From Luteimonas sp. YGD11-2 (GTDB taxonomy: Bacteria; Pseudomonadota; Gammaproteobacteria; Xanthomonadales; Xanthomonadaceae), in NCBI RefSeq assembly GCF_004118975.1, contig NZ_CP035376.1, forward strand, positions 1,426,001 through 1,490,000: a DNA stretch of 64,000 bases, given 5' to 3'. A program made the translations under genes and the position numbers. This document shows, piece after piece, positions 1-64,000 of the stretch. Every line of letters starts with the position of its first letter. The stretch's first letter is position 1. The notes below the pieces were generated by a model. That model made no database searches. It saw only the letters and a program-made list of their open reading frames with translations, and had not been told where the DNA came from.

Positions 1-20
1 AGAAGGAAGGGGCAGGGACG

Positions 21-740
21 ATGGGACTGGATGGATACCGGTACGCAGCGGCGATTACGGCGTCGGGCGTGTTGGCCGGGCGGATGCTGGCGATCGGCCT
101 CTCGCTGATGATTGCGGCGTGCGCACCGCGCGACGCCGAGACCACCGGGGAGCGTCCGCCACGTGCCGGCGAACCACTGAATCCGCTGCGAACGGCCGCA
201 CAGGTGGCCAGCATCCGCAGCTCGGCCCTGCTCGGTGATCGCGACGGTGTGCAGGCGGGTATGGAGGCGCTCAACGACGACTTCCGACGGTCCATCCGGC
301 TCGCCGATGTGTCCAGGCCCGTGGATCGCGAAGCCGCGCGCGCGGCCGCCCGCGAGGTGCCGGGTGTGCGTTCGGTGGCATGGATCGATCGCGAAAACAT
401 TTTCGCGATCGTGTCCCATGATGCCGCGCGCAGTCACGACACCATCGATGCGATCTGCGTAGCGCTCGATCCGTTGGGAGACACGCTGGGCGTGGTGGTC
501 AATCTCCAGAGTGGCGCGGCCACCACCGGCGACGCACTGGAGATCCTGAGCCGGAACTGCCAGCTCGAGCCGGGGGAGCGCGCGATGTTCCAGCGCAACC
601 GCCAGGTGGACGTCATCGCGCCGGAGTTGCGGGCGCTGCACAAGCGCAACAACGCCAGTGCGGAGCCGGACCTGCATGCACTTCGCCGCAGGCAGGCCGA
701 GGCCATGAAAGTGATCGAAGACACGACGCCGACGTTCTGA
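21..740 (+). CDS. putative lipoprotein of unknown function
   Basis: A 239-residue protein I do not recognise. The N-terminus has a hydrophobic segment ending in IAAC (Cys at residue 34), which fits a lipobox, so the protein is probably exported and lipidated. A second in-frame ATG at position 84 would give a very short signal without a basic N-region. The first ATG is preferred because a purine-rich stretch (AAGGAAGGGG) precedes it. The rest is soluble and mixed in charge, with two further Cys in the mature part that could form a disulfide. It stands alone, followed by a short gap and another plus-strand gene. Function unknown. Confidence 0.7.
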   Translation: MGLDGYRYAAAITASGVLAGRMLAIGLSLMIAACAPRDAETTGERPPRAGEPLNPLRTAAQVASIRSSALLGDRDGVQAGMEALNDDFRRSIRLADVSRPVDREAARAAAREVPGVRSVAWIDRENIFAIVSHDAARSHDTIDAICVALDPLGDTLGVVVNLQSGAATTGDALEILSRNCQLEPGERAMFQRNRQVDVIAPELRALHKRNNASAEPDLHALRRRQAEAMKVIEDTTPTF

Positions 741-785
741 CCCGCCCGGCATCGCGGCTTCACGCCTGGCGCCTATGCTTGCGCG

Positions 786-1547
786 ATGAAGCAGCTGGCC
801 GAAACGTTCTGGAATCTCCGCGGGGTGTACCGGGTGGGCGGCGTGCTCGATATCGGCACGCATATGTCGATCGTGCGGCGGCCGGACGGCCGATACGTGG
901 TGATCGATGGCTGCGCACTCGATGAGCCGCAACGCAGGGCGCTGATGGCACTGACCGGCGACGGCGCGCTGGTGGGTGCGGTGGTGCATGTGCACCCGTT
1001 CCACACCCTGCATGTGGAAGCCACGCACCGGCTGTTCCCGGCGGCAGCCCTGTATGGCACCGCGCGGCATCGCCGCAAGGCACCGTCGCTGCCGTGGGCC
1101 GGCACGCCGGTGGAGGAATGGGGTGGCGACCACCCGCTGGCGGACGTGTTCGATCTTTCAGTGCCCGATGGCGTCGACTTCGTCTGCCCGGACGAGCGCG
1201 TGCACGTGGCCTCGGTGCTGGTGCGACACCGAAGCGAAGGCCTCGTCCATGTCGACGACACCTTCAATGTGGTGGCAGCGCCGGGAATCCTGCGCGGTGT
1301 GCTTCCACAGTCGTCGCTACGCATGCACCCGATGCTTGCGCGTGGGCTGAAGCAGACCGCGGGCGCCGCGGATGCCTACGCGGCGTGGGCCCGGCGCGTG
1401 GCGGTGGAGTGGGCCGATACCCGGATCGTGTGCGCCGCGCACTCGGCCGTGCGGACACTTCCAGCGGGCGGCTTCAGGGAGGAAGTGCATGCGGCGCTGG
1501 CGCGCGTGTCCCGCACGCTGGAGCGCCATCGCGCCCGACACGGGTAA
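786..1547 (+). CDS. metallo-beta-lactamase-fold-like hypothetical protein
   Basis: A 253-residue soluble protein without a signal peptide. Residues 20-80 resemble the N-terminal half of a metallo-beta-lactamase fold: a Gly/Asp-rich strand region, a VVIDG strand, then a His cluster (HVHPFHTLH, residues 68-76) where the family normally has HxHxDH. The usual Asp-His is not there, so metal binding may be altered. Further His residues (for example in LVHVDDTF) could complete a site. This resembles MBL-like proteins of the DUF4336 type, but I cannot assign a substrate. The fold is an inference from the motif, not a firm match. Confidence 0.6.
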   Translation: MKQLAETFWNLRGVYRVGGVLDIGTHMSIVRRPDGRYVVIDGCALDEPQRRALMALTGDGALVGAVVHVHPFHTLHVEATHRLFPAAALYGTARHRRKAPSLPWAGTPVEEWGGDHPLADVFDLSVPDGVDFVCPDERVHVASVLVRHRSEGLVHVDDTFNVVAAPGILRGVLPQSSLRMHPMLARGLKQTAGAADAYAAWARRVAVEWADTRIVCAAHSAVRTLPAGGFREEVHAALARVSRTLERHRARHG

Positions 1548-1609
1548 CCGGCAAGGTGCGCGGCAGGCGCGCGTACGGCGCGCCCGCGGGTATCGGCAAG
1601 CGTGGTGCC

Positions 1610-1921
1610 TCAGTAACCGCGTTCCTTCTCGATGCGCGAATCCAGCAGCCCCTTGAGCTTGTCGCAGGCGCCGCGCACGGCACGGTCGATGTCCTGCTCT
1701 TCGTGGCTGGCCGCTATCGGGTCGTCATTCTGCATACGCACTTCGATCGCACAGCGCTTGTCCTGGCCGCCCTTGATCGAATTGGTGTCGGAGATGAACA
1801 CCTCGATCCGGCTCAGGCGCGGGAAGAACCGCCCGAGATGCTGCTCGAGCATGCCGTTGATATGCGTCTCCAGCGCATCGGTGCCGTCGATATGGTTGTC
1901 GGTGTTCAACTGGATGATCAC
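1610..1921 (-). CDS. HPF/RaiA-like ribosome-associated protein
   Basis: A 103-residue protein with the length and pattern of the sigma-54 modulation/hibernation-promoting-factor family: an N-terminal strand-helix segment, then RIEVFISD, then CAIEVRM, and a C-terminal helix. Family members bind the 30S subunit near the decoding centre and dimerise or inactivate ribosomes in stationary phase. It is not next to rpoN, where the canonical hpf usually lies, so it is probably a second, diverged paralogue (often annotated as HPF/RaiA family protein). It is transcribed divergently from the flavin oxidoreductase at 2144. Confidence 0.8.
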   Translation of the reverse strand: MIIQLNTDNHIDGTDALETHINGMLEQHLGRFFPRLSRIEVFISDTNSIKGGQDKRCAIEVRMQNDDPIAASHEEQDIDRAVRGACDKLKGLLDSRIEKERGY

Positions 1922-2143
1922 TGGGCGGCTCCTCTGGTTGCGAAGGTTTCCGCCACCATCGCATCCGCCGCGCGGGCCTTACGTGAAGCGTGCACCGCGC
2001 GCCGCCACCGGAAAAACGTGCATCGCCCGGTTCCCATGCGCATGGCACGCGCGGCTCACGCGGCGTCGCCGTCGCACAGGGCAGGTTGCGATCCTTGCCG
2101 GCCGCACCCATCAAGGGTCCGTCCCCACGCTCACGGAGTTGTC

Positions 2144-3247
2144 ATGCATTCGCACCTGCTGTCGCCGGTCCAGGCCGGTTCGCTCACCCTTCCCAACCGC
2201 GTGGTCATGGCGCCACTGACGCGTTCGCGCGCGGGCCAGCCCGGCGACGTGCCCACGCCACTCAACGCCACGTACTACGCGCAGCGCGCCAGCGCCGGGC
2301 TGATCGTCTCGGAAGCGACGCAGATCTCCCCACAGGGCCAGGGCTATGCGTGGACGCCGGGCATCTACAGCGACGCGCAGGAAGCCGGCTGGAAGCAGGT
2401 GACGGATGCCGTGCATGCCAGGGGCGGACGCATCGCCGCGCAGCTGTGGCACGTCGGTCGCATCTCGCACCCGCTGGCGCAGGTGGATGGCGCGACGCCG
2501 GTTGCGCCGTCGGCGATCGCCGCGGAAGGCGCGAGTGCCTTCGTGGTGCAGGAGGACGGCACCCCGGGCAACGTGCCCACGGCGGTGCCACGTGCGCTGG
2601 AAACCGACGAGATCGCCGGTGTCGTGGCCGATTATGCGAGCGCCGCGCAACGCGCCGACCGTGCCGGTTTCGACATGGTGGAGGTGCATGCCGCCAACGG
2701 CTATCTGCTGCAGCAGTTCCTGTCGACCAACAGCAACACCCGCAGTGATCGTTACGGCGGATCGCTCGAGAACCGTGCGCGGATCGTGCTGGAGGTGGTG
2801 GATGCGGTGGTGGACGCGCTCGGTGCGGGCCGCGTGGGCGTGCGCCTGTCGCCGCATTTCAGCGGGCATGGCATCGCCGACGCGGAGCCGGAGCAAAGCG
2901 CGCTGTACCTGGCGCGGGAGTTCAGCCGCCGCGGCATCGCCTACCTGCATATCGCCGAGCCGGACTGGGCCGGTGGCCCGAAGCTGGACGAGGCGTTCCG
3001 CCGCGCATTGCGCGAGGCTTTCCAGGGTGTGCTGGTCTTCTGCGGCGGCTATACGGCCCGGACCGCGGATGCGCTGATCGCATCGGGCATCGCCGATGCC
3101 GTGGCGTTCGGGCGGCCATTCATTGCCAATCCGGACCTGATCGAACGCTTCCGCGCCGGTGCCACGCTCAACGAGCCGGACCCCTCGACCTTCTACGGCG
3201 GCGCCGAGCGCGGTTATACCGATTACCCGACGATGGAGCAGGGCTGA
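2144..3247 (+). CDS. NADH:flavin oxidoreductase, old yellow enzyme family (NemA-like alkene reductase)
   Basis: A 367-residue FMN-dependent ene-reductase. Family enzymes reduce activated C=C bonds, N-ethylmaleimide or nitro compounds with NAD(P)H in the cytosol. Visible features are the opening LSPVQAGSLTLPNRVVMAPL, QLWHVGR near residue 100, the substrate-binding HAAN pair (His182, Asn185), the NTRSDRYGG segment just after it (around residues 198-206) and FGRPFIANPDL at the C-terminal FMN phosphate site. Length is normal for the class. The frame is open far upstream (to 1094), but homology begins at the ATG at 2144. The physiological substrate is not evident; electrophile detoxification is likely. 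Confidence 0.92.
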   Translation: MHSHLLSPVQAGSLTLPNRVVMAPLTRSRAGQPGDVPTPLNATYYAQRASAGLIVSEATQISPQGQGYAWTPGIYSDAQEAGWKQVTDAVHARGGRIAAQLWHVGRISHPLAQVDGATPVAPSAIAAEGASAFVVQEDGTPGNVPTAVPRALETDEIAGVVADYASAAQRADRAGFDMVEVHAANGYLLQQFLSTNSNTRSDRYGGSLENRARIVLEVVDAVVDALGAGRVGVRLSPHFSGHGIADAEPEQSALYLAREFSRRGIAYLHIAEPDWAGGPKLDEAFRRALREAFQGVLVFCGGYTARTADALIASGIADAVAFGRPFIANPDLIERFRAGATLNEPDPSTFYGGAERGYTDYPTMEQG

Positions 3248-3270
3248 GCGCCCCCCGCACAGGTTCCAGG

Positions 3271-3300
3271 CGCAGGCATTCCCGAAGCGGGGTGCCTGCG
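3271..3300. terminator. hairpin in convergent gap, possible bidirectional terminator
   Basis: An 8-bp outer stem (CGCAGGCA/TGCCTGCG) encloses a second CCCG/CGGG stem, placed between the convergent ends of the flavin oxidoreductase and the pseudouridine synthase. There is no U-tract on either side, so intrinsic termination is uncertain. Confidence 0.45.
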
Positions 3301-3326
3301 TCGGCCAGGTCGTTACCGGATGCTGC

Positions 3327-4049
3327 TCAGAAGCGCTCGCCCACCGGCAGGTAGCGCCACGTGCCGACGGGCATCTTCGCCAGCGCGATCCTGCCGATGC
3401 GGATGCGGCGGATCGCCACCACCTCCAGGCCGACCTCCGCGCACATGTGGCGCAGCTGCCCGCCCTGCACGCCCTTGAGCGCGAAACGCAGGCGGATCTC
3501 GTTCTGCCAGCTCACCTTGCAGCGCGGGATCGCGCGGCCGCCGTACTCCAGGCCGTGGTTGAGGCGTGCGAGGCCCCATGGCGGCAGTTCGCCGCTGACC
3601 TCGACGATGTATTCCTGCTCGATCCCGTCGCGGTCCTCGGTGAGGCGGCGCCACACGCGGCCGTCCTGGGTAAGCACCATCAGCCCGCTGGCTTCGGCAT
3701 CCAGCGGCACCAGTGGGGTCAGGCGGTGGAAGTGGCGCTGCAGCATGCGCACGCCGGATGGATCCTCCGGCCAGCGCGTGTCAGGCTGCACCAGCGGAGC
3801 GGCGGGCTGCGGGCCGCTGATGGTGTCGTAGCCGGCCGGCTTGTGCAGCAGGATGGTCGCCGGCTCCGCCGCGGCCAGTTGCGCGGCGGGGTCGACCTCG
3901 ATGGCTTCGGTGGTCACCCGGAACGCCGGATCCTCGACCACTGCACCGTCGACCGAGACCCAGCCGCCCTTGATGTACTGCTCGGCATCGGCGCGGGAAC
4001 ACCCGGTCAGTTCGATGACGCGTCTGGCCAGGCGTACGGGGTCGGACAT
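3327..4049 (-). CDS. rluF: RsuA/RluF-family pseudouridine synthase
   Basis: A 240-residue protein with an N-terminal S4 RNA-binding domain (about residues 1-55: RLARRVIELTGCSRADAEQYI) followed by the RsuA-type catalytic domain. The LLHKPAG motif lies at 67-73 and the catalytic Asp is in PLDAEASGL (Asp117). Family members isomerise U to pseudouridine in rRNA or tRNA; RluF modifies 23S U2604 and tRNA-Tyr U35 in E. coli. Length and motif order fit RluF best, but RluB/RluE-type specificity cannot be excluded. The canonical RLDxxTxGLL motif is relaxed here to PLDAEASGLM. Confidence 0.82.
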   Translation of the reverse strand: MSDPVRLARRVIELTGCSRADAEQYIKGGWVSVDGAVVEDPAFRVTTEAIEVDPAAQLAAAEPATILLHKPAGYDTISGPQPAAPLVQPDTRWPEDPSGVRMLQRHFHRLTPLVPLDAEASGLMVLTQDGRVWRRLTEDRDGIEQEYIVEVSGELPPWGLARLNHGLEYGGRAIPRCKVSWQNEIRLRFALKGVQGGQLRHMCAEVGLEVVAIRRIRIGRIALAKMPVGTWRYLPVGERF

Positions 4050-4137
4050 GGAAGGCTGCCGTGGATCGGGCCGCGCAGTGTACCGGCCGTCCCCTTGCGG
4101 GGTCGTGGTGCCGCACCCGTGCGGCTATCCTGCGCCG

Positions 4138-4449
4138 ATGGCCGGGTCACCTCCGATACTGGAATTCGCGCATCCGGTGTTCCTGGCCGGCCGCAACACC
4201 ACGGTGCGGCGCGGCACCCGCTGGCATGGCGTGCCGTTCGCCCGTCTGCGGCTGGGCGACGGCAGCCTGTCGCCGCCGGTGTGCCTCGAGACCGCGGTGC
4301 GGCTGTTGCGCGACATCGATGCGGACGCGCTGAGGTTCGAGCACGACCCCGCCTGCCGCACGCCGGCAGGTCTGCTCGCGGTGCTGCGGATCCACTACCC
4401 GGGAATCCGCGAGGACGAGGCGGTGACGCTCTGCCACTTCGATCTCTGA
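4138..4449 (+). CDS. small protein of unknown function
   Basis: A 103-residue soluble protein starting at the ATG at 4138, about 90 bp upstream-divergent from the RluF-like gene. The visible pattern (HPVFLAGRNTTVRRGTRWHG, then LRLGDGS) vaguely recalls ASCH-type nucleotide-binding folds, but I would not assign it. The C-terminus ends in ALTLCHFDL-like hydrophobic/acidic residues. No signal peptide or membrane segment. Probably real given the normal codon pattern and absence of any overlapping gene. Confidence 0.6.
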   Translation: MAGSPPILEFAHPVFLAGRNTTVRRGTRWHGVPFARLRLGDGSLSPPVCLETAVRLLRDIDADALRFEHDPACRTPAGLLAVLRIHYPGIREDEAVTLCHFDL

Positions 4450-4486
4450 CCGGCCACCGGCGCACCGGCAGCGGTAGCCGCCTGTC

Positions 4487-6388
4487 TCAACGCCGGAACC
4501 AGCTGTGCAGGCGCGCCAGCAGCAGTTCCACGTCGCCCAGGGCTGCGCGCCCGGCACGCACGCGCACCGCTTCTGCCGGGACGTCGGTGCTGATGTCGTT
4601 GACGCCCAGGTCCATGTAGCGGGCCATGCGTTCCGGGTCGTTCACCGTCCATGCCTGCAGCAGGTAGCCGTGGCGGCGGGCATCGGCCACCGCGGCGGTA
4701 TCGATCTGCAGGTGGTTGAGGCCGAGCATGTCGAAGTCGGTGCGGCGCGAGGCGCCCGGCAGCGCGGCCGTGGCGAACAGAGCGAGCTGCACTTCCGGAG
4801 ATGTCTCGCGGGCCGCGCGCACGAGCTCCGGCGACAGCGAGGCCAGCATGACCACGTCGTCCCGGCCGCCATGCCCGATTTCCCGCAGGGTCGCATCGAG
4901 CAGCGCCTGCGCGTTGTGCGCGTCGGGCTTCAGCTCGACCAGGGCCAGCGCACGGCCGTCGATGAAGGCGAGCGCTTCGCCAAGCGTCGCGATGCGTTCA
5001 CCGTGGAAAGCCGGGTCGAACCAGCTGCCGATGTCGATGTCGCGCATTGCGGCCAGTGGCAGGTCCTCCACCGCACGCGGGTCGTTGGCCACGCGGCGGA
5101 AGTCGCTGTCGTGGAACACCACCACCTCGCCATCCGCACTCAGGCGCACGTCGAACTCGATCGCATCGGCGCCGGCATCGACCGCCGCCTGGAATGCGGC
5201 GAGGGTGTTCTCCGGCGCCACGGTGGATGCACCGCGGTGCGCGGTCACGGTCACCTCGTTGCGCAGGTTCATGCTGGCCACCGCCAGCGACGCCTGCACC
5301 AGCGCCACCACCAGGAACGCCGCTTCCGCGCCCCATACGAAACGCCCGGGGTGGGCGGGCGTGGCATCGACGGCGCGGCCGCCCCGGGCACCGCCAAGGC
5401 GGTGGAACAGGGCACGCACCAGCAACGTGTTGAGGGTGGTGCCCAGCAGCAGCACGCCGAGCGCGGTGGCGGCATACAGCGTCAGGTAGACCACCATGCC
5501 GATGTTGGCGAGCACGCGATGGGGTGGGATCCAGTCCAGCAACGGTGTCGCCGTGCGGTCGTACAGCGCGGTCACCAGCAGCGGCAGCGCAGCGACGGTG
5601 AGCGCCACGCCCACCACCAGCGCCGCGATGCGCAGGTGCCGGCCGCGGGTGAGGTCGCGGCTGCGCACCAGCGCAGCCACCGGTGAACGGCCTTCCAGCA
5701 CCAGCGCGGGCGTGGCCAGCAGCCAGCGGAAGTACAGCGTGGCGTGCAGCAACAGCCCGGCGACCAGGACCGGCAGGAAACCGGCAAGAAAACCCCAGAG
5801 TGCCGGCGGCCGTGTAGCCACCACGAAGTAGGGGTCGTATCCGCCCAGCAGCAGCCAGTACAGGGTGCCGCCAACCACCAGCCAGGGCACGGCAAGCAGC
5901 GCGTGGGCGGACACCTGCAGGGCGGCCAGCACCGCCAGCGGCAGTGCGCGGCGCAGCATGCCCAGCAGTGCCGCGGCGGCGGTGCGGTAGCGGCAGCCGC
6001 GGCTGGCGGAGACCAGCAGCATGCCGGCCTGCTGCAGCATCACCACGTACCACGACAGCGCACCGGCCAGTGCCAGCCACGCCAGCGCCAGAAGGTCGCG
6101 GGCAAGGTCGTTGAGCTCGCCTGCCAGCGGCCCCTCGACCCAGTGCAGCAGCGCTGCCAGCGACCAGGTGGTCAGTGGTGCCGCGGCGATGGTCGCGAAC
6201 GCGGTGAACAGCAGGTACCAGGCCAGCATCGGCCGGAGGTGGCGGCGCAGGTCGCGGCGGATGTCGTGGACGAGGATGCCGCGCAACAGCCGGCGGTCAT
6301 CGGTGATGACGGCGGTCGCGCGGCCGCCGCCGTCGTGTCCGCCACCCTGCATGTCCCGGCCGTTGCGCATCGCCGGAAGTGTAGTCAC
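4487..6388 (-). CDS. glycerophosphodiester phosphodiesterase with N-terminal membrane domain
   Basis: A 633-residue two-part protein. Residues about 50-375 form a multi-helix membrane domain of the glycerophosphoryl diester phosphodiesterase membrane type. Residues about 380-625 are a GDPD TIM barrel with the catalytic HRG (384-386), Glu394 in PENT, the EFDV metal site (411-414) and HDSD (426-429). The enzyme cleaves glycerophosphodiesters to sn-glycerol-3-phosphate and an alcohol, probably at the membrane surface. This fusion is known in several bacteria. The poorly conserved first 30 residues (Gly/Asp rich) suggest the true start may be one of the internal Met codons. Confidence 0.9.
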   Translation of the reverse strand: MTTLPAMRNGRDMQGGGHDGGGRATAVITDDRRLLRGILVHDIRRDLRRHLRPMLAWYLLFTAFATIAAAPLTTWSLAALLHWVEGPLAGELNDLARDLLALAWLALAGALSWYVVMLQQAGMLLVSASRGCRYRTAAAALLGMLRRALPLAVLAALQVSAHALLAVPWLVVGGTLYWLLLGGYDPYFVVATRPPALWGFLAGFLPVLVAGLLLHATLYFRWLLATPALVLEGRSPVAALVRSRDLTRGRHLRIAALVVGVALTVAALPLLVTALYDRTATPLLDWIPPHRVLANIGMVVYLTLYAATALGVLLLGTTLNTLLVRALFHRLGGARGGRAVDATPAHPGRFVWGAEAAFLVVALVQASLAVASMNLRNEVTVTAHRGASTVAPENTLAAFQAAVDAGADAIEFDVRLSADGEVVVFHDSDFRRVANDPRAVEDLPLAAMRDIDIGSWFDPAFHGERIATLGEALAFIDGRALALVELKPDAHNAQALLDATLREIGHGGRDDVVMLASLSPELVRAARETSPEVQLALFATAALPGASRRTDFDMLGLNHLQIDTAAVADARRHGYLLQAWTVNDPERMARYMDLGVNDISTDVPAEAVRVRAGRAALGDVELLLARLHSWFRR

Positions 6389-6441
6389 CGCGCGCGAAGC
6401 CGGAGTGGGTAGACTGCGCGCCCCACCTCCCTGCCGGTCCG

Positions 6442-6924
6442 ATGATCAACAACGACGTCCTGCGCAGCATCCGCTACATGCTCGACCTGGGCGACCAGAA
6501 GCTCATCGACATCGCCCGGCTCGCCGACCCCGCCTTCGACGTCGACCGCGACACGGTGCGCGCGATGCTGCTCAGGGAGGACGAGCCCGGCCATGTCGCC
6601 TGTAGCGACGAGGTGCTGGCGCACGTGCTCGATGGCCTGATCGTGCACCTGCGCGGGCGCGAGGAAGGCAGGCCGCCGCGGCCGGTGGAGAAGCGCATCA
6701 CCAACAACGTGGTGCTGAAGAAGCTGCGGGTGGCGTTCGAACTGACCGATGCCGACATGCATGCGATCTTCGACGCTGCCGGCTTCCCGGTGACCAAGCC
6801 GGAACTTTCCGCGCTGTTCCGCCAGGCCGGGCACCGCAACTTCCGCGCCTGTGGCGACCAGCTGCTGCGCAACTTCCTCAAGGGCCTGACCCTGCGCGTG
6901 CGCGGCGGCCAGGCCAGCGGCTGA
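6442..6924 (+). CDS. DUF1456 family protein (YehS-like)
   Basis: A 160-residue protein with two tandem DUF1456 helical repeats. The first begins NNDVLRSIRYMLDL and the second NNVVLKKLRVAFEL, each followed by an aspartate-containing helix (LIDIARLAD; DADMHAIFDAAG). This matches YehS of E. coli, whose function is unknown. Length is typical. It is divergent from the phosphodiesterase gene (53-bp gap) and meets the TrmY-like gene tail to tail. Confidence 0.9.
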   Translation: MINNDVLRSIRYMLDLGDQKLIDIARLADPAFDVDRDTVRAMLLREDEPGHVACSDEVLAHVLDGLIVHLRGREEGRPPRPVEKRITNNVVLKKLRVAFELTDADMHAIFDAAGFPVTKPELSALFRQAGHRNFRACGDQLLRNFLKGLTLRVRGGQASG

Positions 6925-6933
6925 GGCCGGTCG

Positions 6934-7527
6934 TCAGCGCTGGTCCAGTTCGTAGTGGATCAGCACCACGCACTGCGATGCGAACAGCATCCTCGGTCCG
7001 AGCGCCAGTTTCCGCGCGCCCATGCGTTCCAGGCCGGGAATGACCTTCTTCGGCATCGGGATGTGGTCGGTCAGCAGGAAACAGGGGTTGTCGGCGAACA
7101 CCTGCCCGCGGATCGGCGTGCCCTTCGGGTCCATCAGGAACAGCTGGTGGTCCACCGACAGCGCCTGTACCAGCCGCTCGAAGCTGGTGGTGCTGACGGT
7201 GACGCCGGGCTCCACCGGGCGGGTCTCCTCCTTGGCCATGCCGCGCGAGACATCCAGCGCATGGGCGATGCGGCCGAGCAGCGTGCGCTCGTCGAAGCCG
7301 CCGATGTCCTGCATGGCGTTGGCCTCGAAGCGGATGCTGCGCGAGTAGTCGCGGGTGCTTTCGAGCACCAGGTGGACGATGACGTCGGCGCGGTGCGATT
7401 GCGCGACGAACACGGCGTTCATCAGCGTGTGCGCGAGGATCTCGCTGTGCGCGTCGCGGCCGACCGAGGCCAGCAGTGCCTGGCTGTCGGTCGGCGCCGC
7501 GCGCGCTCTGAGTACGAAGGTTCGCAT
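6934..7527 (-). CDS. TrmY-like RNA methyltransferase (SPOUT family, UPF0217/DUF358)
   Basis: From the ATG at 7527 (RTFVLRAR) the protein is 197 residues, the normal size for the TrmY family. The characteristic blocks are an N-terminal RTFVLRARAAP, LMNAVFVAQSHRADV, the ALSVDHQLFLMDPKGTPIR region, NPCFLLTDHIPMPKK and the SPOUT-knot-like C-terminal LALGPRMLFASQCVVLIHYELD. Archaeal TrmY methylates N1 of pseudouridine 54 in tRNA using SAM. Bacterial members exist but their substrate is not established, because bacterial tRNAs normally carry ribothymidine at 54. A longer reading to 7626 adds low-complexity residues and is unlikely. Confidence 0.85.
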   Translation of the reverse strand: MRTFVLRARAAPTDSQALLASVGRDAHSEILAHTLMNAVFVAQSHRADVIVHLVLESTRDYSRSIRFEANAMQDIGGFDERTLLGRIAHALDVSRGMAKEETRPVEPGVTVSTTSFERLVQALSVDHQLFLMDPKGTPIRGQVFADNPCFLLTDHIPMPKKVIPGLERMGARKLALGPRMLFASQCVVLIHYELDQR

Positions 7528-7624
7528 CCGGGTCCTGGTGGTGTGGCCGTTCGCACCGCAGCGGCGCGCCGGCTGCCATTGTCCCCGTAAATCCGTCCGA
7601 CCGTTCCACCACCAGAGCCCATGC

Positions 7625-8068
7625 ATGCTGCGTCAACTGCTGCCCCGTGATCTCGGCTTCGAAGTGCAGCCGCGCGACGAGACGTCGCTGTTCCGCTGGT
7701 TCCTGGCCAGCTTCCTGTTCGGCAACCGCATCTCCCAGGCGGTGGCGGCGCAGACCTGGCGCGTGCTGGTGGTCACGCATGGTCTCGATACGCCCGACAG
7801 GCTGTGTGCCTGCAGCCACCGCGAACTGGTGCGCATGCTGGGCGAGGGCGGCTACCGGCGCTACGACGAATCCACCGCCGAACGCCTGACGCTGCTGTGC
7901 CGGACGCTGATCGACCAGTACGGCGGGCGCATCCTCGGCATTGCCGAGGCGGCGACGGACCGCGAGGATTTCGAGCGTCGGGTGCTTGCGTTCAAGGGCG
8001 TCGGCCCGGTGACGCTGGGCATCTTCATGCGCGAGGCGGGGCCGGCGCTGTTCGACGACCCGGGGTGA
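7625..8068 (+). CDS. HhH-GPD-like / endonuclease III-like small protein
   Basis: A 147-residue protein beginning MLRQLLPRDLGFEVQPRD. It has helical segments (FRWFLASFLFGNRIS) and a C-terminal helix-hairpin-helix with FKGVGPVTLGIFMRE (about residues 125-139), as in HhH-GPD DNA glycosylases such as Nth/MutY. There is no iron-sulfur Cys loop and no clear Lys/Asp catalytic pair after the hairpin, since the protein ends shortly after it. It may be a DNA-binding relative rather than an active glycosylase. It starts 97 bp from the divergent TrmY-like gene and ends 3 bp before rlmF, tail to tail. Confidence 0.72.
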   Translation: MLRQLLPRDLGFEVQPRDETSLFRWFLASFLFGNRISQAVAAQTWRVLVVTHGLDTPDRLCACSHRELVRMLGEGGYRRYDESTAERLTLLCRTLIDQYGGRILGIAEAATDREDFERRVLAFKGVGPVTLGIFMREAGPALFDDPG

Positions 8069-8071
8069 TGC

Positions 8072-9037
8072 CTACCGGCGCGTCGCCCGCCATTGCGCGC
8101 GCGCGTCGGCCTCGAGGAAGGTCCACGCCACGAACCGGCTCTGCTTGTTGCCCTGGGCCATCGCGACCTCGCGCACCTCGACCGCACCCGCCTCGCGCAG
8201 CTGCCGGCGCACGCCGGGCAGGTGGGCGGACTTCGCGACCAGGCTGCTGAACCACAGCACCTGCGCGCCGTAGGCGCGGCTTTCGCGCACCATCCGGCGC
8301 AGGAACTCCGCTTCGCCGCCCTCGAACCACAGCTCGTGGTCATGGCCGCCGAAGTTCAGTGCCGCTGTCGTCGAAGGCCGCTCCGGCGTGGCCAGCTGGT
8401 GCCGCTTGCGCTGGTTGGCCTGCGCGGCCTCCTTCGCGGAGGCGTGGAACGGCGGATTGCACAGGGTCAGGTCGAAGCGGTCGTCGTCGTGCATCACCCC
8501 GCGGAACACCTGCCCGCGGCGCGGCTGGTGGCGCAGCGTGATCGCCCGGTCCAGGCGGTTGGAATGGACGATCGCCGCGGCCACCTGCAGCGAGGTGGCA
8601 TCGATGTCGGTGCCGACGAAGCGCCAGCCGTACCCGGCATGGCCCAGCAGCGGATAGATGCAGCTGGCGCCGACGCCGATGTCGAGTACGCGGACCCCGG
8701 CGCCGCGCGGAACCGTGCCGTCGCCGGTGTCGGCCAGCAGGTCGGCGAGGCCGTGCAGGTAATCGGCGCGACCGGGGATCGGTGGGCACAACGCACCGTC
8801 GGGCAGGTCCCAGTGGGCGATGCCGTAGTCGACGTGGAGCAGCGCGCGGTTGAGTTCGCGCACGGCCGCCGGATCGCTGAAATCGAGGCTGGTGTCTCCG
8901 CGCGGGGTGGTGACCAGGTGCGGGGCCAATGCGGGCCACGCCTGCAGCAGCCGCGCGAAGTCGTAGCGCCCCTGGTGGCGGTTGCGCGGGTGGAACCTGC
9001 GGGCCGGCCGCTGCGATCCGGGTGTCTTCGCCGTCAT
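8072..9037 (-). CDS. rlmF: 23S rRNA (adenine(1618)-N6)-methyltransferase
   Basis: A 321-residue SAM-dependent methyltransferase. It has the N-terminal HPRNRHQGRYDF block, the Rossmann SAM site LDIGVGASCIYP (118-129), GTDID (143-147) and the N6-adenine catalytic motif NPPF (194-197) followed by HAS. This order matches RlmF, which methylates A1618 of 23S rRNA using free rRNA. The gene ends 3 bp from the HhH protein tail to tail and begins 7 bp downstream of the RIO kinase stop, so it is probably cotranscribed with that kinase. Confidence 0.93.
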   Translation of the reverse strand: MTAKTPGSQRPARRFHPRNRHQGRYDFARLLQAWPALAPHLVTTPRGDTSLDFSDPAAVRELNRALLHVDYGIAHWDLPDGALCPPIPGRADYLHGLADLLADTGDGTVPRGAGVRVLDIGVGASCIYPLLGHAGYGWRFVGTDIDATSLQVAAAIVHSNRLDRAITLRHQPRRGQVFRGVMHDDDRFDLTLCNPPFHASAKEAAQANQRKRHQLATPERPSTTAALNFGGHDHELWFEGGEAEFLRRMVRESRAYGAQVLWFSSLVAKSAHLPGVRRQLREAGAVEVREVAMAQGNKQSRFVAWTFLEADARAQWRATRR

Positions 9038-9044
9038 GCCGCGA

Positions 9045-9899
9045 TCAGTTCTCGTCCTGCGCCTCGCGCCCCTGCTGGCGGATCAGTGCCAGCTCGCGTG
9101 CGTCGTTGATGGCGTCGCGCACGCCGTCGAGATCGATGGTGCCTTCGTCGAACGTGAACTCGCCGGTGAGCACGGTGTCGGGCTGCAGCGCACCGGCCTC
9201 GAACAGCGCCCACATTTCCTCGCCGTACCAGGTGTCGAGCAGTTCCGGCGCCCAGCGACCGAGGGTGGCGGTGAGGTTGTTGACGTCGCGCAGCAGCATC
9301 GTGCGCGCGGCGTTGTTGCCGGCGGCGCTGACCACCTGCGGGAAGTCGATCACCACCGGGCCATCGGGCCCGACCAGCACGTTGTAGGCCGACAGGTCCC
9401 CATGGATCAGGCCGCAGCACAGCATCCGCACCACCTGGCGCACCAGCACCGCGTGGAACTCGCGCGCCTGCTCCGCGGTGAGCTCGACTTCGCCCAGGCG
9501 GGGCGCGGAGAAGCCGGCGGCATCGGTGACGAGCTCCATGACCAGCACGCCGTGGAAGAAGCCGTGCGGCTCGGGCACCCGCACGCCGGCGGCGCGCAGC
9601 TGGTACAGCGCATCCACCTCGGCGTTCTTCCACTCCGCCTCCTGCTGCCGGCGGCCGTAACGGCTGCCGGTGGCGACGGCGCGCGATTCGCGGCTGCCGC
9701 GCGACTTGCGGCCTTCCTGGTACTGCACGCGCTTCTGGAAACTGCGGTGCGCCATGTCCTTGTAGACCTTGGCGCACCGCACCTCGCCGCCGGAGCGGAC
9801 AACGTAGACGGCGGCTTCCTTGCCGCTCTTGAGCGGTCGCACCACTTCATCGATGACGCCTTCTTCGATCAGCGTCAGCAGGCTTGCAGGAGTTTTCAC
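9045..9899 (-). CDS. PA4780-family RIO1-like serine protein kinase
   Basis: A 284-residue atypical kinase from a GTG start at 9899. I chose it because family members begin (M)KTPxxLxxLxxxGxIDEVVRPLxSGKEA at that point, and upstream codons give low-complexity Arg/Pro. Visible features are a nucleotide-binding segment with SGKEAAVYVV (25-34), Lys44 in CAKVYK, the catalytic loop HGDLSAYNVL (166-175) and the metal-binding VIDFPQ (183-188). Typical bacterial RIO kinases have HGDLSxxN and DxPQ, retained here. Substrates in bacteria are unknown. It is upstream of rlmF with a 7-bp gap, hinting at an rRNA-related role. Confidence 0.9.
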   Translation of the reverse strand: MKTPASLLTLIEEGVIDEVVRPLKSGKEAAVYVVRSGGEVRCAKVYKDMAHRSFQKRVQYQEGRKSRGSRESRAVATGSRYGRRQQEAEWKNAEVDALYQLRAAGVRVPEPHGFFHGVLVMELVTDAAGFSAPRLGEVELTAEQAREFHAVLVRQVVRMLCCGLIHGDLSAYNVLVGPDGPVVIDFPQVVSAAGNNAARTMLLRDVNNLTATLGRWAPELLDTWYGEEMWALFEAGALQPDTVLTGEFTFDEGTIDLDGVRDAINDARELALIRQQGREAQDEN

Positions 9900-10214
9900 G
9901 GGGTCCCGGGGCTGGGTCGCGCGGGCAGGGCCCCGCGACGGGCGTGCAGTGTCGCCGAAAGCGCGCCCGAACGCGCCGGGTGCGTGCGGCGGGAGTTCAC
10001 GTTCCGCCGGTCCGACGGCACGTCGCGCAAGGTTCATCTCCTGACACCGGGGGAATTGACACGGTTGGAGTGCGGCGTGCGCGTCGTGCGCCCCATGGCG
10101 CACAGCGTGGCCTCGTCCGCGCTCGTCTCCATGCGGCGGCGGCGCAAGCCCGGGTGCCGGGTTCCGGTGCCGGGTCGCGGGTGGCGGTGAGGTGCTTCGT
10201 TCCGGGCGGCGCTG

Positions 10215-10331
10215 CCCGTCGCGCGCACCGGGGGGTGTGCTCCCCCGGCCGGAGTCCGCGTCCAGCTACCACGGCCGGCCGCCGGCCATCCATGGCCGGC
10301 TGGGAGCACACCCCCCGGTGCACGCGACGGG
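10215..10331. repeat. 117-bp hairpin repeat, type A, copy 1
   Basis: The two 30-base ends form an imperfect inverted repeat: CCCGTCGCGCGCACCGGGGG at the left, its complement with one mismatch at the right. Inside lies a GC-rich core with nested GGCCGG/CCGGCC pairings. The whole element reads the same as 43962-44078, base for base as far as I can check by eye. A transcript would fold into a very long hairpin. It is not associated with any transposase in this window. Confidence 0.85.
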
Positions 10332-10523
10332 CCCGGGCATTCGCCGGCTCCGGTACGAAAATCCACAGCCGTTGTACCGGCGTCGCCGGCGCGCTGACAC
10401 GCACGTGCATTCGGCAGCTTTGGCATTCGAGGTCACGAGCAGCGGTTGCTGCGCTCGCCTGCAACCGGCCACGCGTGCGTTCCTCGTCCTGACGTTCTTC
10501 GTCCGGACCCAGCGACGGTTCGG

Positions 10524-10637
10524 GCCCGCCGTGGACGCAGGGGGATGTCCAGAGCCGGCCATGGACGGCCGGCGGCCGGATGTGGGAGCAGGACGCGGAG
10601 ATATCCGGCTGGGCATCCCCCTGTGGCCGCGGCGGGC
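10524..10637. repeat. 114-bp hairpin repeat, type B, copy 1
   Basis: Its ends (GCCCGCCGTGGACGCAGGGG at the left; a near-complement ending CCGCGGCGGGC at the right) form an inverted repeat. Its core, AGCCGGCCATGGACGGCCGG, is close to the reverse complement of the type A core. Types A and B therefore look like one element family in opposite orientation with different arms. It matches 44261-44374 with a single difference that I can see (GGAC versus GGAT in the core). Confidence 0.85.
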
Positions 10638-10659
10638 CGCCGGCGCCGCCATCCGGCCC

Positions 10660-10765
10660 GCGCTCCGGCTCTGGCCCCGGCTCTGCTCTGGCGCCTGGCT
10701 CGGCTCCGGCTCTAGCCCTGGCTCCGGCTCTAGCCCTGGCTCCGGCTCTGGCTCTGGCCTGGTCC
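10660..10765. repeat. short tandem repeat tract (GGCTCC/GGCTCT units)
   Basis: Degenerate hexamer repeats of GGCTCC, GGCTCT and CCGGCT fill this stretch. The 18-bp unit GGCTCCGGCTCTAGCCCT occurs perfectly twice in a row (10702-10719, 10720-10737) with partial copies on both sides. It is absent from the second repeat locus near 44.4 kb, where only CCCTGGCTGTGGCTTGG remains. It is a candidate variable-number tandem repeat. Confidence 0.75.
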
Positions 10766-10830
10766 GGTTCAAAGCTTCCGCACGCGAGCCTCCGCGCTGG
10801 GATGGAATCCCTCGATCGGAGACGACCAAA

Positions 10831-10856
10831 GAAAAAGGCCCGGACATGCCGGGCCT
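10831..10856 (-). terminator. Rho-independent terminator of the Lys-rich small protein gene
   Basis: On the minus strand AGGCCCGG-loop-CCGGGCCT (8-bp stem, 5-nt loop) is followed directly by TTTTTC, a classical intrinsic terminator. It lies 22 bp after the stop codon of the gene ending at 10879. Confidence 0.9.
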
Positions 10857-10878
10857 CGCGAGCGTCGCTGGAGCGCGG

Positions 10879-10995
10879 TCAGACCGGGGCGAAGCCCTTG
10901 GTCGCGGTCTTCTCGCGCTTCTCGGCCTTCTTCTCCTTCATGGTCTTGGCCGGTTTCTTCTTCTGCTCTTTCTTCTGGTTGAGGCCCTTGCTCAT
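10879..10995 (-). CDS. 38-residue lysine-rich small protein
   Basis: The ATG at 10995 is preceded by GAGGAGAGACGAA, a strong ribosome-binding site, and the frame is followed by an intrinsic terminator, so this is a real small gene. The peptide is 38 residues, starts SKGLNQKKEQKKKPAKT and is almost entirely Lys, Glu, Ala and Thr. It is predicted to be a highly basic, helical or disordered cytosolic protein. Similar short Lys-rich proteins occur in other xanthomonads, without known function. Nucleic-acid or ribosome binding is only a guess from charge. Confidence 0.75.
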   Translation of the reverse strand: MSKGLNQKKEQKKKPAKTMKEKKAEKREKTATKGFAPV

Positions 10996-11101
10996 TTCGT
11001 CTCTCCTCGGCGCATCGGCGCTGGACTGCGGCGCAGTCGGCCCGCCCAGTATGCGCCCGCGGTGCCACAACGGCGCGACAACGCCAGCGCGGACCGGCCC
11101 G

Positions 11102-11233
11102 TCAGACCAGGTCTTCACCGGTGCGCCGCGCGCGCCGGATGTCCATCAGCACGCCGCGGCCGATCACCACCATCATGATCGCCACCAGCAGCGGCCACAG
11201 CAGCACGTAGAGGGTCATCAGATACACGTTCAT
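11102..11233 (-). CDS. small membrane subunit partnered with the Na+/solute symporter
   Basis: A 43-residue protein with one hydrophobic helix (LMTLYVLLWPLLVAIMMVVI, residues 5-24) followed by a basic tail (RRARRTGEDL). Its ATG overlaps the symporter stop codon (ATGA), so the two are translationally coupled. Short proteins of this type are known beside sodium:solute symporters and annotated as putative transporter small subunits. It probably associates with the symporter in the inner membrane. It is too short to be picked up by many gene finders. Confidence 0.82.
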   Translation of the reverse strand: MNVYLMTLYVLLWPLLVAIMMVVIGRGVLMDIRRARRTGEDLV

Positions 11234-12879
11234 GGGGTGGTCTCCGGTTGCTGGAACGCACGCACGCGTTCGCCAATGAGGTCGAAGTCGAAGGAATCCC
11301 GGTTGCGCAGGCTCATCAGGGTGCACACCACGGTGCTGATGCCGTAGGCATTGAGCGAGCTCAGCAGCACCACGTAGTCGCGCAGGAAGCCGACCATAAA
11401 TGGAGCCAGCACGATCGCGGCGATGGCGCCCACCAGCAGGCCCACGCGCCTGCCGCAGAAGCCGAATGCCATGAGCCCGAGCACCACCCCGGCACCGACG
11501 GCCGCGAACAGTTCGAACACCACCACCGGCAGCCCGTCCAGTGGCAGCAGTTCGAAGCGCAGCAGGGTGAACACCACCAGCGACACCAGCACCGACGAGG
11601 TGAACGCACGGTTGTCGATGCGACCCCAGTAGAAGCTTGCGATCACCGGGAACACGATCGAGCCCCACAGTGCGCCCACGAATACCAGCAGCGAGAGGAT
11701 GTCCACGCGCATGCTCGCGAAGACCAGCCCCGCGGTGGTGGCCACGATCATGGTGGTACGCCCGACCAGCAGCATCGTCGCCGGGTTGACCCGCCCCTTG
11801 CGCGCGAGGTTCTTGCCGTAGACGTCGGTCATCATGATCGCCGACAGCGCCGAAAGATCGGAGTCCGCGGTCGACGACAGCGAGCCGATGACCATGATGA
11901 AGAACACGCCGATCATCACCGGGCCGAGATAGCTCGAGGCCATCTGCGGGATCAGGTTGTTGTGGTCGCCACCGTTTGGCTCCATGCCCACCAGCAGGGC
12001 GATCACCCCGAGCATGCCCAGCCCGATCACGGTGGCGCCGTAGGTGAGGGTGGCCGCCAGGAACGTCGGCCTGATCAGGTCCTCGCGCACCGCGAACAGG
12101 CGCTGGGCAATGGTCTGGTTGCCGATGGCATAGGCCAGCACCGCGACGAAATAGGGCGCGCCCTGTTCGAGGAAGGCGGTCTTCGAGAAGAAGGACGCCT
12201 GCTCACTGCTCAGGCGTTCCCAGCCCTGCGCGATCACGTCGCTGCCGCCGGCGTTGAAGAACACCAGCGGGATGATCAGCGCGGCGGCGCCGAGCAGTGC
12301 GGCAACCTGGGCGACATCCGTCATCACCGATGCGCGGAAGCCCGACCACAGCGAGTAGGACAGCGTGCCGAGGCCCGCGATCAGCACGCCGTGCACGAAA
12401 TCCAGCGGCGACAGCATCGCCACCAGGGCACCGGCGGCGGTGAAGTTGGCCATCAGGCTGATGATGCTGCCGACGATGTTGGAGCCGGCCAGGATCATCT
12501 GGCTGCCACGCCCGTGGCGTGCGTGCATGATCTCGGCCAGGGTGTGCGCGCGCGGGGCGACTTCGCGGAAGCGGCGCCCGAAGGGATAGATGAAGAGGAT
12601 CATCAGCGCGCCCCACAGGCCATAGTGGATCGGCCCGGAAATGCCGTACTTGTAGCCGGAGGTGGCCGCCGCGTAGAACGAGGCCGCCCAGATCCATGTC
12701 GCGGTCATGCTGGCGGCGGAGATGCCGAAGCCCACGGCGCCGTTCGCGTTCATGTAGCCATCGACGTTCTCGTGCCGGCGGCCGATGCGCGTGGACATGA
12801 GGAACGTGCCGCCATAGAACGCGAACAACAGCAGCAGGGCGGTGGAAGTCTGCAATTGATAGAACGGGACGTCGTCCAC
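11230..12879 (-). CDS. sodium:solute symporter (SSS) family transporter
   Basis: From a GTG at 12879 the protein is 549 residues with about 13 hydrophobic segments. The GTG is chosen because GGAGGAA lies 10 bases upstream and the first transmembrane helix follows (residues about 9-30), while codons further upstream are Arg/Pro rich. SSS-type features include the NxxNGxxGFG-like segment after the first helix (GYMNANGAVGFGISAASMTATW), LIAGLGTLYS-like helices and STADSDLSALSAI, part of the Na+ site. The substrate cannot be read; relatives carry amino acids, sugars, acetate or urea. A 43-residue partner is coupled downstream. Confidence 0.88.
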   Translation of the reverse strand: MDDVPFYQLQTSTALLLLFAFYGGTFLMSTRIGRRHENVDGYMNANGAVGFGISAASMTATWIWAASFYAAATSGYKYGISGPIHYGLWGALMILFIYPFGRRFREVAPRAHTLAEIMHARHGRGSQMILAGSNIVGSIISLMANFTAAGALVAMLSPLDFVHGVLIAGLGTLSYSLWSGFRASVMTDVAQVAALLGAAALIIPLVFFNAGGSDVIAQGWERLSSEQASFFSKTAFLEQGAPYFVAVLAYAIGNQTIAQRLFAVREDLIRPTFLAATLTYGATVIGLGMLGVIALLVGMEPNGGDHNNLIPQMASSYLGPVMIGVFFIMVIGSLSSTADSDLSALSAIMMTDVYGKNLARKGRVNPATMLLVGRTTMIVATTAGLVFASMRVDILSLLVFVGALWGSIVFPVIASFYWGRIDNRAFTSSVLVSLVVFTLLRFELLPLDGLPVVVFELFAAVGAGVVLGLMAFGFCGRRVGLLVGAIAAIVLAPFMVGFLRDYVVLLSSLNAYGISTVVCTLMSLRNRDSFDFDLIGERVRAFQQPETTP

Positions 12880-13229
12880 AGGCGGGCGGTTCCTCCGTGC
12901 ACGCGCCCGGAAGGCGCGCGATGACGGCGCAGGAACGGCTGACGCCGGACGTGCAGGTCGCACATCCTCGTAAGGCATCGACGGGGCGGACACGGTCCGC
13001 GAAGTTCGACTGCGCCGGAAATGCGGCCCCGGGTGCGACCGTGACGGTCGCTCGCGCATGGGTCGCGGCGATGCGGTGGAGTCTACCAGCTGGGGGCAGG
13101 GACTTCACCCCGTCTTCATGTCGGCAACGCGGCGAGCGGCGCGCACGCGCAGCGAAAAACAGCGGAAATCGCCGGCGTTTCCTGTCTTGTCGTGCAGCCG
13201 GGGGCGGGCGCGCGGCGCCCGGCAGGACC
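12880..13229. other. 350-bp intergenic region upstream of the symporter
   Basis: No gene is supported here. It lies between the symporter start and the end of the HNH gene, both on the minus strand. The only structured element noticed is a 17-bp perfect palindrome at 13035-13051. The region should contain the symporter promoter, but I cannot place -35/-10 boxes with confidence. Confidence 0.6.
13035..13051. promoter_or_regulatory. 17-bp palindrome, possible operator
   Basis: GCGACCGTGACGGTCGC is a perfect inverted repeat about 156 bp upstream of the symporter start. It could be a regulator binding site, or chance in GC-rich DNA. Confidence 0.3.
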
Positions 13230-13610
13230 TCAGCCGTCGCGCTTGAGCAGGGCACCCAGTGCGGCGAACGGCTGCGTCGTCGCGGCGGCCACTGCATCCT
13301 CGGCACGGCCCGCGGCAACGCCGGTGTGATCGTTGTAGCGTGAGTGCTCGTTGTCGTGGCAGTACACGCACAGCAGTTCCCAGTTGCTGCCGTCGGGCGG
13401 GTTGTCGTCGTGGTTATGGTTGCGGTGGTGGACGGTGAGTTCCGACAGGTTGGCGCGGGTGAACCCGCGTGCGCAGCGGCCGCAGACCCACGGATACATG
13501 CCGAGCGCGCGTTCGCGGTAACCCCTGGCGCGCTGTTCGGCATCACGGCGTGCCTCGGCGACGATGCGGTCGAGGCGGGCGTTGTCGGGCTGGCGCGGGG
13601 GCGTGGCCAT
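13230..13610 (-). CDS. yajD: YajD-family HNH nuclease
   Basis: A 126-residue protein with a compact HNH domain. A Cys pair (Cys43, Cys46 in VCGRC), then HHRNHNHDDNPPDGSNWELLC with the catalytic His doublet and the Asn of the HNH motif, then CxxCH (81-85) form the expected zinc-stabilised beta-beta-alpha-metal fold. YajD and relatives are small stand-alone HNH proteins of uncertain role, not homing or restriction enzymes. An alternative upstream ATG at 13643 adds 11 residues (DACPPPATP). The C-terminal 40 residues (TTQPFAALGALLKRDG) are typical of this group. Confidence 0.87.
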   Translation of the reverse strand: MATPPRQPDNARLDRIVAEARRDAEQRARGYRERALGMYPWVCGRCARGFTRANLSELTVHHRNHNHDDNPPDGSNWELLCVYCHDNEHSRYNDHTGVAAGRAEDAVAAATTQPFAALGALLKRDG

Positions 13611-13705
13611 CGGGGTTGCGGGTGGTGGGCAGGCGTCGAGCATAAGCCGGGGGGCGCGACGCCGCACAGGCTGCACATGCGGCAGCCCGGCCATATCCTC
13701 GCCGG

Positions 13706-14641
13706 ATGACGAAACCATCGATCCGGTCCCAGACCGCACGGGCGACCCGCGACGGAGTCCCGGCCAGTCGCCTGCAGCTGCCACCCGGCCCGTGGGCGAC
13801 CGTGCTCGATGCGCTGTGCGCGCGGTTCCCGCAGGTGGGGCGCGATACCTGGCGGGAGCGTTTCGCGCGCGGCCGCGTGCTCGATGCCGATGGTGCGTGT
13901 CTCGACGTGACCGCGCCCTACCGCGTCGGTGCCGACGTCCAGTACTTCCGCGAGGTACCCGACGAGCCGGCGATCCCGTTCGTCGAGACGCTGCTGCATG
14001 CCGATGCGCACCTGGTGGTGGTGGACAAGCCGCATTTCCTGCCGGTCGCGCCCACGGGTGCGTACGTGCGCGAAACCCTGCTGACCCGCCTCGTGCAGCG
14101 CCTCGGCAATTCCGCGCTGGTGCCCCTGCACCGCATCGACCGTGACACTGCCGGGCTGGTGCTATTCTCCGCGGACCCGGCAAGCCGGGCCGCCTACCAG
14201 GCACTGTTCCGCGAGCGCCGGATCCACAAGGAGTACCGGGCGTTCGCAGCGCCGCTGCCTGCGCTGCGGTTTCCGCATGTGCACCGCAGCCGACTGGAGC
14301 GCGGCGAACCGTTCTTCCGCATGCGCGAGGCCGACGGAGTGCCCAACAGCGAGACGCGCGTCGACGTCCACGCGCGTGGCGGCGATGCATGGTGCTATCG
14401 CCTGGAGCCGGTGACCGGGCGCAAGCACCAGCTGCGCGTGCACATGGCCGCACTTGGCGCACCGATCGTGGGCGACCGCTTCTACCCCGTGCTCGATGAC
14501 CGCGGCGACGACCATGCCCGGCCGCTGCAGCTGTTCGCGCACGCGCTGGAATTCGACGATCCGTTGAGCGGTGAGCGCAGGCGCTTCTCGCGCGGTGCGC
14601 ACGCCGCCACGATGAACGCGGCCACCGCGGGGATGCGGTAA
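13706..14641 (+). CDS. RluA-family pseudouridine synthase
   Basis: A 311-residue RluA-type synthase without an S4 domain. The catalytic motif HRIDRDTAGL (142-151, Asp145) and the flanking VVDKPHFLPVAP (105-116) and RIHKEYRAF motifs are intact. The C-terminal GRKHQLRVHMAALGAPIVGD is also typical. The enzyme isomerises U in RNA. The branch with a long N-terminal extension instead of S4 (residues 1-90) is common in proteobacteria (RluC/TruC-like), but the target site cannot be deduced. It starts 95 bp from the divergent HNH gene. Confidence 0.88.
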   Translation: MTKPSIRSQTARATRDGVPASRLQLPPGPWATVLDALCARFPQVGRDTWRERFARGRVLDADGACLDVTAPYRVGADVQYFREVPDEPAIPFVETLLHADAHLVVVDKPHFLPVAPTGAYVRETLLTRLVQRLGNSALVPLHRIDRDTAGLVLFSADPASRAAYQALFRERRIHKEYRAFAAPLPALRFPHVHRSRLERGEPFFRMREADGVPNSETRVDVHARGGDAWCYRLEPVTGRKHQLRVHMAALGAPIVGDRFYPVLDDRGDDHARPLQLFAHALEFDDPLSGERRRFSRGAHAATMNAATAGMR

Positions 14642-14701
14642 TTCACGTCTGCGGGACGCCGGCACGCAAATGATTCGGCATCGCGACCAGAGGCCTGCCG
14701 C

Positions 14702-15232
14702 ATGTCCAATCATCCGCTCACCGGAGAAGTCTCCAACAGCAAGCTGGCCGCCGTGTTCGACACCGCGGCCGCCGCACGCGAGGCCGCTGAAGGGCTGGTG
14801 CAGGCACTCGCCCTGCATCCCACGCAGGTCAAGGTGGTCACCCCGGACGAGCCCGATGCCGCCATCAAGCTCGAGCCGGAAGGGGGCGGCATCTGGCGCA
14901 CGATCGTCGTGGCCCACATCCGCATGGGCCTGTTCGGCGCCGCCGCCGGCGCCATCGCGTTCGCGATCATGATGTGGGCCGCGTTGCCCTTCGTCGTGCA
15001 GTCGCCGGTGGCCGCAGCGCTGGTGACGATCGCCTTCGGTGGCGTGGGCGGGCTGATGCTGGGCGGGCTGATCGCGATGCGTCCCGACCACGACCGCTAC
15101 GTCGACGCCGCGCGGTCGGCCATTGACGCGCATCGGACCACCGTGCTCGTGCACGCGCGCTCGAAGGATGAACAGCAGCGCGCACGGGAGCTGCTGACCG
15201 CGCGCGGCGGCGCGGTCACCGGAACGCTGTAA
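14702..15232 (+). CDS. membrane protein of unknown function
   Basis: A 176-residue protein. Residues 1-60 are soluble with an ACT/GlsB-like pattern (VFDTAAAAREAAEGLV then VKVVTPDEPDA). Two transmembrane helices follow (about 76-96 and 101-121, rich in Gly/Ala), then a C-terminal soluble part (VLVHARSKDEQQRARELL) that mirrors the N-terminal one. Proteins with this layout (DUF-type general stress proteins, sometimes mis-annotated as riboflavin synthesis) are found in Lysobacteraceae. Function unknown. No operon partner. Confidence 0.7.
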   Translation: MSNHPLTGEVSNSKLAAVFDTAAAAREAAEGLVQALALHPTQVKVVTPDEPDAAIKLEPEGGGIWRTIVVAHIRMGLFGAAAGAIAFAIMMWAALPFVVQSPVAAALVTIAFGGVGGLMLGGLIAMRPDHDRYVDAARSAIDAHRTTVLVHARSKDEQQRARELLTARGGAVTGTL

Positions 15233-15320
15233 GGCGTCGACCCACGCCGGGGGAGGGGCGTGATGGCGCACTCATCTCCATGAATCCGCGCCGCTGTTCG
15301 CACCGGGACATGTTGCTGAA

Positions 15321-15326
15321 TATACA
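15321..15326 (+). promoter_or_regulatory. possible -10 element upstream of the YqcI/YcgG operon
   Basis: TATACA within TGAATATACATCG is the most AT-rich point in the 162-bp gap before the YqcI/YcgG gene and fits a sigma-70 -10 hexamer. No good -35 box is visible at 16-18 bp. Confidence 0.3.
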
Positions 15327-15394
15327 TCGCGGTCGCTACCGCCTGCCTAACCTCGGTTGCATGCCAATCCGGCGAAAGCAGAGCCAGTCCCCGC

Positions 15395-16138
15395 ATGACC
15401 TCCTGTCCCCGCGCCACCCGCGGCACCGCCCGTGCAGCGGCAGTTCCGGTACCCGTGACCATCGAAGCGACGGGTACGATCGCCGCCCGCTTTCTCGACT
15501 TCGTGGCCGATCCCACGTTTCCCTGCGTCGGTGCCAAGGCAGCGCTGGCACGGGGTGCGATCGAGACCGGCGAGTTCGGCCGGCTCGGTGACCGCGGCAA
15601 CGATGTGGCGCTGCTCCAGAGCCTTGCGGTGTTCGCCCGTCGCGTGGACGCAATGGACCCCGGCGACAGCACCATCCATTCCTTCGTCGCCCTCTTCGAC
15701 GGGCCGCCGGACACCGACGAGCGCCGTTTCGAGGCACTGCTGTGGTCGCAGCTGCAGCGCCTGCACGAGATCGACGCCCGCCGTGGCACGCCGTGGGCGG
15801 CCGATGTCAGCCGGGACCCCGATGACCCGCGTTTCAGTCTCAGCCTCGCCGGGCACCCGTTCTTCGTGATCGGCCTGCACCCGGGAGCCTCGCGGCTGGC
15901 GCGGCGGTTCGAGTGGCCCGCGCTGGTCTTCAACTCGCACCGCCAGTTCGAGCGGCTGCGCGCGGACGGGCGCTACCCGAAGATGCAGGCCGCGACCCGT
16001 GCGCGCGATATCGCGCTGCAGGGCTCGATCAACCCGAACCTGGCCGATTTCGGCACCGCAGCCGAAACCCGCCAGTACAGCGGACGCGCCGTCGACGATG
16101 GCTGGACCTGCCCGTTCCGCGTGAGGAGCCGGGCATGA
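15395..16138 (+). CDS. YqcI/YcgG family protein (putative heme-dependent oxygenase)
   Basis: A 247-residue protein with the family landmarks FPCVGAKAAL (about 42-51), STIHSFVALFDGP, FFVIGLHPGASRLARRF and the terminal WTCPF near the C-terminus. YqcI/YcgG proteins are heme-binding. The one with known function, GntA of guanitoxin biosynthesis, is a heme-dependent N-hydroxylase acting on a guanidine-type compound. The terminal CPF Cys is a plausible heme ligand, but I infer that. The stop codon overlaps the ATG of the DUF1989 gene (ATGA), so the two are translationally coupled. Substrate unknown; an N-oxygenated guanidine or amino acid is a reasonable idea. Confidence 0.82.
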   Translation: MTSCPRATRGTARAAAVPVPVTIEATGTIAARFLDFVADPTFPCVGAKAALARGAIETGEFGRLGDRGNDVALLQSLAVFARRVDAMDPGDSTIHSFVALFDGPPDTDERRFEALLWSQLQRLHEIDARRGTPWAADVSRDPDDPRFSLSLAGHPFFVIGLHPGASRLARRFEWPALVFNSHRQFERLRADGRYPKMQAATRARDIALQGSINPNLADFGTAAETRQYSGRAVDDGWTCPFRVRSRA

Positions 16139-16761
16139 CCGCGGCCGGATGGCATCTGGATGCGCAGGTGCAGCGGATCCCGCCGTGCTCCGGCCACGCC
16201 GTGGAGCTGGACGCCGGTGACGAACTGATCGTCATCGACCCGATGGGCCAGCAGGTCAGCGACCTCACCGCCTTCGCACGCGAGGACCTCGCGGAGTACC
16301 TTTCGTCGGGCCGGTCGATCGACTATGCATCCAGGCTCTGGCTCAGCACCGGCGACGTGCTGTACTCCAACCGCAGCCGCCCGATGTTCACCATCCTCGA
16401 AGACACCTGCGGACGCCACGACTTCACCCTGACCCCGTGTTCGAAGCGGATGTTCGAGATCATCTACGGCGAAACCGAGGGCCGGCCTGGTTGCGAAGGA
16501 AACCTGGCGGCCGCGCTGGCGCCGTATGGCATCGGCATCGACCGCATCCCGGTGGCGTTCAACATTTTCATGAACGTCACCGTGGACGGTACGAGCGGTG
16601 AGGTGGCGGTGCTGCCGCCCCTGAGCCAGCCGGGCGATTTCATCCGCCTGCGCGCGGAGATGCCGATGGTGGTTGCGATGACTGCGTGCTCGGCCGGGCA
16701 ATCCAACAATTTCAGCTATAAACCGATCGACTATGTGCTGGAGCGCCGCTCGCGCGGATAA
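16135..16761 (+). CDS. urea carboxylase-associated (DUF1989) family protein
   Basis: A 208-residue protein. The family signatures are the N-terminal ELDAGDELIVIDPMGQQVSDL, the middle SIDYASRLWLSTGDVLYSNRSRPM, the Cys-containing CSKRMFEIIYG and CEGNLAAAL, NIFMNV and the C-terminal MTACSAGQSNNF. Some DUF1989 proteins form a carboxyguanidine deiminase (CgdAB) in guanidine degradation. Here there is a single DUF1989 gene and no carboxylase nearby, so the reaction is unknown. It is coupled by ATGA overlap to the upstream YqcI/YcgG gene and 12 bp from the next gene. Confidence 0.87.
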   Translation: MTAAGWHLDAQVQRIPPCSGHAVELDAGDELIVIDPMGQQVSDLTAFAREDLAEYLSSGRSIDYASRLWLSTGDVLYSNRSRPMFTILEDTCGRHDFTLTPCSKRMFEIIYGETEGRPGCEGNLAAALAPYGIGIDRIPVAFNIFMNVTVDGTSGEVAVLPPLSQPGDFIRLRAEMPMVVAMTACSAGQSNNFSYKPIDYVLERRSRG

Positions 16762-16773
16762 GCAGGAGCCCCA

Positions 16774-17385
16774 ATGACCATGACCTTCCAGTGCAGCTGC
16801 GGGCAGTTGCAGGGAACGCTCGAGCCGCGCGACGCCTATGCCCGTGTCGTGTGCTACTGCCGTGACTGCCAGGCCTATGCGCGGCTGCTCGCACGCGAGG
16901 ACGTGCTGGATGCGCGCGGCGGCAGCGACATCGTGGCGATGCAGCCGGCAGGCCTGCGGGTCACCACGGGCCGTGAGCAGCTCACCTGCCTGACGCTCAG
17001 CCCGCGCGGGCCGCTGCGCTGGCATTCGGCGTGCTGCAACACGCCACTGGTCAATACCCCGCGTGATCCGCGCCTGCCCTATGCGGGCGTGCTGGTGGGC
17101 TGTGTCGCGGCGGATCCATCGGTCGTGGACGGCAGTCTTGGTCCGGCGCAGGCGGCAGTGAATACCGGTTCCGCGACGGGTATCGTGCCGCGGAGCCGGT
17201 TGCGCACGGCGCTGACCGTCGCCCGCATCGTGGCCGGCGTACTGGCGGCGAAGCTGCCGGGCCGGCAGCGCGACAACCCGTTCTTCGTCGCGGATACCCC
17301 GCGGCCCGTCGTCGAGCCGCGGGTGGTGTCCAAAGCCGAGCGCGAGGCGGCCACGCCGGCACCCCGGGGGAACCCGGCGGACTGA
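16774..17385 (+). CDS. GFA-like zinc-binding protein (DUF6151)
   Basis: A 203-residue protein with a Cys-rich N-terminus: CSCGQLQGTL (around residues 8-16), CYCRDCQAYARLL (around 28-40) and CCNTP (around 89-93). These fit the zinc ligands of the glutathione-dependent formaldehyde-activating enzyme fold. DUF6151 describes such proteins in proteobacteria; activity unknown. An AGGAG site precedes the ATG and the gap to the DUF1989 gene is 12 bp, so it is the third member of an operon with YqcI/YcgG and DUF1989. The C-terminal 60 residues form a short basic tail. Confidence 0.8.
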   Translation: MTMTFQCSCGQLQGTLEPRDAYARVVCYCRDCQAYARLLAREDVLDARGGSDIVAMQPAGLRVTTGREQLTCLTLSPRGPLRWHSACCNTPLVNTPRDPRLPYAGVLVGCVAADPSVVDGSLGPAQAAVNTGSATGIVPRSRLRTALTVARIVAGVLAAKLPGRQRDNPFFVADTPRPVVEPRVVSKAEREAATPAPRGNPAD

Positions 17386-17409
17386 AACGGGTCATCCACC
17401 GGATCGGGC

Positions 17410-17430
17410 GCGGGCGGCCGGGCCGCCCGC
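17410..17430. terminator. GC hairpin in convergent gap
   Basis: GCGGGCGGC-CGG-GCCGCCCGC is a perfect 9-bp stem with 3-nt loop between the convergent GFA-like and stress-protein genes. There is no U-tract, so it may act weakly or with Rho in both directions. Confidence 0.45.
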
Positions 17431-17437
17431 GAACACG

Positions 17438-17935
17438 TCAGCGCAGCGGCACGTCGCCGACCTTGTCGTCGTAGTCCTTCTTCGGATCCACGCCAAGCAG
17501 CATTTTCACGCCCGCCAGCAGGCTGTTCTCGTTGAGCCATACGTGCGCTTCCGCCGCGTCCATGCGCAGCAGGCGCAGCTTGGGGTCGTCCTTGCCGTCC
17601 TCGTACCAGGCGGCGACGAAGGGGTTCCACAGGCGGTCGATCACCGCGCGGTCGTTGTCGATCATCACCTGGCCGGTGATGGTGGCGAACAGGTCGTGGT
17701 CCTTCGACACGAACGAAGCGCTGGCTGCGTGGCCGGCGCCAGTGCCTTCCAGCGACTGCGCAAGCTCGGTATCGATCGAGGTGAAGAACCACAGTGGCGC
17801 GTGCTGGTCCTCGGCCATCGCGGTCATCGGCCGCGGCTCGACGCCGGATGCGCCGAGCATCACGGTGCGGTCCTTGTCGAGCGCCTTCCAGAACTTCTTC
17901 TCGAGGTCGCGGGTATCGGTCATGGGTGTCTCCAT
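17438..17935 (-). CDS. pyridoxamine 5'-phosphate oxidase-fold general stress protein
   Basis: A 165-residue protein of the PNPOx-like split-barrel family (general stress protein 26 type). The order KFWKALDKDRTVMLGASG, then EPRPMTAM, PLWFFTSIDTELAQSLE, ITGQVMI and LWNPFVAAWYEDGKDDPKLRLLRMD is typical; the last segment contains the FMN-region Trp residues of this subgroup. Flavin binding and a redox role under stress are assumed from homologues, not shown. The start could also be the Met at residue 5. Convergent with the DUF6151 gene. Confidence 0.88.
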   Translation of the reverse strand: METPMTDTRDLEKKFWKALDKDRTVMLGASGVEPRPMTAMAEDQHAPLWFFTSIDTELAQSLEGTGAGHAASASFVSKDHDLFATITGQVMIDNDRAVIDRLWNPFVAAWYEDGKDDPKLRLLRMDAAEAHVWLNENSLLAGVKMLLGVDPKKDYDDKVGDVPLR

Positions 17936-18052
17936 CGGTCACAAGGCCCCACAGGGTCCGGCCCGCGCCGTGACGGGGCCGCCAAATGCGCAGCGGAGCC
18001 TGCGCACAACACGGCGGGTGCAGCAACGTCCCCCGTGTAGCACGATGGCCGC

Positions 18053-18670
18053 ATGCACGAATCAAGCCCCAGACCCCACCCACCCGCCTGCGAGCGCAAT
18101 CGCGAGCCGATCCTCGGCGTGTTGCGCGAACACTTTGCCGGTCGCAGGCACGTGCTGGAGATCGGCAGCGGCACCGGCCAGCACGCAGTGCATTTCGCGG
18201 CCGCGATGCCATGGCTGGTCTGGCAGGCATCGGACGTCGCCGACAACCTGCCGGGGATCCGCGCCTGGCTCGATCATGCCGGCCTGCCCAACACGCCGCC
18301 ACCGCTGGCGCTGGACGTGCTGCAGCCGTCGTGGCCAGCCGTGGCGGCGGATGCGGTGTTCACTGCCAATTCGCTGCACATCATGGGCATCGACGCGGTG
18401 GACGCGTTCTTCCGCGGCGTGGGCCGGGTGCTTGCCGACAGGCCGGGCGGGGTACTGGTGGCCTACGGTCCATTCAACTACGACGGACGCTGGACCAGCG
18501 ACAGCAATCGCGAGTTCGACGCATGGTTGAAGGCGCGCGACCCGCGCTCCGGCATCCGCGATTTCGAGGATTGCGACGCGCTCGCCGCGCGTGAAGGCCT
18601 GCAGTTGTTGGCCGACCTGGCGATGCCGGCCAACAACCGCTGCCTGGTCTGGCAACGTGCCCACGTGTGA
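18053..18670 (+). CDS. DUF938 family SAM-dependent methyltransferase-like protein
   Basis: A 205-residue protein with the DUF938 start PACERNREPILGVLREHF, the SAM-binding loop VLEIGSGTGQHAVHFA (about 34-49), FTANSLHIM and the GPFNYDGRWTSDSNREFD segment near residue 140. These proteins have a class I methyltransferase fold. The substrate is unknown. Upstream lies a 117-bp gap after the divergent stress-protein gene, where the promoter should be. Confidence 0.9.
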   Translation: MHESSPRPHPPACERNREPILGVLREHFAGRRHVLEIGSGTGQHAVHFAAAMPWLVWQASDVADNLPGIRAWLDHAGLPNTPPPLALDVLQPSWPAVAADAVFTANSLHIMGIDAVDAFFRGVGRVLADRPGGVLVAYGPFNYDGRWTSDSNREFDAWLKARDPRSGIRDFEDCDALAAREGLQLLADLAMPANNRCLVWQRAHV

Positions 18671-18755
18671 CCGGCGCGGCTCGCGATCACGGCCCCGACG
18701 CAGCAGGTTTCGCTAGGCTGGCCCGCCTGCGGGCAACGGGTGGCGGATACGCGGC

Positions 18756-19916
18756 ATGGTTCCAGTGAAGCGAGGCAGGGCCGGTAGGGGGTGGTTGCGG
18801 TCGCACGTTCCGGCGCTGGTGAGGCGGCTCGTACAGGTGGCGGTGCTGTGTGCCGCGGGTGCATCCGCTGCGTGCAACGGAGCCGATCCGCCGTCGCCTG
18901 CGGGTGGGACGCAGGTGCCTGTGCAGGCGGCGATGCCAGCCGTCCCGCCCGCAGCGGATCCGGCGGCGGTGCGGGCCGCGCTCGATGTCCTGCTGGACGA
19001 AGCCGCCGCGATCGAACCGCTGAAGGCGGTGGCCATCGCGCACGAGGGCGACGTGATTGCCGAGCGCGGTTATCGCGGCTCCACCCCGGCCACGCCGACC
19101 AATATCAAATCCGCATCGAAGTCGGTGATGTCGGCACTGGTCGGCGTCGCCATCGACAGGGGCGTGCTCGAAGGCACCCACCAGCCGATCGCGCCCCTGC
19201 TGCGCGACGACCTGCCGGCGGATCCCGACCCGCGGCTGGCGCAGGTGACCATCGGGCACCTGCTGTCGATGCAGGCGGGGCTGGGCCGCACCTCCGGCGC
19301 GAACTACGGGCGCTGGGTATCGAGCCGCAACTGGGTGCGTTCGGCGCTGGCGCAGCCGTTCGTGGACGAGCCGGGCGGCGCGATGCTGTATTCCACCGGC
19401 TCCACGCACCTGCTGTCGGCGATCCTTGCCGGCGCGACCGGCCGCAGCACGCTGGATCTCGCGCGCGAGTGGCTGGGCCCACAGCAGGGCTTCGCGATCA
19501 CCGCGTGGGACCGTGACCCGCAGGGCATCCATCTCGGCGGCAACAACATGGCGATGAGCACCCGCTCGCTGCTGGCCTTCGGCGAGCTGTACCGCAATGG
19601 CGGCCGCAGCAGGGACGGGCAGCAACTGGTCCCGCCGGAGTGGATCGAGGCCTCGTGGCAGCCGCGCACCGCATCGCGCTTCACCGGTGATGCCTACGGC
19701 TACGGCTGGTTCCTGCGCGATATCGCCGGCGAACCGGTGCGCTACGCCTGGGGCTACGGCGGGCAGATGCTCTACATCGTGCCGTCGCTGCGGCTCACGG
19801 TGGCAATGACGTCCGACGACAGCGAAGCGTCCGCGCGCAGCGGCCACCGCGATGCGCTGCACCAACTGATGGGCAGGATCCTCACCACCGTGCGCGACGG
19901 GCCATTGGCGGAGTAG
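18756..19916 (+). CDS. serine hydrolase, beta-lactamase class C-like, exported
   Basis: A 386-residue protein with an N-terminal hydrophobic stretch (about residues 24-40, ending ASAAC), suggesting export and perhaps lipidation at Cys40, although the lipobox is imperfect. The SxxK motif SASK (119-122) lies in the NIKSASKSVMSALVG context, and the YSTGSTHLLSAI region supplies the Tyr of the YxN/S motif. GYAWGYGGQ replaces the third (HTG/KTG) motif. This arrangement resembles 6-aminohexanoate-dimer hydrolases and esterases more than true beta-lactamases. It probably hydrolyses an amide or ester in the periplasm. Confidence 0.82.
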   Translation: MVPVKRGRAGRGWLRSHVPALVRRLVQVAVLCAAGASAACNGADPPSPAGGTQVPVQAAMPAVPPAADPAAVRAALDVLLDEAAAIEPLKAVAIAHEGDVIAERGYRGSTPATPTNIKSASKSVMSALVGVAIDRGVLEGTHQPIAPLLRDDLPADPDPRLAQVTIGHLLSMQAGLGRTSGANYGRWVSSRNWVRSALAQPFVDEPGGAMLYSTGSTHLLSAILAGATGRSTLDLAREWLGPQQGFAITAWDRDPQGIHLGGNNMAMSTRSLLAFGELYRNGGRSRDGQQLVPPEWIEASWQPRTASRFTGDAYGYGWFLRDIAGEPVRYAWGYGGQMLYIVPSLRLTVAMTSDDSEASARSGHRDALHQLMGRILTTVRDGPLAE

Positions 19917-19949
19917 GGAGGCAGCGGCACGGTGTGCGGTGCCTACCGG

Positions 19950-20762
19950 TCAGCCGCCCAGTGAGCGGCCCAGCCTGTCCTCGGCCTCGCGGACCTGGTC
20001 GAGCAGCGTGTCGCGATCATCCAGGCCGGGCATGCCCTCCAGCAGCGTCCGCAATACGTCGAGGTCCTGGCGGCGGCCGAGCCGGTCGCTCAGCGCGTGC
20101 AGCCGCTCGGCCTGGTCCGCGTGCCGCTCGCCACCCAGGCTGGCGACCAGTGCCGGTTTGATCGTGGCCACCGCTTCCACCTGCATGCGCAACTTGCGCA
20201 CACGGCGGCGCCAGCGGTGCAGCGCATCGGCATCGGCGTCGCGGCGCGCGCGCTTGCGTGCCTTGTCGGCGCGGCGCCGGCCACGTTCCAGTGCACGGCG
20301 CAGGTCGGCGGCCTTGAGCCTGTGCCAGGGCGCCGCCTCGATCCGCGCCAGCGCGCGCCGTACCCAGCTGCGTCGCCGTTCGAAACCCGGGTCCTGCACC
20401 AGTGCCGTGGCAAGCAATGCGTCGCGGCGCTGCGCCAGCGTCACCACGACCGGCTGCCAGCGCTCGTGATCGCGGCGCGCGAAGCGCTCGGCAGTGCCGA
20501 TGGTGGCGTGGGCATCGCGCAGCGCGGACAGGCTGTCCCCGGTGCGTTGCAGGATGCGGTCGGCGATGCCCACGTCCAGCCGCTGGTCCACCAGCTGCAG
20601 CAGTGCGCGCAGCCGGCGGATCGCCTTGCGCGCCTCGTGGATCGAGCCGTGCACATCCGCGGTGGGCACCAGTCCCGCAAGCACGGCGTCGGCTTCCTCG
20701 CGGGCACGCGCGAGGGCGCGCGCGGCGGTGCCGGTGGGGGCGAGGGGCGCAGGGTCGTTCAC
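19950..20762 (-). CDS. CHAD domain-containing protein
   Basis: A 270-residue protein consisting almost entirely of a CHAD domain: conserved His residues in DVHGSIHEARKAIRRLRALLQLV and RWRRRVRKLRMQVEAV, with many Arg/Lys on long helices. CHAD proteins bind polyphosphate. The GTG start at 20762 overlaps the TGA of the Nei-like gene (GTGA), so it is translationally coupled to it. A longer reading would run 31 residues into that gene. A link between polyphosphate and DNA repair is not established; the coupling may only reflect genome compaction. Confidence 0.85.
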   Translation of the reverse strand: MNDPAPLAPTGTAARALARAREEADAVLAGLVPTADVHGSIHEARKAIRRLRALLQLVDQRLDVGIADRILQRTGDSLSALRDAHATIGTAERFARRDHERWQPVVVTLAQRRDALLATALVQDPGFERRRSWVRRALARIEAAPWHRLKAADLRRALERGRRRADKARKRARRDADADALHRWRRRVRKLRMQVEAVATIKPALVASLGGERHADQAERLHALSDRLGRRQDLDVLRTLLEGMPGLDDRDTLLDQVREAEDRLGRSLGG

Positions 20763-21562
20763 GGCTGTTTTCGCACCCGGCGGTTGGAAGGTGGGGGTGG
20801 CAGCGCGGCGTCGGTTGCGACGGCTTCGCCGTACAGGCGCTGGCAGGTGTCGCACCAGAATGCGCGCCGCTGCGCCTGGCCGAGGTGCTTGCGGTAGCTG
20901 AGCGGCGTGCCGTCGCGCGGACAGCTGGTCTTCGCATGCACCTGCCAGTGCTTCTTCAGCACGAAGGCCTTTTTCCAGTTGTAGAAGTCGAAGCTGTACT
21001 CGCGTGCCTGCGCGACCAGTTCCGACAGCTTGCGCGGTGGCAGTGCGCCGACGCGGCTCTCCGGATGCACGCGGATGCGGTGCAGCACCTCGTTCTTGAT
21101 GATGTTGCCGACCCCGGCGAACACGTCCTGGTCGAGCAGCGCGTCGGCGGCGAGGCTCTCCGGCTGCAGCCGCAGTTTGCGCCGCGCGGCCGCAGCATCC
21201 CAGTCGTCGTTCATCACGTCGGCGGTCCAGTCATAGGTGTCGTCGAGCTCGCCCTCGATGAAGCGCACCGAGCAGGCGTAGAAGTTCAGCACCTCGCCCT
21301 TGCTGAAGCCCAGCGACAGCAAGGGCGCGGTGGCCTTCTCCTCGTTGATCCGGTAGCTGCCGAACAGCAGCAAGTGGATGCGCAGGCCGAAGCCGTCGAA
21401 CTGCAGCAGGAAGTGCTTGCCCCAGGTGCGCACCGCCAGCACCTTGCGACCGCGCATGCGCTCGATGTCCTGGGTGCTGTTGCCCGAGACCCGCAGCACC
21501 TTGCGCCCGGCGAAACGGGCCGCGGCTTCGCGGAGGATGACCAGCGATGGACCTTCAGGCAT
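20759..21562 (-). CDS. endonuclease VIII-like DNA glycosylase (Fpg/Nei family)
   Basis: From the ATG at 21562 the protein is 267 residues and starts PEGPSLVILRE, so after Met removal the catalytic Pro2-Glu3 pair is at the N-terminus as in Fpg/Nei enzymes. The beta-sandwich region holds RTWGKHFLLQFD; the H2TH segment contains DQDVFAGVGNIIKNEVL; and a C-terminal zinc finger has CPRDG and CDTCQ. It excises oxidised bases and cleaves abasic sites. Nei-like specificity (oxidised pyrimidines) is likely but not certain. It is coupled to the CHAD gene. Confidence 0.92.
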   Translation of the reverse strand: MPEGPSLVILREAAARFAGRKVLRVSGNSTQDIERMRGRKVLAVRTWGKHFLLQFDGFGLRIHLLLFGSYRINEEKATAPLLSLGFSKGEVLNFYACSVRFIEGELDDTYDWTADVMNDDWDAAAARRKLRLQPESLAADALLDQDVFAGVGNIIKNEVLHRIRVHPESRVGALPPRKLSELVAQAREYSFDFYNWKKAFVLKKHWQVHAKTSCPRDGTPLSYRKHLGQAQRRAFWCDTCQRLYGEAVATDAALPPPPSNRRVRKQP

Positions 21563-21752
21563 GCGCGGCAGTATCGCCATGCCCGATGAGGCAGGCGTCA
21601 ACGGTGCCGACGCCGTGGCATCCGCCGGCAGGATCCGCACCGTGGGCCGGCGGTGGCCGCCACCATCACCGATCCACGTTGGCCCGGCTGCGCCGTGCCC
21701 CGGCACGCCCAGGCTCCCGCCAGCGGGAGGCCCCACACAGGAGAGCACCACG

Positions 21753-22478
21753 ATGAGCTACCACACGGGGTCGATCGCGGCCGTACCCACCGCGAACCGC
21801 CAGCAGTACCTCGACCACGCGCGCGAGTGCTGGTCGCTGTTCCAGCGCCACGGCGCGACACGGATGGTCGAGACCTGGGGCGAGGACGTGCCGCACGGCA
21901 CGCTCACCGACTTCCATCGCGCGGTGGACGCCCAGGACGACGAGACGGTCACCTTCGGCTGGATCACCTGGCCCGACCGTGCCAGCGCCGACGCCGCATG
22001 GCAGGCGATGAGCGTCGACCCGGCGATGCGCGACATGCAGATGCCGTTCGACGGCAGCCGCATGATCTGGGGCGGGTTCGCCACGGTCTACGAGCAGGGC
22101 GACGCGGTGGGCGGCGGGTACTACCAGGGGTTCGCACTGGCGGTGCCGGCGGCCAACCGGGACGCGTATGTCGACATGGCCGGCAAGGGCTGGGAGATGT
22201 TCCGCAAGTGCGGTGCACTGGGCGTGGTGGAGGCCTGGGGCGAGGACGTGCCGCACGGCAAACGCACCGACTTCCATCGCGCGACACAGGCACGCGACGA
22301 CGAGGTCATCGTGTTCTCCTGGATCAACTGGCCCGATCGCGCCACCTGTGATGCGGCCGCCCGGGCGATGGAACAGGACGCCGGCGACACGGCGCAGTGG
22401 GAGATGCCGTTCGACGGCAAACGCATGTTCTGGGGCGGCTTCGTACCGCTGTTCGATTCCGCGTCGCCAGTGCGTTGA
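21753..22478 (+). CDS. protein with two tandem DUF1428 domains
   Basis: A 241-residue protein made of two DUF1428 (YbaA-like) domains, about residues 7-116 and 125-238. DUF1428 proteins are usually single-domain and about 117 residues, so this is a duplication-fusion. Both halves share WGEDVPHG, TDFHRA, DDE-V-F-WI-WPDRA and MPFDG-RM-WGGF, spaced alike. An AGGAGAG ribosome-binding site precedes the ATG. The function of the family is unknown. The fold is dimeric alpha-beta, so the fusion may act as a built-in dimer. Confidence 0.9.
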   Translation: MSYHTGSIAAVPTANRQQYLDHARECWSLFQRHGATRMVETWGEDVPHGTLTDFHRAVDAQDDETVTFGWITWPDRASADAAWQAMSVDPAMRDMQMPFDGSRMIWGGFATVYEQGDAVGGGYYQGFALAVPAANRDAYVDMAGKGWEMFRKCGALGVVEAWGEDVPHGKRTDFHRATQARDDEVIVFSWINWPDRATCDAAARAMEQDAGDTAQWEMPFDGKRMFWGGFVPLFDSASPVR

Positions 22479-22523
22479 CGCGCGCCGAGGTATGCAGGGG
22501 GCCCGTCCTGGAATGACCGTCCC

Positions 22524-22625
22524 ATGCCTGCACGTATCCGCACCTCCGGCTGTCTGGTCAGCATCATCGCCTCGGTGGTGCTGACCGTGGTGCTGAACCT
22601 GCTGCTGCGCGCGTGCATGGCATGA
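22524..22625 (+). CDS. 33-residue single-span membrane peptide
   Basis: A short frame with a basic N-terminus (PARIRTSGC) and a hydrophobic helix (residues 11-28, LVSIIASVVLTVVLNLLL) ending in RACMA. Its stop overlaps the ATG of the DUF72 gene (ATGA at 22622), suggesting translational coupling. Too short for homology to be decided by eye, but this topology (N-in, single span) is common in small inner-membrane proteins and the spacing looks deliberate. Function unknown. Confidence 0.55.
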   Translation: MPARIRTSGCLVSIIASVVLTVVLNLLLRACMA

Positions 22626-23377
22626 CGGCGGCGGAACGTCGCGGCGGTCGGTTACTGGTGGGCTGCGCGGGGTGGTCGATCCCGTCGCAGCACATGCACC
22701 TGTTCGGCCCGGGCGACAGCCACCTGGCGCGTTATGCCACGCGTTTTTCCATCGTCGAGATCAACTCCACGTTCTATCGCCCGCACCAGCCGCGCACCTT
22801 CGAACGCTGGGCCGCCAGCGTGCCGAAGGAGTTCCGCTTCTCGGTCAAGGTGCCACAGGCGATCACCCACCACGCGCGCCTGCATGGGGTGGGGGATGCG
22901 CTCAGCGCCTTCCTCGACTCGATCGCCGGGCTGGGCCCGAAGCTCGGCGGCCTGCTGGTGCAGCTGCCGCCGGGCCTGGTCTTCGACGCGCGCACCGCCG
23001 GTACCTTCTTCACCATGCTGCGGCGTCGCACCGACGTGCCGGTGGCCTGCGAACCCCGCCATGCCAGCTGGTTCGAACCGGCGGTGGACGTACTGTGGCA
23101 GCGCCACGGGGTGGCACGTGTGGCCGCCGATCCGGCGCGGTTGCCATCCGCCGCACAGGCCGGAGGCTCGCAGCGGGACTGGCGCTACTGGCGCTGGCAC
23201 GGCTCGCCGCGCATCTACTACAGCCCCTACGACGATGCCGCGCTGGGCGCGCTGGCTGCGGCGATGCGTGCGGGCACGCGTGGCGCTCCGGCCGGCTGGT
23301 GCATCCTCGACAACACCGCGGGCGGGCATGCGATGGGCGACGCGGCACGCCTGCAGGCAATGCTTGCAGGGAAATGA
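22622..23377 (+). CDS. DUF72 family protein
   Basis: A 251-residue TIM-barrel-like DUF72 protein: VGCAGWSIPS at the start, FSIVEINSTFYRP, FSVKVPQAITH, then LVQLPPGLVFDA, ACEPRHASWF and the YWRWHGSPRIYYSPYDD block near the C-terminus. Length is typical. The biochemical function of DUF72 is unknown. Start: the ATG at 22622 overlaps the stop of the 33-residue membrane peptide. A GTG at 22613 is an in-frame alternative adding three residues. Confidence 0.9.
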   Translation: MTAAERRGGRLLVGCAGWSIPSQHMHLFGPGDSHLARYATRFSIVEINSTFYRPHQPRTFERWAASVPKEFRFSVKVPQAITHHARLHGVGDALSAFLDSIAGLGPKLGGLLVQLPPGLVFDARTAGTFFTMLRRRTDVPVACEPRHASWFEPAVDVLWQRHGVARVAADPARLPSAAQAGGSQRDWRYWRWHGSPRIYYSPYDDAALGALAAAMRAGTRGAPAGWCILDNTAGGHAMGDAARLQAMLAGK

Positions 23378-23392
23378 AGGCGGTGCCGGGCC

Positions 23393-24268
23393 TCAGAGCC
23401 GTGGCGTTGCGAAGCCCTCCGCCGGAATGCCCGCGGAGCGGCCGCTGAGCTGCTCGAACTCGGCGATGTCGTGCGAGCAGAAGATGTCGACGTCACGGCT
23501 CCCGCGCGCCAGCGCCCGCAGGCGGTCCTGGTTGTGCAGCCGTGCGTCGCGGTCGAGCTCCATCATCCACTGGTAGAAGCGCAGTCCGGGCGGGCAGACG
23601 GGGGTGGAGGCCATCTCCCCGGCATGGAAGTAGGCATCGGCGGCGAGGAACTTCCAGCGGCCACCGGAATACACCGCGATGCCCGCATGCCCGTGGGTGT
23701 GCCCGGGCAGCGGGACCATGAGGATCTCCGGTGGCAGCCCGTCGGGGGTCCGCACCCCCTCGAAGCCGTTCCATCTGCTGCCGCCTTCGGTGCCATAGGT
23801 GCGCCAGCTCGGCTGCGTCGACCACTGCTGGGGCCGGAAGCGCTGGCGATCGAGCCAGCTGCGCTGCCGCACTGCATGTTCGCGTTCGCTGGCCAGCATG
23901 TGCACGGTGGCATTCGGGAAGTCATCGAGTCCGCCGGCGTGGTCGAAATCCAGGTGGCTGAGCAGGATGTGGCGGACGTCGGCCGGGTCGAAGCCCAGGC
24001 GCTCGACCTGGCGCACCGCGGTCATCTGTTCGCGGAATTCGGGCCGCAGCAGGGTGAGGAAGAACCGGCTCAGGCGTGACTGCGGGTCGGCCACGTCGCG
24101 CAACCCCAGGCCGGTGTCGACGAGCACCAGCGAGTCGGGCGTTTCGATCAACAGGCAATGGCAGGCGAGGTGGCCACGCTCGAGCAGCGACCGCGAGCGG
24201 CCGTCCATCAGCCGGCCCCCCAGCGGACAGGTCGAGATGCAGTTGAGGTGATGCACGCGCATGGACAT
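23393..24268 (-). CDS. metallo-beta-lactamase-fold hydrolase (N-acyl homoserine lactonase-like)
   Basis: A 291-residue enzyme with an intact dinuclear metal motif: LLSHLDFDHAGG (HxDxDH), LPGHTHGHAG and a late Asp in FLAADAYFHAGEM and SHD. Architecture and the starting HHLNCIS-CPLGG segment match quorum-quenching AHL lactonase-like and related MBL hydrolases. The physiological substrate is unknown; lactone or ester cleavage is likely. The start is the ATG at 24268 (a second Met follows two residues later). It is divergent from the YciE-like gene, with 190 bp between. Confidence 0.88.
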   Translation of the reverse strand: MSMRVHHLNCISTCPLGGRLMDGRSRSLLERGHLACHCLLIETPDSLVLVDTGLGLRDVADPQSRLSRFFLTLLRPEFREQMTAVRQVERLGFDPADVRHILLSHLDFDHAGGLDDFPNATVHMLASEREHAVRQRSWLDRQRFRPQQWSTQPSWRTYGTEGGSRWNGFEGVRTPDGLPPEILMVPLPGHTHGHAGIAVYSGGRWKFLAADAYFHAGEMASTPVCPPGLRFYQWMMELDRDARLHNQDRLRALARGSRDVDIFCSHDIAEFEQLSGRSAGIPAEGFATPRL

Positions 24269-24430
24269 CGGTTCGGCTCCACGGGCAAAGCGCGAGGGTG
24301 CGATGGCCGCGGTGGGCTCGCGGTGAATCCGGCGCCCCGCGCACCGCGCTGGACGGCCGTCGTCGCGGGCCGGGGAACGCGTGGCATGCGCCATCTCGGA
24401 CCGTTCACGCCTGCGGCGGGAAAGTGCCGT

Positions 24431-24439
24431 CCCCCCCCC
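24431..24439. repeat. poly-C tract (C9) before the YciE-like gene
   Basis: Nine consecutive C residues, ending 5 bp before the ribosome-binding site of the YciE-like gene. Homopolymers of this size can vary by slipped-strand mispairing, and may also be sequencing-sensitive. Confidence 0.7.
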
Positions 24440-24457
24440 TTTCCAGGAGATGCACCG

Positions 24458-24970
24458 ATGACGACCGAAGCGCGTGAACACCTGCTCGACTGGCTGCGCG
24501 ATGCGCACGCGATGGAGCTGCAGGCCGAGAGCATGCTCAAGGCGCAGGCCGGGCGGATCGAGAACTACCCGAAGCTGAAGATGCGCATCGAGGAGCACCT
24601 GCAGGAAACCCTCGGCCAGCAGCGTCTGCTCGAGGAATGCATCGAGCGCCTCGGCGGGTCGACCTCGGCGGTCAAGGACACGATGGGCAAGATCGCGGCA
24701 ATGGGCCAGGCGATCGGCGGGATGACCGCGTCCGACGAGATCGTCAAGGGTTCGATGGCCAGCTACGTGTTCGAGAACATGGAGATCGCCTCGTACACCA
24801 CCCTGATCGCCGCCGCGGGCGCGATCGGCGACACCCAGACGCAGCGCGCCTGCGAGCAGATCCTCGAGCAGGAGATCGCGATGTCGAAGTGGCTGCTCGA
24901 GCACCTGCCGGAAACCACCCGCGAGTTCCTTGCCCGCTCGGAAATGCCGGGCGAAACCGCGAAGAAGTGA
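24458..24970 (+). CDS. YciE-like ferritin-like protein (DUF892)
   Basis: A 170-residue four-helix protein. The DUF892 pattern is visible: LLDWLRDAHAMELQAESML, MRIEEHLQETLGQQRLLEECIERLG, VFENMEIASYTTLIAAAGAIGD, LEQEIAMSKWLLEHLPE. The E/H residues in these helices would bind a di-metal centre, as in YciE and YciF. These proteins are linked to stress responses; exact chemistry is unsettled. AGGAGA (24445-24450) precedes the ATG, and a run of nine C bases (24431-24439) lies just upstream of it. Confidence 0.9.
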   Translation: MTTEAREHLLDWLRDAHAMELQAESMLKAQAGRIENYPKLKMRIEEHLQETLGQQRLLEECIERLGGSTSAVKDTMGKIAAMGQAIGGMTASDEIVKGSMASYVFENMEIASYTTLIAAAGAIGDTQTQRACEQILEQEIAMSKWLLEHLPETTREFLARSEMPGETAKK

Positions 24971-24976
24971 TCGACG

Positions 24977-24995
24977 CCGGGGCGCCATGCCCCGG
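24977..24995. terminator. hairpin in convergent gap
   Basis: CCGGGGC-GCCAT-GCCCCGG (7-bp stem) follows the YciE-like gene and precedes the end of the diguanylate cyclase gene on the other strand. No U-tract; plausible weak bidirectional terminator. Confidence 0.45.
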
Positions 24996-25025
24996 TGCGT
25001 GCGCCCGCAACAATCCGCGCGCGGC

Positions 25026-26336
25026 TCAGGCCACGGACGCGGCCGGTGCCCAGTTTGGCTGGGTCCGGTCGCGGCCCGCGGCCTTGGCGAGATACAGGCA
25101 GCGGTCGGCCTCCGCGATCAGGCGGCTCAGGCTGCTGTCCGCCGACACCATCGTCATGCCGATGCTGACGGTCACGCGCAGCTCCTCCGCCCCCACCGGG
25201 ATCCGCAGCCCCGCGATGCGCTGCCGCAGGGCCTCGAAGTAGCCATAGGCCCCGTCCTGCGGCAGCCCGGGAACCAGCATGCAGAATTCCTCGCCGCCGA
25301 AGCGCGCGACGAGATCCTGCGGTCGCGCATGGCCGGCCACCGCGGCGGCGATCGCACGCAATGCGTGGTCGCCGGCCTCGTGTCCCCAGGTGTCGTTGAT
25401 GTGCTTGAAGTGGTCGATGTCGAGCATCGCCACGGTCGCGGTTTCGCGCCCGGCCTGCAGCCGCGCCAATGCGTGCTCGCCCTGTTCGAGGAAGTGGCGG
25501 CGGTTGGCCAGCCCGGTGAGGAAGTCGCGGGTGGCGAGGTCCTGCAGGCTGCCGATCAGTTCCAGCTGGTCGATGTTCTGCGACACCCGGCAGAAGAACT
25601 CCTCGCGCGAGAACGGCTTGCGCAGGAAGTCGTTGGCGCCGTTCTTGAGGAAATGCGCCACCAGCCCCGGGTCCTCGGTGCCGGAGACGCCGATGACGGC
25701 AAGCCGGTCACGGCTGCGCACGCTGCGCATGCGACGCGCCAGCTCGATGCCCTGCATGCCCGGCATCTCCTGGTCGACCACCGCGAGCCTGATCGTGGAA
25801 TCCGCCTCCAGGGCGGCGAGCGCGGCATCGCCATCGGCGGCCTGCACCACGGTGTAGCCGTAGAGTTCCAGCAGGGCAGCGGCATAACCGCGCGCGGATG
25901 AGGAATCGTCCACCACCAGCGCCGACACCCGGCGGTTGCGGTCCAGCCGCTGCACCAGCCACAGCAGGTAGTCGAGGCTTCCCGGTGCGTTCTTCAGCAC
26001 GAAATCGATGATCTGCCGGCGCAGCACCCGGCGGCGCAGGTCCTCGTCGTAGACGCCGCTGACCACCACGGTGGGCAGGCCGCGGTCGAGGAAGAAGTCC
26101 ACCACCGCGTCGCGGTTGCCGTCGGCCAGCACCAGCCCGGTGAGCGCGAGGAACCAGTCGTCATGCGCCCGCAACGCATCGCGCGCCTCTGCCAGGTTGG
26201 CCGCCACCGTGACCGGAAGCTCGAGCTTCTGCTCGATGGCCCCGGCCACCATCTGCGTATAGCTGCGCGAGTTCTCCACCAGCAGGATGCGTTGCGGCAG
26301 CGCGGCCGACGGCGAACGCAGTGGAAGGACGTGCAT
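25026..26336 (-). CDS. PleD-like diguanylate cyclase, REC-REC-GGDEF
   Basis: A 436-residue cytosolic protein. A first receiver-like domain (about 14-128) lacks the phospho-acceptor: at the expected position (LALTGLVLADG) there is Thr66 instead of Asp. A second receiver (about 137-255) is complete, with Asp143/144, Asp188 in VVDQEMPG and Lys240. A GGDEF domain follows (about 270-425) with GGEEF at 347-351 and an RxxD inhibitory site (338-341) five residues before it. It makes c-di-GMP from 2 GTP and is likely switched by phosphorylation of the second receiver, with product inhibition. No histidine kinase is adjacent. Confidence 0.93.
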   Translation of the reverse strand: MHVLPLRSPSAALPQRILLVENSRSYTQMVAGAIEQKLELPVTVAANLAEARDALRAHDDWFLALTGLVLADGNRDAVVDFFLDRGLPTVVVSGVYDEDLRRRVLRRQIIDFVLKNAPGSLDYLLWLVQRLDRNRRVSALVVDDSSSARGYAAALLELYGYTVVQAADGDAALAALEADSTIRLAVVDQEMPGMQGIELARRMRSVRSRDRLAVIGVSGTEDPGLVAHFLKNGANDFLRKPFSREEFFCRVSQNIDQLELIGSLQDLATRDFLTGLANRRHFLEQGEHALARLQAGRETATVAMLDIDHFKHINDTWGHEAGDHALRAIAAAVAGHARPQDLVARFGGEEFCMLVPGLPQDGAYGYFEALRQRIAGLRIPVGAEELRVTVSIGMTMVSADSSLSRLIAEADRCLYLAKAAGRDRTQPNWAPAASVA

Positions 26337-26459
26337 GCCGAGGCATCCGGATCGTTGCGAGGGTCGCAGCCCTTATCGGCCCGGTGGCCGCCGACTTGAG
26401 CCTGCCCGCGGCGTATGCCGGGCGTATCCTGTGCGCCCTGATCACATCGAGGACGTGGC

Positions 26460-27188
26460 ATGCGGCATTCGGAGCGGTTTCTGGTGGTCTATTCCGGCGT
26501 GCTGACGGTGGCACTGGCGGTCGTCCTGTTGACCGGCGCGCGCGACACCCGCACCGCAACGTTCGACGAGATCGACGTGCAGCGGATTAACCTGCGCGAG
26601 CCGGACGGGACCCTGCGGATGGTCGTGGCCGGCCGCGATCGCTTTCCCGGCGGCATCGTCAAGGGGCGCGAGTACCCGTTCGAGCGCGGCGTGGCCGGGA
26701 TGATCTTCTACAACGACGAGGGCACCGAGACCGGTGGGCTGGTGTTCCGCGGCAAGGTGGGCGAGGACGGCCGGCCGGTGACCAGCGGGCACCTGAGTTT
26801 CGATCCCTACCATCGCGACCAGGCGCTGGGACTGAGCATGCAGCAGGTCCGCGGCGGCTACGAATCCGGACTGACCGTCAACGACGTCGGTGATACCCCG
26901 ATCGAGGAACTCTTGCAGGCCATGGAGCGCATCCGCGCGCTGCCGGAGGCGGAGCGCGCAGCAGCGCAGCAGGCATTTGCCGACAATGCGCAACCGCTGG
27001 TGCCGCGCCTGTTCGTCGGGCGCACACGTGACGGCATCGCCGCCCTGCAGCTGCGCGATGGCAGCGGAAAGACGCGCCTGCAGTTCCGTGTCGAGGAGGA
27101 CGGTGCTGCGCGCATCGACTTCCTGGATGCGGACGGCAACGTGCAGCGCACGCTGGGTGCGGATGGGAGCGAAGCGGGCGGCGGGTAA
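26460..27188 (+). CDS. membrane-anchored protein of unknown function
   Basis: A 242-residue protein with one N-terminal transmembrane helix (about residues 8-25, VVYSGVLTVALAVVLLTG) and a large probably periplasmic domain. It begins FDEIDVQRINLREPDGTLRMVVAGRDRFPG, a pattern seen in beta-rich proteins of Lysobacteraceae and other bacteria. The C-terminus repeats a similar theme (IAALQLRDGSGKTRLQFRV; IDFLDADGNVQRTL), so it may be built of small beta-strand repeats. It is divergent from the diguanylate cyclase gene (123-bp gap). Function unknown. Confidence 0.7.
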   Translation: MRHSERFLVVYSGVLTVALAVVLLTGARDTRTATFDEIDVQRINLREPDGTLRMVVAGRDRFPGGIVKGREYPFERGVAGMIFYNDEGTETGGLVFRGKVGEDGRPVTSGHLSFDPYHRDQALGLSMQQVRGGYESGLTVNDVGDTPIEELLQAMERIRALPEAERAAAQQAFADNAQPLVPRLFVGRTRDGIAALQLRDGSGKTRLQFRVEEDGAARIDFLDADGNVQRTLGADGSEAGGG

Positions 27189-27254
27189 CCGCGCCATGCG
27201 GGGTGTCGCCGAAGGCGCCGCGGCGCTGTGGGGGCAGGGCGTGACGCGGTTGCG

Positions 27255-28037
27255 TCAGCGCCCCTGCCGGCGGCGGAAGTCCGCCAGCACCCGCCTCGCT
27301 GGCAGGTGGCGCAGCCAGGCCGGGGTCATCCAGTAGAGCCTGGGCGCGATGCGGCGGAACTGCTGCCAGCGCCGTTCGTCGCGCGCGGACCATGGCAGCC
27401 CGTAGGCCTCGCGCAACGCGGGCGGCAGCAGCCCGCGGGTGGCGAAGCGCTGCAATGGCAGGGCCGTGCGCAGGTACCAGGGCGTGCGCCCGCCGCGCAG
27501 CACCGCCTGCATGTAGTCGCGCACCTCCGGCTCCACCCGCAGCGTGCCGAGACGTGCGTTCCACCAGTGCTCGAACGCATCGGCATCCGCCGGCCACTGG
27601 TCGTCGGTCACCTGCAGCGTGCGCCCGAATGCGTGCGCCTGCCGGTACAGGTGCTCGCGGGCTGGCCCGCTGAGCGGGCCGACGAACAGCTGGTACATGT
27701 CCAGCGCCCCGCGATAGAGCGTGGCGGCCACCCACAGCTGCAGGTCGCGGTCGAAGGCGTTGTAGCCGGGGCCGCGCACCGGTGCGTGCGCGCGGTCGAC
27801 CATGCGCCGCACCGCACGCCGGTCCTCGTCGTCGCCGAGGCTCACCGCGTAGATATAGGTCATCGTCGCCCGCAGCCGGTCCAGCGGCCGCTCCAGGGTG
27901 GTGCTGTGACGCGCCACGCCGCGGCCCACGCCGGGGTCGGCCATCTGCCAGGCCACCGCGGCGCCGGCACCGAAATAGAGATAGGCCTCGCGGTTGATGT
28001 CAGCCAGGCCCGGGCTGACGGTCGGCGAGCCTGTCAT
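27255..28037 (-). CDS. oxygenase MpaB family protein (DUF2236)
   Basis: A 260-residue protein of the MpaB/latex-clearing-protein superfamily (DUF2236). The order fits: REAYLYFGAGAAVAWQMADPGVG near the N-terminus, then the conserved block YNAFDRDLQLWVAATLYRGAL (residues about 93-113), then an RR-rich C-terminus. Members use heme to oxidise hydrophobic substrates; here substrate and heme ligand are not evident. Its ATG overlaps the stop codon of the lipocalin gene upstream (ATGA), so it is the second gene of a coupled pair. Confidence 0.82.
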   Translation of the reverse strand: MTGSPTVSPGLADINREAYLYFGAGAAVAWQMADPGVGRGVARHSTTLERPLDRLRATMTYIYAVSLGDDEDRRAVRRMVDRAHAPVRGPGYNAFDRDLQLWVAATLYRGALDMYQLFVGPLSGPAREHLYRQAHAFGRTLQVTDDQWPADADAFEHWWNARLGTLRVEPEVRDYMQAVLRGGRTPWYLRTALPLQRFATRGLLPPALREAYGLPWSARDERRWQQFRRIAPRLYWMTPAWLRHLPARRVLADFRRRQGR

Positions 28038-28531
28038 CGGGCCGCGGCGGTGCCCTGCGGCGTGTCGATCAGGTCGGTGAGGTCGAAGCCGCGTTCGCGC
28101 GCGGTTGCGAGGTAGTCCTCGCGGGTGACGGCATCGATCGTGGGCTCACGCGCCAGCAGCCACAGGTACCTGCGGTCCGGGCTGCCGACCAGGCTGATGC
28201 AGTAGTCTGGATCCAGCCGCAGGATCCAGTAGTCGCCTTTGGTGAAGGGGATCCAGCGCAGCCCGTCGGGCAGGAAGCTCACCTTGAGCCTGCTGTTGCT
28301 GTCGTCGACGGGCGTCGCCTCGCCGATCGCTTCCTGCGGCTCGCCGTTGCCATCGATCGCGCGGTTGGCCACGCGCACCTTGCCGTCGTCCTGCAGGCTG
28401 TAGGTGGCGGTGATGTCGCGGTAATCCTCGGGCTCATGGCGCATCGGCAGCCGGGCGATCTCGTACCAGGTGCCGAGATAGCGCTGCAGGTCGACCGAGG
28501 GCACGGTCGCGGGTTCGTCGTGATGGCTCAT
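28034..28531 (-). CDS. lipocalin family protein (Blc-like)
   Basis: A 165-residue lipocalin from the ATG at 28531. GTWYEIARLP (20-29) is the first lipocalin signature, followed by DITATYSLQDDGKVRVANRA, SRLKVSFL and DYCISLVGSPDRRYLWLLAR, as in bacterial Blc. Unlike Blc it has no signal peptide or lipobox: it starts SHHDEPATVPSVDLQRYLG, so it is probably cytosolic unless the start lies further upstream (the frame is open to 28648 but without a signal). Coupled to the MpaB-like gene. Confidence 0.88.
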   Translation of the reverse strand: MSHHDEPATVPSVDLQRYLGTWYEIARLPMRHEPEDYRDITATYSLQDDGKVRVANRAIDGNGEPQEAIGEATPVDDSNSRLKVSFLPDGLRWIPFTKGDYWILRLDPDYCISLVGSPDRRYLWLLAREPTIDAVTREDYLATARERGFDLTDLIDTPQGTAAAR

Positions 28532-28705
28532 CGAAGATGTCCTCGTTCGGGGACTCCCTGTGTAGGCAGGCACCGGTGAACCCGTCGCATACGCCGCGGG
28601 CCACCATTCAGGCGTGCGATGTGAGGGCCACGGCAACGGTCCGCGCATGTCCCCGCGTTACCTTCGCCGCATCGGGCGCAGGCCCAGGATTGAAGAGGAT
28701 GTGCG

Positions 28706-29101
28706 ATGAAGATCTGGATCCATGCGCTGGCCGCGGGCGTGATCCTGACCGGCTGCTCGGCCGAGCGCTGGGCCGAGCGCGATGCGGTGGTGGCCTGCGA
28801 GCGAATGCTGGGGCAGCTGCTGGCCGATTCCGGCTCGGCGGTGATTCCGGAGCCGCAGGCCCGGGCCGCCGAAGGCGACAACGGCTTCCTGGTGTCGTGG
28901 GATGCGGGCAGCGGCCTGCAGGTCGCAGGCGCCGAGGGCGGTGCACTGCGCGAAGCCACCGCGCGCTGCCATTTCGGCCTGCAGGGCGACGTGGAGTGGA
29001 TCGAGCTGGATGGCGCGCGGATCTTCGACCCGTTGACGCGGTCGGATGCCGCGCGCGACCAGCGGCAGGGTGCCAGCGACGGGGATGACGCCCGCCCGTA
29101 A
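28706..29101 (+). CDS. small lipoprotein of unknown function
   Basis: A 131-residue protein with a standard lipobox (VILTGC, Cys17) after a short basic and hydrophobic signal. The mature part carries two further Cys. It ends in an acidic, Asp/Gly-rich tail (GASDGDDARP). I do not recognise a family. It starts 174 bp from the divergent lipocalin gene and precedes the DinG-like gene. Confidence 0.72.
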   Translation: MKIWIHALAAGVILTGCSAERWAERDAVVACERMLGQLLADSGSAVIPEPQARAAEGDNGFLVSWDAGSGLQVAGAEGGALREATARCHFGLQGDVEWIELDGARIFDPLTRSDAARDQRQGASDGDDARP

Positions 29102-29166
29102 CCCGCCAACACGCGGAGCCTGAACGCCTTCAGCCCCGCTCCTCGTCCGCTGCGATCGCGGGGTCG

Positions 29167-31356
29167 GTGCCGTCGTCGATGGCCGACAATAGGCGGATGA
29201 TGGAATCCGCCGCCGCCGCTTCTCCCACCGACGCAACGCCCACGCCCAGCGACGCGCCCGCCCGCACGCTCACCGAGGGCATGAAGGACGCGGTGCGCGA
29301 GGCCTACCAGCGGCTGCAGGAGAACACGCCAGGGTTCAGCCCGCGCCGCGCCCAGCGGCAGATGATCGGCGTCGCCTCGCGCGCGCTGGCCACCAGTGGC
29401 GGCGTGGCGGCGATCCAGGCGCCCACCGGCGTCGGCAAGAGCCTCGGCTACCTCAGCGCCGGGGTGCCGATCGCATTGGCCAGCCAGCGCAAGCTGGTGA
29501 TCAGTACCGGTACCGTGGCACTGCAGTCTCAGCTGGTCGATCGCGATATCCCGGCGTTCCTCAAGGCCACCGGGCTCGATGCGCGGGTGGCGCTGGCCAA
29601 GGGCCGCACCCGCTACCTGTGCCCGCGCAATGCGCTGGAGCTGCATGCCGGGCCGGGGCAGGCGTCGATGTTCGGCGACATGCCGGCGGAGGAGGGCGAA
29701 CGCCTCTACGACCGCCCGCCGACGGTGCTGGAGATCGAGGCCGCCGGCCGCCTGCTCGAGGCGCTGTCCGACCGTTCGTGGGACGGCGACCTCGACGATG
29801 CGCCGACGCCGGTGTCGCCTGCGTTGCGCGGCCACATCACCACGCCCGCATCCGGCTGCGCCGGCCGCCGTTGCAGCCATGCCGCGCAGTGCCCGGTGCT
29901 GCGCGCACGCCAGACCGTGCGCGAGGCGCAGATCGTGGTCACCAACCATGCGCTGCTGCTGTCGTCGCTGACCATGGGCGAGCTCGAAAACGGCCAGCCG
30001 TTGCTGGCGCCGCCCGGCGAGATGCTGCTGGTGCTCGACGAGGCGCACCATCTGCCGGGGGTGGCCATCGACCAGGGCGCCGCCCGCATCGGCCTGGGCG
30101 AGGCCGCGCGCCAGGTCCGGCGCATGGAGGGACTGGTTGCCAGCGCCTACCGCACCCTGGACAAGGACACCATCGGCCGCATGCTGCCGGGCGACGTGGT
30201 GGAGCTGGCCGCACGCCTGGCCAATGCGCTCAAGACCTTCCGTGGCGAACTCGAACAGGCGTGGACGCCGGACCCGTCGGAGCGTGAGGCGGTCTGGCGC
30301 GCGCCGATGGGGCGGCTTCCGGATGCGTGGATGCCGACGATCGAGGCGCTCGCCGACGACACCCGCGAGCTCTACAACTGGGTGCATGCCGCCCAGCAGG
30401 CCGCCTCGAAGGGGAAACCCGACGAGCCGCTGCGCGAACGCCTGCTGCGCACGCTGGGCCCGGTGGTCGAAGCGATGGCCCAGCAGGACGCATTGTGGGC
30501 CGGCTGGCGTCGCGAGGACCACGAAGGCCAACCACCGATGGCGCGCTGGATCGCGATGGACCGCGACGGTGAACTGCACTGCCACGCATCGCCGGTATCG
30601 GCGGCGCAGGTGCTGCGCTCGCTGGTGTGGCGCGAGGTGGACGCGGTGGTGATGACCAGCGCCACGCTGGCGGCGGGTCATGACTTCCGTGCGTTCGCCG
30701 CCGAGAACGGCATCCCGTCCCACGCCGAGATGGTGTCGCTGGACTCGCCGTTCGACCTGCAGCGCCAGGCGCAACTGGTGGTTCCGCGGTTCCCCGTGCC
30801 GCCCGACGACCGCGAAGGCCACCCGCGCGAAGTCGCGCGCTGGCTCGATCGCGAGCTCGACTGGGGCCGCGGCAGCATGGTGCTGTTCACCTCGCGCTGG
30901 AAGATGGAGAAGGTGGCCGAACTGCTGCCCGCCGCGCGGCGGGCGTCGGTGCTGGTGCAGGCGCATGGCAACAAGAGCCGGCTGGTGGCCGAGCATCTGG
31001 AACGCGTGGCCGCGGGCAGGGGTTCGGTGCTCTTCGGGCTGAACTCGTTCGGCGAAGGACTCGACCTGCCGGGCGAGGCCTGCACCACGGTGGTGATCAC
31101 CCAGGTGCCGTTCGCCGTGCCCACCGATCCGCAGACGGCGACGCTCGGCGAATGGCTGGAAAGCCGCGGGCACAACCCGTTCAACCTGATCGCGGTGCCG
31201 CAGGCGCTGCGCACCCTGACCCAGTTCGCCGGGCGGCTGATCCGCACCGGCGAGGACACCGGCCGCGTGGTCATCCTCGACTCGCGCCTGCTCACGCGCC
31301 AGTACGGCCAGCGCATCCTCGATGCGCTGCCGCCGTTCGAACGGGTGATCGGTTAG
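29167..31356 (+). CDS. DinG-like ATP-dependent DNA helicase (XPD family)
   Basis: A 729-residue superfamily 2 iron-sulfur helicase. The Walker A motif is QAPTGVGKS (84-92) and the DEAH box is at 291-294. Cysteines in RYLCPRN and in CAGRRCSHAAQCP match the 4Fe-4S cluster of XPD/DinG enzymes. C-terminal motifs include SMVLFTSRWKMEKVAE and FGEGLDLPGE. DinG unwinds R-loops, D-loops and forked DNA 5'-3'. The reading from the GTG at 29167 includes a non-conserved N-terminal leader (Met codons at 29179, 29197 and 29200 are alternatives); homology begins near residue 34. Confidence 0.88.
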   Translation: MPSSMADNRRMMESAAAASPTDATPTPSDAPARTLTEGMKDAVREAYQRLQENTPGFSPRRAQRQMIGVASRALATSGGVAAIQAPTGVGKSLGYLSAGVPIALASQRKLVISTGTVALQSQLVDRDIPAFLKATGLDARVALAKGRTRYLCPRNALELHAGPGQASMFGDMPAEEGERLYDRPPTVLEIEAAGRLLEALSDRSWDGDLDDAPTPVSPALRGHITTPASGCAGRRCSHAAQCPVLRARQTVREAQIVVTNHALLLSSLTMGELENGQPLLAPPGEMLLVLDEAHHLPGVAIDQGAARIGLGEAARQVRRMEGLVASAYRTLDKDTIGRMLPGDVVELAARLANALKTFRGELEQAWTPDPSEREAVWRAPMGRLPDAWMPTIEALADDTRELYNWVHAAQQAASKGKPDEPLRERLLRTLGPVVEAMAQQDALWAGWRREDHEGQPPMARWIAMDRDGELHCHASPVSAAQVLRSLVWREVDAVVMTSATLAAGHDFRAFAAENGIPSHAEMVSLDSPFDLQRQAQLVVPRFPVPPDDREGHPREVARWLDRELDWGRGSMVLFTSRWKMEKVAELLPAARRASVLVQAHGNKSRLVAEHLERVAAGRGSVLFGLNSFGEGLDLPGEACTTVVITQVPFAVPTDPQTATLGEWLESRGHNPFNLIAVPQALRTLTQFAGRLIRTGEDTGRVVILDSRLLTRQYGQRILDALPPFERVIG

Positions 31357-31445
31357 CGCGGCACGCGTTGGTCAGCACCCGTGGGAGGCGGGCGCGCGTG
31401 GACCGCGATGCTAGAGTCCGGTCCCCCTCATGCCACGGTGCTGCC

Positions 31446-32378
31446 ATGTCCACGACTCCCGCGTTCTATCCCATCGGCACTCCCGGCGTGGCCTGGGGCG
31501 CGGCGGAGCGCGCGCAATGGCTGTCGCGCCAGCGCCGCCTGCGCAGCCATGCCGACGACGTGGTGCAGGCCATCGAGCGGCTGCGCGGCGACTGGGACGT
31601 GGTCGAATACGGCAGGGTGGAATACCCGCCGGACGGCTATCCGCTGCTGGCACTGCGCAGCCGCGACTGGGACGTGGAACGACCGCTGGCGCTGGTGACC
31701 GGTGGCGTGCACGGCTACGAGACCAGCGGCGTGCGCGGCGCGCTCGCCTTCGCGCGTGCGCACGGCCACGAATACGCCGGGCGCATCGACCTGCTGGTGG
31801 TGCCGTGCGTCAGCCCGTGGGCCTACGAGCGCATCCATCGCTGGAACGCCGATGCGGTCGATCCGAACCGCTCCTTCCGTGCCGGCAGCCCGGCTGCGGA
31901 ATCCGCCGCGCTGATGGCGCTGGTGGCACCACTGCGCGACCGGATGCTGGTGCATGTGGACCTGCACGAGACCACCGACACCGATGAATCGGAGTTCCGC
32001 CCGGCACTTGCCGCGCGCGACGGCGCCGAGTGGGTGCCGGGCAGTATTCCGGACGGGTTCTACCTGGTCGACGACAGCGAGCGTCCGCAGCCCGGCTTCC
32101 AGGCGGCGGTGATCGAGGCAGTCGCGCGGGTCACCCATATCGCACCGGCCGACGAACGCGGCGAGATCATCGGCTCGCCGGTGGTCGCGCCCGGGGTGAT
32201 CGAGTATCCCGTCCAGCGCCTGGGCCTGTGTGCCGGCATCACCGGTGCGCCCTACGTCACCACCACCGAGGTCTATCCGGACAGCGCCGATGCCACGCCC
32301 GCGCAGTGCGACGCCGCGCAGGTCGCCGCCATCCGCGCCGCACTCGACTACGCGCTGGCGCATCCGGTCGCGCGCTGA
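31446..32378 (+). CDS. M14 family metallocarboxypeptidase-like protein
   Basis: A 310-residue zinc peptidase-fold protein. VTGGVHGYETSG carries the HxxE zinc motif (His89, Glu92); VDPNRSF (138-144) is the Arg/Asn substrate-binding region; and HVDLHETTDTDE includes the third ligand. This is the M14 / succinylglutamate desuccinylase-like superfamily. Homologues are annotated as metallocarboxypeptidases, some acting on peptidoglycan peptides or amidated amino acids. No signal peptide. The substrate is not determined. The ATG at 31446 follows an apparently non-coding gap of 89 bp. Confidence 0.83.
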   Translation: MSTTPAFYPIGTPGVAWGAAERAQWLSRQRRLRSHADDVVQAIERLRGDWDVVEYGRVEYPPDGYPLLALRSRDWDVERPLALVTGGVHGYETSGVRGALAFARAHGHEYAGRIDLLVVPCVSPWAYERIHRWNADAVDPNRSFRAGSPAAESAALMALVAPLRDRMLVHVDLHETTDTDESEFRPALAARDGAEWVPGSIPDGFYLVDDSERPQPGFQAAVIEAVARVTHIAPADERGEIIGSPVVAPGVIEYPVQRLGLCAGITGAPYVTTTEVYPDSADATPAQCDAAQVAAIRAALDYALAHPVAR

Positions 32379-32460
32379 GTCGCGCGCCGCGCGGCGAAGG
32401 CGCCGCGTGAAGGCGCTGGAGTACCATGCGCGCCGGGGAACGGAAGGCGGTGCGCAACGG

Positions 32461-33438
32461 ATGGATGCAATCGTGGCAACGGGGCTGACGGGGGCCGCGC
32501 TGGCGGCGCTGGCATGGTGGTGGTCGCGACGCCGTCGCCCGCTGCGCACGGGCGCGGATGCGCGTGTCCCGGAGGGTGATGCCCCATCGCCGACGGAAGT
32601 CGCGCAGCCCGCCGCGGACTGGGCGCACGCGCTGCTGGAGCTGTCACTCGGTGCGGTGACGGCCGAGGGCGCGGCGCCAGCGCACGACGATGCCATCGCG
32701 GCGGCCGCGCGCTCGCTGGAGCGCTTCGCGTCGGAACCCGGACGCCTGCCGCGACGACCGCAGCTGCTGCCGCAGCTGCTTGGCGCGCTCAACGACGACG
32801 CCTCGTCCGCGGCGCAGCTGGCCGCGCTCGTGGGCCGCGACCCGGCGCTCGGCGCCAATCTGCTGAAGCTCGCCAACAGCGCGCTGTACCGCGTCTACCC
32901 GGCGCCGGTGGAGAGCCTCGAACGTGCGGTCACGCTGATCGGCATGCAGGGCATGCGCCAGCTCGTGGCGCTTGCGCTGATGCAGCCGGTGATGCGTGCC
33001 GAGGGCGGGGCATTCGGTCGCCTGCCGGACCTGGTCTGGGAGCACACCCAGTACGCCACCCTCGCGGTGCGCGACCATGCGCGCAGGCCGGGCGTCGATG
33101 CCTTCGCCGCGCAGCTGCTGGTGCTGCTGCAGGGGCTGGGCGCGATCGTGGTGGTGCAGGCGCTGCGCGATGAACATGCTCGCCGCGGCCTGGCGGCGTT
33201 GCCGCTGCCGGCGGTCGCGGAGCTCCTGCAGGCATGGGCGCCGCGCATCGGCCGGCTGGTGGCCCGCAACTGGGACCTGCCGGCACGCACCTGGCAATCG
33301 CTGGAGGACTCCGGCGCCGGCAGCGAACTCGCGCGCGTGGTCGACACCGCATGCGCTGCCGGGGCGCGGGCGCTGGGTGCGATGCGCGAAGCGGACGCGC
33401 CAGGGAATGGGGCGCCGCTGGCGCTGGCGGCGTCGTAA
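32461..33438 (+). CDS. HDOD domain-containing protein
   Basis: A 325-residue protein. A short N-terminal hydrophobic segment (residues 4-21) and basic stretch are followed by an HDOD domain (about 85-290). Characteristic blocks are RPQLLPQLLGALNDD, LVGRDPALGANLLKLANSALYR, ESLERAVTLIGMQGMRQLVALALMQPV. HDOD is a degenerate HD domain found in signalling proteins, where it usually lacks phosphodiesterase activity. The start at 32461 is the first reasonable ATG; the frame extends upstream without an obvious start. It ends with a hairpin shared with the BON gene tail. Confidence 0.83.
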   Translation: MDAIVATGLTGAALAALAWWWSRRRRPLRTGADARVPEGDAPSPTEVAQPAADWAHALLELSLGAVTAEGAAPAHDDAIAAAARSLERFASEPGRLPRRPQLLPQLLGALNDDASSAAQLAALVGRDPALGANLLKLANSALYRVYPAPVESLERAVTLIGMQGMRQLVALALMQPVMRAEGGAFGRLPDLVWEHTQYATLAVRDHARRPGVDAFAAQLLVLLQGLGAIVVVQALRDEHARRGLAALPLPAVAELLQAWAPRIGRLVARNWDLPARTWQSLEDSGAGSELARVVDTACAAGARALGAMREADAPGNGAPLALAAS

Positions 33439-33459
33439 CCCGCGGTTTACGCACACGAA

Positions 33460-33481
33460 AGCGCCGCCCGTGGGCGGCGCT
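33460..33481. terminator. hairpin terminator between HDOD and BON genes
   Basis: AGCGCCGCCCGTGGGCGGCGCT is a perfect 22-bp palindrome between the convergent genes. On the minus strand it is followed by TTTCG, so it can terminate the BON transcript and, less clearly, the plus-strand HDOD transcript. Confidence 0.65.
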
Positions 33482-33503
33482 CCACATCGCGTGACGGCAC
33501 GTA

Positions 33504-34376
33504 TCAGGAATCGCGCTGCCCGCCCCCGCCGCCGGTGGACGGCGACGCGTCGGCCGGCAGTGTGCCGATCGAGTGGCGCTGGTCATCGCCGGCGCGGCCG
33601 CCCACGCGGATGCGGTTCTCGACATCCTTCACGCCGCTGCAGGCTTCGGCCAGGTCCTCGGCACGGTGCTTCATCCAGCGGTGCGACACGGTGCCGGTGA
33701 GGGTGGCGACGCCGTCGCGCACCTCGACGGAGATGTCCGAGGCGTCGACATCGTCGTCGTCGGCCAGGCGCTCGCACAGGGTTTCCATGATCCGCTCGTC
33801 CGAGCGCGTATAGCCCTTCGGGCCGCGGCCGCGGAAGCCCCCGCGCAGCGTGGGATCGTCGCTGCCGCCTCGCCAGGGCTCGCCGCCGTTGCGGTGCCCA
33901 CCGATGCGTCGCGGCTCGTCCTCGCCACCCTGGTACATCGTGGAGATGTCGTCGCCGCGGCCGCGCCCGAGCGACGAGGTGTCGTACTGCTCGAGGCGCG
34001 GATGGGAGCGGTAGCGCCCTTCGCGCGACTCCTCGACCGGGGGGCCGGACATGCCGTAACCGAAGCCGCCCTGGCGGGGTCCGTTGCCGCCGTATCCACC
34101 CTGCGCATAGGCCTCGCGGTTGTAGCCGCCTTCGCCGTGGCCATAGCGCTCCGACAGTTGCCGGGTGTAGTCGCCATCGTCGCGCCCTTCGGGGCGCCCG
34201 TCCTCGCCGCGGCGACCACCCGAGTGGCGTTCGTGGTCGCGGGCACGATGCTGCTGGTCGCCGGCATCGGGACGGCCGCGGGCGGCCCAGTCGTCAGGGC
34301 GGCTGAACTGGCGGTCCTCGTTTTCCTGCCACTGCCCGCGATGGCGCTGGTCGTGTCGATCGTGGTCGCGCTTCAT
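33504..34376 (-). CDS. BON domain-containing protein with disordered N-terminus
   Basis: A 290-residue protein. The first 190 residues are low-complexity (Arg, Asp, Gly, Gln rich, including HDRHDQRHRGQWQENEDRQF and GGYGGNGPRQGGFGYG) and probably disordered. The C-terminal part (about 195-262) is a BON domain with RGPKGYTRSDERIMETLCERL and DGVATLTGTVSHRWMKHRAEDLAE. BON domains usually bind phospholipids or membranes, but this one has no signal peptide. Similar proteins occur in Lysobacteraceae and are probably stress-related. Divergent from the epimerase-like gene (242-bp gap). Confidence 0.87.
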   Translation of the reverse strand: MKRDHDRHDQRHRGQWQENEDRQFSRPDDWAARGRPDAGDQQHRARDHERHSGGRRGEDGRPEGRDDGDYTRQLSERYGHGEGGYNREAYAQGGYGGNGPRQGGFGYGMSGPPVEESREGRYRSHPRLEQYDTSSLGRGRGDDISTMYQGGEDEPRRIGGHRNGGEPWRGGSDDPTLRGGFRGRGPKGYTRSDERIMETLCERLADDDDVDASDISVEVRDGVATLTGTVSHRWMKHRAEDLAEACSGVKDVENRIRVGGRAGDDQRHSIGTLPADASPSTGGGGGQRDS

Positions 34377-34513
34377 TGGCTGTCTCCTGTCGGCGCTGTG
34401 CGCCGTATCCGAACGGGGGAACGTGCCCGACTATCGACGCAGCGGCGTGCAGCCCGTGCATCGGTGGTGTCGAGAAATCGTTCAGCGCGACGGCCTGCGG
34501 GCATCAGGGGTGC

Positions 34514-34533
34514 GGATACCGGATACCGGATAC
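34514..34533. repeat. 7-bp tandem GGATACC repeat
   Basis: GGATACC occurs twice in a row and a third time as GGATACG, in the divergent region between the BON gene and the epimerase-like gene. It could be an iterated binding site or chance; the rest of the region is not repetitive. Confidence 0.5.
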
Positions 34534-34618
34534 GGCTGCAGTCACTCCCACTTCCGGCAGGGGCCGTGCCGGACCCGGCGGATGCAGACTCGCCGCACAC
34601 CCTGCCGCGGAGCCCGCC

Positions 34619-35770
34619 ATGCCGACGTCCCGTCGTGACCTGCTGAAGTTCACCGCACTGGCCGCAGCGGCCGGCGCATTCCCCGCGTTGGCCGCGTCGA
34701 GCGTGGCCAGGGCCGAGCGCCCGTTGCGCATCCTGATCCTCGGTGGCACCGGCTTCACCGGCCCGTTCCAGGTCGACTACGCGCTCGCCCGCGGGCACCG
34801 GGTGACCCTGTTCAACCGCGGCAAGCGGCCGACACCCGGGTGGCCGGGCGCGGTCGAACAGGTGCATGGCGACCGCAACACCGGCGATCTCGCCGCCCTC
34901 GACGGCCGGGAATGGGACGTCTGCATCGACAACCCGACCACGCTGCCGTTCTGGGTGCGCGACGCCGGCGCGGCCCTGCGCGGGCGGGTCGGGCATTACG
35001 TCTTCATCTCGACCATCTCGGTGTATGCCGATGGCAGCCGCCCCGGCATCGGCGAGGACGCCCCGCTGGCCGCCTACACCGGCGCCGACCCGCTGGCCGA
35101 GACCATGGACACCTTCCGCGCCGACATGGCCGGCCTGTACGGACCGCTCAAGGCCGCCAGCGAGGCCGAAGCGCGCAGGCAGTTCGGTGATGCGGTGACC
35201 GTGGTGCGACCCGGTTACATCGTCGGCCCGCGCGACGACACCGGCCGCTTCACCTACTGGCCCCTGCGCGTGGCGGAAGGCGGCGAGGTGCTGGTGCCCG
35301 GCGATGGGCGCGACCCGGTGCAGTTCATCGACGGCCGCGACCTCGGCGAATGGGTGATCCGGCTGGCCGAGGCGCGCACGTCCGGCACCTTCAACGCGGT
35401 CGGCCCGGCACGGCGCATGGACACCGACACCTTCCTCGCCGGCATCAGGGCGGCGACCGGTGGCGATGCCCGCTTCACCCACGTGCCGGCGGAATTCCTT
35501 GCCGCGCGCGAAGTGAGGTTCGGAGCCGACCTGCCGATCTGGTTCCCGCAGGACCACGAGTACGGCGGCTATGGCCAGGTGGACAACCGCCGCGCGATCG
35601 CGGCGGGACTCACGTTCCGGCCGCTGGCCACGACCGTCACCGACCTGCTGGAGTGGCACCGCGCGCTGCCTGCCGAGCGCCAGGCCGAACAGCGTGCCGG
35701 CCTGTCGCGCGAGCGCGAGGCCGAACTGCTGCGCGAGTGGCACGCGCGGGACGGGGCGGCCGCCACCTGA
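34619..35770 (+). CDS. Tat-exported NAD-dependent epimerase/dehydratase-fold protein
   Basis: A 383-residue protein with a twin-arginine signal: SRRDLLKF at residues 4-11, then a hydrophobic region to about residue 31. The mature part is an extended SDR fold with the nucleotide-binding GGTGFTG (about 42-48), the conserved YGPLKAASEAEARRQFG helix and VVRPGYIVGPRDDTGRFTYW. NAD-dependent epimerase-like enzymes are usually cytosolic, so Tat export of a folded, cofactor-loaded enzyme is noteworthy. Substrate unknown; relatives are called epimerase or isoflavone-reductase-like. The ATG at 34619 has only a weak ribosome-binding site. Confidence 0.85.
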   Translation: MPTSRRDLLKFTALAAAAGAFPALAASSVARAERPLRILILGGTGFTGPFQVDYALARGHRVTLFNRGKRPTPGWPGAVEQVHGDRNTGDLAALDGREWDVCIDNPTTLPFWVRDAGAALRGRVGHYVFISTISVYADGSRPGIGEDAPLAAYTGADPLAETMDTFRADMAGLYGPLKAASEAEARRQFGDAVTVVRPGYIVGPRDDTGRFTYWPLRVAEGGEVLVPGDGRDPVQFIDGRDLGEWVIRLAEARTSGTFNAVGPARRMDTDTFLAGIRAATGGDARFTHVPAEFLAAREVRFGADLPIWFPQDHEYGGYGQVDNRRAIAAGLTFRPLATTVTDLLEWHRALPAERQAEQRAGLSREREAELLREWHARDGAAAT

Positions 35771-35854
35771 GCCCGCAGCGCCCCGGAACCCGGCCGCCGC
35801 GACAGGGCGGCGAGCCGCGCTAAGATCGGCCGATCGTGGCTGGGGGAGGATCGG

Positions 35855-37423
35855 ATGCGCGGATCGCGATACGGACGGGGCCTGGGCTGTCTGCTGGCGG
35901 TCGCAGGCCTGGCATGGGCTCCGCTGCAGGCCTCGCCGCGACCGCAGTGGGCGTTCTCCACCGATGCGGTGTTCGATGCCTCCGCGGTGCCGGCCTATGC
36001 CCAGCGGCGCGACGACGTGTACGCGCGCATCGATGCGGACCTCGACAGCCACGTGGAGCACCTGCAGCGCTGGGTGCGCCAGCGCTCGATCAGTGCCGTC
36101 GACGACGGCATCGACGCCATGGCGCAGATGCTCGCCGACGATCTGCGCACGATCGGCTTCCAGGAGGTCGAGCTGGTGGAGACGCGCGGGCATCCCGGCG
36201 TGCTGGCCCATTACGACGCCGGCGCGGCGCGCACGCTGGTGGTCTACATGATGTACGACGTGCAGCCGGTGGAGCCCAACTGGCGCATCGATGATCCGTT
36301 TGCCGGCGAGCTGGTGGAGCACGAACTGGGCACCGTGCTGATGGCGCGCGGTGCAACCAACCAGAAGGGTCCGCAGCGCGCATTCCTCAATGCGGTGGAC
36401 GCGATGCTCAGGACCCGCGGCACCCTGCCGGTGAACCTGTACGTGGTCGCCGAAGGCGAGGAGGAACTCGGTTCGCCCAACTTCGGGGCGGTGCTTGCGC
36501 CATGGCAGGAGCGCCTGCGCCGGGCGGACGGCGCGTTCTTTCCGATGAACATCCAGGCCGCGGACGGCAGCGTCGCGCTCAACCTGGGGGTCAAGGGCCT
36601 GGTGTACTTCGAGCTGGAGTCCCGTGGCGGCGGGCACGGCGGCCCGCTGCGTTCGGAGGTGCACGGGTCGCTGAAGTCGCTGGTGGATTCGCCGGCGCTG
36701 CGGCTGGTGCAGGCGATCGCCTCGCTGACCAGCACCGATGGCAACACCATCGCGATTCCCGGCTACTACGACGCGGTGCGCGGGCCGACCCCGGACGAGC
36801 AGCGGCTGGTCAATACGCTCGCCCGCGACGCCGACGATGCCGCCCAGCAGCGGCTGTACGGGGTCGCACGCTGGATCGATGGCATGACCGGGCGCGACGC
36901 CATCGTCCGCAACCTCTACGACCCGACCCTCAACCTCAACGGCATCTGGAGCGGCTATACCGGCGAGGGGGTCAAGACCGTGCTGCCGCACGTGGCGACC
37001 GCGAAGCTGGACTCCCGACTGCCGCCGGGGCTGGAGCCGGACGAGGCCTACCGGATGATCCGCGCGCATCTCGATGCCGGCGGCTTCGGCGACATCGAGC
37101 TGCGCCCGCTTGCGGGTTATCCCGCCGCCGCCACCGGCGTGGACACGCCGCTGGTGCAGGCCGCGATCGGCGTGTTCAACAGGTACGGGGCGACGCCGCG
37201 GGTCTCGCCGTGGCTGGCGGGCAGCGCGCCGTTCTACCAGTTCACGCGCACGCTCGGGCTTCCGTTCGTGTTCGGCGGGCTGGGCCACGGCTCCGGTGCG
37301 CACGCGCCCGACGAGTACATGCTGATCCATCCGGCCGCCGGGGTGCGCGCCGCCGGCCTTGCCGATATCGAGAAGTCCTACGTCGACCTGCTGCACGCCT
37401 TCGCGGACGCGCCGGCGCCGTGA
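35855..37423 (+). CDS. M20/M25/M40-family hydrolase-like protein, exported, with altered metal ligands
   Basis: A 522-residue protein with a signal peptide (residues 1-26, ending LQASPR) and M20 architecture. Several hallmarks are changed: the first metal His in GHYDVQP is Met here (YMMYDVQP, Met133), and the bridging Asp of RGxxDxKG is Asn (RGATNQKG, Asn169). The Glu pair in AEGEEELGSP and the late HGSGAHAPDEYM are retained. GGGHGGPLRSEVHG in the middle fits the lid domain. It may be a variant peptidase with another metal arrangement, or inactive. Its stop overlaps the GNAT start (GTGA). Confidence 0.82.
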   Translation: MRGSRYGRGLGCLLAVAGLAWAPLQASPRPQWAFSTDAVFDASAVPAYAQRRDDVYARIDADLDSHVEHLQRWVRQRSISAVDDGIDAMAQMLADDLRTIGFQEVELVETRGHPGVLAHYDAGAARTLVVYMMYDVQPVEPNWRIDDPFAGELVEHELGTVLMARGATNQKGPQRAFLNAVDAMLRTRGTLPVNLYVVAEGEEELGSPNFGAVLAPWQERLRRADGAFFPMNIQAADGSVALNLGVKGLVYFELESRGGGHGGPLRSEVHGSLKSLVDSPALRLVQAIASLTSTDGNTIAIPGYYDAVRGPTPDEQRLVNTLARDADDAAQQRLYGVARWIDGMTGRDAIVRNLYDPTLNLNGIWSGYTGEGVKTVLPHVATAKLDSRLPPGLEPDEAYRMIRAHLDAGGFGDIELRPLAGYPAAATGVDTPLVQAAIGVFNRYGATPRVSPWLAGSAPFYQFTRTLGLPFVFGGLGHGSGAHAPDEYMLIHPAAGVRAAGLADIEKSYVDLLHAFADAPAP

Positions 37424-37971
37424 GCGCGGTCGCGCCGGCGGTGCCATGGCCCGCCGGCTACCGCACCCGGCGCGTGCTGGTGCGCCCGCTGCATGGCGAC
37501 GACCTGGACTTCCTGACCGCGCTGCATGCCGACCCGGGCGTGATGCGCCACGTGGGTGATGCGCTGGGGCTGGACGCGGCGGCCGCCGTTGCCCGCCGCC
37601 TGCTGCGCGCCGCGCAGCGCACACCGCCGTCGATGTACGCGTGGATGCTGCAGACACTCGATGCCGCAGTGCCGATCGGCCTGATGACGGTGGCGCCCAC
37701 AGCGGACCCCGCGCGCGGCGAGCTCGGGCTGATGTTCGATCCGCGGCAGTCCGGCTGCGGATACGCGACGGAAGTCGTGGCAGCGCTGCAGCAGCAGGTC
37801 CATGCTCTGGGCGGAGTACTCGACGCCAGGCACCGCCCGGGCAACGTGGCGGTACGCCAGCTGATGCTGCGGCTGGGTTTTCTGCCCCGCGCCGGGGAGG
37901 GCGGCTACGTCGGCTGGTGCAGCCTTCCAGCGACGCGGCTGCCGGTGCTGTCGCCCGGCGTCAAAGGGTGA
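37420..37971 (+). CDS. GNAT family N-acetyltransferase
   Basis: A 183-residue GNAT. RRVLVRPLHGDDLDFLTALHADPGVMRHVGD is the usual N-terminal block. GELGLMFDPRQSGCGYATEVVAALQQQVHAL holds a relaxed acetyl-CoA pyrophosphate-binding segment, and ARHRPGNVAVRQLMLRLGFLPR the Asn- and Arg-containing motif B. RimJ/RimL-like acetylation of a protein or amino-acid N-terminus is the closest role. The GTG start overlaps the M20-like stop (GTGA), so the two are coupled. The borosin-type methyltransferase begins 37 bp after its stop; a link to that pathway is possible but unproven. Confidence 0.8.
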   Translation: MSAVAPAVPWPAGYRTRRVLVRPLHGDDLDFLTALHADPGVMRHVGDALGLDAAAAVARRLLRAAQRTPPSMYAWMLQTLDAAVPIGLMTVAPTADPARGELGLMFDPRQSGCGYATEVVAALQQQVHALGGVLDARHRPGNVAVRQLMLRLGFLPRAGEGGYVGWCSLPATRLPVLSPGVKG

Positions 37972-38008
37972 TCTAATTCACATTCGCGAGTGTCGGGGGA
38001 CACCTGGG

Positions 38009-38863
38009 ATGGGCAGTCGGGGGCGACTTTCCTGCGTGGGGCTGGGGATGATGCTGGGGGCGCATCTGGCACCGCGTGCGCGCAGTGAGATCTCCAGTGC
38101 CGACGTGGTGTTCGTGGCCGCCGCGGACCCGATCGTCGAGCGCTGGGTGCAGGGCATGCATGCCGACGTGCGCAGCCTGCAGCCGTGCTATGGCGAGGGG
38201 CGTTCGCGGCACGCCGCGTACCGCGACATGGTGTCGATGATGATGGCCGAGGTGCGCCACGGTGCGCGCGTCTGCGGGGCGTTCTACGGCCACCCCGGCG
38301 TATTCGCCACCGTCCCGCACCGCGCGATCGCGCAGGCGCGCGCGGAAGGCTTCGACGCGTGGATGGAGCCGGCGGTGTCCGCGGAGGACTGCCTCTATGC
38401 GGATCTCGGCATCGATCCCGGCCGCGTCGGTTGCCTGCATCTGGAAGCCAGCCAGTACCTCGCCTACGTGCGGCGCATCGACCCGTCCGCCTACCTCGTG
38501 CTGTGGCAGATCGGCGTGGTCGGCGACCTCGGCGTCAGCCGCCGCAGCACCGGCGCGGTCGAACGCGCGCTCCTGGTGGGCAAGCTGCTGGCCGACGGCT
38601 ATCCGCCTGACCACGAGGTGATCCTCTACGAGGCCGCGACGCTGCCGGTCGATCGTGCGCTGATGGCGCCGATCGCGCTGGATGCGCTGGTGGATGCCAG
38701 CCCGTCGATGCAGGCGACACTGGTGATCCCGCCGGCGCGGCCGATGCGGCGCGACGAGGCCATGATCGAACGCCTGCGCCAGGCCGGCCGGTGGTCGACG
38801 CGAGATGCGTTTGCCGGGGGCAGGGGTACGACTGCGGAACATCGCGAGGCGGCGCCGGCCTGA
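38009..38863 (+). CDS. borosin-type peptide N-methyltransferase (split, stand-alone)
   Basis: A 284-residue tetrapyrrole-methylase-fold protein (residues about 8-240). It resembles the OphMA/SonM peptide-backbone methyltransferases more than cobalamin-pathway enzymes. The key stretch CYGEGRSRHAAYRDM (60-74) keeps the Tyr/Arg/Tyr residues (Tyr61, Arg65/67, Tyr71) of the borosin active site. It is followed by AFYGHPGVF (91-99), the SAEDCLYADLGIDP block (124-137) and VLWQIGVVGDLG (164-175). These enzymes N-methylate backbone amides of a precursor peptide with SAM. Fungal versions carry the substrate in the same chain; here the C-terminus ends at residue 284 without a core, and a small peptide gene follows after 73 bp. 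Confidence 0.85.
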   Translation: MGSRGRLSCVGLGMMLGAHLAPRARSEISSADVVFVAAADPIVERWVQGMHADVRSLQPCYGEGRSRHAAYRDMVSMMMAEVRHGARVCGAFYGHPGVFATVPHRAIAQARAEGFDAWMEPAVSAEDCLYADLGIDPGRVGCLHLEASQYLAYVRRIDPSAYLVLWQIGVVGDLGVSRRSTGAVERALLVGKLLADGYPPDHEVILYEAATLPVDRALMAPIALDALVDASPSMQATLVIPPARPMRRDEAMIERLRQAGRWSTRDAFAGGRGTTAEHREAAPA

Positions 38864-38936
38864 GCACCGGCGGGCGTGCGACGGGTGTGCGTCTGTTGTC
38901 GGGTATGCGGTATCAACCACACAGAGGGGAAGGCGG

Positions 38937-39179
38937 ATGTTTGACGAGGACCTGGGCAGGCTCGAGGCGCTGGGAGAGCTGCCACGTGGCAGCGTTGTCG
39001 ACGACATGGCGACGCTGGTCGCGTCCGTCGCCAGCGAGCGCGCGCGGCACGATGCGCTGATGTGCATGATCATCGCGCCGGATGAGGGCGAAACGGAGTT
39101 TCCCGAGGAGCGGACCGATGAAGGACATGACGACGGCCAACCGGAACCGGCCGAGCGCGGGGACCGCGCGCCGGAGTAG
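38937..39179 (+). CDS. candidate borosin precursor peptide
   Basis: An 80-residue peptide with a good AGAGGGGAAGG site before the ATG. Residues 1-38 are helical and amphipathic (DEDLGRLEALGELPRG; VDDMATLVASVASERAR), compatible with a leader bound by the methyltransferase. Residues 39-48 (DALMCMIIAP) are hydrophobic, with the beta-branched pair Ile45-Ile46 typical of methylated borosin cores. Residues 49-80 are a very acidic, Pro/Glu-rich follower. The stop at 39179 lies 62 bp inside the next gene, in another frame. Assignment as substrate is an inference from position, size and composition. Confidence 0.6.
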   Translation: MFDEDLGRLEALGELPRGSVVDDMATLVASVASERARHDALMCMIIAPDEGETEFPEERTDEGHDDGQPEPAERGDRAPE

Positions 39180-41022
39180 CTGGCCCACGCGCGGGCGGTG
39201 GCTGTCCGCGCTGTGCCTGTTGCTCGCGATGCCGATGGTGGCTGTGGCCGCGGGTGCGGCGGCCGCCGGTGTCGACGAGGTCGAGGCGCTGCTCGTCGAG
39301 GCGGGCAGCGTCAAGACGTCGGACGTGGCGCGTTTCCAGCAGCTGCTGGCCGAGCTCGACGCGCGTGCGCACGACGCCACGCCGCAGCAGCGGCAGCGGC
39401 TGCAGATCCTGCGCGCGTATCGGCATGCCCTGCTGGGCGAGTCCGGTGCGGCCGTGGCGTTGCTCGAGGAGGTGCTCGGGGAAAGCCGCGACGCCGATAT
39501 CCGCTTCGAGGGCGGTGGTCTGCTGTCGAACATCCACGCCGCCAACCGCCGCTTCGAGGACTCGCTGCGCATCCTCGAGGAGATCCTGCCGCTGCGCGAT
39601 CACATCCAGGACCTGGAGATCCGGCATCGCGGATTGCTCAATGCGGGCGTGGTCTACAACCAGGTCGGCGAGTACCGGCTCGGCCTGCAGCTGGCGCAGG
39701 CGGTGCTGGATTCCCGGCCCGAGCCGCGCAACACCTGCGCCGCGGAGAACCTGGTGGCGGAAGCCGCGCTGGGGCTGGAGGAGGATCTCGACGAGGCGCG
39801 GCTGCGCGCCAACATCGCCCACTGCGATTCGATCAACGAACGTGTGTTCGCCGCGTTCGCGCGCGCCCACCTTGCGCGCTGGCTTGCGGCGAGCGATCGC
39901 GTGGACCAGGCGATCAGGCTGCTGGAAAGCTACCTGCCGACCGTCGAGGACATCCGCTATCCGTTCCTGCAGGGCGTCTACCACGCGCTGCTTGCGGAGT
40001 ACCGCCTGCGCGACGGCGCGCGGGCGCAGGCGGAGGCCCACGCCGCGGTCGCCGTGCAGCGCACGCGCGGGATCGGCAATATCGAGCCGCTGGTATCGGC
40101 ATACGGTACGCTCTATCGCATTGCCAGCGAGCGCGGCGACGCCGAGGCCACGCTGGAGGCCTACAAGGCGTTCGTGGACGCCGAGCGCCGCCACCTCAAC
40201 GACATCAAGTCGCGCGAGATGGCCTACCAGATCGTGCGTCACCAGTCGCAGCAGCAGGCGCAGCAGATCGAACTGCTCAACCAGAAGAACGCGCTGCTGC
40301 AACTCGACCAGAGCACCACGAAACAGCGCGCGCGGCTGTGGCTGGTCGTGGCGGGCCTGCTGTCGTTCCTGCTGGCCACCACCGCGTACTGGGCGTTCAA
40401 GACCAAGCGCCTGCAGATGCGCCTGCGACGGCTGGCCGAGCTCGATGCGCTGACCGGCGTCAGCAATCGCCACCATTTCACCGAAAAGGCCGGCAAGTTG
40501 CTGGCGGCATGCCGGCAGGACCACCGGGTGGTCGCCCTGCTGACCTTCGACCTGGACCACTTCAAGCAGGTCAACGACCGCTTCGGCCACGAGGCCGGCG
40601 ACTGGGTGCTGCAGCAGGTGGCGAAGGCGTGCGCGGAGCTGTGCGGGCCCGGCGACTGCATCGGCCGGCTGGGCGGCGAGGAATTCGCGATGCTGCTGCC
40701 CGGCTGCGACGCCGCCACCGGGCGGCGGGTGGCCGAGGATGCGCTGGCACAGCTGGCCGCGGTCGATACCGGCCAGCGCGGTTATGACCTGTGCATCGCC
40801 GCGAGTTTCGGCATCACCGACACCACACTGTCGGGGTATGACCTGACCCGGCTGATGTCGCATGCCGATCGCGCGATGTATGCCGCCAAGCGCGCCGGCC
40901 GCGCGCGCGTGGCGGTGTTCGACGAGGACAATGTGCGTGCGCTGACGCCGCGATCCGGCACCGGCGACGGGCCCGTGGACCTGCGCCTGTCCGGCGGCGA
41001 GCGGCGCGTGCTGCCGGTGTAG
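39118..41022 (+). CDS. TPR-repeat diguanylate cyclase, membrane-bound
   Basis: From the ATG at 39118 (GAGGAGCGG upstream) the protein is 634 residues. It has a signal-like hydrophobic segment (about 28-48), a TPR-type helical sensor region (about 53-350), one transmembrane helix (about 407-425) and a GGDEF domain with GGEEF at 519-523. The RxxD inhibitory site is absent (GPGD instead), so product inhibition is probably weaker. The periplasmic TPR would relay a signal to c-di-GMP synthesis. The first 62 bp overlap the precursor-peptide gene out of frame. An earlier in-frame ATG at 39082 is possible but has a weaker site. Confidence 0.85.
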   Translation: MKDMTTANRNRPSAGTARRSSWPTRGRWLSALCLLLAMPMVAVAAGAAAAGVDEVEALLVEAGSVKTSDVARFQQLLAELDARAHDATPQQRQRLQILRAYRHALLGESGAAVALLEEVLGESRDADIRFEGGGLLSNIHAANRRFEDSLRILEEILPLRDHIQDLEIRHRGLLNAGVVYNQVGEYRLGLQLAQAVLDSRPEPRNTCAAENLVAEAALGLEEDLDEARLRANIAHCDSINERVFAAFARAHLARWLAASDRVDQAIRLLESYLPTVEDIRYPFLQGVYHALLAEYRLRDGARAQAEAHAAVAVQRTRGIGNIEPLVSAYGTLYRIASERGDAEATLEAYKAFVDAERRHLNDIKSREMAYQIVRHQSQQQAQQIELLNQKNALLQLDQSTTKQRARLWLVVAGLLSFLLATTAYWAFKTKRLQMRLRRLAELDALTGVSNRHHFTEKAGKLLAACRQDHRVVALLTFDLDHFKQVNDRFGHEAGDWVLQQVAKACAELCGPGDCIGRLGGEEFAMLLPGCDAATGRRVAEDALAQLAAVDTGQRGYDLCIAASFGITDTTLSGYDLTRLMSHADRAMYAAKRAGRARVAVFDEDNVRALTPRSGTGDGPVDLRLSGGERRVLPV

Positions 41023-41032
41023 CGGACAGGTC

Positions 41033-41482
41033 TCAGAACGTGATGTGCACCGATGGCGCGCTGCGGTGCGCGTCGCCATGGTGGACGGCTTCGATGTTGT
41101 TGCCGTCCGGGTCGAGCACGAACGCCGCGTAATAGCCCGGGTGGTAGGGGCGCTCGCCCGGCGCGCCGTTGTCGCGCCCGCCCGCGGCGAGCGCGACTCG
41201 ATGGAACGTGTCGACGGCGGCGCGGTCGCGGGCCTGGAAGGCGATGTGCTGTCGGCCGGTCAGTTGTCCCTGCGCCGCCCCGCTGACGGCCGTGCAGACG
41301 AACAGCTCGTCGGCCCAGAACCAGCCTTCGCCGGAGCCGCCGACCCGTACGCCCAGCGCATCCAGCACCGCCGTATAGAAGCGCCGGCTGGCGTCGAGAT
41401 CGCGCACCACCAGCTGCGTGGTCGATGAGCCGTCCGCGGTGCAGTTCGCTGGTTTCCATGCGTCGCCTTCCTGTGGCGACAT
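41033..41482 (-). CDS. VOC (glyoxalase/dioxygenase) superfamily protein
   Basis: A 149-residue vicinal-oxygen-chelate protein. STTQLVVRDLDASRRFYTAVLDALGVRVGGSGEGWFWAD opens the fold; ARDRAAVDTFHRVALAAGGRDNGAPGERPYHPGYYAAFVLDPDGNNIEAV closes it, with the usual metal-ligand Glu at the end. Homologues are cytosolic and of unknown substrate; some confer resistance to small molecules. The ORF runs far upstream as a reading artefact. I place the start at 41482 because the VOC fold begins near residue 19 of that reading. Confidence 0.85.
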   Translation of the reverse strand: MSPQEGDAWKPANCTADGSSTTQLVVRDLDASRRFYTAVLDALGVRVGGSGEGWFWADELFVCTAVSGAAQGQLTGRQHIAFQARDRAAVDTFHRVALAAGGRDNGAPGERPYHPGYYAAFVLDPDGNNIEAVHHGDAHRSAPSVHITF

Positions 41483-41602
41483 CCTACCCCGGGCCGTGGC
41501 CGGGGCGACCGGGACTTTTGGCCCACGGCGCACCCCCGGCCTGCGGGTACTCTGGGTGGCTGGGGCAATCCGTGCGCCCCGCTTACACGACCGGAGAACC
41601 CG

Positions 41603-43729
41603 ATGAAGAAGTCCCTGCTGTCCCTTGCCACCGCGCTGGCACTCGCCGGTGTCGCGCCGCTGGCCGCGGCCCATGACAACCATGCCTGCATCGACGCGTC
41701 CTGCGACATGGTGGCCCTCTTCCAGGCCACCCCCGAAGGGCAGGATGGTGGCAGCGAGGTGATCGAGGCCCGGCGCTTCGGCAGCTGGGGCATCGACACC
41801 GCCGGCATGAACACCGGGGTCAAACCGGGCGAGGACTTCTTCGCCTACGTCAGCGGCAACTGGGCCGAGAACACCGAGATCCCGGCCGACCAGTCGATGT
41901 ACGGCTCGTTTCTGATCCTGCGTGACCTGTCCGAAGCGCGCGTGCACCGCATGCTGGACGGCTACCAGCTCGGCAACCCGGCCGGCACCGACAACGCTGC
42001 CAAGCTGGCCGCGCTGTACCAGGGCTTCATGGACGAGGCGGCGGTCGAGGCGCTGGGCGCCAAGCCGCTGCAGCCCAAGCTCGACGCCATCCGCGCCGTC
42101 GACGGCAAGGACGGCATGGCGCGCCTGATGGGCGAGCGCAACGCGACCTTCGGTGGCAGCTTCTTCGGCCACTATGTCGGTGACGACCAGCGCAACCCCG
42201 ATGTCTACACCCTCTACCTGAGCCAGTCGGGTCTCGGCCTGGGCGACCGCCAGATGTACCTGGACGAGAAGTTCGCGCCGCAGCGCGAGCGCTACGTCGC
42301 CTACATCGCCGAGCTGCTGCAGCTTGCCGGCTGGGACGACCCGCAGGGCAATGCGCAGAAGATCATGGCGCTGGAAACGCAGATCGCAGAGGCCCACTGG
42401 ACCCGCGCCGAGAGCCGCGACCGCGACAAGACCTACAACCCGGTGAAGTTCGCCGAACTCGATACCGTCGCGCCCGGCTTCCCGTGGCAGACCTACCTCG
42501 CCGCCGCTGAGGTCGATTACGCCGATGCCGGCGTGATCCGCCAGGACACCGCGTTCCCGAAGATCGCGAAGATCTTCGCCGATGCCGACCTCGACACCCT
42601 CAAGGCCTGGCAGGCATTCCACACCACCGACAACGCCGCGCCGCTGCTGTCGAGCGACTTCGCTGACGCGCACTTCGAGTTCCGTTCGAAGTTCCTGTCC
42701 GGCCAGCCAGAGCAGCGTGCACGCTGGAAGCGCGCCGTTGCCTACACCTCGTCGGCGATGGGCGAGGCGATCGGCGAGGACTACGTGAAGCTCTATTTCC
42801 CGCCGGATGCCAAGGCGAAGATGGACGAGCTGGTCGCCAACGTGAAGGTGGCGATGGGTGCGCGCCTCGACCAGCTGGACTGGATGAGCCCGGCGACCAA
42901 GGCCGAGGCACGGTCGAAGCTCGCAGGCTTCGGCCTGAAGATCGGCCACCCGGACGAGTGGCGTGACTACAGCGGCCTGCAGCTCGCCAATGGCGACGTG
43001 TTCGGCAATGCCGAGCGCGCGATGGCGTTCGAATGGGATTACCGCAAGGGCCGCATCGGCAAGCCGGTGGACAAGGGCGAGTGGGGCATGACCCCGCAGA
43101 CGGTCAACGCCTACTACAACTCGGTCAAGAACGAGATCGTGTTCCCGGCCGCCATCCTGCAGCCGCCGTTCTTCGATCCGGATGCCGACCCGGCGGTCAA
43201 CTACGGCGCCATCGGCGGCGTGATCGGCCACGAGATCATCCACGGCTTCGACGACCAGGGCCGCAAGTCCGATGGCGCCGGCCTGCTGCGTGACTGGTGG
43301 ACGGCCGACGACGCGGCGAAGTTCGAGGCGCAGGCGGCCAAGCTCGGCGCGCAGTACGAGGCGTTCGAGTTCCCGCAGCTGCCCGGCATGCACATCAACG
43401 GCCGCGTGGCGATGGGCGAGAACATCGGTGACCTCGGTGGCCTGACCATCGCGCTGGAAGCCTACCGCCGCTCGCTCGACGGCAAGCCGGCGCCGGTGAT
43501 CGACGGTTTCACCGGCGAGCAGCGCCTGTTCATGGGCTGGGCGCAGGTGTGGCGCACGCTGTGGCGCGATGACGCTCTGCGCCAGCAGCTGGTCAACGGC
43601 ACGCATTCGCCGGGCCACATCCGGGCGTTCGCGCCGCTGCGCAACATCGATGCGTGGTACGAGGCCTTCAACGTGACCGAGAGCGACCCGCTCTACATCG
43701 CGCCGGAAGATCGCGTGCGGATCTGGTGA
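41603..43729 (+). CDS. M13 family metallopeptidase (PepO/neprilysin-like), exported
   Basis: A 708-residue zinc endopeptidase with a cleavable signal peptide (residues 1-23, ending LAAAHD). The zinc motif VIGHEIIHGFDDQGR has HExxH at 543-547; ENIGDLGGL supplies the third ligand; NAYYNSVKNEIVFPAAILQPPFF is the substrate-binding Nxx-region typical of M13. The enzyme degrades oligopeptides in the periplasm or outside. A 14-bp terminator hairpin follows 20 bp after the stop, so the gene is monocistronic. Length and motifs are complete. Confidence 0.95.
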   Translation: MKKSLLSLATALALAGVAPLAAAHDNHACIDASCDMVALFQATPEGQDGGSEVIEARRFGSWGIDTAGMNTGVKPGEDFFAYVSGNWAENTEIPADQSMYGSFLILRDLSEARVHRMLDGYQLGNPAGTDNAAKLAALYQGFMDEAAVEALGAKPLQPKLDAIRAVDGKDGMARLMGERNATFGGSFFGHYVGDDQRNPDVYTLYLSQSGLGLGDRQMYLDEKFAPQRERYVAYIAELLQLAGWDDPQGNAQKIMALETQIAEAHWTRAESRDRDKTYNPVKFAELDTVAPGFPWQTYLAAAEVDYADAGVIRQDTAFPKIAKIFADADLDTLKAWQAFHTTDNAAPLLSSDFADAHFEFRSKFLSGQPEQRARWKRAVAYTSSAMGEAIGEDYVKLYFPPDAKAKMDELVANVKVAMGARLDQLDWMSPATKAEARSKLAGFGLKIGHPDEWRDYSGLQLANGDVFGNAERAMAFEWDYRKGRIGKPVDKGEWGMTPQTVNAYYNSVKNEIVFPAAILQPPFFDPDADPAVNYGAIGGVIGHEIIHGFDDQGRKSDGAGLLRDWWTADDAAKFEAQAAKLGAQYEAFEFPQLPGMHINGRVAMGENIGDLGGLTIALEAYRRSLDGKPAPVIDGFTGEQRLFMGWAQVWRTLWRDDALRQQLVNGTHSPGHIRAFAPLRNIDAWYEAFNVTESDPLYIAPEDRVRIW

Positions 43730-43749
43730 TCCTCCGCGCGATGCACTGA

Positions 43750-43783
43750 AAGAAGGGCCGGGATCATCCCGGCCCTTCTTTTT
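43750..43783 (+). terminator. Rho-independent terminator of the M13 peptidase gene
   Basis: A 14-bp perfect stem, from AAGAAGGGCCGGGA to its complement around a 3-nt loop, is followed by TTT after its own TT, giving TTTTT. It starts 20 bp after the stop codon. Confidence 0.92.
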
Positions 43784-43961
43784 GGTCCATCTCCCGACTC
43801 CGGGGATGCCGCGGCTGAAGTGCCTCCGTGCGCGCGTGGCTCCACTGGGCGCCGCTGGCCACGTGCACACGGGGGTGGGTCTCCGTTCTTCCCCATGCTG
43901 CGGCTTTGGCGCATGCCGGGGTGCCGGGCGTTGCCGAGGTGCTTCGTTGGGCTTCGCGCCG

Positions 43962-44078
43962 CCCGTCGCGCGCACCGGGGGGTGTGCTCCCCCGGCCGGA
44001 GTCCGCGTCCAGCTACCACGGCCGGCCGCCGGCCATCCATGGCCGGCTGGGAGCACACCCCCCGGTGCACGCGACGGG
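43962..44078. repeat. 117-bp hairpin repeat, type A, copy 2
   Basis: It appears identical to 10215-10331, including the arms and the core. The sequence before it differs between loci apart from GTGCTTCGTT, while the first 20 or so bases after it (CCGGGCATCCGCCGGCTCCGG) are also similar. Confidence 0.85.
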
Positions 44079-44260
44079 CCCGGGCATCCGCCGGCTCCGG
44101 TGCGGGCATCAACAGCGGTTGGGCGGGCGTCGCCTGCAACCGGGACACGCGGGCGTTCGCAGTCCCGGCGTGGAGGTCAGCAGCGGCAGCGGGAAGTCGT
44201 CGACTGCCACGACGGCCTACGTTCTTCGCCGTTGACCTCGGGACGCGACGACGGTTCGGT

Positions 44261-44374
44261 GCCCGCCGTGGACGCAGGGGGATGTCCAGAGCCGGCCATG
44301 GATGGCCGGCGGCCGGATGTGGGAGCAGGACGCGGAGATATCCGGCTGGGCATCCCCCTGTGGCCGCGGCGGGC
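44261..44374. repeat. 114-bp hairpin repeat, type B, copy 2
   Basis: Same as 10524-10637 with one visible difference (GGATGG versus GGACGG in the core). The spacer from type A is 182 bp here and 192 bp in the other locus, and is only partly similar (for example CGACGGTTCGG near its end). Confidence 0.85.
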
Positions 44375-44554
44375 TGCCGCGCCACAGCCAGCCGTGCCCT
44401 GGCTGTGGCTTGGCCGTGAGCTTCAGGACCCACGGCTTCGCGCTCGAATGGAAATCCCTCAATGGGGAGAACAACCTTCTTCTTGCTTACGGAGTGCGCT
44501 TGCACGCGATGGTTCCCGCCGTGCGGCGTCGCGCGTCAGCGCGCCCAACGGGAG

Positions 44555-46153
44555 TCAGCCGGGTGTGTAGTAGGTCGGTGCGCCCGGCCCCACCGGCAGC
44601 CCCAGTCCGAACACCCACAGGAAGAAGACCAGCGTCCAGCCGACGAAGAAGACCACGGAGTAGGGCAGCATCATCGCGATCATGGTGCCCACGCCGACGT
44701 CGCGCTTGTAGCGGGCGGCGAAGGCGAGGATCAGGCCGAAGTAGCTCATCATCGGGGTGATCAGGTTGGTCACCGAATCGCCGATGCGATAGGCCGCCTG
44801 GATGACCTCGGGGCTGTAGCCGACCAGCATCAGCATCGGCACGAAGATCGGCGCGGTGACCGCCCATTGCGCCGAGGCCGAGCCCAGCGACAGGTTGATC
44901 AGCCCGCACAGGGCGATGAAGGCCAGGAACACCAGGGGCCCGGTCAGCCCGATCGACTGCAGCAGGTTCGAGCCCAGCACCGCCATCACCTGGCCGAGCT
45001 GGGTCCAGTTGAAGAACGCGACGAACTGCGCGGCGAAGAACACCAGCACGATGTACAGGCTGAGCGTGCCCATCGATTTCGCCATCGCGTCGATGACGTC
45101 GCGATCGTTGCGGATCGATCCGGTCAACGCGCCGTAGACGATGCCCGCCACCGCGAAGAACAGCGCCACGAGCACGACGATGCCGGTGAGGAAGGGCCGC
45201 AGGCTGCCCAGCGTGTCCTCGACGCCGGGCAGGCGCAGGGCGCCGCTCGTGGGCACGGTGAGCAGCGCGATGCCGCCCGCCACCAGCAGCGCGGCGACGC
45301 CGGCCCATGCCAGTGCGCGGCGCTCGCGCCCCGACATGGGCTCCATGCTGACCGGCTCCGCATCCGGGTCGAGCTGGGCAGGATCGTAGGCGCCGAGCTT
45401 GGGCTCGACGATGTAGGTGGTGACGAACCAGCCCAGCCCGGTGACCACGAACGTGCTCACGATCATGAAGTACCAGTTGACCGCGGCGTGCACCTCGTAG
45501 GTCGGGTCGATCAGGCGCGCGGCTTCCTGGGTGATGCCGGCCAGCAGCGGGTCGACGGTGCCGATCAGCAGGTTGGCGCTGTAGCCGCCGGAGACGCCGG
45601 CGAACGCGGCCGCCAGCCCGGCCAGCGGATGTCGCCCGAGTGCATGGAAGATCGCCGCGGCCAGCGGGATCACCACCACGTAGCCCATTTCCGATGCGGT
45701 ATTCGACAGCACCGCGGCGAACACGACGACCACCGTCACCAGGTTCTTCGGTGCGCCGAGCACCAGGGTCTTGATCGCGGCGGTCAGCAGGCCCGACCGT
45801 TCGGCGATGCCCACGCCGAGCATCGCCACGAGCACGGTGCCCAGCGGTACGAACGCGGTGAAGTTGGTCACCAGTCCGGTGACGATCCGCCGCAGCCCTT
45901 CCGCATCGAGCAGGCTGATCACGCGGATGATCCCGTCGTCGGCGCGACCTGCCGATCCCGGCGGGCGCGGATCCGGCACCGAGACCCCGTAGGCAGCCAG
46001 TACCCCCGACAGCAGCACGATCAGCACGGCAAGCATCGCGAACAGCGTCACCGGGTGCGGCAGCAGGTTGCCGAGGAACTCGACGGTGTTGAGCAGGCGC
46101 GTGATCGCGCCGCGCGGTCCGGGTGCAGGCGCCGCGGCCTTGCCTTGGGTCAT
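44555..46153 (-). CDS. AbgT family transporter
   Basis: A 532-residue inner-membrane protein with about 12 helices. It shows the AbgT family course: LLNTVEFLGNLLPHPVTLFAML at the start, GLVTNFTAFVPLGTVLVAMLGVGIAERSGLL, SNTASEMGYVVVIPLAAAIFHALGRHP, TYEVHAAVNWYFMIVSTFVV, NLSLGSASAQWAVTAPIFVPML and a C-terminal YKRDVGVGTMIAMMLPYSVVFF. E. coli AbgT takes up p-aminobenzoyl-glutamate; others export sulfonamides. The latter role is often proposed for proteins without abgAB nearby, as here. It ends shortly before the hairpin repeat locus. Confidence 0.93.
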   Translation of the reverse strand: MTQGKAAAPAPGPRGAITRLLNTVEFLGNLLPHPVTLFAMLAVLIVLLSGVLAAYGVSVPDPRPPGSAGRADDGIIRVISLLDAEGLRRIVTGLVTNFTAFVPLGTVLVAMLGVGIAERSGLLTAAIKTLVLGAPKNLVTVVVVFAAVLSNTASEMGYVVVIPLAAAIFHALGRHPLAGLAAAFAGVSGGYSANLLIGTVDPLLAGITQEAARLIDPTYEVHAAVNWYFMIVSTFVVTGLGWFVTTYIVEPKLGAYDPAQLDPDAEPVSMEPMSGRERRALAWAGVAALLVAGGIALLTVPTSGALRLPGVEDTLGSLRPFLTGIVVLVALFFAVAGIVYGALTGSIRNDRDVIDAMAKSMGTLSLYIVLVFFAAQFVAFFNWTQLGQVMAVLGSNLLQSIGLTGPLVFLAFIALCGLINLSLGSASAQWAVTAPIFVPMLMLVGYSPEVIQAAYRIGDSVTNLITPMMSYFGLILAFAARYKRDVGVGTMIAMMLPYSVVFFVGWTLVFFLWVFGLGLPVGPGAPTYYTPG

Positions 46154-46227
46154 CGTGTGGTCCGGTGGGAGTGCCGGGCCAGTCTAGCGCGGGCGTCGGG
46201 CCCGGTTGCCCGGTGGCCGGCACCGTA

Positions 46228-46259
46228 ACGGCCACGAAGGACATGCCCCCCGTGGCCGT
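46228..46259 (-). terminator. possible weak terminator after the DUF885 gene
   Basis: ACGGCCACG and CGTGGCCGT form a 9-bp stem with a 14-nt loop, 24 bp past the stop of the DUF885 gene and ahead of AbgT. No clear U-tract (TTACGG follows). Confidence 0.35.
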
Positions 46260-46282
46260 CGCGGCGTCGTGTTACGTGGTTC

Positions 46283-48109
46283 TCAGCGTGCCGCGGCCTT
46301 CGCGATGTAGTCGTCCACCTCGCGCTCCAGCAGTTCCAGCGGCACCACGCCGGTCAGCAGCACGCGGTTGTGGAACTCGCGCGGGTCGAAGCGCTCGCCC
46401 AGGGCGTCGCGGGCCTTGTCGCGCAGGCGCACGATCTCGAGCTGGCCGATCATGTACGAGGTCGCCTGGCCCGGCATCACCACGTAGCGGTCGACCTCCG
46501 ACGGCGGGATGCCGTAGTCGATCGCCTGCTGGCGGGTCCAGCGCATTGCGTGCAGGCCGGTGTCGGCGACCAGGCGCCGGGCGCGGAACAGCGCGGCATC
46601 GAGCTGACCGAGCCGGCCTTCCGGATCGTTCTCGTACCAGCCTTCCTCGGCGGCCAGGCGCTCGGCGTACAGCGCCCAGCCTTCGCTGAAGGCGGAGATG
46701 CCGCCCAGCGCACGGGTCTGCCGGAACTTCGGCAGGTCGCGGTTCTCGACCGACAGCGCCACCTGGAAGTGATGGCCCGGCACCGCCTCGTGGTAGACCA
46801 GCGTGCGCAGGCCGAAGCGGGTCAGCCGGTCGGGGCGCAGCGGCATCTGGTACACGCCGGGTCGCGAGCCGTCCAGCGGCGGGGCGGTGTAGCTTGCCGC
46901 GGCGCTTGCCCAGCGGTACTCCGGATAGGGCTGGGCGATCACCGCGGTCTTCGGGCGGATGTCGAACAGCGCATCGGCACGGCGTTCGGCGTCGCGCATC
47001 ATGGTTTCGATGTCGTCCATGATCGCCTTGCGGCCGGCGTCGTCGTTGCTGTAGGCGAGGTCCTTGCGCAGTGCGTCGATACGCTCGCGCACGCTGCCGT
47101 CGGTGCGGCCGATCGAACGCAGGATGGTGTCCATCTCGCCTTCGATGCGTGCCACCTCGCGCCTGCCGATCTCGTGGATCTCCTCGGCACTGAGCGAGGT
47201 GGAGGTGAACCGGCGCAGATGATGCGCGTACGCCTCGGCGCCACCGTCGAAACGCCACAGCCCGGCATCGTCGGTGGCGGCGGGCAGCTGCGCTTCCAGA
47301 ACCGCGATGGCGCGCTGCCATGCCGGATACACGCTGTCGCGCACGACTGCTGTGGCGTCGGCCACGTGCGCCTGGCGGGTGCCGGCGTCGATCGCCTCCG
47401 CCGATGCCAGGCGGTCGTCGAACGTGGTCACCAGCGGGTTGGCCCCCGGTGCGGGGCTGATGAACTGGCGCATCTGCGCGATGGTCGCTTCGAGGATGAA
47501 GCGCGGTGGCAGGATGTCGCGCGCGGCGAGCTCGCGCGAGCGCTCGGTCGCTTCGTCCATCCGTGCCTCGAACTGGCGCAGCCGGGACAGGTAGTTCGCC
47601 GCATCCTGGGCGTTGCGCACCGGGTGCACGACGGTCATCAGGTTGGGCAGGCCGACATTGGCGCCGCTGAACTGCTGCAACGGGAAATCGAAATCGGCGT
47701 GCTGTTCGCCGTCAACGATGCTCTGCAGCTGCCAGGCCATCAGTTCGGCGGACACGCGTTCGGTCGGATCCATCTTCGCGCGGTCGAAACGCGCAAGTCC
47801 GGCCAGGCCCTGCCGTGCCAGTGCCACCGTTTCGCGGCGGAACTCCCGTGTCTGCGGGGTGAGCTGGCGGTCCATCTCCGCCTGCACGGCGGGATCGTCG
47901 AAATAGCCGCTGGCGGTGGCCGACGACGGCTGGCGACGCATCCATGTGTCGGTAAAGGACTCGAAGAACGCGGCGACGCCGCGCTCGTCCTGCGTGGTCG
48001 CCGCTACGGGTGACGTACCCGCCGGGGTGACCGGCGTGGAGCAGGCGGCGAGCATGAGCGCGGTGGCGAGCGCGATCCCCAGCGGGGCGGGACGGAACCT
48101 GATGGGCAC
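46283..48109 (-). CDS. DUF885 lipoprotein, putative metal-dependent hydrolase
   Basis: A 608-residue protein from a GTG at 48109, with CAGGAGTTG upstream as ribosome-binding site. A signal ends at the lipobox MLAAC (Cys near residue 21), so it is a lipoprotein. The signature is LVYHEAVPGHHFQ, the HExxPGHH motif of DUF885, followed by FSEGWALYAERLA. It lies behind the family pattern VFESFTDTW and YFDDPAVQ. Members are presumed zinc carboxypeptidase-like enzymes. Its substrate is unknown. Followed by AbgT on the same strand with a 129-bp gap, so a separate unit is likely. Confidence 0.88.
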   Translation of the reverse strand: MPIRFRPAPLGIALATALMLAACSTPVTPAGTSPVAATTQDERGVAAFFESFTDTWMRRQPSSATASGYFDDPAVQAEMDRQLTPQTREFRRETVALARQGLAGLARFDRAKMDPTERVSAELMAWQLQSIVDGEQHADFDFPLQQFSGANVGLPNLMTVVHPVRNAQDAANYLSRLRQFEARMDEATERSRELAARDILPPRFILEATIAQMRQFISPAPGANPLVTTFDDRLASAEAIDAGTRQAHVADATAVVRDSVYPAWQRAIAVLEAQLPAATDDAGLWRFDGGAEAYAHHLRRFTSTSLSAEEIHEIGRREVARIEGEMDTILRSIGRTDGSVRERIDALRKDLAYSNDDAGRKAIMDDIETMMRDAERRADALFDIRPKTAVIAQPYPEYRWASAAASYTAPPLDGSRPGVYQMPLRPDRLTRFGLRTLVYHEAVPGHHFQVALSVENRDLPKFRQTRALGGISAFSEGWALYAERLAAEEGWYENDPEGRLGQLDAALFRARRLVADTGLHAMRWTRQQAIDYGIPPSEVDRYVVMPGQATSYMIGQLEIVRLRDKARDALGERFDPREFHNRVLLTGVVPLELLEREVDDYIAKAAAR

Positions 48110-48260
48110 GGCAACTCCTGGAAGACAGTGGTCGCACGATTCTAGCCATGCGGCGCTGGCTGTCCGGGTGCCGTTCGGCCTGGACGGGGTGTCGTGGGCA
48201 CGGTGCGGAGCGGGCGTCGTGGCGATTACCCTGTCGATCCCCGACCTGGAGGACGACACC

Positions 48261-49025
48261 ATGCACCGGTTCCGGTACCTGATCGCTGCAGGGTTGTGCA
48301 CGCTGCTGGGCGGATGCGGTGAGCCGACGCGGAACGTCGGCGACGCGCCGCCGCCGCAGCTGCCTCCGGCCGTTGCGGTGGGCGACGGGTCCGTGCTGCA
48401 GCAGGATCTGGTCATCGCCACCAACGAGCCGTTCCTGCAGGCGCGGGTCGACGGTCGCGAACTGGTGTTGACCGGCGTCGACGTCGGTGAGCGCCGGCTG
48501 GCGGTGGAGCGCTCCACCGTGGAGGGGGACACGCGCACGATTATCGCCCGTGACACCGCGGGCAGCGTCGAGGCGGTGGTGCGGGTCTCGCCCTGCGAGG
48601 ACAGCATGTCCGGCGCGGCGTTTCCGTTCTCGGGCGAGCTGACCGTCAACGGCGACGGGCCGCATCCAGGGTGCGCGCGCCCGGCGTCGATGCCGGCGCC
48701 GGGTGAGCCGGATGAGCAGCGCGACATGCCGACGTTGCCGGCCGCGTTCACCGGCCGCTGGGCGCCGGATGTGGCCGCCTGCACCGAGCCGGCCAGCATC
48801 GAGGGCATCACGATCGCCGCGGATGCAATCCACTTCCACGAGAGCGTGGGAACCCCGCGCGCGGTGCATCCCGAAGGCGAGGATATCGCGACCGTGGTGT
48901 TCGCCTATGTGGGCGAGGGCGAGCAGTGGGAAGCCGAACAGCGCCTGCGCCTGCGCGACGCCGATACGCTCGAAATCACCGGCCCCGACGGACTGCAGCT
49001 GCAGCGGGTGCGTTGCGCGAGGTGA
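48261..49025 (+). CDS. lipoprotein of unknown function (COG3650-like)
   Basis: From the ATG at 48261 (TGGAGGACGACACC upstream) the protein is 254 residues, with a clear lipobox LLGGC (Cys18). The mature protein has a central CEDSMSGAAFPF segment, seen in COG3650-type proteins, and a second part from about residue 160 (FTGRWAPDVAACTEPASIEGITIAADAIHFHES) that looks like a small beta-barrel domain. The role is unknown. It is divergent from the DUF885 gene and convergent with the DUF4105 gene. The longer reading from 47916 lies inside the DUF885 coding sequence. Confidence 0.75.
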   Translation: MHRFRYLIAAGLCTLLGGCGEPTRNVGDAPPPQLPPAVAVGDGSVLQQDLVIATNEPFLQARVDGRELVLTGVDVGERRLAVERSTVEGDTRTIIARDTAGSVEAVVRVSPCEDSMSGAAFPFSGELTVNGDGPHPGCARPASMPAPGEPDEQRDMPTLPAAFTGRWAPDVAACTEPASIEGITIAADAIHFHESVGTPRAVHPEGEDIATVVFAYVGEGEQWEAEQRLRLRDADTLEITGPDGLQLQRVRCAR

Positions 49026-49039
49026 TGGGGGCGGAGTCG

Positions 49040-50851
49040 TTACGACGCCGCGTCCCCGGTGCTGAGGCGGCGCAGGCGTGCGGCGGTTCCGCCGACGTTG
49101 GCGCGAATCACCGCCAGTTCGTCGGCCAATGCAGTCGGCAGCATCGCCTGCGCACGTGCGTGCAGGTCGCCGGACCGTTCGCTCCGTGCGGAATCGAGCG
49201 CCGCCGCCCGTTCGCCGGCGACCGTCAGCTCCTCCGCCTGCGGCAGTCCATAGCCCGGCACCCGGGCCAGCAGCATCGCCGGGCGCACCAGCACGCCCTC
49301 GGCCGCGAGGACCTCCTCGGCCAGGTCGCGGGCGGCGGCTGCGTCCGCGTCGCCGGCGCGCAGCAGCCGGTGTTTCAGGGCGTCACGCGCGCGCAGTTCC
49401 GCGCGGCGCAGCGCCGCCTCCTCCAGCACCAGCAACGCGGCGGTGCTGCGCAGGTCGCCACGCTGCAGCCACGGCGTACGCGTACCGGCTTCAAGTGCCA
49501 GCCATGCACGGGCGTCGCGTGCGGGCAGGTCGAGCATGCCATCGGCCACGTCGAACAGCGCCTGGTAGTGGGCGTCCGCAGCGGGGAAGAGATGGCCGTG
49601 CCGGATGGCTTTGTCCGTGTCGGCAAGCACCGAGGCATCGGCGATGCCGCGATGTTCCAGCTTGCGCAGCAACCCGCTCGGCGTGATCGCCGCCAGTCGC
49701 GCGGACGCCAGGCGTGGCACGGCGTCATGCAGCAGCTTGAAGGTCTCGGTCGCGCAGTTGTTGCCCAGGAAGCTGTAGCGCCCGTCGTAGTTCCAGTGCA
49801 GCTGCGCCGCACGTTCGATCAAGGCCGCGATTTCCGCCTGCTGCAGCCGCAGCGGCACCGCGCGCAGGCCGCGCAGCTCGACCTGCGTGTATTCCTCGAC
49901 CACCTGCGACAACGGCAGCACGAACAATCGCGACGGATAGTGCCCGGTGAGCCCGCGCCAGCTGGAGATCTGCACGTCGTCGACGAACGCGCGGAACGAC
50001 AGCACGCGGTGGTGCGCAAGGTCGAAACGGCAGTCCGGCCCGGGCGTGCGGCCGGGCGCGCACACCACCAGCCGCAACATGCTGTGGCCCCAGCGGCTCA
50101 TCGGCGCATGCGTGGGCTCGGCGAACAGGTACTCGACCGCGTGCACGCGCGCCGGGTCGAGCGCGTCCAGCGGCGGGTGATCGCCGTGTTCGCTCGCGGT
50201 CACGAACGGCAGTGCATCCGCACACGGCCGTAGTGGTGCGTGTTCACTGTCGACCCCGAGCCGCATGGCGAGATGGCGATGCAGCGCCGGCCGACGGCAG
50301 CGGTAGTCCGGATCCAGAAGGAAGTGCTCGAAGTTGACCGCGACGAATTCCGCCGGGCTGTGCAGCTCGTACGGATCGGGGCTGCGGTCGCGCAGCGGGT
50401 TGTCTGCGTTGCGCAGGCCGAACCGCCGCGGCCGCAGCTGCCAGCCGGCGAGATCGAGCAGCCGCGGATCGCGTGACAGCCGCAGCCGGGCGTCGAGCAC
50501 ATGCGCGATCTCGTGCAGCAGCGCCGCCAGTGCGGGATCGGCGTCGCCGTCGGCCGCGGGTGCGAGGACCAGCCGTCGTGGCAGCCGGATCCGGTGCGCG
50601 TGCTGCCGGCCCTGCACATGTGCGGGCAGGGTATCGACCACCTCCAGGCGCAATGGCGGCAACTGCGCCTGCAGCGCGGACGGCAGTACGTCCCCGGCGC
50701 GTTCGAGCAGTGCGCCGACGGCGGCGTGAGTGGCGGCATCGGTGGGTGCCGGCGTGATCGGCAACGCCGCGGCGTGTACCTGGACGGCCAGCAACAGCGC
50801 GAGTATGGACAGCACCCTGCAGCCCGCACCCGTGCGGCGAACACGGCTCAC
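49040..50851 (-). CDS. DUF4105 (Lnb-like N-terminal domain) exported protein
   Basis: A 603-residue protein with a signal peptide (about residues 1-28). The first part (about 30-230) contains LLHEIAHVLD, a HExxH-like metallopeptidase motif. Residues about 240-450 fit DUF4105: EPTHAPMSRWGHSMLRLVVCAPG, RVLSFRAFVDDVQISSWRGLTGHYPSRLFVLPL and YSFLGNNCATETFKLLHDAV, with Cys of the thiol-hydrolase type. The combination suggests a periplasmic hydrolase. The start is coupled to the DUF2388 gene upstream (ATGA at 50848-50851). Confidence 0.85.
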   Translation of the reverse strand: MSRVRRTGAGCRVLSILALLLAVQVHAAALPITPAPTDAATHAAVGALLERAGDVLPSALQAQLPPLRLEVVDTLPAHVQGRQHAHRIRLPRRLVLAPAADGDADPALAALLHEIAHVLDARLRLSRDPRLLDLAGWQLRPRRFGLRNADNPLRDRSPDPYELHSPAEFVAVNFEHFLLDPDYRCRRPALHRHLAMRLGVDSEHAPLRPCADALPFVTASEHGDHPPLDALDPARVHAVEYLFAEPTHAPMSRWGHSMLRLVVCAPGRTPGPDCRFDLAHHRVLSFRAFVDDVQISSWRGLTGHYPSRLFVLPLSQVVEEYTQVELRGLRAVPLRLQQAEIAALIERAAQLHWNYDGRYSFLGNNCATETFKLLHDAVPRLASARLAAITPSGLLRKLEHRGIADASVLADTDKAIRHGHLFPAADAHYQALFDVADGMLDLPARDARAWLALEAGTRTPWLQRGDLRSTAALLVLEEAALRRAELRARDALKHRLLRAGDADAAAARDLAEEVLAAEGVLVRPAMLLARVPGYGLPQAEELTVAGERAAALDSARSERSGDLHARAQAMLPTALADELAVIRANVGGTAARLRRLSTGDAAS

Positions 50852-51153
50852 AGCGCGAGGATGCTCCTCGCGAGCGCGAGGTCACTGGCGTCGCGTGCGG
50901 CGTCGGATTGTGCACGCAGGTGGCGCAGCGCCGCTTCCAGGCGCACGCCACGGATGCGGCCGTCGGTGGCCACGAAGCTGGCGGCGTCGCTGCGCGCTTC
51001 CACCAGCACCTTGTCGTTGCCGGAGGTGCTGCCGCTCGAGGCCGACACGCCGCCCGATGTGGCGCCGGCCGAGGTGCCGGCGAAGCTCGACGCCGCGGCG
51101 GGAGCCGCGAGGATGGCCAGGAGAAGGGCGGGCGTGACGGCAATGCGGCGCAT
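50848..51153 (-). CDS. DUF2388 family small exported protein
   Basis: A 101-residue protein with a signal peptide (residues 1-21, ending AAPAAASS). The C-terminal half (DKVLVEARSDAASFVATDGRIRG-RLEAALRHLR) is the DUF2388 pattern known from Pseudomonas, where such genes are found next to DUF4105 proteins. The role is unknown; the partner is the DUF4105 protein coupled at the stop codon. A Ser/Gly-rich stretch (TSAGATSGGVSASSGSTSGN) forms the N-terminal part of the mature protein. Confidence 0.82.
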   Translation of the reverse strand: MRRIAVTPALLLAILAAPAAASSFAGTSAGATSGGVSASSGSTSGNDKVLVEARSDAASFVATDGRIRGVRLEAALRHLRAQSDAARDASDLALARSILAL

Positions 51154-51191
51154 GATGAGGTCCGGGAACGTGCAGGAGTGGCGGCGGCAGC

Positions 51192-52481
51192 CTAGCGCAT
51201 TGCCGTGTCGGCGCCGCGGGCCGGGGTCGCGGTTCCATGATCTGCCAGCCAGGCGAGCATGCCTTCGGCGGCAACCACGCCGCTGGCGAAGCAGGCGGTC
51301 AGCAGGTAGCCGCCGGTCGGGGCTTCCCAGTCGAGCATCTCGCCAGCCAGAAACACGCCTGGCCGGGCCTGCGCCATCAGTGCGGCGTCGAGCGCTTCCA
51401 GTCGCACGCCGCCTGCCGTGCTGATCGCCTCGGCCACCGGCCGCGCGCGAAGCAGGCGCACCGGCAGGCGCTTGAGCAGCGTCGCCCGCGCATGCGGATC
51501 GTCGGGCAATGCCGCGCCCGCGACTTCGCGCAGCAGGCCGGCGCGCACGCCATCGATGCCGGCGTTGCGGCGCAGGTGCTCGCTGGCGCTGCGCTTGCCG
51601 CGCGGACGCGCGAGGTCGGCCGCCAGCCGCGCAGCGTCGCGGCCGGGTACCAGGTCCAGCCACAGGGTGGTTTCGCCGTCGCGGGCGATGGCGTCGCGCA
51701 GGTCGGCGGCGATCGCGTAGATCGCGCTGCCTTCGATGCCGGTCGCGGTCACCACGCACTCGCCCTGCAGCTGCCGTGCGCTGCCGTGGAGGTCGGTCCA
51801 GTGCAGCACCACCGGTTTCAGCGGGGCGCCGGCGTGGCGTTCGGCGAAGTGCGTGCTCCAGCCGGCATCGAAGCCGCAGTTGGCCGGTTCCAGCGGAGCG
51901 ACGGCGATGCCGGCCTGCTGCAGCGGTGCCACCCACGCGCCGTCGGAGCCCAGCTGTGGCCAGCTGGCGCCGCCCAGGGCGAGCAGGGTGGCGCGCGCCT
52001 GCAGGCGGCGCTCGCCCTGCGCGGTCTGGAAGCGCAGTGCGCCGTCTTCGTCCCAGCCCAGCCAGCGGTGCTGCACGTGGAAGCGCACGCCGGATTCGCG
52101 CAGGCGCCGCACCCAGCCGCGCAGCAGCGGGGCGGCCTTGAGATCGCTTGGAAACACCCGCCCGGAACTGCCGACGAAGGTCTCGACGCCGTGCCCGCGG
52201 GCCCACTCGCGCAACGCGTCGGCATCGAAGCGCTGCAGCCAGCCGGCCACCGCCGCACGGCGCGCGCCATAGCGCGCCACGAATGCATCGAACGGCTCGG
52301 AATGGGTGAGGTTGAGACCGCCCTTGCCGGCGATCAGGAACTTGCGGCCGACCGAGCCCCTGGCTTCGAACAGGTCGACCTCGACCCCGGCGGCTCGCAG
52401 GACTTCGGCAGCGATCAGGCCGGCCGGGCCGCCACCGACGATGGCGACGCCGGGCAGGGCGGACGGGTGGCTTTCGGACAT
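51192..52481 (-). CDS. NAD(P)/FAD-dependent oxidoreductase, TIGR03862/BaiN type
   Basis: A 429-residue flavoprotein of the TIGR03862/BaiN type. The dinucleotide-binding VAIVGGGPAGLIAAEVL (about 12-28), GRKFLIAGKGGLNLTHSE, GVETFVGSSGRVFPSDLKAAPLL and the C-terminal PGVFLAGEMLDWEAPTGGYLLTACFASGVVA are family hallmarks. Cytosolic, function not established; relatives reduce bile acids or flavin-linked substrates. The ATG is at 52481; the gene begins about 27 bp downstream of the conserved small protein at 52509. Confidence 0.92.
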   Translation of the reverse strand: MSESHPSALPGVAIVGGGPAGLIAAEVLRAAGVEVDLFEARGSVGRKFLIAGKGGLNLTHSEPFDAFVARYGARRAAVAGWLQRFDADALREWARGHGVETFVGSSGRVFPSDLKAAPLLRGWVRRLRESGVRFHVQHRWLGWDEDGALRFQTAQGERRLQARATLLALGGASWPQLGSDGAWVAPLQQAGIAVAPLEPANCGFDAGWSTHFAERHAGAPLKPVVLHWTDLHGSARQLQGECVVTATGIEGSAIYAIAADLRDAIARDGETTLWLDLVPGRDAARLAADLARPRGKRSASEHLRRNAGIDGVRAGLLREVAGAALPDDPHARATLLKRLPVRLLRARPVAEAISTAGGVRLEALDAALMAQARPGVFLAGEMLDWEAPTGGYLLTACFASGVVAAEGMLAWLADHGTATPARGADTAMR

Positions 52482-52508
52482 GGCGCCATTATCGGCGCGC
52501 GACGGCGA

Positions 52509-52901
52509 TCAGGACACCGTCACGTGCCGGGTCTGACGCTCCGCTTCCAGGGCGTCGAGATGTTCGGTCAGCGTACGCGCGTGCGCTGCGGCCTCGTCGG
52601 CCGCCGCCGCGCGCAACTGCGGCGAGCAGCGCAGCTGCAGTCCGGCCTCGCCCGCGGCGTGCCGACGGGCGATATGGCGCAGCATCGCCAGCACCATCGC
52701 CGCGCTGTCGGTACGCGCCGCGGTGCGGCCGTCGAGCAGCAGCAGCCACTCGCCATCGCGCAAGGCAGCGGCGGCGACGGTCTCGCCACCCGGTTCGGCC
52801 AGGCGGGCCTGCAGGCGCAGCGGATCGCCGAGGCGGCGGATCGGTCGCGCGGGTTCGTCCTTGCGCCGGGCATCGCGACGCGCCTTGGAGAATCGGGACA
52901 T
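52509..52901 (-). CDS. small soluble protein of unknown function
   Basis: From the ATG at 52901 (SRFSKARRDARRK) the protein is 130 residues. A longer start at 52943 adds GAGQMALPADPPC, which looks less natural. The sequence is Arg/Ala-rich, with GEWLLLLDGRTAARTDSAAMVLAMLRHIARRHAAGEAGLQLRCSP as the most ordered part. No family was recognised. It lies 27 bp upstream of the flavoprotein and may be cotranscribed with it. Confidence 0.6.
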   Translation of the reverse strand: MSRFSKARRDARRKDEPARPIRRLGDPLRLQARLAEPGGETVAAAALRDGEWLLLLDGRTAARTDSAAMVLAMLRHIARRHAAGEAGLQLRCSPQLRAAAADEAAAHARTLTEHLDALEAERQTRHVTVS

Positions 52902-53053
52902 GCAGGGTGGATCCGCTGGCAGCGCCATCTGGCCGGCACCCATCGTAACGGGGCGATGGCAGGGCCGCAGCTGAACGTCGTAGCGGAATCACGTTGCCGG
53001 CGTCACGGGCGGCCCCATATGGTGGGGTTCCCGAGCGATGCGGAGGCTGGGAC

Positions 53054-53320
53054 ATGGCAACCGGATGGGCCGGCGATGGCGCCGTGCAGGAGCAGATCGA
53101 CGCCACCGTCGAGGATGCGATCAAGCGTGCGCGCAGCCAGCTGCGCCAAGGGCCGGGCCTGACCCACTGCGAGGAGTGCGAGGCGCCGATCCCGGAAGCG
53201 CGCCGGAAGGCCGTGCCCGGCGTGCGCCTGTGCGTGCGCTGCCAGGAAGCCGAAGACCGCGAGCAACTCGCGGCCAGCGGCTACAACCGGCGTGGCAGCA
53301 AGGACAGCCAGCTGCGGTAG
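53054..53320 (+). CDS. DksA/TraR-type C4 zinc-finger protein (YbiI-like)
   Basis: An 88-residue protein: helical N-terminus (VQEQIDATVEDAIKRARSQL) and a C4 zinc finger with Cys39, Cys42, Cys60 and Cys63 (HCEECEAPIPEARRKAVPGVRLCVRCQ). This is the DksA/TraR family in its short YbiI-type form, without the coiled-coil tip of DksA. Binding to RNA polymerase is possible but unproven for this subgroup. The ATG at 53054 is used; earlier in-frame residues are not conserved. Confidence 0.92.
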   Translation: MATGWAGDGAVQEQIDATVEDAIKRARSQLRQGPGLTHCEECEAPIPEARRKAVPGVRLCVRCQEAEDREQLAASGYNRRGSKDSQLR

Positions 53321-53437
53321 GGCGGGATGCGTTCCGGACAGGCCGGTGTGCGCTGGATGGAATCGCGCCGGACGTGGCCTGCGAAGCCGGCCGACATGCC
53401 CGGCCGGATCGGAACCGCACGTCGCCAGGGGTCATGC

Positions 53438-54082
53438 TCAATCGTCGAGGTCGAGTGCGCCGCCGCGTGCGGTTGCGGCACGGGCATCGGCGCCGTCCGC
53501 CTGCAGGCCCGGCAGGCGCGGCAGTGCCGGCGGCGGCCCGCGCCAGCGCCGCACCGTGCGCTGGAAGAACAGGTTGTTCGGCACCAGCAGGATGGTCCCC
53601 GCACCCTCGGCGCCGGTCTCGTGCAGCGTGGTGTAGACGAGGTTGATGTCGACCACGCGCCCGCGGAGCCCGGGCTTCTCACCGTTCTCCAGCAGTTCGA
53701 CGTGGTCGAACAGGCGGAACGGGCGTGTGGTGAAGATCAGGATGGTGCAGAAGATGTTCGACAGCACGCTCCAGGCCGCGAAGAACGCAACCGCTGCCAC
53801 CGCCGCGAAACCGGTGAACGCCGTCCACAGCACGGTCCCGGACACGCCGAGCCGCTCGAGGATCAGCATGATGGCCGCGGCATAGATGACGAAGCCGAGC
53901 ACCCGGCGGGTACCCACCGCGAGCTGCGGCGGCAGGTCGTAGCGTGCGTTGACGCGCAGCACGACGCGGTGGACCAGCCGCTGCAGCAGCCACGCCACCA
54001 GCAGCACCAGCGCCACCTGGGCGAGGGGCACGATCACGCCCAGCCAGCCTGTCCACCAGCCGGGCAGCAGTGTGTGGCGCAT
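53438..54082 (-). CDS. MscS-family mechanosensitive ion channel, small
   Basis: A 214-residue member of the MscS superfamily with three or so transmembrane helices. The third one (VLGFVIYAAAIMLILERLGVSGTVLWTAFTGFAAVAAVAFFAAW) contains the Gly/Ala pattern of the pore-lining TM3, followed by the start of the beta-domain (VELLENGEKPGLRGRVVDINLVYTTL). It ends with a Pro/Arg-rich stretch, shorter than E. coli MscS (286 residues), so the cytosolic C-terminal domain is reduced. It should open on membrane tension. Confidence 0.85.
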   Translation of the reverse strand: MRHTLLPGWWTGWLGVIVPLAQVALVLLVAWLLQRLVHRVVLRVNARYDLPPQLAVGTRRVLGFVIYAAAIMLILERLGVSGTVLWTAFTGFAAVAAVAFFAAWSVLSNIFCTILIFTTRPFRLFDHVELLENGEKPGLRGRVVDINLVYTTLHETGAEGAGTILLVPNNLFFQRTVRRWRGPPPALPRLPGLQADGADARAATARGGALDLDD

Positions 54083-54246
54083 TCGGGGGTTCCGTCGTCA
54101 GGGACCGGCCATTGTAGAAGGCGCATGCCGGCAACGGCCGTTGTCCGCGACATGATCCACGTCGACGGGCAGTACGGCGGTCGTCGTCGCCGAGGCACGG
54201 CGACCACGTGGTCCGTGTCGATCGACGTGCCGTCGTCGCGCGATCG

Positions 54247-54252
54247 CATAAT
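54247..54252 (+). promoter_or_regulatory. possible -10 element for the metallophosphoesterase gene
   Basis: CATAAT (54247-54252), 30 bp before the ATG, resembles TATAAT. TCGACG (54222-54227) is a four-of-six match to TTGACA at a 19-bp spacing. Weak support. Confidence 0.3.
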
Positions 54253-54281
54253 GCCGGTTCGTTTCCATTGCACGACTCGCG

Positions 54282-55790
54282 ATGCGCACACCGATCCTGT
54301 CCGTTCTCCTGCTGTCCGCGATCAGCGGCAACGTCGCCGCCAGTTGCATGGAGGGTCGCGTCGTCGATCCGGACGGCGATGGCATCGCCGCGGTCCGGGT
54401 CTCGGATGGAAGACAGCTCGTCACGACCGGCGACGATGGGCGCTTCGCGTTCGCCGCGGCGCCGCAGGCTCCGGTATTCGTCATCAAGCCGGCGGGCCAC
54501 GTGGCACCCGCAAACGGAGAGGGCCTGCCCGATTTCTGGCGACAGCCCGACGCCACGGACTGCAGCTTCGTGCTGCGTCCGGAGCCGGTGACGCGCGACG
54601 CGCTGGAAGTGCTGGTGTTCTCGGATCCGCAGACCAGCGACCTGCGTGAGGTCGGCTACTACCGTGACGACGTGGTCGCACCGCTGGTCGGGCGTCATAC
54701 GGCTGCGCTGGGGGTGACCCTCGGCGATGTCGCCAACGACGACCTGTCGCTGTATCCCGCGATCAACGCGGTGACCACCATGCTCGGGCTTCCATGGCTG
54801 CACGTGGCCGGCAACCACGATCTCGATCCCGCCGATGACGCCCGCTCGCTGCACAGCTTCCAGGCGGTCTACGGCCCGGACACCTTCGCCTGGGAGGAGC
54901 CGGAAGCGGTCTTCGTGGGCCTGGACAACGTCATTGCACAGCCCGCCGGCAGCTCCGGCTACACCGGCGGCCTGCGGCCCGACCAGTTCGATTTCCTCAA
55001 GGCCTACCTGCCGACCGTGGCGCGCGACCGCCTGCTGGTGGTGCTGATGCACGTGCCGCTGTTCGATGCCCCGGCCGGACGCGAGACCTTCCGGCCCGCC
55101 GATCGCCAGCGCCTGTACGACCTGTTGGCCACGCACCCGCGGGTGCTGGTGCTGAGTGGCCATCGCCACACGCTGCAGCATGTGTTCCACGACGCTGCCA
55201 GCGGATGGTCCGGCGCGAAGCCGCTGCACGAGTTCAACGTCGGCGCGGTCAGCGGTGCGTTCTGGAGCGGGGCGCCGGATGCCGCCGGCATTCCGGACGC
55301 CACCATGGCCGACGGCACGCCCAACGGCCATGCGACGCTGCTGGTTCACAGCGGTGGCGACTACGCGCTTGCCTGGCATCCGGCGCGCGTGGGCGACGGC
55401 GGCGATGCCACCACCGCGATGGGCCTGCATGCGCCGCGTGTCCTGCGCCGCGGGGCCTATCCGGCCTGGGGCGTGTACGCCAACGTCTACATGGGGCTGC
55501 CGGACACGCGGGTCGAGTTCCGCGTGGGCGAAGGCGATTGGCAGCCGATGCGTCGCGTCGAGGCAGCGGACCCGCGGCTGACCATCGAGAACGCCCGCGA
55601 CGACCTGGCCGACGCCCTGCGCGGGCGCGACCGCTCGCCCGAGGCGGTGCCATCGACCCATCTGTGGCGAGGCGCACTGCCGACCGGTCTGCCGGCCGGC
55701 GAGCACCGCGTCGAGGTCCGGGCATTCGACCGCTGGCAGGGCGAACAGCGCGCAAGTACGTCCTATCGGCTGGATGAGTGGGTCGACTGA
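54282..55790 (+). CDS. exported calcineurin-like metallophosphoesterase
   Basis: A 502-residue secreted protein. A signal peptide (about residues 1-20, SGNVAAS) precedes a small beta-sandwich domain (CMEGRVVDPDGDGIAAVRV to about residue 100). Next is the phosphoesterase core with SDPQTSD (Asp115; the usual His is Gln117), GDVAND (148-153), AGNHDLD (176-182) and SGHRHT, then a C-terminal domain. The combination matches bacterial MetallophosN / C-terminal types, where DPQ in the first motif is common. Substrates unknown; phosphodiester or phosphate release in the periplasm is likely. Confidence 0.87.
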   Translation: MRTPILSVLLLSAISGNVAASCMEGRVVDPDGDGIAAVRVSDGRQLVTTGDDGRFAFAAAPQAPVFVIKPAGHVAPANGEGLPDFWRQPDATDCSFVLRPEPVTRDALEVLVFSDPQTSDLREVGYYRDDVVAPLVGRHTAALGVTLGDVANDDLSLYPAINAVTTMLGLPWLHVAGNHDLDPADDARSLHSFQAVYGPDTFAWEEPEAVFVGLDNVIAQPAGSSGYTGGLRPDQFDFLKAYLPTVARDRLLVVLMHVPLFDAPAGRETFRPADRQRLYDLLATHPRVLVLSGHRHTLQHVFHDAASGWSGAKPLHEFNVGAVSGAFWSGAPDAAGIPDATMADGTPNGHATLLVHSGGDYALAWHPARVGDGGDATTAMGLHAPRVLRRGAYPAWGVYANVYMGLPDTRVEFRVGEGDWQPMRRVEAADPRLTIENARDDLADALRGRDRSPEAVPSTHLWRGALPTGLPAGEHRVEVRAFDRWQGEQRASTSYRLDEWVD

Positions 55791-55892
55791 GGCCGACGCC
55801 GAGGCGTTTGATTCGTTCTGACCGCGGCCGTCCGGAGCTGGAGCAACTGCGCTCGGGGGCGGGGCACGCACATCGCGCGTCGCCTGCGGTGG

Positions 55893-56789
55893 CTACGGCT
55901 GTGTTGCGGGTGCCATGAACGGTACCGGCGGCCCGGGTTCCCTCGTCGCCTGCCAGCGTTGAAGGCGCGCGGTGATGCGTGAGCCGACCGAGATCTGCGG
56001 CAGCGAAGGCTCGAAGCCGGCTTCGCGTTCGCGCCTGGCGATCGCCCGGGTGGCCACGTCGTAGGCCGCGATGGGGTCAGGAGTGGCGTTGAGGCCGTCC
56101 ACCAGCCAGGCACGCCCGAAGTAGGTCAGCTCGGCCTCGGCACCGCAGCCGAACGACGGGCGGTCCGCACTGGCTGCGGTGACCAGCAGCGTGTCGGGGC
56201 CCTGCAGGTTGTCGATGAAGCCGCCGGAGAAGCACGCCGACACCACCAGTACGCGATGGCGGATGCCGGAGTCGTCGAGTGCGGCGCGCAGGTCCGCCGG
56301 GCCGATGCCCTCGTCGATCATCGGCGGCAGCACCATCGCGAGTTCATGGTCCTCGCTGCCGTGCGTGGTGACGAACAGCAGCAGGATGTCTTCCCCGGGG
56401 TCCATTGCCCGGCCCAGCCCGGCAAGCGCGTGGCGCAGGCTGGCAGCGGTCGCCAACGGCTGCGGCGCGGCCTCGTCGAGGCTGTCGGGATGGTTCACCA
56501 GTGCAAGCGTGCGCCCGCCATTGCCCAGGCGCGTCGCCGCCACCTGCTGCAGGTGCTCGACCTCATTGCGGAACACGTCCTCCTGCCCGTCACCGGCAAC
56601 ACCCAGCACGTACAGGTCGGTGATGCCGGGCCGCTGCGGCGGCAGCGCGGCCAGGGCCGCGTCGATCAGTTCGCGGTCGCGCGCCGCCCATCCGTCGTCG
56701 ACCGGCTGCGCACAGGCGGGCAGTGCCACCAGCGCGCACAGCAGCAGCGCGGGCAGGGACCATCGCCGGCGCACGGGCCGCGCGCTCAC
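55893..56789 (-). CDS. C13-family (caspase/legumain-like) cysteine peptidase, exported
   Basis: A 298-residue protein from a GTG at 56789, with a hydrophobic signal (about residues 10-27) ending ALPACAQP. It may be cleaved there or lipidated at Cys26. The catalytic dyad is visible: His143 in [14 protein letters not shown] and Cys186 in [14 protein letters not shown], the pattern of C13/caspase-like hydrolases. The GTG overlaps the mtnC stop (GTGA). The substrate is unknown; legumain relatives cleave after Asn or Asp. Its linkage with methionine salvage is surprising and may reflect only operon compaction. Confidence 0.85.
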
Positions 56790-57487
56790 CCGGCGTCGAT
56801 TTCGTCGAAACGCTCGACCCGGCGATGACCGCCGGTGGCGTCGCCGGTACGCGGCTGCGGGTAGTCCTCGTGGCGGTCCAGCAGCACGGTCTGCAGCCCC
56901 GCTTCGCGGGCGGCGTCGAGTTCCTCGACCACGTCGGAGAGGAACAGGATGGTGTCCGGCGCGGCATCGAGTGCCCCGGCGATGCGCGCATAGCTCGCGG
57001 CCTCGCGCTTGCCGCCGGTTTCGGTGTCGAACCAGGCCGACACCAGCGCGCCGAGGTCGCCGGCATCGCTGTGGCCGAAGAAGAGCTTCTGCGCCGGGAC
57101 CGAGCCCGAGGAGTACACCGCGATCCGATGGCCTGCCGCATGCCAGGCGCGCAGCTTCTCCGCCGCATCGGGGTAGACATGCGCGGTGAAGTCGCCGCCG
57201 CGGTAACCCTCGGCCCACAGCAGGCCCTGCAGCGCCTTGAGCGCGGTGTGCTTGCGGTCGGTGTCGATCCACTGCTCGAGGATCGCCACCACTTCGGCGT
57301 CGCTGGACACGCCGGCCTCGCCGGCCACGGCATCGACCCAGCGCCGCACCTCGCGGTCTTCGGCGTTGGCGGCGATGAAGTCCGCCAGCCGCGTGCGCGC
57401 GTACGGGAACAGCACCTCCTTGACGAAGGAAATGCTGCTGGTGGTGCCCTCGATGTCGGTGAGGATGGTGTGCGGAAGCATGGCCAT
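56786..57487 (-). CDS. mtnC: enolase-phosphatase E1 (MtnC)
   Basis: A 233-residue HAD-family enzyme that enolises and dephosphorylates 2,3-diketo-5-methylthiopentyl-1-phosphate to acireductone in methionine salvage. The N-terminal [22 protein letters not shown] (residues about 7-28) carries the nucleophile Asp and the MtnC-specific [21 protein letters not shown] and [24 protein letters not shown] are the later HAD motifs. It follows mtnD by a 7-bp gap and overlaps the C13 peptidase start. Confidence 0.95.
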
Positions 57488-57494
57488 GGCGGGC

Positions 57495-58043
57495 TCAGTC
57501 GCGCTGGTAGCGCGGGAATTTCCGGGCGATGTCGGTGCCGGTGAAATGGCCGATCCAGCCGTCGGGCTGCTGGAAGAAACGGATCGCCACGAAGTTCGGC
57601 TCCGGGCCCATGTCGAACCAGTGCGTGGTGCCGTCCGGCACCGCGATCAGGTCGTCCTTGACGCACTCGATCTCGTAGACGCGGTCATCCACGTGCAGCG
57701 TGAACAGCCCCGAGCCTGCCACGAAGAAGCGCACCTCGTCCTCCTTGTGGAAGTGCTCGTCGAGGAACTTCTCGCGCATTTCCTCGCGCTTCGGGTTGTC
57801 GGGGGCGATGCTGATGACGTCGACGCTGTTGAAGCCGCGCTCGGCGACCAGACGGTCGATGTCGTCACGGTAGGCGGCAATGACTTCCTCCTGCGAAGCC
57901 CCCGGCGCCACCGGCTGGCTGGCCTGCCAGCGCTCGAAGGTCACGCCGATGCGGGCCAGCTCGCGGGCGATCTCGTCGCCGTCGTGGCTGGTCAGCAGCG
58001 GAACATCGGGGGCATCGTCGGCGAAGATGCGCAGTCGGCTCAT
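57495..58043 (-). CDS. mtnD: acireductone dioxygenase (MtnD)
   Basis: A 182-residue cupin (ARD/ARD'). The metal ligands are His97, His99, Glu103 (in [14 protein letters not shown]) and His141 (THWF). With Fe2+ it makes 4-methylthio-2-oxobutanoate from acireductone; with Ni2+ the off-pathway CO-producing reaction. The start is at 58043, [11 protein letters not shown]. The frame upstream is open but unconserved. It lies 109 bp downstream of mtnB, probably in the same unit, and 7 bp upstream of mtnC. Confidence 0.95.
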
Positions 58044-58152
58044 CGGGGCTCCTTTGGCCGCGGAGAGGGCGGCACAGGTTGTGCATTGAAGTCCGGCGTG
58101 GGGGTGCGGCCGGCGGAACACAAGGCGACACGCCGCGCAACGGCCGGGGTGT

Positions 58153-58794
58153 TCAGCCGCGCACGCCCAGCCGTCGCAGGTCGAGTTCGCAACCGATCAG
58201 GAACTCGAACGCGTCCAGGTGGCGGCGCGCTTCCGCCATGTCGCGGCCCCAGGCGTACAGGCCATGGCCATCGATCAGATAGCCCCACATCGGTGTCTGG
58301 TCGAGCAGGGTGTCGACCAGCGCCGCAAGCGTCGGCATGTGCTGGCTATTGGGCAGCACCGGCAGGTCGATCGCGGCTTCGTGGGTGGCGTTGCCACGGA
58401 ACGCCTTCAGCAGTTCGTAGCCCTCGAGACGGACGCGGCCTTCGCCGGCGAACAGGCGCGAGGCGACGGTCTGGTTGTGCGAATGCGTGTGCAGCACGCA
58501 ACCGATCTCCGCATCGCGGCGGTAGAGCCGGGTGTGCAGCAGGGTCTCGGCAGACGGGCGGTGCTGGCTGCCGACGGCCTGGCCGTCGAGGTCGACCACC
58601 ATGATGTCGGCCTCGGTGAGGCGACCCTTGTCGCGCCCGGATATGGTGATCGCAGCGTGCCCGGCATCCAGGCGCTGCGAGAAGTTGCTGCTGGTGGCCG
58701 GCGTCCACCCGAGCGCCGCCAGTTCGCGGACGTTGACGATGATCTCGCCGGCGGCATCGGCCAGCTGCTTGGTGTCGTATGGAACGGCGCTCAT
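58153..58794 (-). CDS. mtnB: methylthioribulose-1-phosphate dehydratase (MtnB)
   Basis: A 213-residue class II aldolase/adducin-fold enzyme. [15 protein letters not shown] with His-x-His, the later [25 protein letters not shown] and [23 protein letters not shown] are the family's zinc and phosphate-binding segments. It converts methylthioribulose-1-phosphate to the diketo compound acted on by MtnC. With mtnD and mtnC it forms a salvage operon; mtnA and a kinase/phosphorylase are not in the window. The ATG at 58794 agrees with the homologous start [10 protein letters not shown]. Confidence 0.93.
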
Positions 58795-58889
58795 GGCAGG
58801 ACTTCCTCGAACAGCCGCCACTATACCGTTGCCCGGCAGGACTGGCGTGGGTGCCGCGGCCTGCCTAAGCTGCCGCGTCCCGGGGAGAG

Positions 58890-60226
58890 ATGGCCATGGT
58901 GTCGTCGTCAGCGTCAGCAGCAGCGCCAGCACCACGTCGCAGGCTCCCGCTGCACTGGAAGATGCTCATCGGCTTCGTCGCCGGCCTCGTGGCCTATCTG
59001 ACCAGCGCGGATGCGGAGTGGGTGCAGGCGGTCACGCGCTACGTGACCACGCCGTTCTCCACGATCTTCCTCAACCTGATCTTCATGCTGATCGTCCCGC
59101 TGCTGTTCTCGGCGCTGGTGGCGGGCATCGCCGAGATGGGCGACGTGCGCTCGCTCGGCCGGATTGGCTGGAGGACACTGGCCTACACGGTTGCGCTGTC
59201 CACGGTTGCGGTGCTGATCGGGCTGGTGGCCACCAACTGGCTGCGCCCGGGCGCGGCGTGGACCCGGTGCTTGCGAATTCACTGATCGCCGAGAACACCG
59301 AGCGCACGCAGCAGATCGTCGCCAGTGTCGATGACACTCCGCGCGGCATGGACATGCTGCTGTCGATCGTGCCCAGCAACGTGATCGACGCCGCGTCCAG
59401 CAACGCCTCGATCCTTGCGCTGATGTTCTTCGCGGTGATGTTCGGCATCGGCATCGTGCTGACCGACGCGGAAAAGACGGCGCCCTTGCGGCGGGTGATC
59501 GAGGCGGTGTTCGAGGTCTCGATGACGCTGATCGGGCTGGTCATCCGGCTGGCGCCGTACGCGGTGTTCTGTTTCATGTTCAACCTGGCCGCGATCTTCG
59601 GCTTCGAGTTGCTGATCCGCCTCGGTGCGTACGTCGGCGTGGTCGTCGGCGCGCTCGCGCTGCACATGTTCGTCAGCTATTCGATCGCGCTGAAGCTTGC
59701 CGGCCATTCGCCGCTGGCGTTCTTCCGCAACATCCAGGAAGCGATGCTGATGGCGTTCTCCACCGCGTCGAGCAACGCGACGTTGCCGACCGCGCTGCGG
59801 GTGGCGGAGGAGAACCTGCACCTTCCACCGCGGGTCTCGCGTTTCGTGCTCACCGTCGGGGCGACCGCCAACCAGAACGGCACTGCGCTGTTCGAGGGCG
59901 TGACGGTGCTGTTCCTGGCGCAGTTCTTCGGCGTGGAGCTGACGCTGGGCCAGCAGTTCATGGTGATGCTGGTGTGCATCCTCGGCGGCATCGGCACCGC
60001 CGGCGTACCCTCGGGCTCGCTGCCGGTGATCGCGTTGATCTGCGCGATGGTGGGCGTCAACCCGATCGGGATCGGCCTGATCCTGGGCGTGAACCATTTT
60101 CTCGACATGTGCCGGACCACGCTCAACGTGACCGGCGATCTTGCGCTGGCGGCGATCGTGTCCATGGGCGAGCCGGTGGATGCGGGGCCAGTGGTGGCGT
60201 TGGAACAGAGCGTGGAGCGGGTCTAG
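58890..60226 (+). pseudogene. sodium:dicarboxylate symporter (DAACS, GltT/DctA-like), frameshifted
   Basis: The protein is read in two frames. Positions 58890-59285 give the first 131 residues ([26 protein letters not shown] to NWLRPGAAW then a stop). The frame one base away continues seamlessly as GVDPVLANSLIAENTERTQQ to the end at 60226. It includes the DAACS hallmarks STASSNATLPTALRVA and ATANQNGTALFEGVTVLFLAQ and the NHFLDMCRTTLNVTGD motif. The break is near 59255: GCGCGGCGTGG where GCGCGGGCGTGG would keep the frame, so one G is missing. The gene is otherwise intact (about 445 residues), so this is a recent mutation or a sequencing error. Confidence 0.85.
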
Positions 60227-60250
60227 AAGGCCGTCGCGGCGTCGTGAGTT

Positions 60251-60274
60251 GGAGGCCGCAGCATTTGCGGCTCC
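60251..60274. terminator. imperfect hairpin in convergent gap
   Basis: GGAGGCCGCA-GCATT-TGCGGCTCC forms a stem with one bulge, between the convergent symporter and APC permease genes. No U-tract. Confidence 0.35.
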
Positions 60275-60322
60275 GGACGGCGCCTCACCGCCTCGGGTGG
60301 TGCGTCCCGCAGCGGGCCAGCT

Positions 60323-61624
60323 TCAGCGCACGTCCGGGCTGCGCCGCGCAAAGCCGCGGTAGGCGGCCCAGGCGAGCAGGGCGATGACCAGCGAGCCGAT
60401 CAGGGTGTCGACCGGGGTCGACCACACCAGCAGGCCGCAGGCCACCAGTGCGCCCATGCCCAGCATGCGCTCGCGACGGCCCGACGGACGCTCGCGGGTG
60501 CCCAGCAGTAGCGCCAGACCGGCGGTGGCATAGGCCATCACCACCAGCATCACCACCATCTCGATGATGACCTCGAACTGGGCACCGACCGTGGAGGCCA
60601 TGGTCAGCACCGCGATCGCGCTCATCGACAGCGCGACGATGAAGAGCCCCCAGCCGGCGGAGCCGTTTGCGCGCAGGCGGCCGAAGATCGCCGGCAGGTA
60701 ACCACGCTGTGCCGCACGGGCGCCGGTCTCGCCCGACACCAGCATCCAGCCGCCCAGCGTGCCGGTGGCCTTGATCGCCGCGGCCGCGGCAATCACCGGG
60801 ATCGCCCAGGCGCCGAACATCTCGCCGGCAACCAGCGCGAACGGAGCGCTCGAATCGGCCAGGACGTCGGCCGGCACGATGCCCATCATCAGCACCGACG
60901 ACACCAGGTACACGGTGCCGGCGATGAGCACGCCGCCGATGGTGGCGCGCGGCACGTTGCGGTCGGGGTCGTCCACCACGCCGGCCACCATCGCACCGGT
61001 TTCCAGGCCGATGAAGGCCCAGAAGATCGGCGCCAGCGAGCCGAACACCACCGCCGCATCCGATTCGCCGGAGACATTCCAGGCCGCGCGGTAGATGCCC
61101 TGGTCGAAGCTTGCCCAGCCGGCGATCAGCACGGCTGCCACCGGCAGCAGCCCGAACACCACGCAGAACGACTGGAAGCGGGCAATCGGCCGCGGACCCA
61201 TCATGTTGAGCGCGAACATCAGCCAGATCAGCAGGAGCTGACCGGCCAGGCGCACGCCGTAGCCATCCTCGATCGGCAGCAGCAGGATCAGGTATCCGAA
61301 CGCCGCCACCGCGATGGCGTTGTTGCCGATCCACGACGACACCCAGTACAGGGTGCTGGTGAGGAAGCCGAAGTCGCGACCCAGGACCGGGCGCACGTAG
61401 TCGTCTGGCGAATTCATCTCGGGGTATTGCCGTGCCAGGCGGGCGAAGGCCGCGCCCAGCACCACCGCCAGGCAGGTCGCCAGCAGCCAGCTCAGCGCGG
61501 TGATTGCACCGGAGCGGGCCAGCGTGGCCGGCAGCAGGAAGAACCCCGAGCCGATCATGTTGTTGGCGACCATGAAGGTCGCAAGCACGGGGCCGATCTT
61601 CTTGGCCGTGGAGACGGTGGACAT
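60323..61624 (-). CDS. APC family amino acid permease (AdiC-like)
   Basis: From the ATG at 61624 (STVSTAKKIGPVLATFMVANNMIGSGFF) the protein is 433 residues with about 12 helices. It resembles arginine:agmatine exchangers such as AdiC: GSGFFLLPATLA in helix 1 and FWAFIGLETGAMVAGVVDDPDRNVPRATIGG around helix 6. The antiporter substrate cannot be verified. The 84 bp between it and the next permease contain a strong hairpin. The longer start at 61705 would run through that hairpin and is unlikely. Confidence 0.88.
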   Translation of the reverse strand: MSTVSTAKKIGPVLATFMVANNMIGSGFFLLPATLARSGAITALSWLLATCLAVVLGAAFARLARQYPEMNSPDDYVRPVLGRDFGFLTSTLYWVSSWIGNNAIAVAAFGYLILLLPIEDGYGVRLAGQLLLIWLMFALNMMGPRPIARFQSFCVVFGLLPVAAVLIAGWASFDQGIYRAAWNVSGESDAAVVFGSLAPIFWAFIGLETGAMVAGVVDDPDRNVPRATIGGVLIAGTVYLVSSVLMMGIVPADVLADSSAPFALVAGEMFGAWAIPVIAAAAAIKATGTLGGWMLVSGETGARAAQRGYLPAIFGRLRANGSAGWGLFIVALSMSAIAVLTMASTVGAQFEVIIEMVVMLVVMAYATAGLALLLGTRERPSGRRERMLGMGALVACGLLVWSTPVDTLIGSLVIALLAWAAYRGFARRSPDVR

Positions 61625-61672
61625 CCGCGCATCCAGCTGGAGAGGCGCACCCTTCGGGTGCGGGAAACACAT

Positions 61673-61697
61673 TCCGGCCCGCACGCGGCGGGCCGGG
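61673..61697 (-). terminator. hairpin terminator after the cationic amino acid permease
   Basis: CCGGCCCGC and GCGGGCCGG form a 9-bp perfect stem with a 5-nt loop, 12 bp after the end of the upstream minus-strand permease. It is followed by AATGTGTTTCC, so the U-tract is weak. Confidence 0.5.
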
Positions 61698-61708
61698 ATG
61701 GTCATGCA

Positions 61709-63178
61709 TCAACGGGTGTTGAGCTTGCTGTTGCGGCGCCCGTAGAAGAAGTAGATCAGCAGGCCGACGACCGTCCACGCCGTGAACAGGTGCCAGTGTT
61801 CCAGGAAGGACTGGAAGAACAGGAACATGCAGGCCAGGAAGCCGAGCGGGCAGATGATCGATGCCGCCGGAACGCGGAACGGCCGGTGCAGTTCGGGGCG
61901 CGTACGGCGCAGCACCAGCACGCCCAGGCACACAGTGGCGAACGCGACCAGGGTGCCCATCGACACCAGTTCGCCGAGCACGCTCAGCGGCATCAGGCCC
62001 GCCAGCAGGCACGCGGCGATGCCGACGATGATCGTGCCGACGTAGGGGGTATGGTGCTTCGGGTGCACCTTGCCGAAGATCCCCGGCAGCAGGCCGTCGC
62101 GCGACATCGTGTAGAAGATGCGCGGCTGCGCCATCAGCATCACCAGGATCACCGACGACAGGCCGGCGATGGCGCCGATCTCGACGGCGGTCTTCAGCCA
62201 CGCGAGCTCCGCATACGGCTCGAGTGCGGTCGCGACCGGCTTGGCGGTGTTGAGTTCGGTGAAGGGTGTCATGCCGGTCAGCACCGCGCAGACCGCGATG
62301 TAGATCACCGTGCACAGCGCCAGCGAACCGAGGATGCCGATCGGCATGTCGCGCTGCGGGTTCTTGGCCTCGCCGGCCGCGGTCGAGACCGCGTCGAAGC
62401 CGATATAGGCGAAGAACACCACGGTGGCCGCGCGGAACACGCCGTCCATGCCGAACTGGCCCGGGCCGGTGTTCTCCGGGATGAAGGGCGTCCAGTTGGC
62501 GGGATCGACGTAGAAGATGCCGACACCGAGGAATGCGGCGATGACCGTGACCTTGATCGCCACGACGATGCCGTTGACGAACGCGGACTGGGTGATGCCG
62601 ACATAGCACAGCCCGCTCACCGCGGCGACGATGACGACCGCGGGCAGGTTGAAGATGTTGGCGGTACGCACGAAGCCACCGTTCTCCCAGGCGATCGGCG
62701 CACCGGCAAGCTCCGCCGGGAAGGGTATGCCCAGCGTCGACGTGAGGAAGCTCACGAGATACCCGGACCAGCCGACCGCCACCGTGGAGGAGGCGAACAG
62801 GTATTCGAGCACCAGGCACCAGCCGATGAACCAGGCGACGAATTCGCCCAGCGTGGCATAGGAATACGAATACGCACTGCCCGAGACCGGCAGCAGCGCC
62901 GCGAACTCGGCATAGCACAGGCCGGCCAGGGCGCAGGCGATGCCGGCGATGACGAAGCTCAGCATGATCGCCGGGCCGGCGTGGTTGGCCGCGGCCTGGC
63001 CGGTCAGCACGAAGATGCCGGCGCCGATGACCGCGCCCAGCCCGAGCAGCACGAGGTGCTTCGCGGTGAGGGTGCGCTTGAGTTGGGCTTCGCCCTGGAG
63101 ACTCCCTTCGACTGGTTCACCCGCGTCCACGCGCGGTGCGGCTTCGACCGGTTTGACCCTGAAGAGGTCTCTGAGCAT
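61709..63178 (-). CDS. amino acid permease, APC/CAT type (YfnA-like)
   Basis: A 489-residue permease. The CAT-type start LKRTLTAKHLVLLGLGAVIGAGIFVLTG is followed by about 12 helices: AGLCYAEFAALLPVSGSAYSYSYATLGEFVAWFIGWCLVLEYL, the conserved FFAYIGFDAVSTAAGEAKNPQRDMPIGI and a C-terminal Arg-rich NSKLNTR tail. It belongs to the cationic amino acid transporter group. GGGGAA six bases before the ATG at 63178 favours this start; an alternative Met lies at 63193. Divergent from the Nudix gene. Confidence 0.9.
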   Translation of the reverse strand: MLRDLFRVKPVEAAPRVDAGEPVEGSLQGEAQLKRTLTAKHLVLLGLGAVIGAGIFVLTGQAAANHAGPAIMLSFVIAGIACALAGLCYAEFAALLPVSGSAYSYSYATLGEFVAWFIGWCLVLEYLFASSTVAVGWSGYLVSFLTSTLGIPFPAELAGAPIAWENGGFVRTANIFNLPAVVIVAAVSGLCYVGITQSAFVNGIVVAIKVTVIAAFLGVGIFYVDPANWTPFIPENTGPGQFGMDGVFRAATVVFFAYIGFDAVSTAAGEAKNPQRDMPIGILGSLALCTVIYIAVCAVLTGMTPFTELNTAKPVATALEPYAELAWLKTAVEIGAIAGLSSVILVMLMAQPRIFYTMSRDGLLPGIFGKVHPKHHTPYVGTIIVGIAACLLAGLMPLSVLGELVSMGTLVAFATVCLGVLVLRRTRPELHRPFRVPAASIICPLGFLACMFLFFQSFLEHWHLFTAWTVVGLLIYFFYGRRNSKLNTR

Positions 63179-63333
63179 GTTGTTCCCCAGCATTGAGTAC
63201 GAGCGGGACGTCGGCAGCCGACGCCTGCGGTGCGCGCTCCCCCCGGGAACGCAACCGCCGTACCTTGCCAAAGCTGCAACGGGATCACAAGCGCGTGAAG
63301 CCATGGATAATCGTGCGCTTTCCGCCACTCCGT

Positions 63334-63927
63334 ATGCCATTCGTCATGCCTGTCGACACACCGTCGCGGACGCTGCTCGCGGCCTTCGCCGATTACGCGC
63401 GCCGCTGGCCGGAAGAAGCCGATGTGGCCGGCGCATTCATCGCACTGGTCGACGACGTCGACGATCCCTTCGTGCGCGAACGCCTCGCCGGCCACTTCAC
63501 GGCGTCGGCGTGGCTGGTCAGCATGGATGGCACGCGCACCCTGCTCACCCACCACCGCAAGCTCGACCGCTGGCTGCAGCCGGGCGGGCATGCCGACGGC
63601 GATCGCGACCTTGCGGCCTCGGCGCTGCGCGAAGCCTGCGAGGAAACCGGGCTGAGCGGGTTGACGGTGGAGCCGGCCATCTTCGACCTCGACCGGCACT
63701 GGATCCCGGCGCGCACCGACGTGCCCGGGCACTGGCACCACGACGTGCGTTACGTCGTGCGGGCGGGTACAGACGAGAACTTCGTGGTCAGCGAGGAGTC
63801 GCATGCGCTTGCATGGCGACCGATCGATCGCGTTGCGACAGACAACGCGGCCGACCCCTCACTCCGGCGGATGGCGCGCAAGTGGCTTGCGCGGAAGGAG
63901 AGGGAAGCGGTATCGCTCACGTCGTGA
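63334..63927 (+). CDS. Nudix hydrolase
   Basis: A Nudix enzyme of about 197 residues from the ATG at 63334 (PFVMPVDTPSRTLL; an alternative Met is at 63346). The Nudix box GGHADGDRDLAASALREACEETGLSG is complete: G-x5-E-x7-REUXEEXGU in relaxed form (REACEETG). Metal-dependent hydrolysis of nucleoside diphosphates linked to another group is the general role; substrate unknown. The N-terminal part (ADYARRWPEEADVAGAFIALVDD) suggests the NUDIX subfamily that lacks extra domains. The rest of the window after 63927 is non-coding. Confidence 0.87.
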   Translation: MPFVMPVDTPSRTLLAAFADYARRWPEEADVAGAFIALVDDVDDPFVRERLAGHFTASAWLVSMDGTRTLLTHHRKLDRWLQPGGHADGDRDLAASALREACEETGLSGLTVEPAIFDLDRHWIPARTDVPGHWHHDVRYVVRAGTDENFVVSEESHALAWRPIDRVATDNAADPSLRRMARKWLARKEREAVSLTS

Positions 63928-64000
63928 CGCGGCGGGATGGACGCGCGTCCAGGGCCGCGTACCCGCTCGCTCCAGGACGAACTTCTCGCCTCAACCCACG

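Follow-up and report, generated by a model that had tools for sequence, protein, structure and literature searches.

A split borosin locus of Luteimonas with an internal core, a shortened leader and an overlapping TPR-GGDEF sensor gene

Which peptide would be modified by a borosin-like methyltransferase that carries no substrate in its own chain, and what is the gene of a predicted membrane sensor doing on top of the gene of its candidate precursor? Both questions are raised by a locus of Luteimonas sp. YGD11-2 within the stretch of 64,000 nucleotides analysed here (referred to as the window). An initial annotation had described the locus as a pair of genes, one for a peptide N-methyltransferase and one for a separate precursor with a new type of leader. 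Both of these open reading frames are present on the forward strand (Table 1), as are all of the motifs that had been cited: CYGEGRSRHAAY (with Tyr61, Arg65/67 and Tyr71), GHPGVF, SAEDCLYADLGIDP and VLWQIGVVGDLG in the enzyme and ALMCMIIAP in the peptide. The two-gene description holds for enzyme and precursor, but it overlooked a constant partner, a TPR-GGDEF gene that the precursor gene overlaps by 62 nt, stop included.

Table 1. Features of the borosin locus, in positions of the window.
Feature	Position	Strand	Basis
GNAT acetyltransferase, upstream, possible accessory	37423..37971	+	Acetyltransf_3, 5.7e-18
Borosin-type peptide backbone alpha-N-methyltransferase, stand-alone, 284 aa	38009..38863	+	PF00590, 2.4e-18; SonM, 3.7e-56
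Precursor peptide, 80 aa	38937..39179	+	Open reading frame with ribosome-binding site; position common to relatives' precursors
Shortened leader, residues 1-39	38937..39053	+	AlphaFold2, low confidence; core Cys at residue 43
Putative core ALMCMIIAPDE, residues 40-50	39054..39086	+	Identical in L031; motif common to relatives
Acidic follower, residues 51-80	39087..39176	+	Open reading frame and overlap with the next gene
Predicted membrane sensor, 634 aa: signal peptide, TPR-like domain, membrane helix, GGDEF	39118..41022	+	GGDEF, 2.4e-39

The locus was compared across 247 genomes of the window's family, 90 of which hold the enzyme. Together, 93 places in this family besides the window's own, 24 places from named records and the window gave 118 loci, or 113 after deduplication. 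We refer to 81 of these as group 1, comprising loci with at least 54% identity to the window enzyme plus L038, L039, L041 and L049, which were assigned by hand; the 32 loci outside group 1 include 18 fused proteins (L129-L146). As a second bacterial family we used that of genome G591 (f140, 118 genomes), from which 40 loci were fetched of 61 match places. All-against-all BLAST clustering of neighbouring genes was muddled by antisense open reading frames in this GC-rich DNA and was superseded by targeted tblastn searches, of which the one for the GGDEF-type sensor misses kinase-type sensors.

The methyltransferase and its precursor

No substrate is fused to the end of the enzyme, as had been noted before and as is borne out by the end of its reading frame. 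Its sole Pfam match is PF00590 (TP_methylase), a domain matched at one other place in the genome, and NCBIfam adds a weak match to YabN (29.7 bits against a cut-off of 525). When the window enzyme was compared with the PDB by phmmer, SonM was the best match (193.9 bits; 41.8% identity over 251 aligned residues), with dbOphM (9.3e-43, 150 bits) and OphMA (2.7e-39) also recovered; borosin enzymes account for 25 of the 26 matches with E up to 1. A grouping with cobalamin or siroheme methylases, which the initial annotation had named as the outcome that would speak against a borosin enzyme, did not appear: there is none among these 26 matches. PMC8429565 describes SonM residues Y58, R67, Y71, Y93, F99, E146 and W166 as active-site, lock or core-contacting residues. 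All seven are kept in the window enzyme and are invariant in 79 aligned group-1 enzymes (two cut-off ones of the 81 omitted), while R68, E173 and Q178 from the clamp region of SonM are H, D and R in the window enzyme. Comparison with the enzyme of L031, an 85%-identical relative, gave a dN/dS of 0.17. The identity of a tetrapyrrole methylase was rejected since the PDB matches are borosin enzymes and the borosin residues are retained: judged by its sequence, the protein is a borosin-type backbone N-methyltransferase, with methylation as its predicted activity.

The small open reading frame downstream of the enzyme starts with an ATG preceded by AGAGGGGAAGGCGG as ribosome-binding site. In L031 an open reading frame is found at the equal place; it agrees with that of the window at every residue from 40 to 67 and differs at 10 of the first 39. 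A family HMM grown from five seed peptides collected, after iteration, 88 peptides at 79 of the 81 group-1 loci, the window included; matches were weak for the peptides of the window (E 0.07), L031 (0.03), L072 (0.009) and L087 (0.02), which were retained for their position and core. The two loci left over are L093, where the stretch ends with the enzyme, and L120, where 960 bases of contig are left. Small open reading frames at a like position in relatives agree with a separate precursor adjoining the enzyme, and their conservation had been put forward as a test of the proposal; that the window's own is a chance open reading frame was rejected, as it is kept across relatives including L031.

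Within the peptide, a motif of hydrophobic residues, a Cys, further hydrophobic residues and then Pro or Ala with an acidic residue recurs in relatives. In the window it occupies residues 40-50 of 80 and is followed by the acidic follower, so that the core lies inside the peptide, as proposed; it is also internal in the motif-bearing group-1 relatives. A Cys lies within residues 39-80 in 73 of the 88 group-1 peptides. Independent marks of a core at about residues 40-50 come from two directions: the precursor of L125, in which four copies of the core motif can be discerned (LSCLVFTPE, YFCWVATPE, YFCAVNTPE and YFCGVLTPE, three of them detected as a DNA repeat), and the additional precursors that stand in tandem in L034 and L065 and stop directly after the core without a follower. 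The small open reading frame is likely the precursor of the neighbouring enzyme, and the two very probably form a split borosin pair, for which methylation is predicted.

Upstream, a GNAT acetyltransferase match is present in 29 of the 81 group-1 loci, the window included, and in 27 of them it sits 1.3-1.6 kb before the enzyme stop; the acetyltransferase is a possible accessory of the operon. No Rfam family and no promoter-like site was found in the window by the respective scans, and terminator-like sites number 2 against 0.9 expected.

A SonA-type family leader, shorter in the window

The initial annotation had judged the peptide to be unlike SonA and to bear a different type of leader. Its first statement stands for the window peptide alone, which has no match in the PDB, but not for the family to which the peptide belongs. 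A profile of 14 group-1 peptides, from which the short-leader forms were excluded, was compared with the whole PDB and found SonA chains as its seven best matches (8.7e-5 to 3.8e-4). Seven peptides from fused loci, L040, L045 and L046 match SonA in the PDB at 4e-16, and the two sets of peptides align with each other by profile (96% probability). For the L033 precursor, AlphaFold2 predicts five helices (residues 3-13, 15-18, 22-30, 36-44 and 47-54; mean pLDDT 82), in agreement in both number and extent with the SonA leader, for which five helices over residues 1-53 are given in PMC8429565. From the SonA-first matches, the profile alignment and these five helices it follows that the leader of the group-1 precursor family is SonA-type.

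By comparison with its relatives, the window peptide has a leader shorter by about 17 residues. Where the simple core motif was found (59 peptides; it was not detected in 29 of the 88), the core Cys falls at residues 53-63 in 52 peptides, at 41-43 in five (the window at 43, L031, L072, L077 and L087) and at 46 in L125, the start of L115 having been wrongly chosen. In its own genome the window peptide does not reach E 0.001 with the family profile, and the AlphaFold2 model of its leader consists of two helices (2-13 and 17-37) at low confidence (pLDDT 70, pTM 0.28). Where exactly residues are missing differs between alignments A1 and A4. According to the tree of the enzymes, L031 and the window group with the long-leader loci L055, L064 and L032 (98/97). 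A clade apart from theirs (100/99) holds L072, L077 and L087 and is linked to its neighbours by a branch with a support of 93/93. Two separate short-leader branches thus suggest that the leader was probably shortened twice independently. The new type of leader was abandoned in favour of a shortened SonA-type leader, with the family profile matching SonA first and the shortening seen in the window clade and one other.

Two further observations concern the precursors. The peptide of L055, at -3 to 200 from the enzyme stop, has a full-length leader and an end that reads RGRPACGRHARADAG, and has possibly lost its core. At L043, L047, L048, L050, L051, L052 and L054, the borosin-type enzymes have long precursors beside them in which core-like units are repeated.

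Among known systems, the fungal proteins OphMA and dbOphMA share a homologous methyltransferase domain with the window, but the fungal enzyme and substrate form one chain, whereas those of the window are separate. The type IV split borosin SonM/SonA from Shewanella oneidensis is like the window in its stand-alone enzyme, in its active-site residues and in its separate adjacent precursor, whose helical leader is of the type shared by the window precursor family. A C-terminal core is a trait of SonA and, to our knowledge, not of all split borosins. The SonA core covers residues 62-71 of 71 according to PMC8429565, whereas that of the window is internal and followed by an acidic stretch, with Cys frequent in the family; the window leader is also shortened by about 17 residues. 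In the window, enzyme and precursor are followed by a TPR-GGDEF sensor gene, the comparison with Shewanella covering the first two genes. As far as sequence allows it to be placed, the window locus belongs with the split borosins, nearest to SonM/SonA, with an internal core and, in the window clade, a shortened leader.

The TPR-GGDEF sensor and its occurrence with the enzyme

The protein encoded by the overlapping gene has a GGDEF domain with a GGEEF motif and two hydrophobic segments. The domain between these segments is TPR-like: Pfam TPR matches are sub-threshold for the window protein, but a profile built from these domains finds homology to the clear TPR region of fused protein P0005 (4e-37), to the kinase sensor of L173 (2e-31) and, at 3e-18 to 3e-6, to eleven further sensors of the kinase type, with no match to the kinase sensor of L042. 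The TPR domain is predicted to be periplasmic, and the protein is probably a membrane sensor that makes c-di-GMP, judging from its domains.

This arrangement is common to group 1: in 75 of the 81 loci, the window included, a GGDEF sensor gene lies on the 3' side of a precursor, at most 400 nt from its end; a GGDEF motif is found in all 75 of these sensors, an N-terminal hydrophobic segment in 63 and an internal membrane segment in 72. A TPR match lies within the fetched stretch in 77 of the 81. Two Cys are invariant in 120 aligned TPR-GGDEF sensors (the window and 119 others from two families, all passing the TPR HMM), in which other Cys columns are almost absent. Both Cys are present in 17 of the 18 fused sensors and missing in 12 of 13 kinase-type sensors checked, L173 having both. 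A pairing of the core Cys with these two sensor Cys was considered and found to be unsupported: both sensor Cys occur in 17 of the 18 fused sensors, and a Cys after residue 50 in 5 of their 17 precursors.

Enzyme, precursor and sensor are also found in other arrangements. In the 18 fused loci the GGDEF protein carries the enzyme as its C-terminal part; the order SP-TPR-TM-GGDEF-MTase was checked by Pfam in one fused protein, P0005. The precursor lies just upstream in 17 of these loci, and L142 has about 0.9 kb before the enzyme. TPR sensors with HisKA/HATPase domains were found by Pfam in L042, L044 (two), L045 and L046, and TPR-kinase sensors by reading and a custom HMM in L173 and L174; L173 has a hybrid kinase before the enzyme and a GGDEF sensor after it. 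Multiple precursor-sensor pairs stand beside one enzyme in L097, L116, L044 and L195. Eleven stretches around sensors distant from the enzyme were also analysed: precursors were found in L159-L161, none could be recognised beside the seven copies of L152-L158 (two of these in genomes G164 and G193), and L162 begins inside the sensor. L159 is a precursor-sensor pair inside a 72-kb contig, with no enzyme in the 8.5 kb fetched and an enzyme on another contig of the genome; it alone was counted, L160 (which starts inside the sensor at a contig end) and L161 (a 6-kb contig) being possible assembly breaks.

Two loci with unusual precursor numbers were observed as well. At L192 (f140), five precursors with similar cores lie downstream of the enzyme and before one TPR-GGDEF sensor. 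At L125 (3500-8560), the four-core precursor lies by the enzyme, with a C39-peptidase ABC exporter and an HlyD protein downstream and no TPR-GGDEF match.

In order to follow the genes across whole genomes, occurrences were counted raw, with relatedness handled by the genus table alone. The precursor profile matches in 77 of the 247 family genomes, each with the enzyme, leaving 13 enzyme genomes without a precursor-profile match, the window's own included. Sensor and stand-alone enzyme occur together in 71 of the 247 genomes, with 2 holding the sensor only, 3 the enzyme only and 171 neither, when 16 genomes with the fused enzyme alone are counted as being without a stand-alone enzyme. Of the 74 genomes counted with a stand-alone enzyme, those without a sensor are G022, G043 and G134 (the last with an enzyme of a different kind, 41% identity), and the sensor lacks an enzyme in G164 and G193 (2 of 73 sensor-bearing genomes). 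Counted by eye, the corresponding numbers of genera are 20, 0, 3 and 31. Fisher tests were applied to this genus table and to the genome table of f140.

In f140 a SonM-like enzyme is present in 47 of the 118 genomes. A TPR sensor lies near the enzyme in 39 of the 40 fetched loci (the exception being L200), with a kinase output in 6 as judged by the custom HMM, and a precursor was found by HMMs in 31. Counted by eye, 33 genomes hold both genes, 3 the sensor only, 14 the enzyme only and 68 neither; 7 of the 14 enzyme-only genomes have a kinase-type sensor (G591, G650, G661, G670, G685, G690 and G706) that the GGDEF-type profile missed. The enzyme is rare in a class-wide sample of 369 genomes, nine of which, that of the window among them, match it at E 1e-20. 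Of the eight other class loci, L172-L174 each have a SonA-type peptide and a TPR sensor, and L175-L179 showed no precursor match and, by eye, no sensor among their longest open reading frames. The GGDEF-type sensor has no match in the other-kind borosin loci L043, L047, L048, L050-L052, L054 and L147, in four of which kinase-type sensors were sought by eye. As a separate observation, the borosin-type enzymes of L176, L177 and L179 stand near a protein of about 450 aa that looks similar by eye and near transporter-like open reading frames, with no SonA-type precursor.

Mirror-tree partial correlations were 0.23 for the TPR domain given the enzyme, 0.18 for the GGDEF domain given the enzyme and 0.29 for the enzyme given the TPR domain. 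Precursor distances are explained equally well by enzyme distances and by sensor distances, and co-evolution thus gives no specific support.

Possible roles of the peptide

Gene order, co-occurrence, fusion and the swapping of outputs together point to the TPR protein as a receptor of the borosin product, a role to which we give an even chance. That the window holds a split borosin operon making and sensing its own N-methylated peptide is the reading that we slightly favour. Its helical leader would dock the precursor on the methyltransferase, which would methylate the hydrophobic core (about A40-A47, LMCMII) on its backbone nitrogens; both of these steps are strongly indicated by homology. 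Unlinked proteases may then cut off the leader and the acidic follower, and the core would exit the cytoplasm. The periplasmic TPR domain of the next-door protein could bind this peptide, as its anatomy, the genome-wide co-occurrence and the fusions suggest, and binding could alter the production of c-di-GMP by the GGDEF domain; in other bacteria, a like sensor would drive a histidine kinase. Weighing against this reading are the sensors without an enzyme (G164, G193) or without a recognisable precursor (L152-L158), the f140 loci without a precursor match, the other-kind borosin loci without a GGDEF-type sensor match, the window leader, which is not SonA-like by sequence, and the neighbour clustering, in which no linked protease or exporter was shared. 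As a tentative proposal, somewhat short of an even chance, split borosins with SonA-type leaders may act as ligands in modular signalling that is widespread among Gammaproteobacteria, with a dedicated periplasmic TPR receptor, an exchangeable output (GGDEF, histidine kinase or hybrid kinase) and one enzyme able to serve several precursor-receptor pairs per genome, the window being its minimal-leader form.

The proposal that a TPR domain senses the product of a neighbouring peptide gene recalls the RRNPP receptors, a likeness of function and not of membership. RRNPP proteins are cytoplasmic and control transcription, whereas the TPR domain of the window is predicted to be periplasmic and the output is a GGDEF domain or a kinase. 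Membership was rejected on this basis, as a hydrophobic and a membrane segment flank the TPR part in the predicted topology. With regard to earlier work, the legend to Figure 1 of PMC11395268 lists GGDEF among its abbreviations for borosin architectures, indicating, as far as a legend can, that a GGDEF link has been drawn before; compared with those architectures, known from the legend alone, the window has enzyme, precursor and GGDEF protein as three genes. Our literature searches, with the borosin surveys of 2022 and 2024 outside their scope, found no link between N-methyltransferase, RiPP, TPR and diguanylate cyclase, between borosin and Lysobacter or between borosin and c-di-GMP. The novelty of the borosin-GGDEF link is uncertain.

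Other explanations have to be weighed against a sensed peptide. The product could be an ordinary secreted natural product (an antibiotic, metal binder or protease inhibitor), the TPR-GGDEF protein sensing envelope stress, cell density or something else in order to time its production. RiPP clusters often come with regulators, and the exporter genes beside the four-core precursor of L125, where no TPR-GGDEF sensor was matched, would suit such a product. In PMC8429565 it is also stated that, as of 2021, no final product was known for split borosin pathways. However, the usual regulator would be a transcriptional one and the output here is a second-messenger enzyme or a kinase; multiplied precursor-sensor pairs and 18 enzyme-GGDEF fusions are also better matched by a ligand and its receptor, and we regard this explanation as rather unlikely.

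Alternatively, the peptide may act inside the cell, or methylation at the membrane may directly regulate the neighbouring GGDEF protein, without any export. The fused enzyme does follow the GGDEF domain, on the predicted cytoplasmic side, and no shared protease or exporter emerged from the crude neighbour clustering, in which no family beyond the three largest clusters occurs in more than 9 of 113 loci. Nevertheless, the sensor part lies between the N-terminal hydrophobic segment and the membrane helix and is predicted to be periplasmic, and the two Cys that are invariant in 120 sensors would suit a disulfide outside the cytoplasm; action within the cell is improbable.

It is quite improbable, too, that the precursor of the window clade is decaying, its leader having lost the docking fold and the enzyme no longer modifying it. 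The short leader, its lack of a SonA-like match and the weak two-helix model would agree with decay, as would dN/dS for the window and L031 precursors, which is 0.38 over the whole peptide and, in this one pair, 0.60 for the part not overlapping the next gene. Against this stand the identity of residues 40-67 between window and L031, compared with 10 changes in the 39 leader residues, the retained active residues and low dN/dS of the enzyme, and the retention of the short form in a second clade of three genomes. Finally, a tetrapyrrole methylase next to a chance small open reading frame, for which the general TP_methylase domain as sole Pfam match and the weak YabN match could be quoted, has a negligible probability given 25 borosin enzymes and no cobalamin or siroheme methylase among 26 PDB matches, the borosin residues kept and the small open reading frame conserved.

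Returning to an operon that would make and sense its own peptide, a sensor that tracks the enzyme in two families, is fused to it elsewhere and has its output swapped provides a testable idea of what the peptide may do: the companion sensor hints that it is a signal. If this is true, the signal would carry a methylated backbone, and such chemistry is prized in drugs for its protease resistance. In addition, the short leader of the window suggests that the docking domain may be trimmed, which would be useful for the engineering of borosin enzymes.
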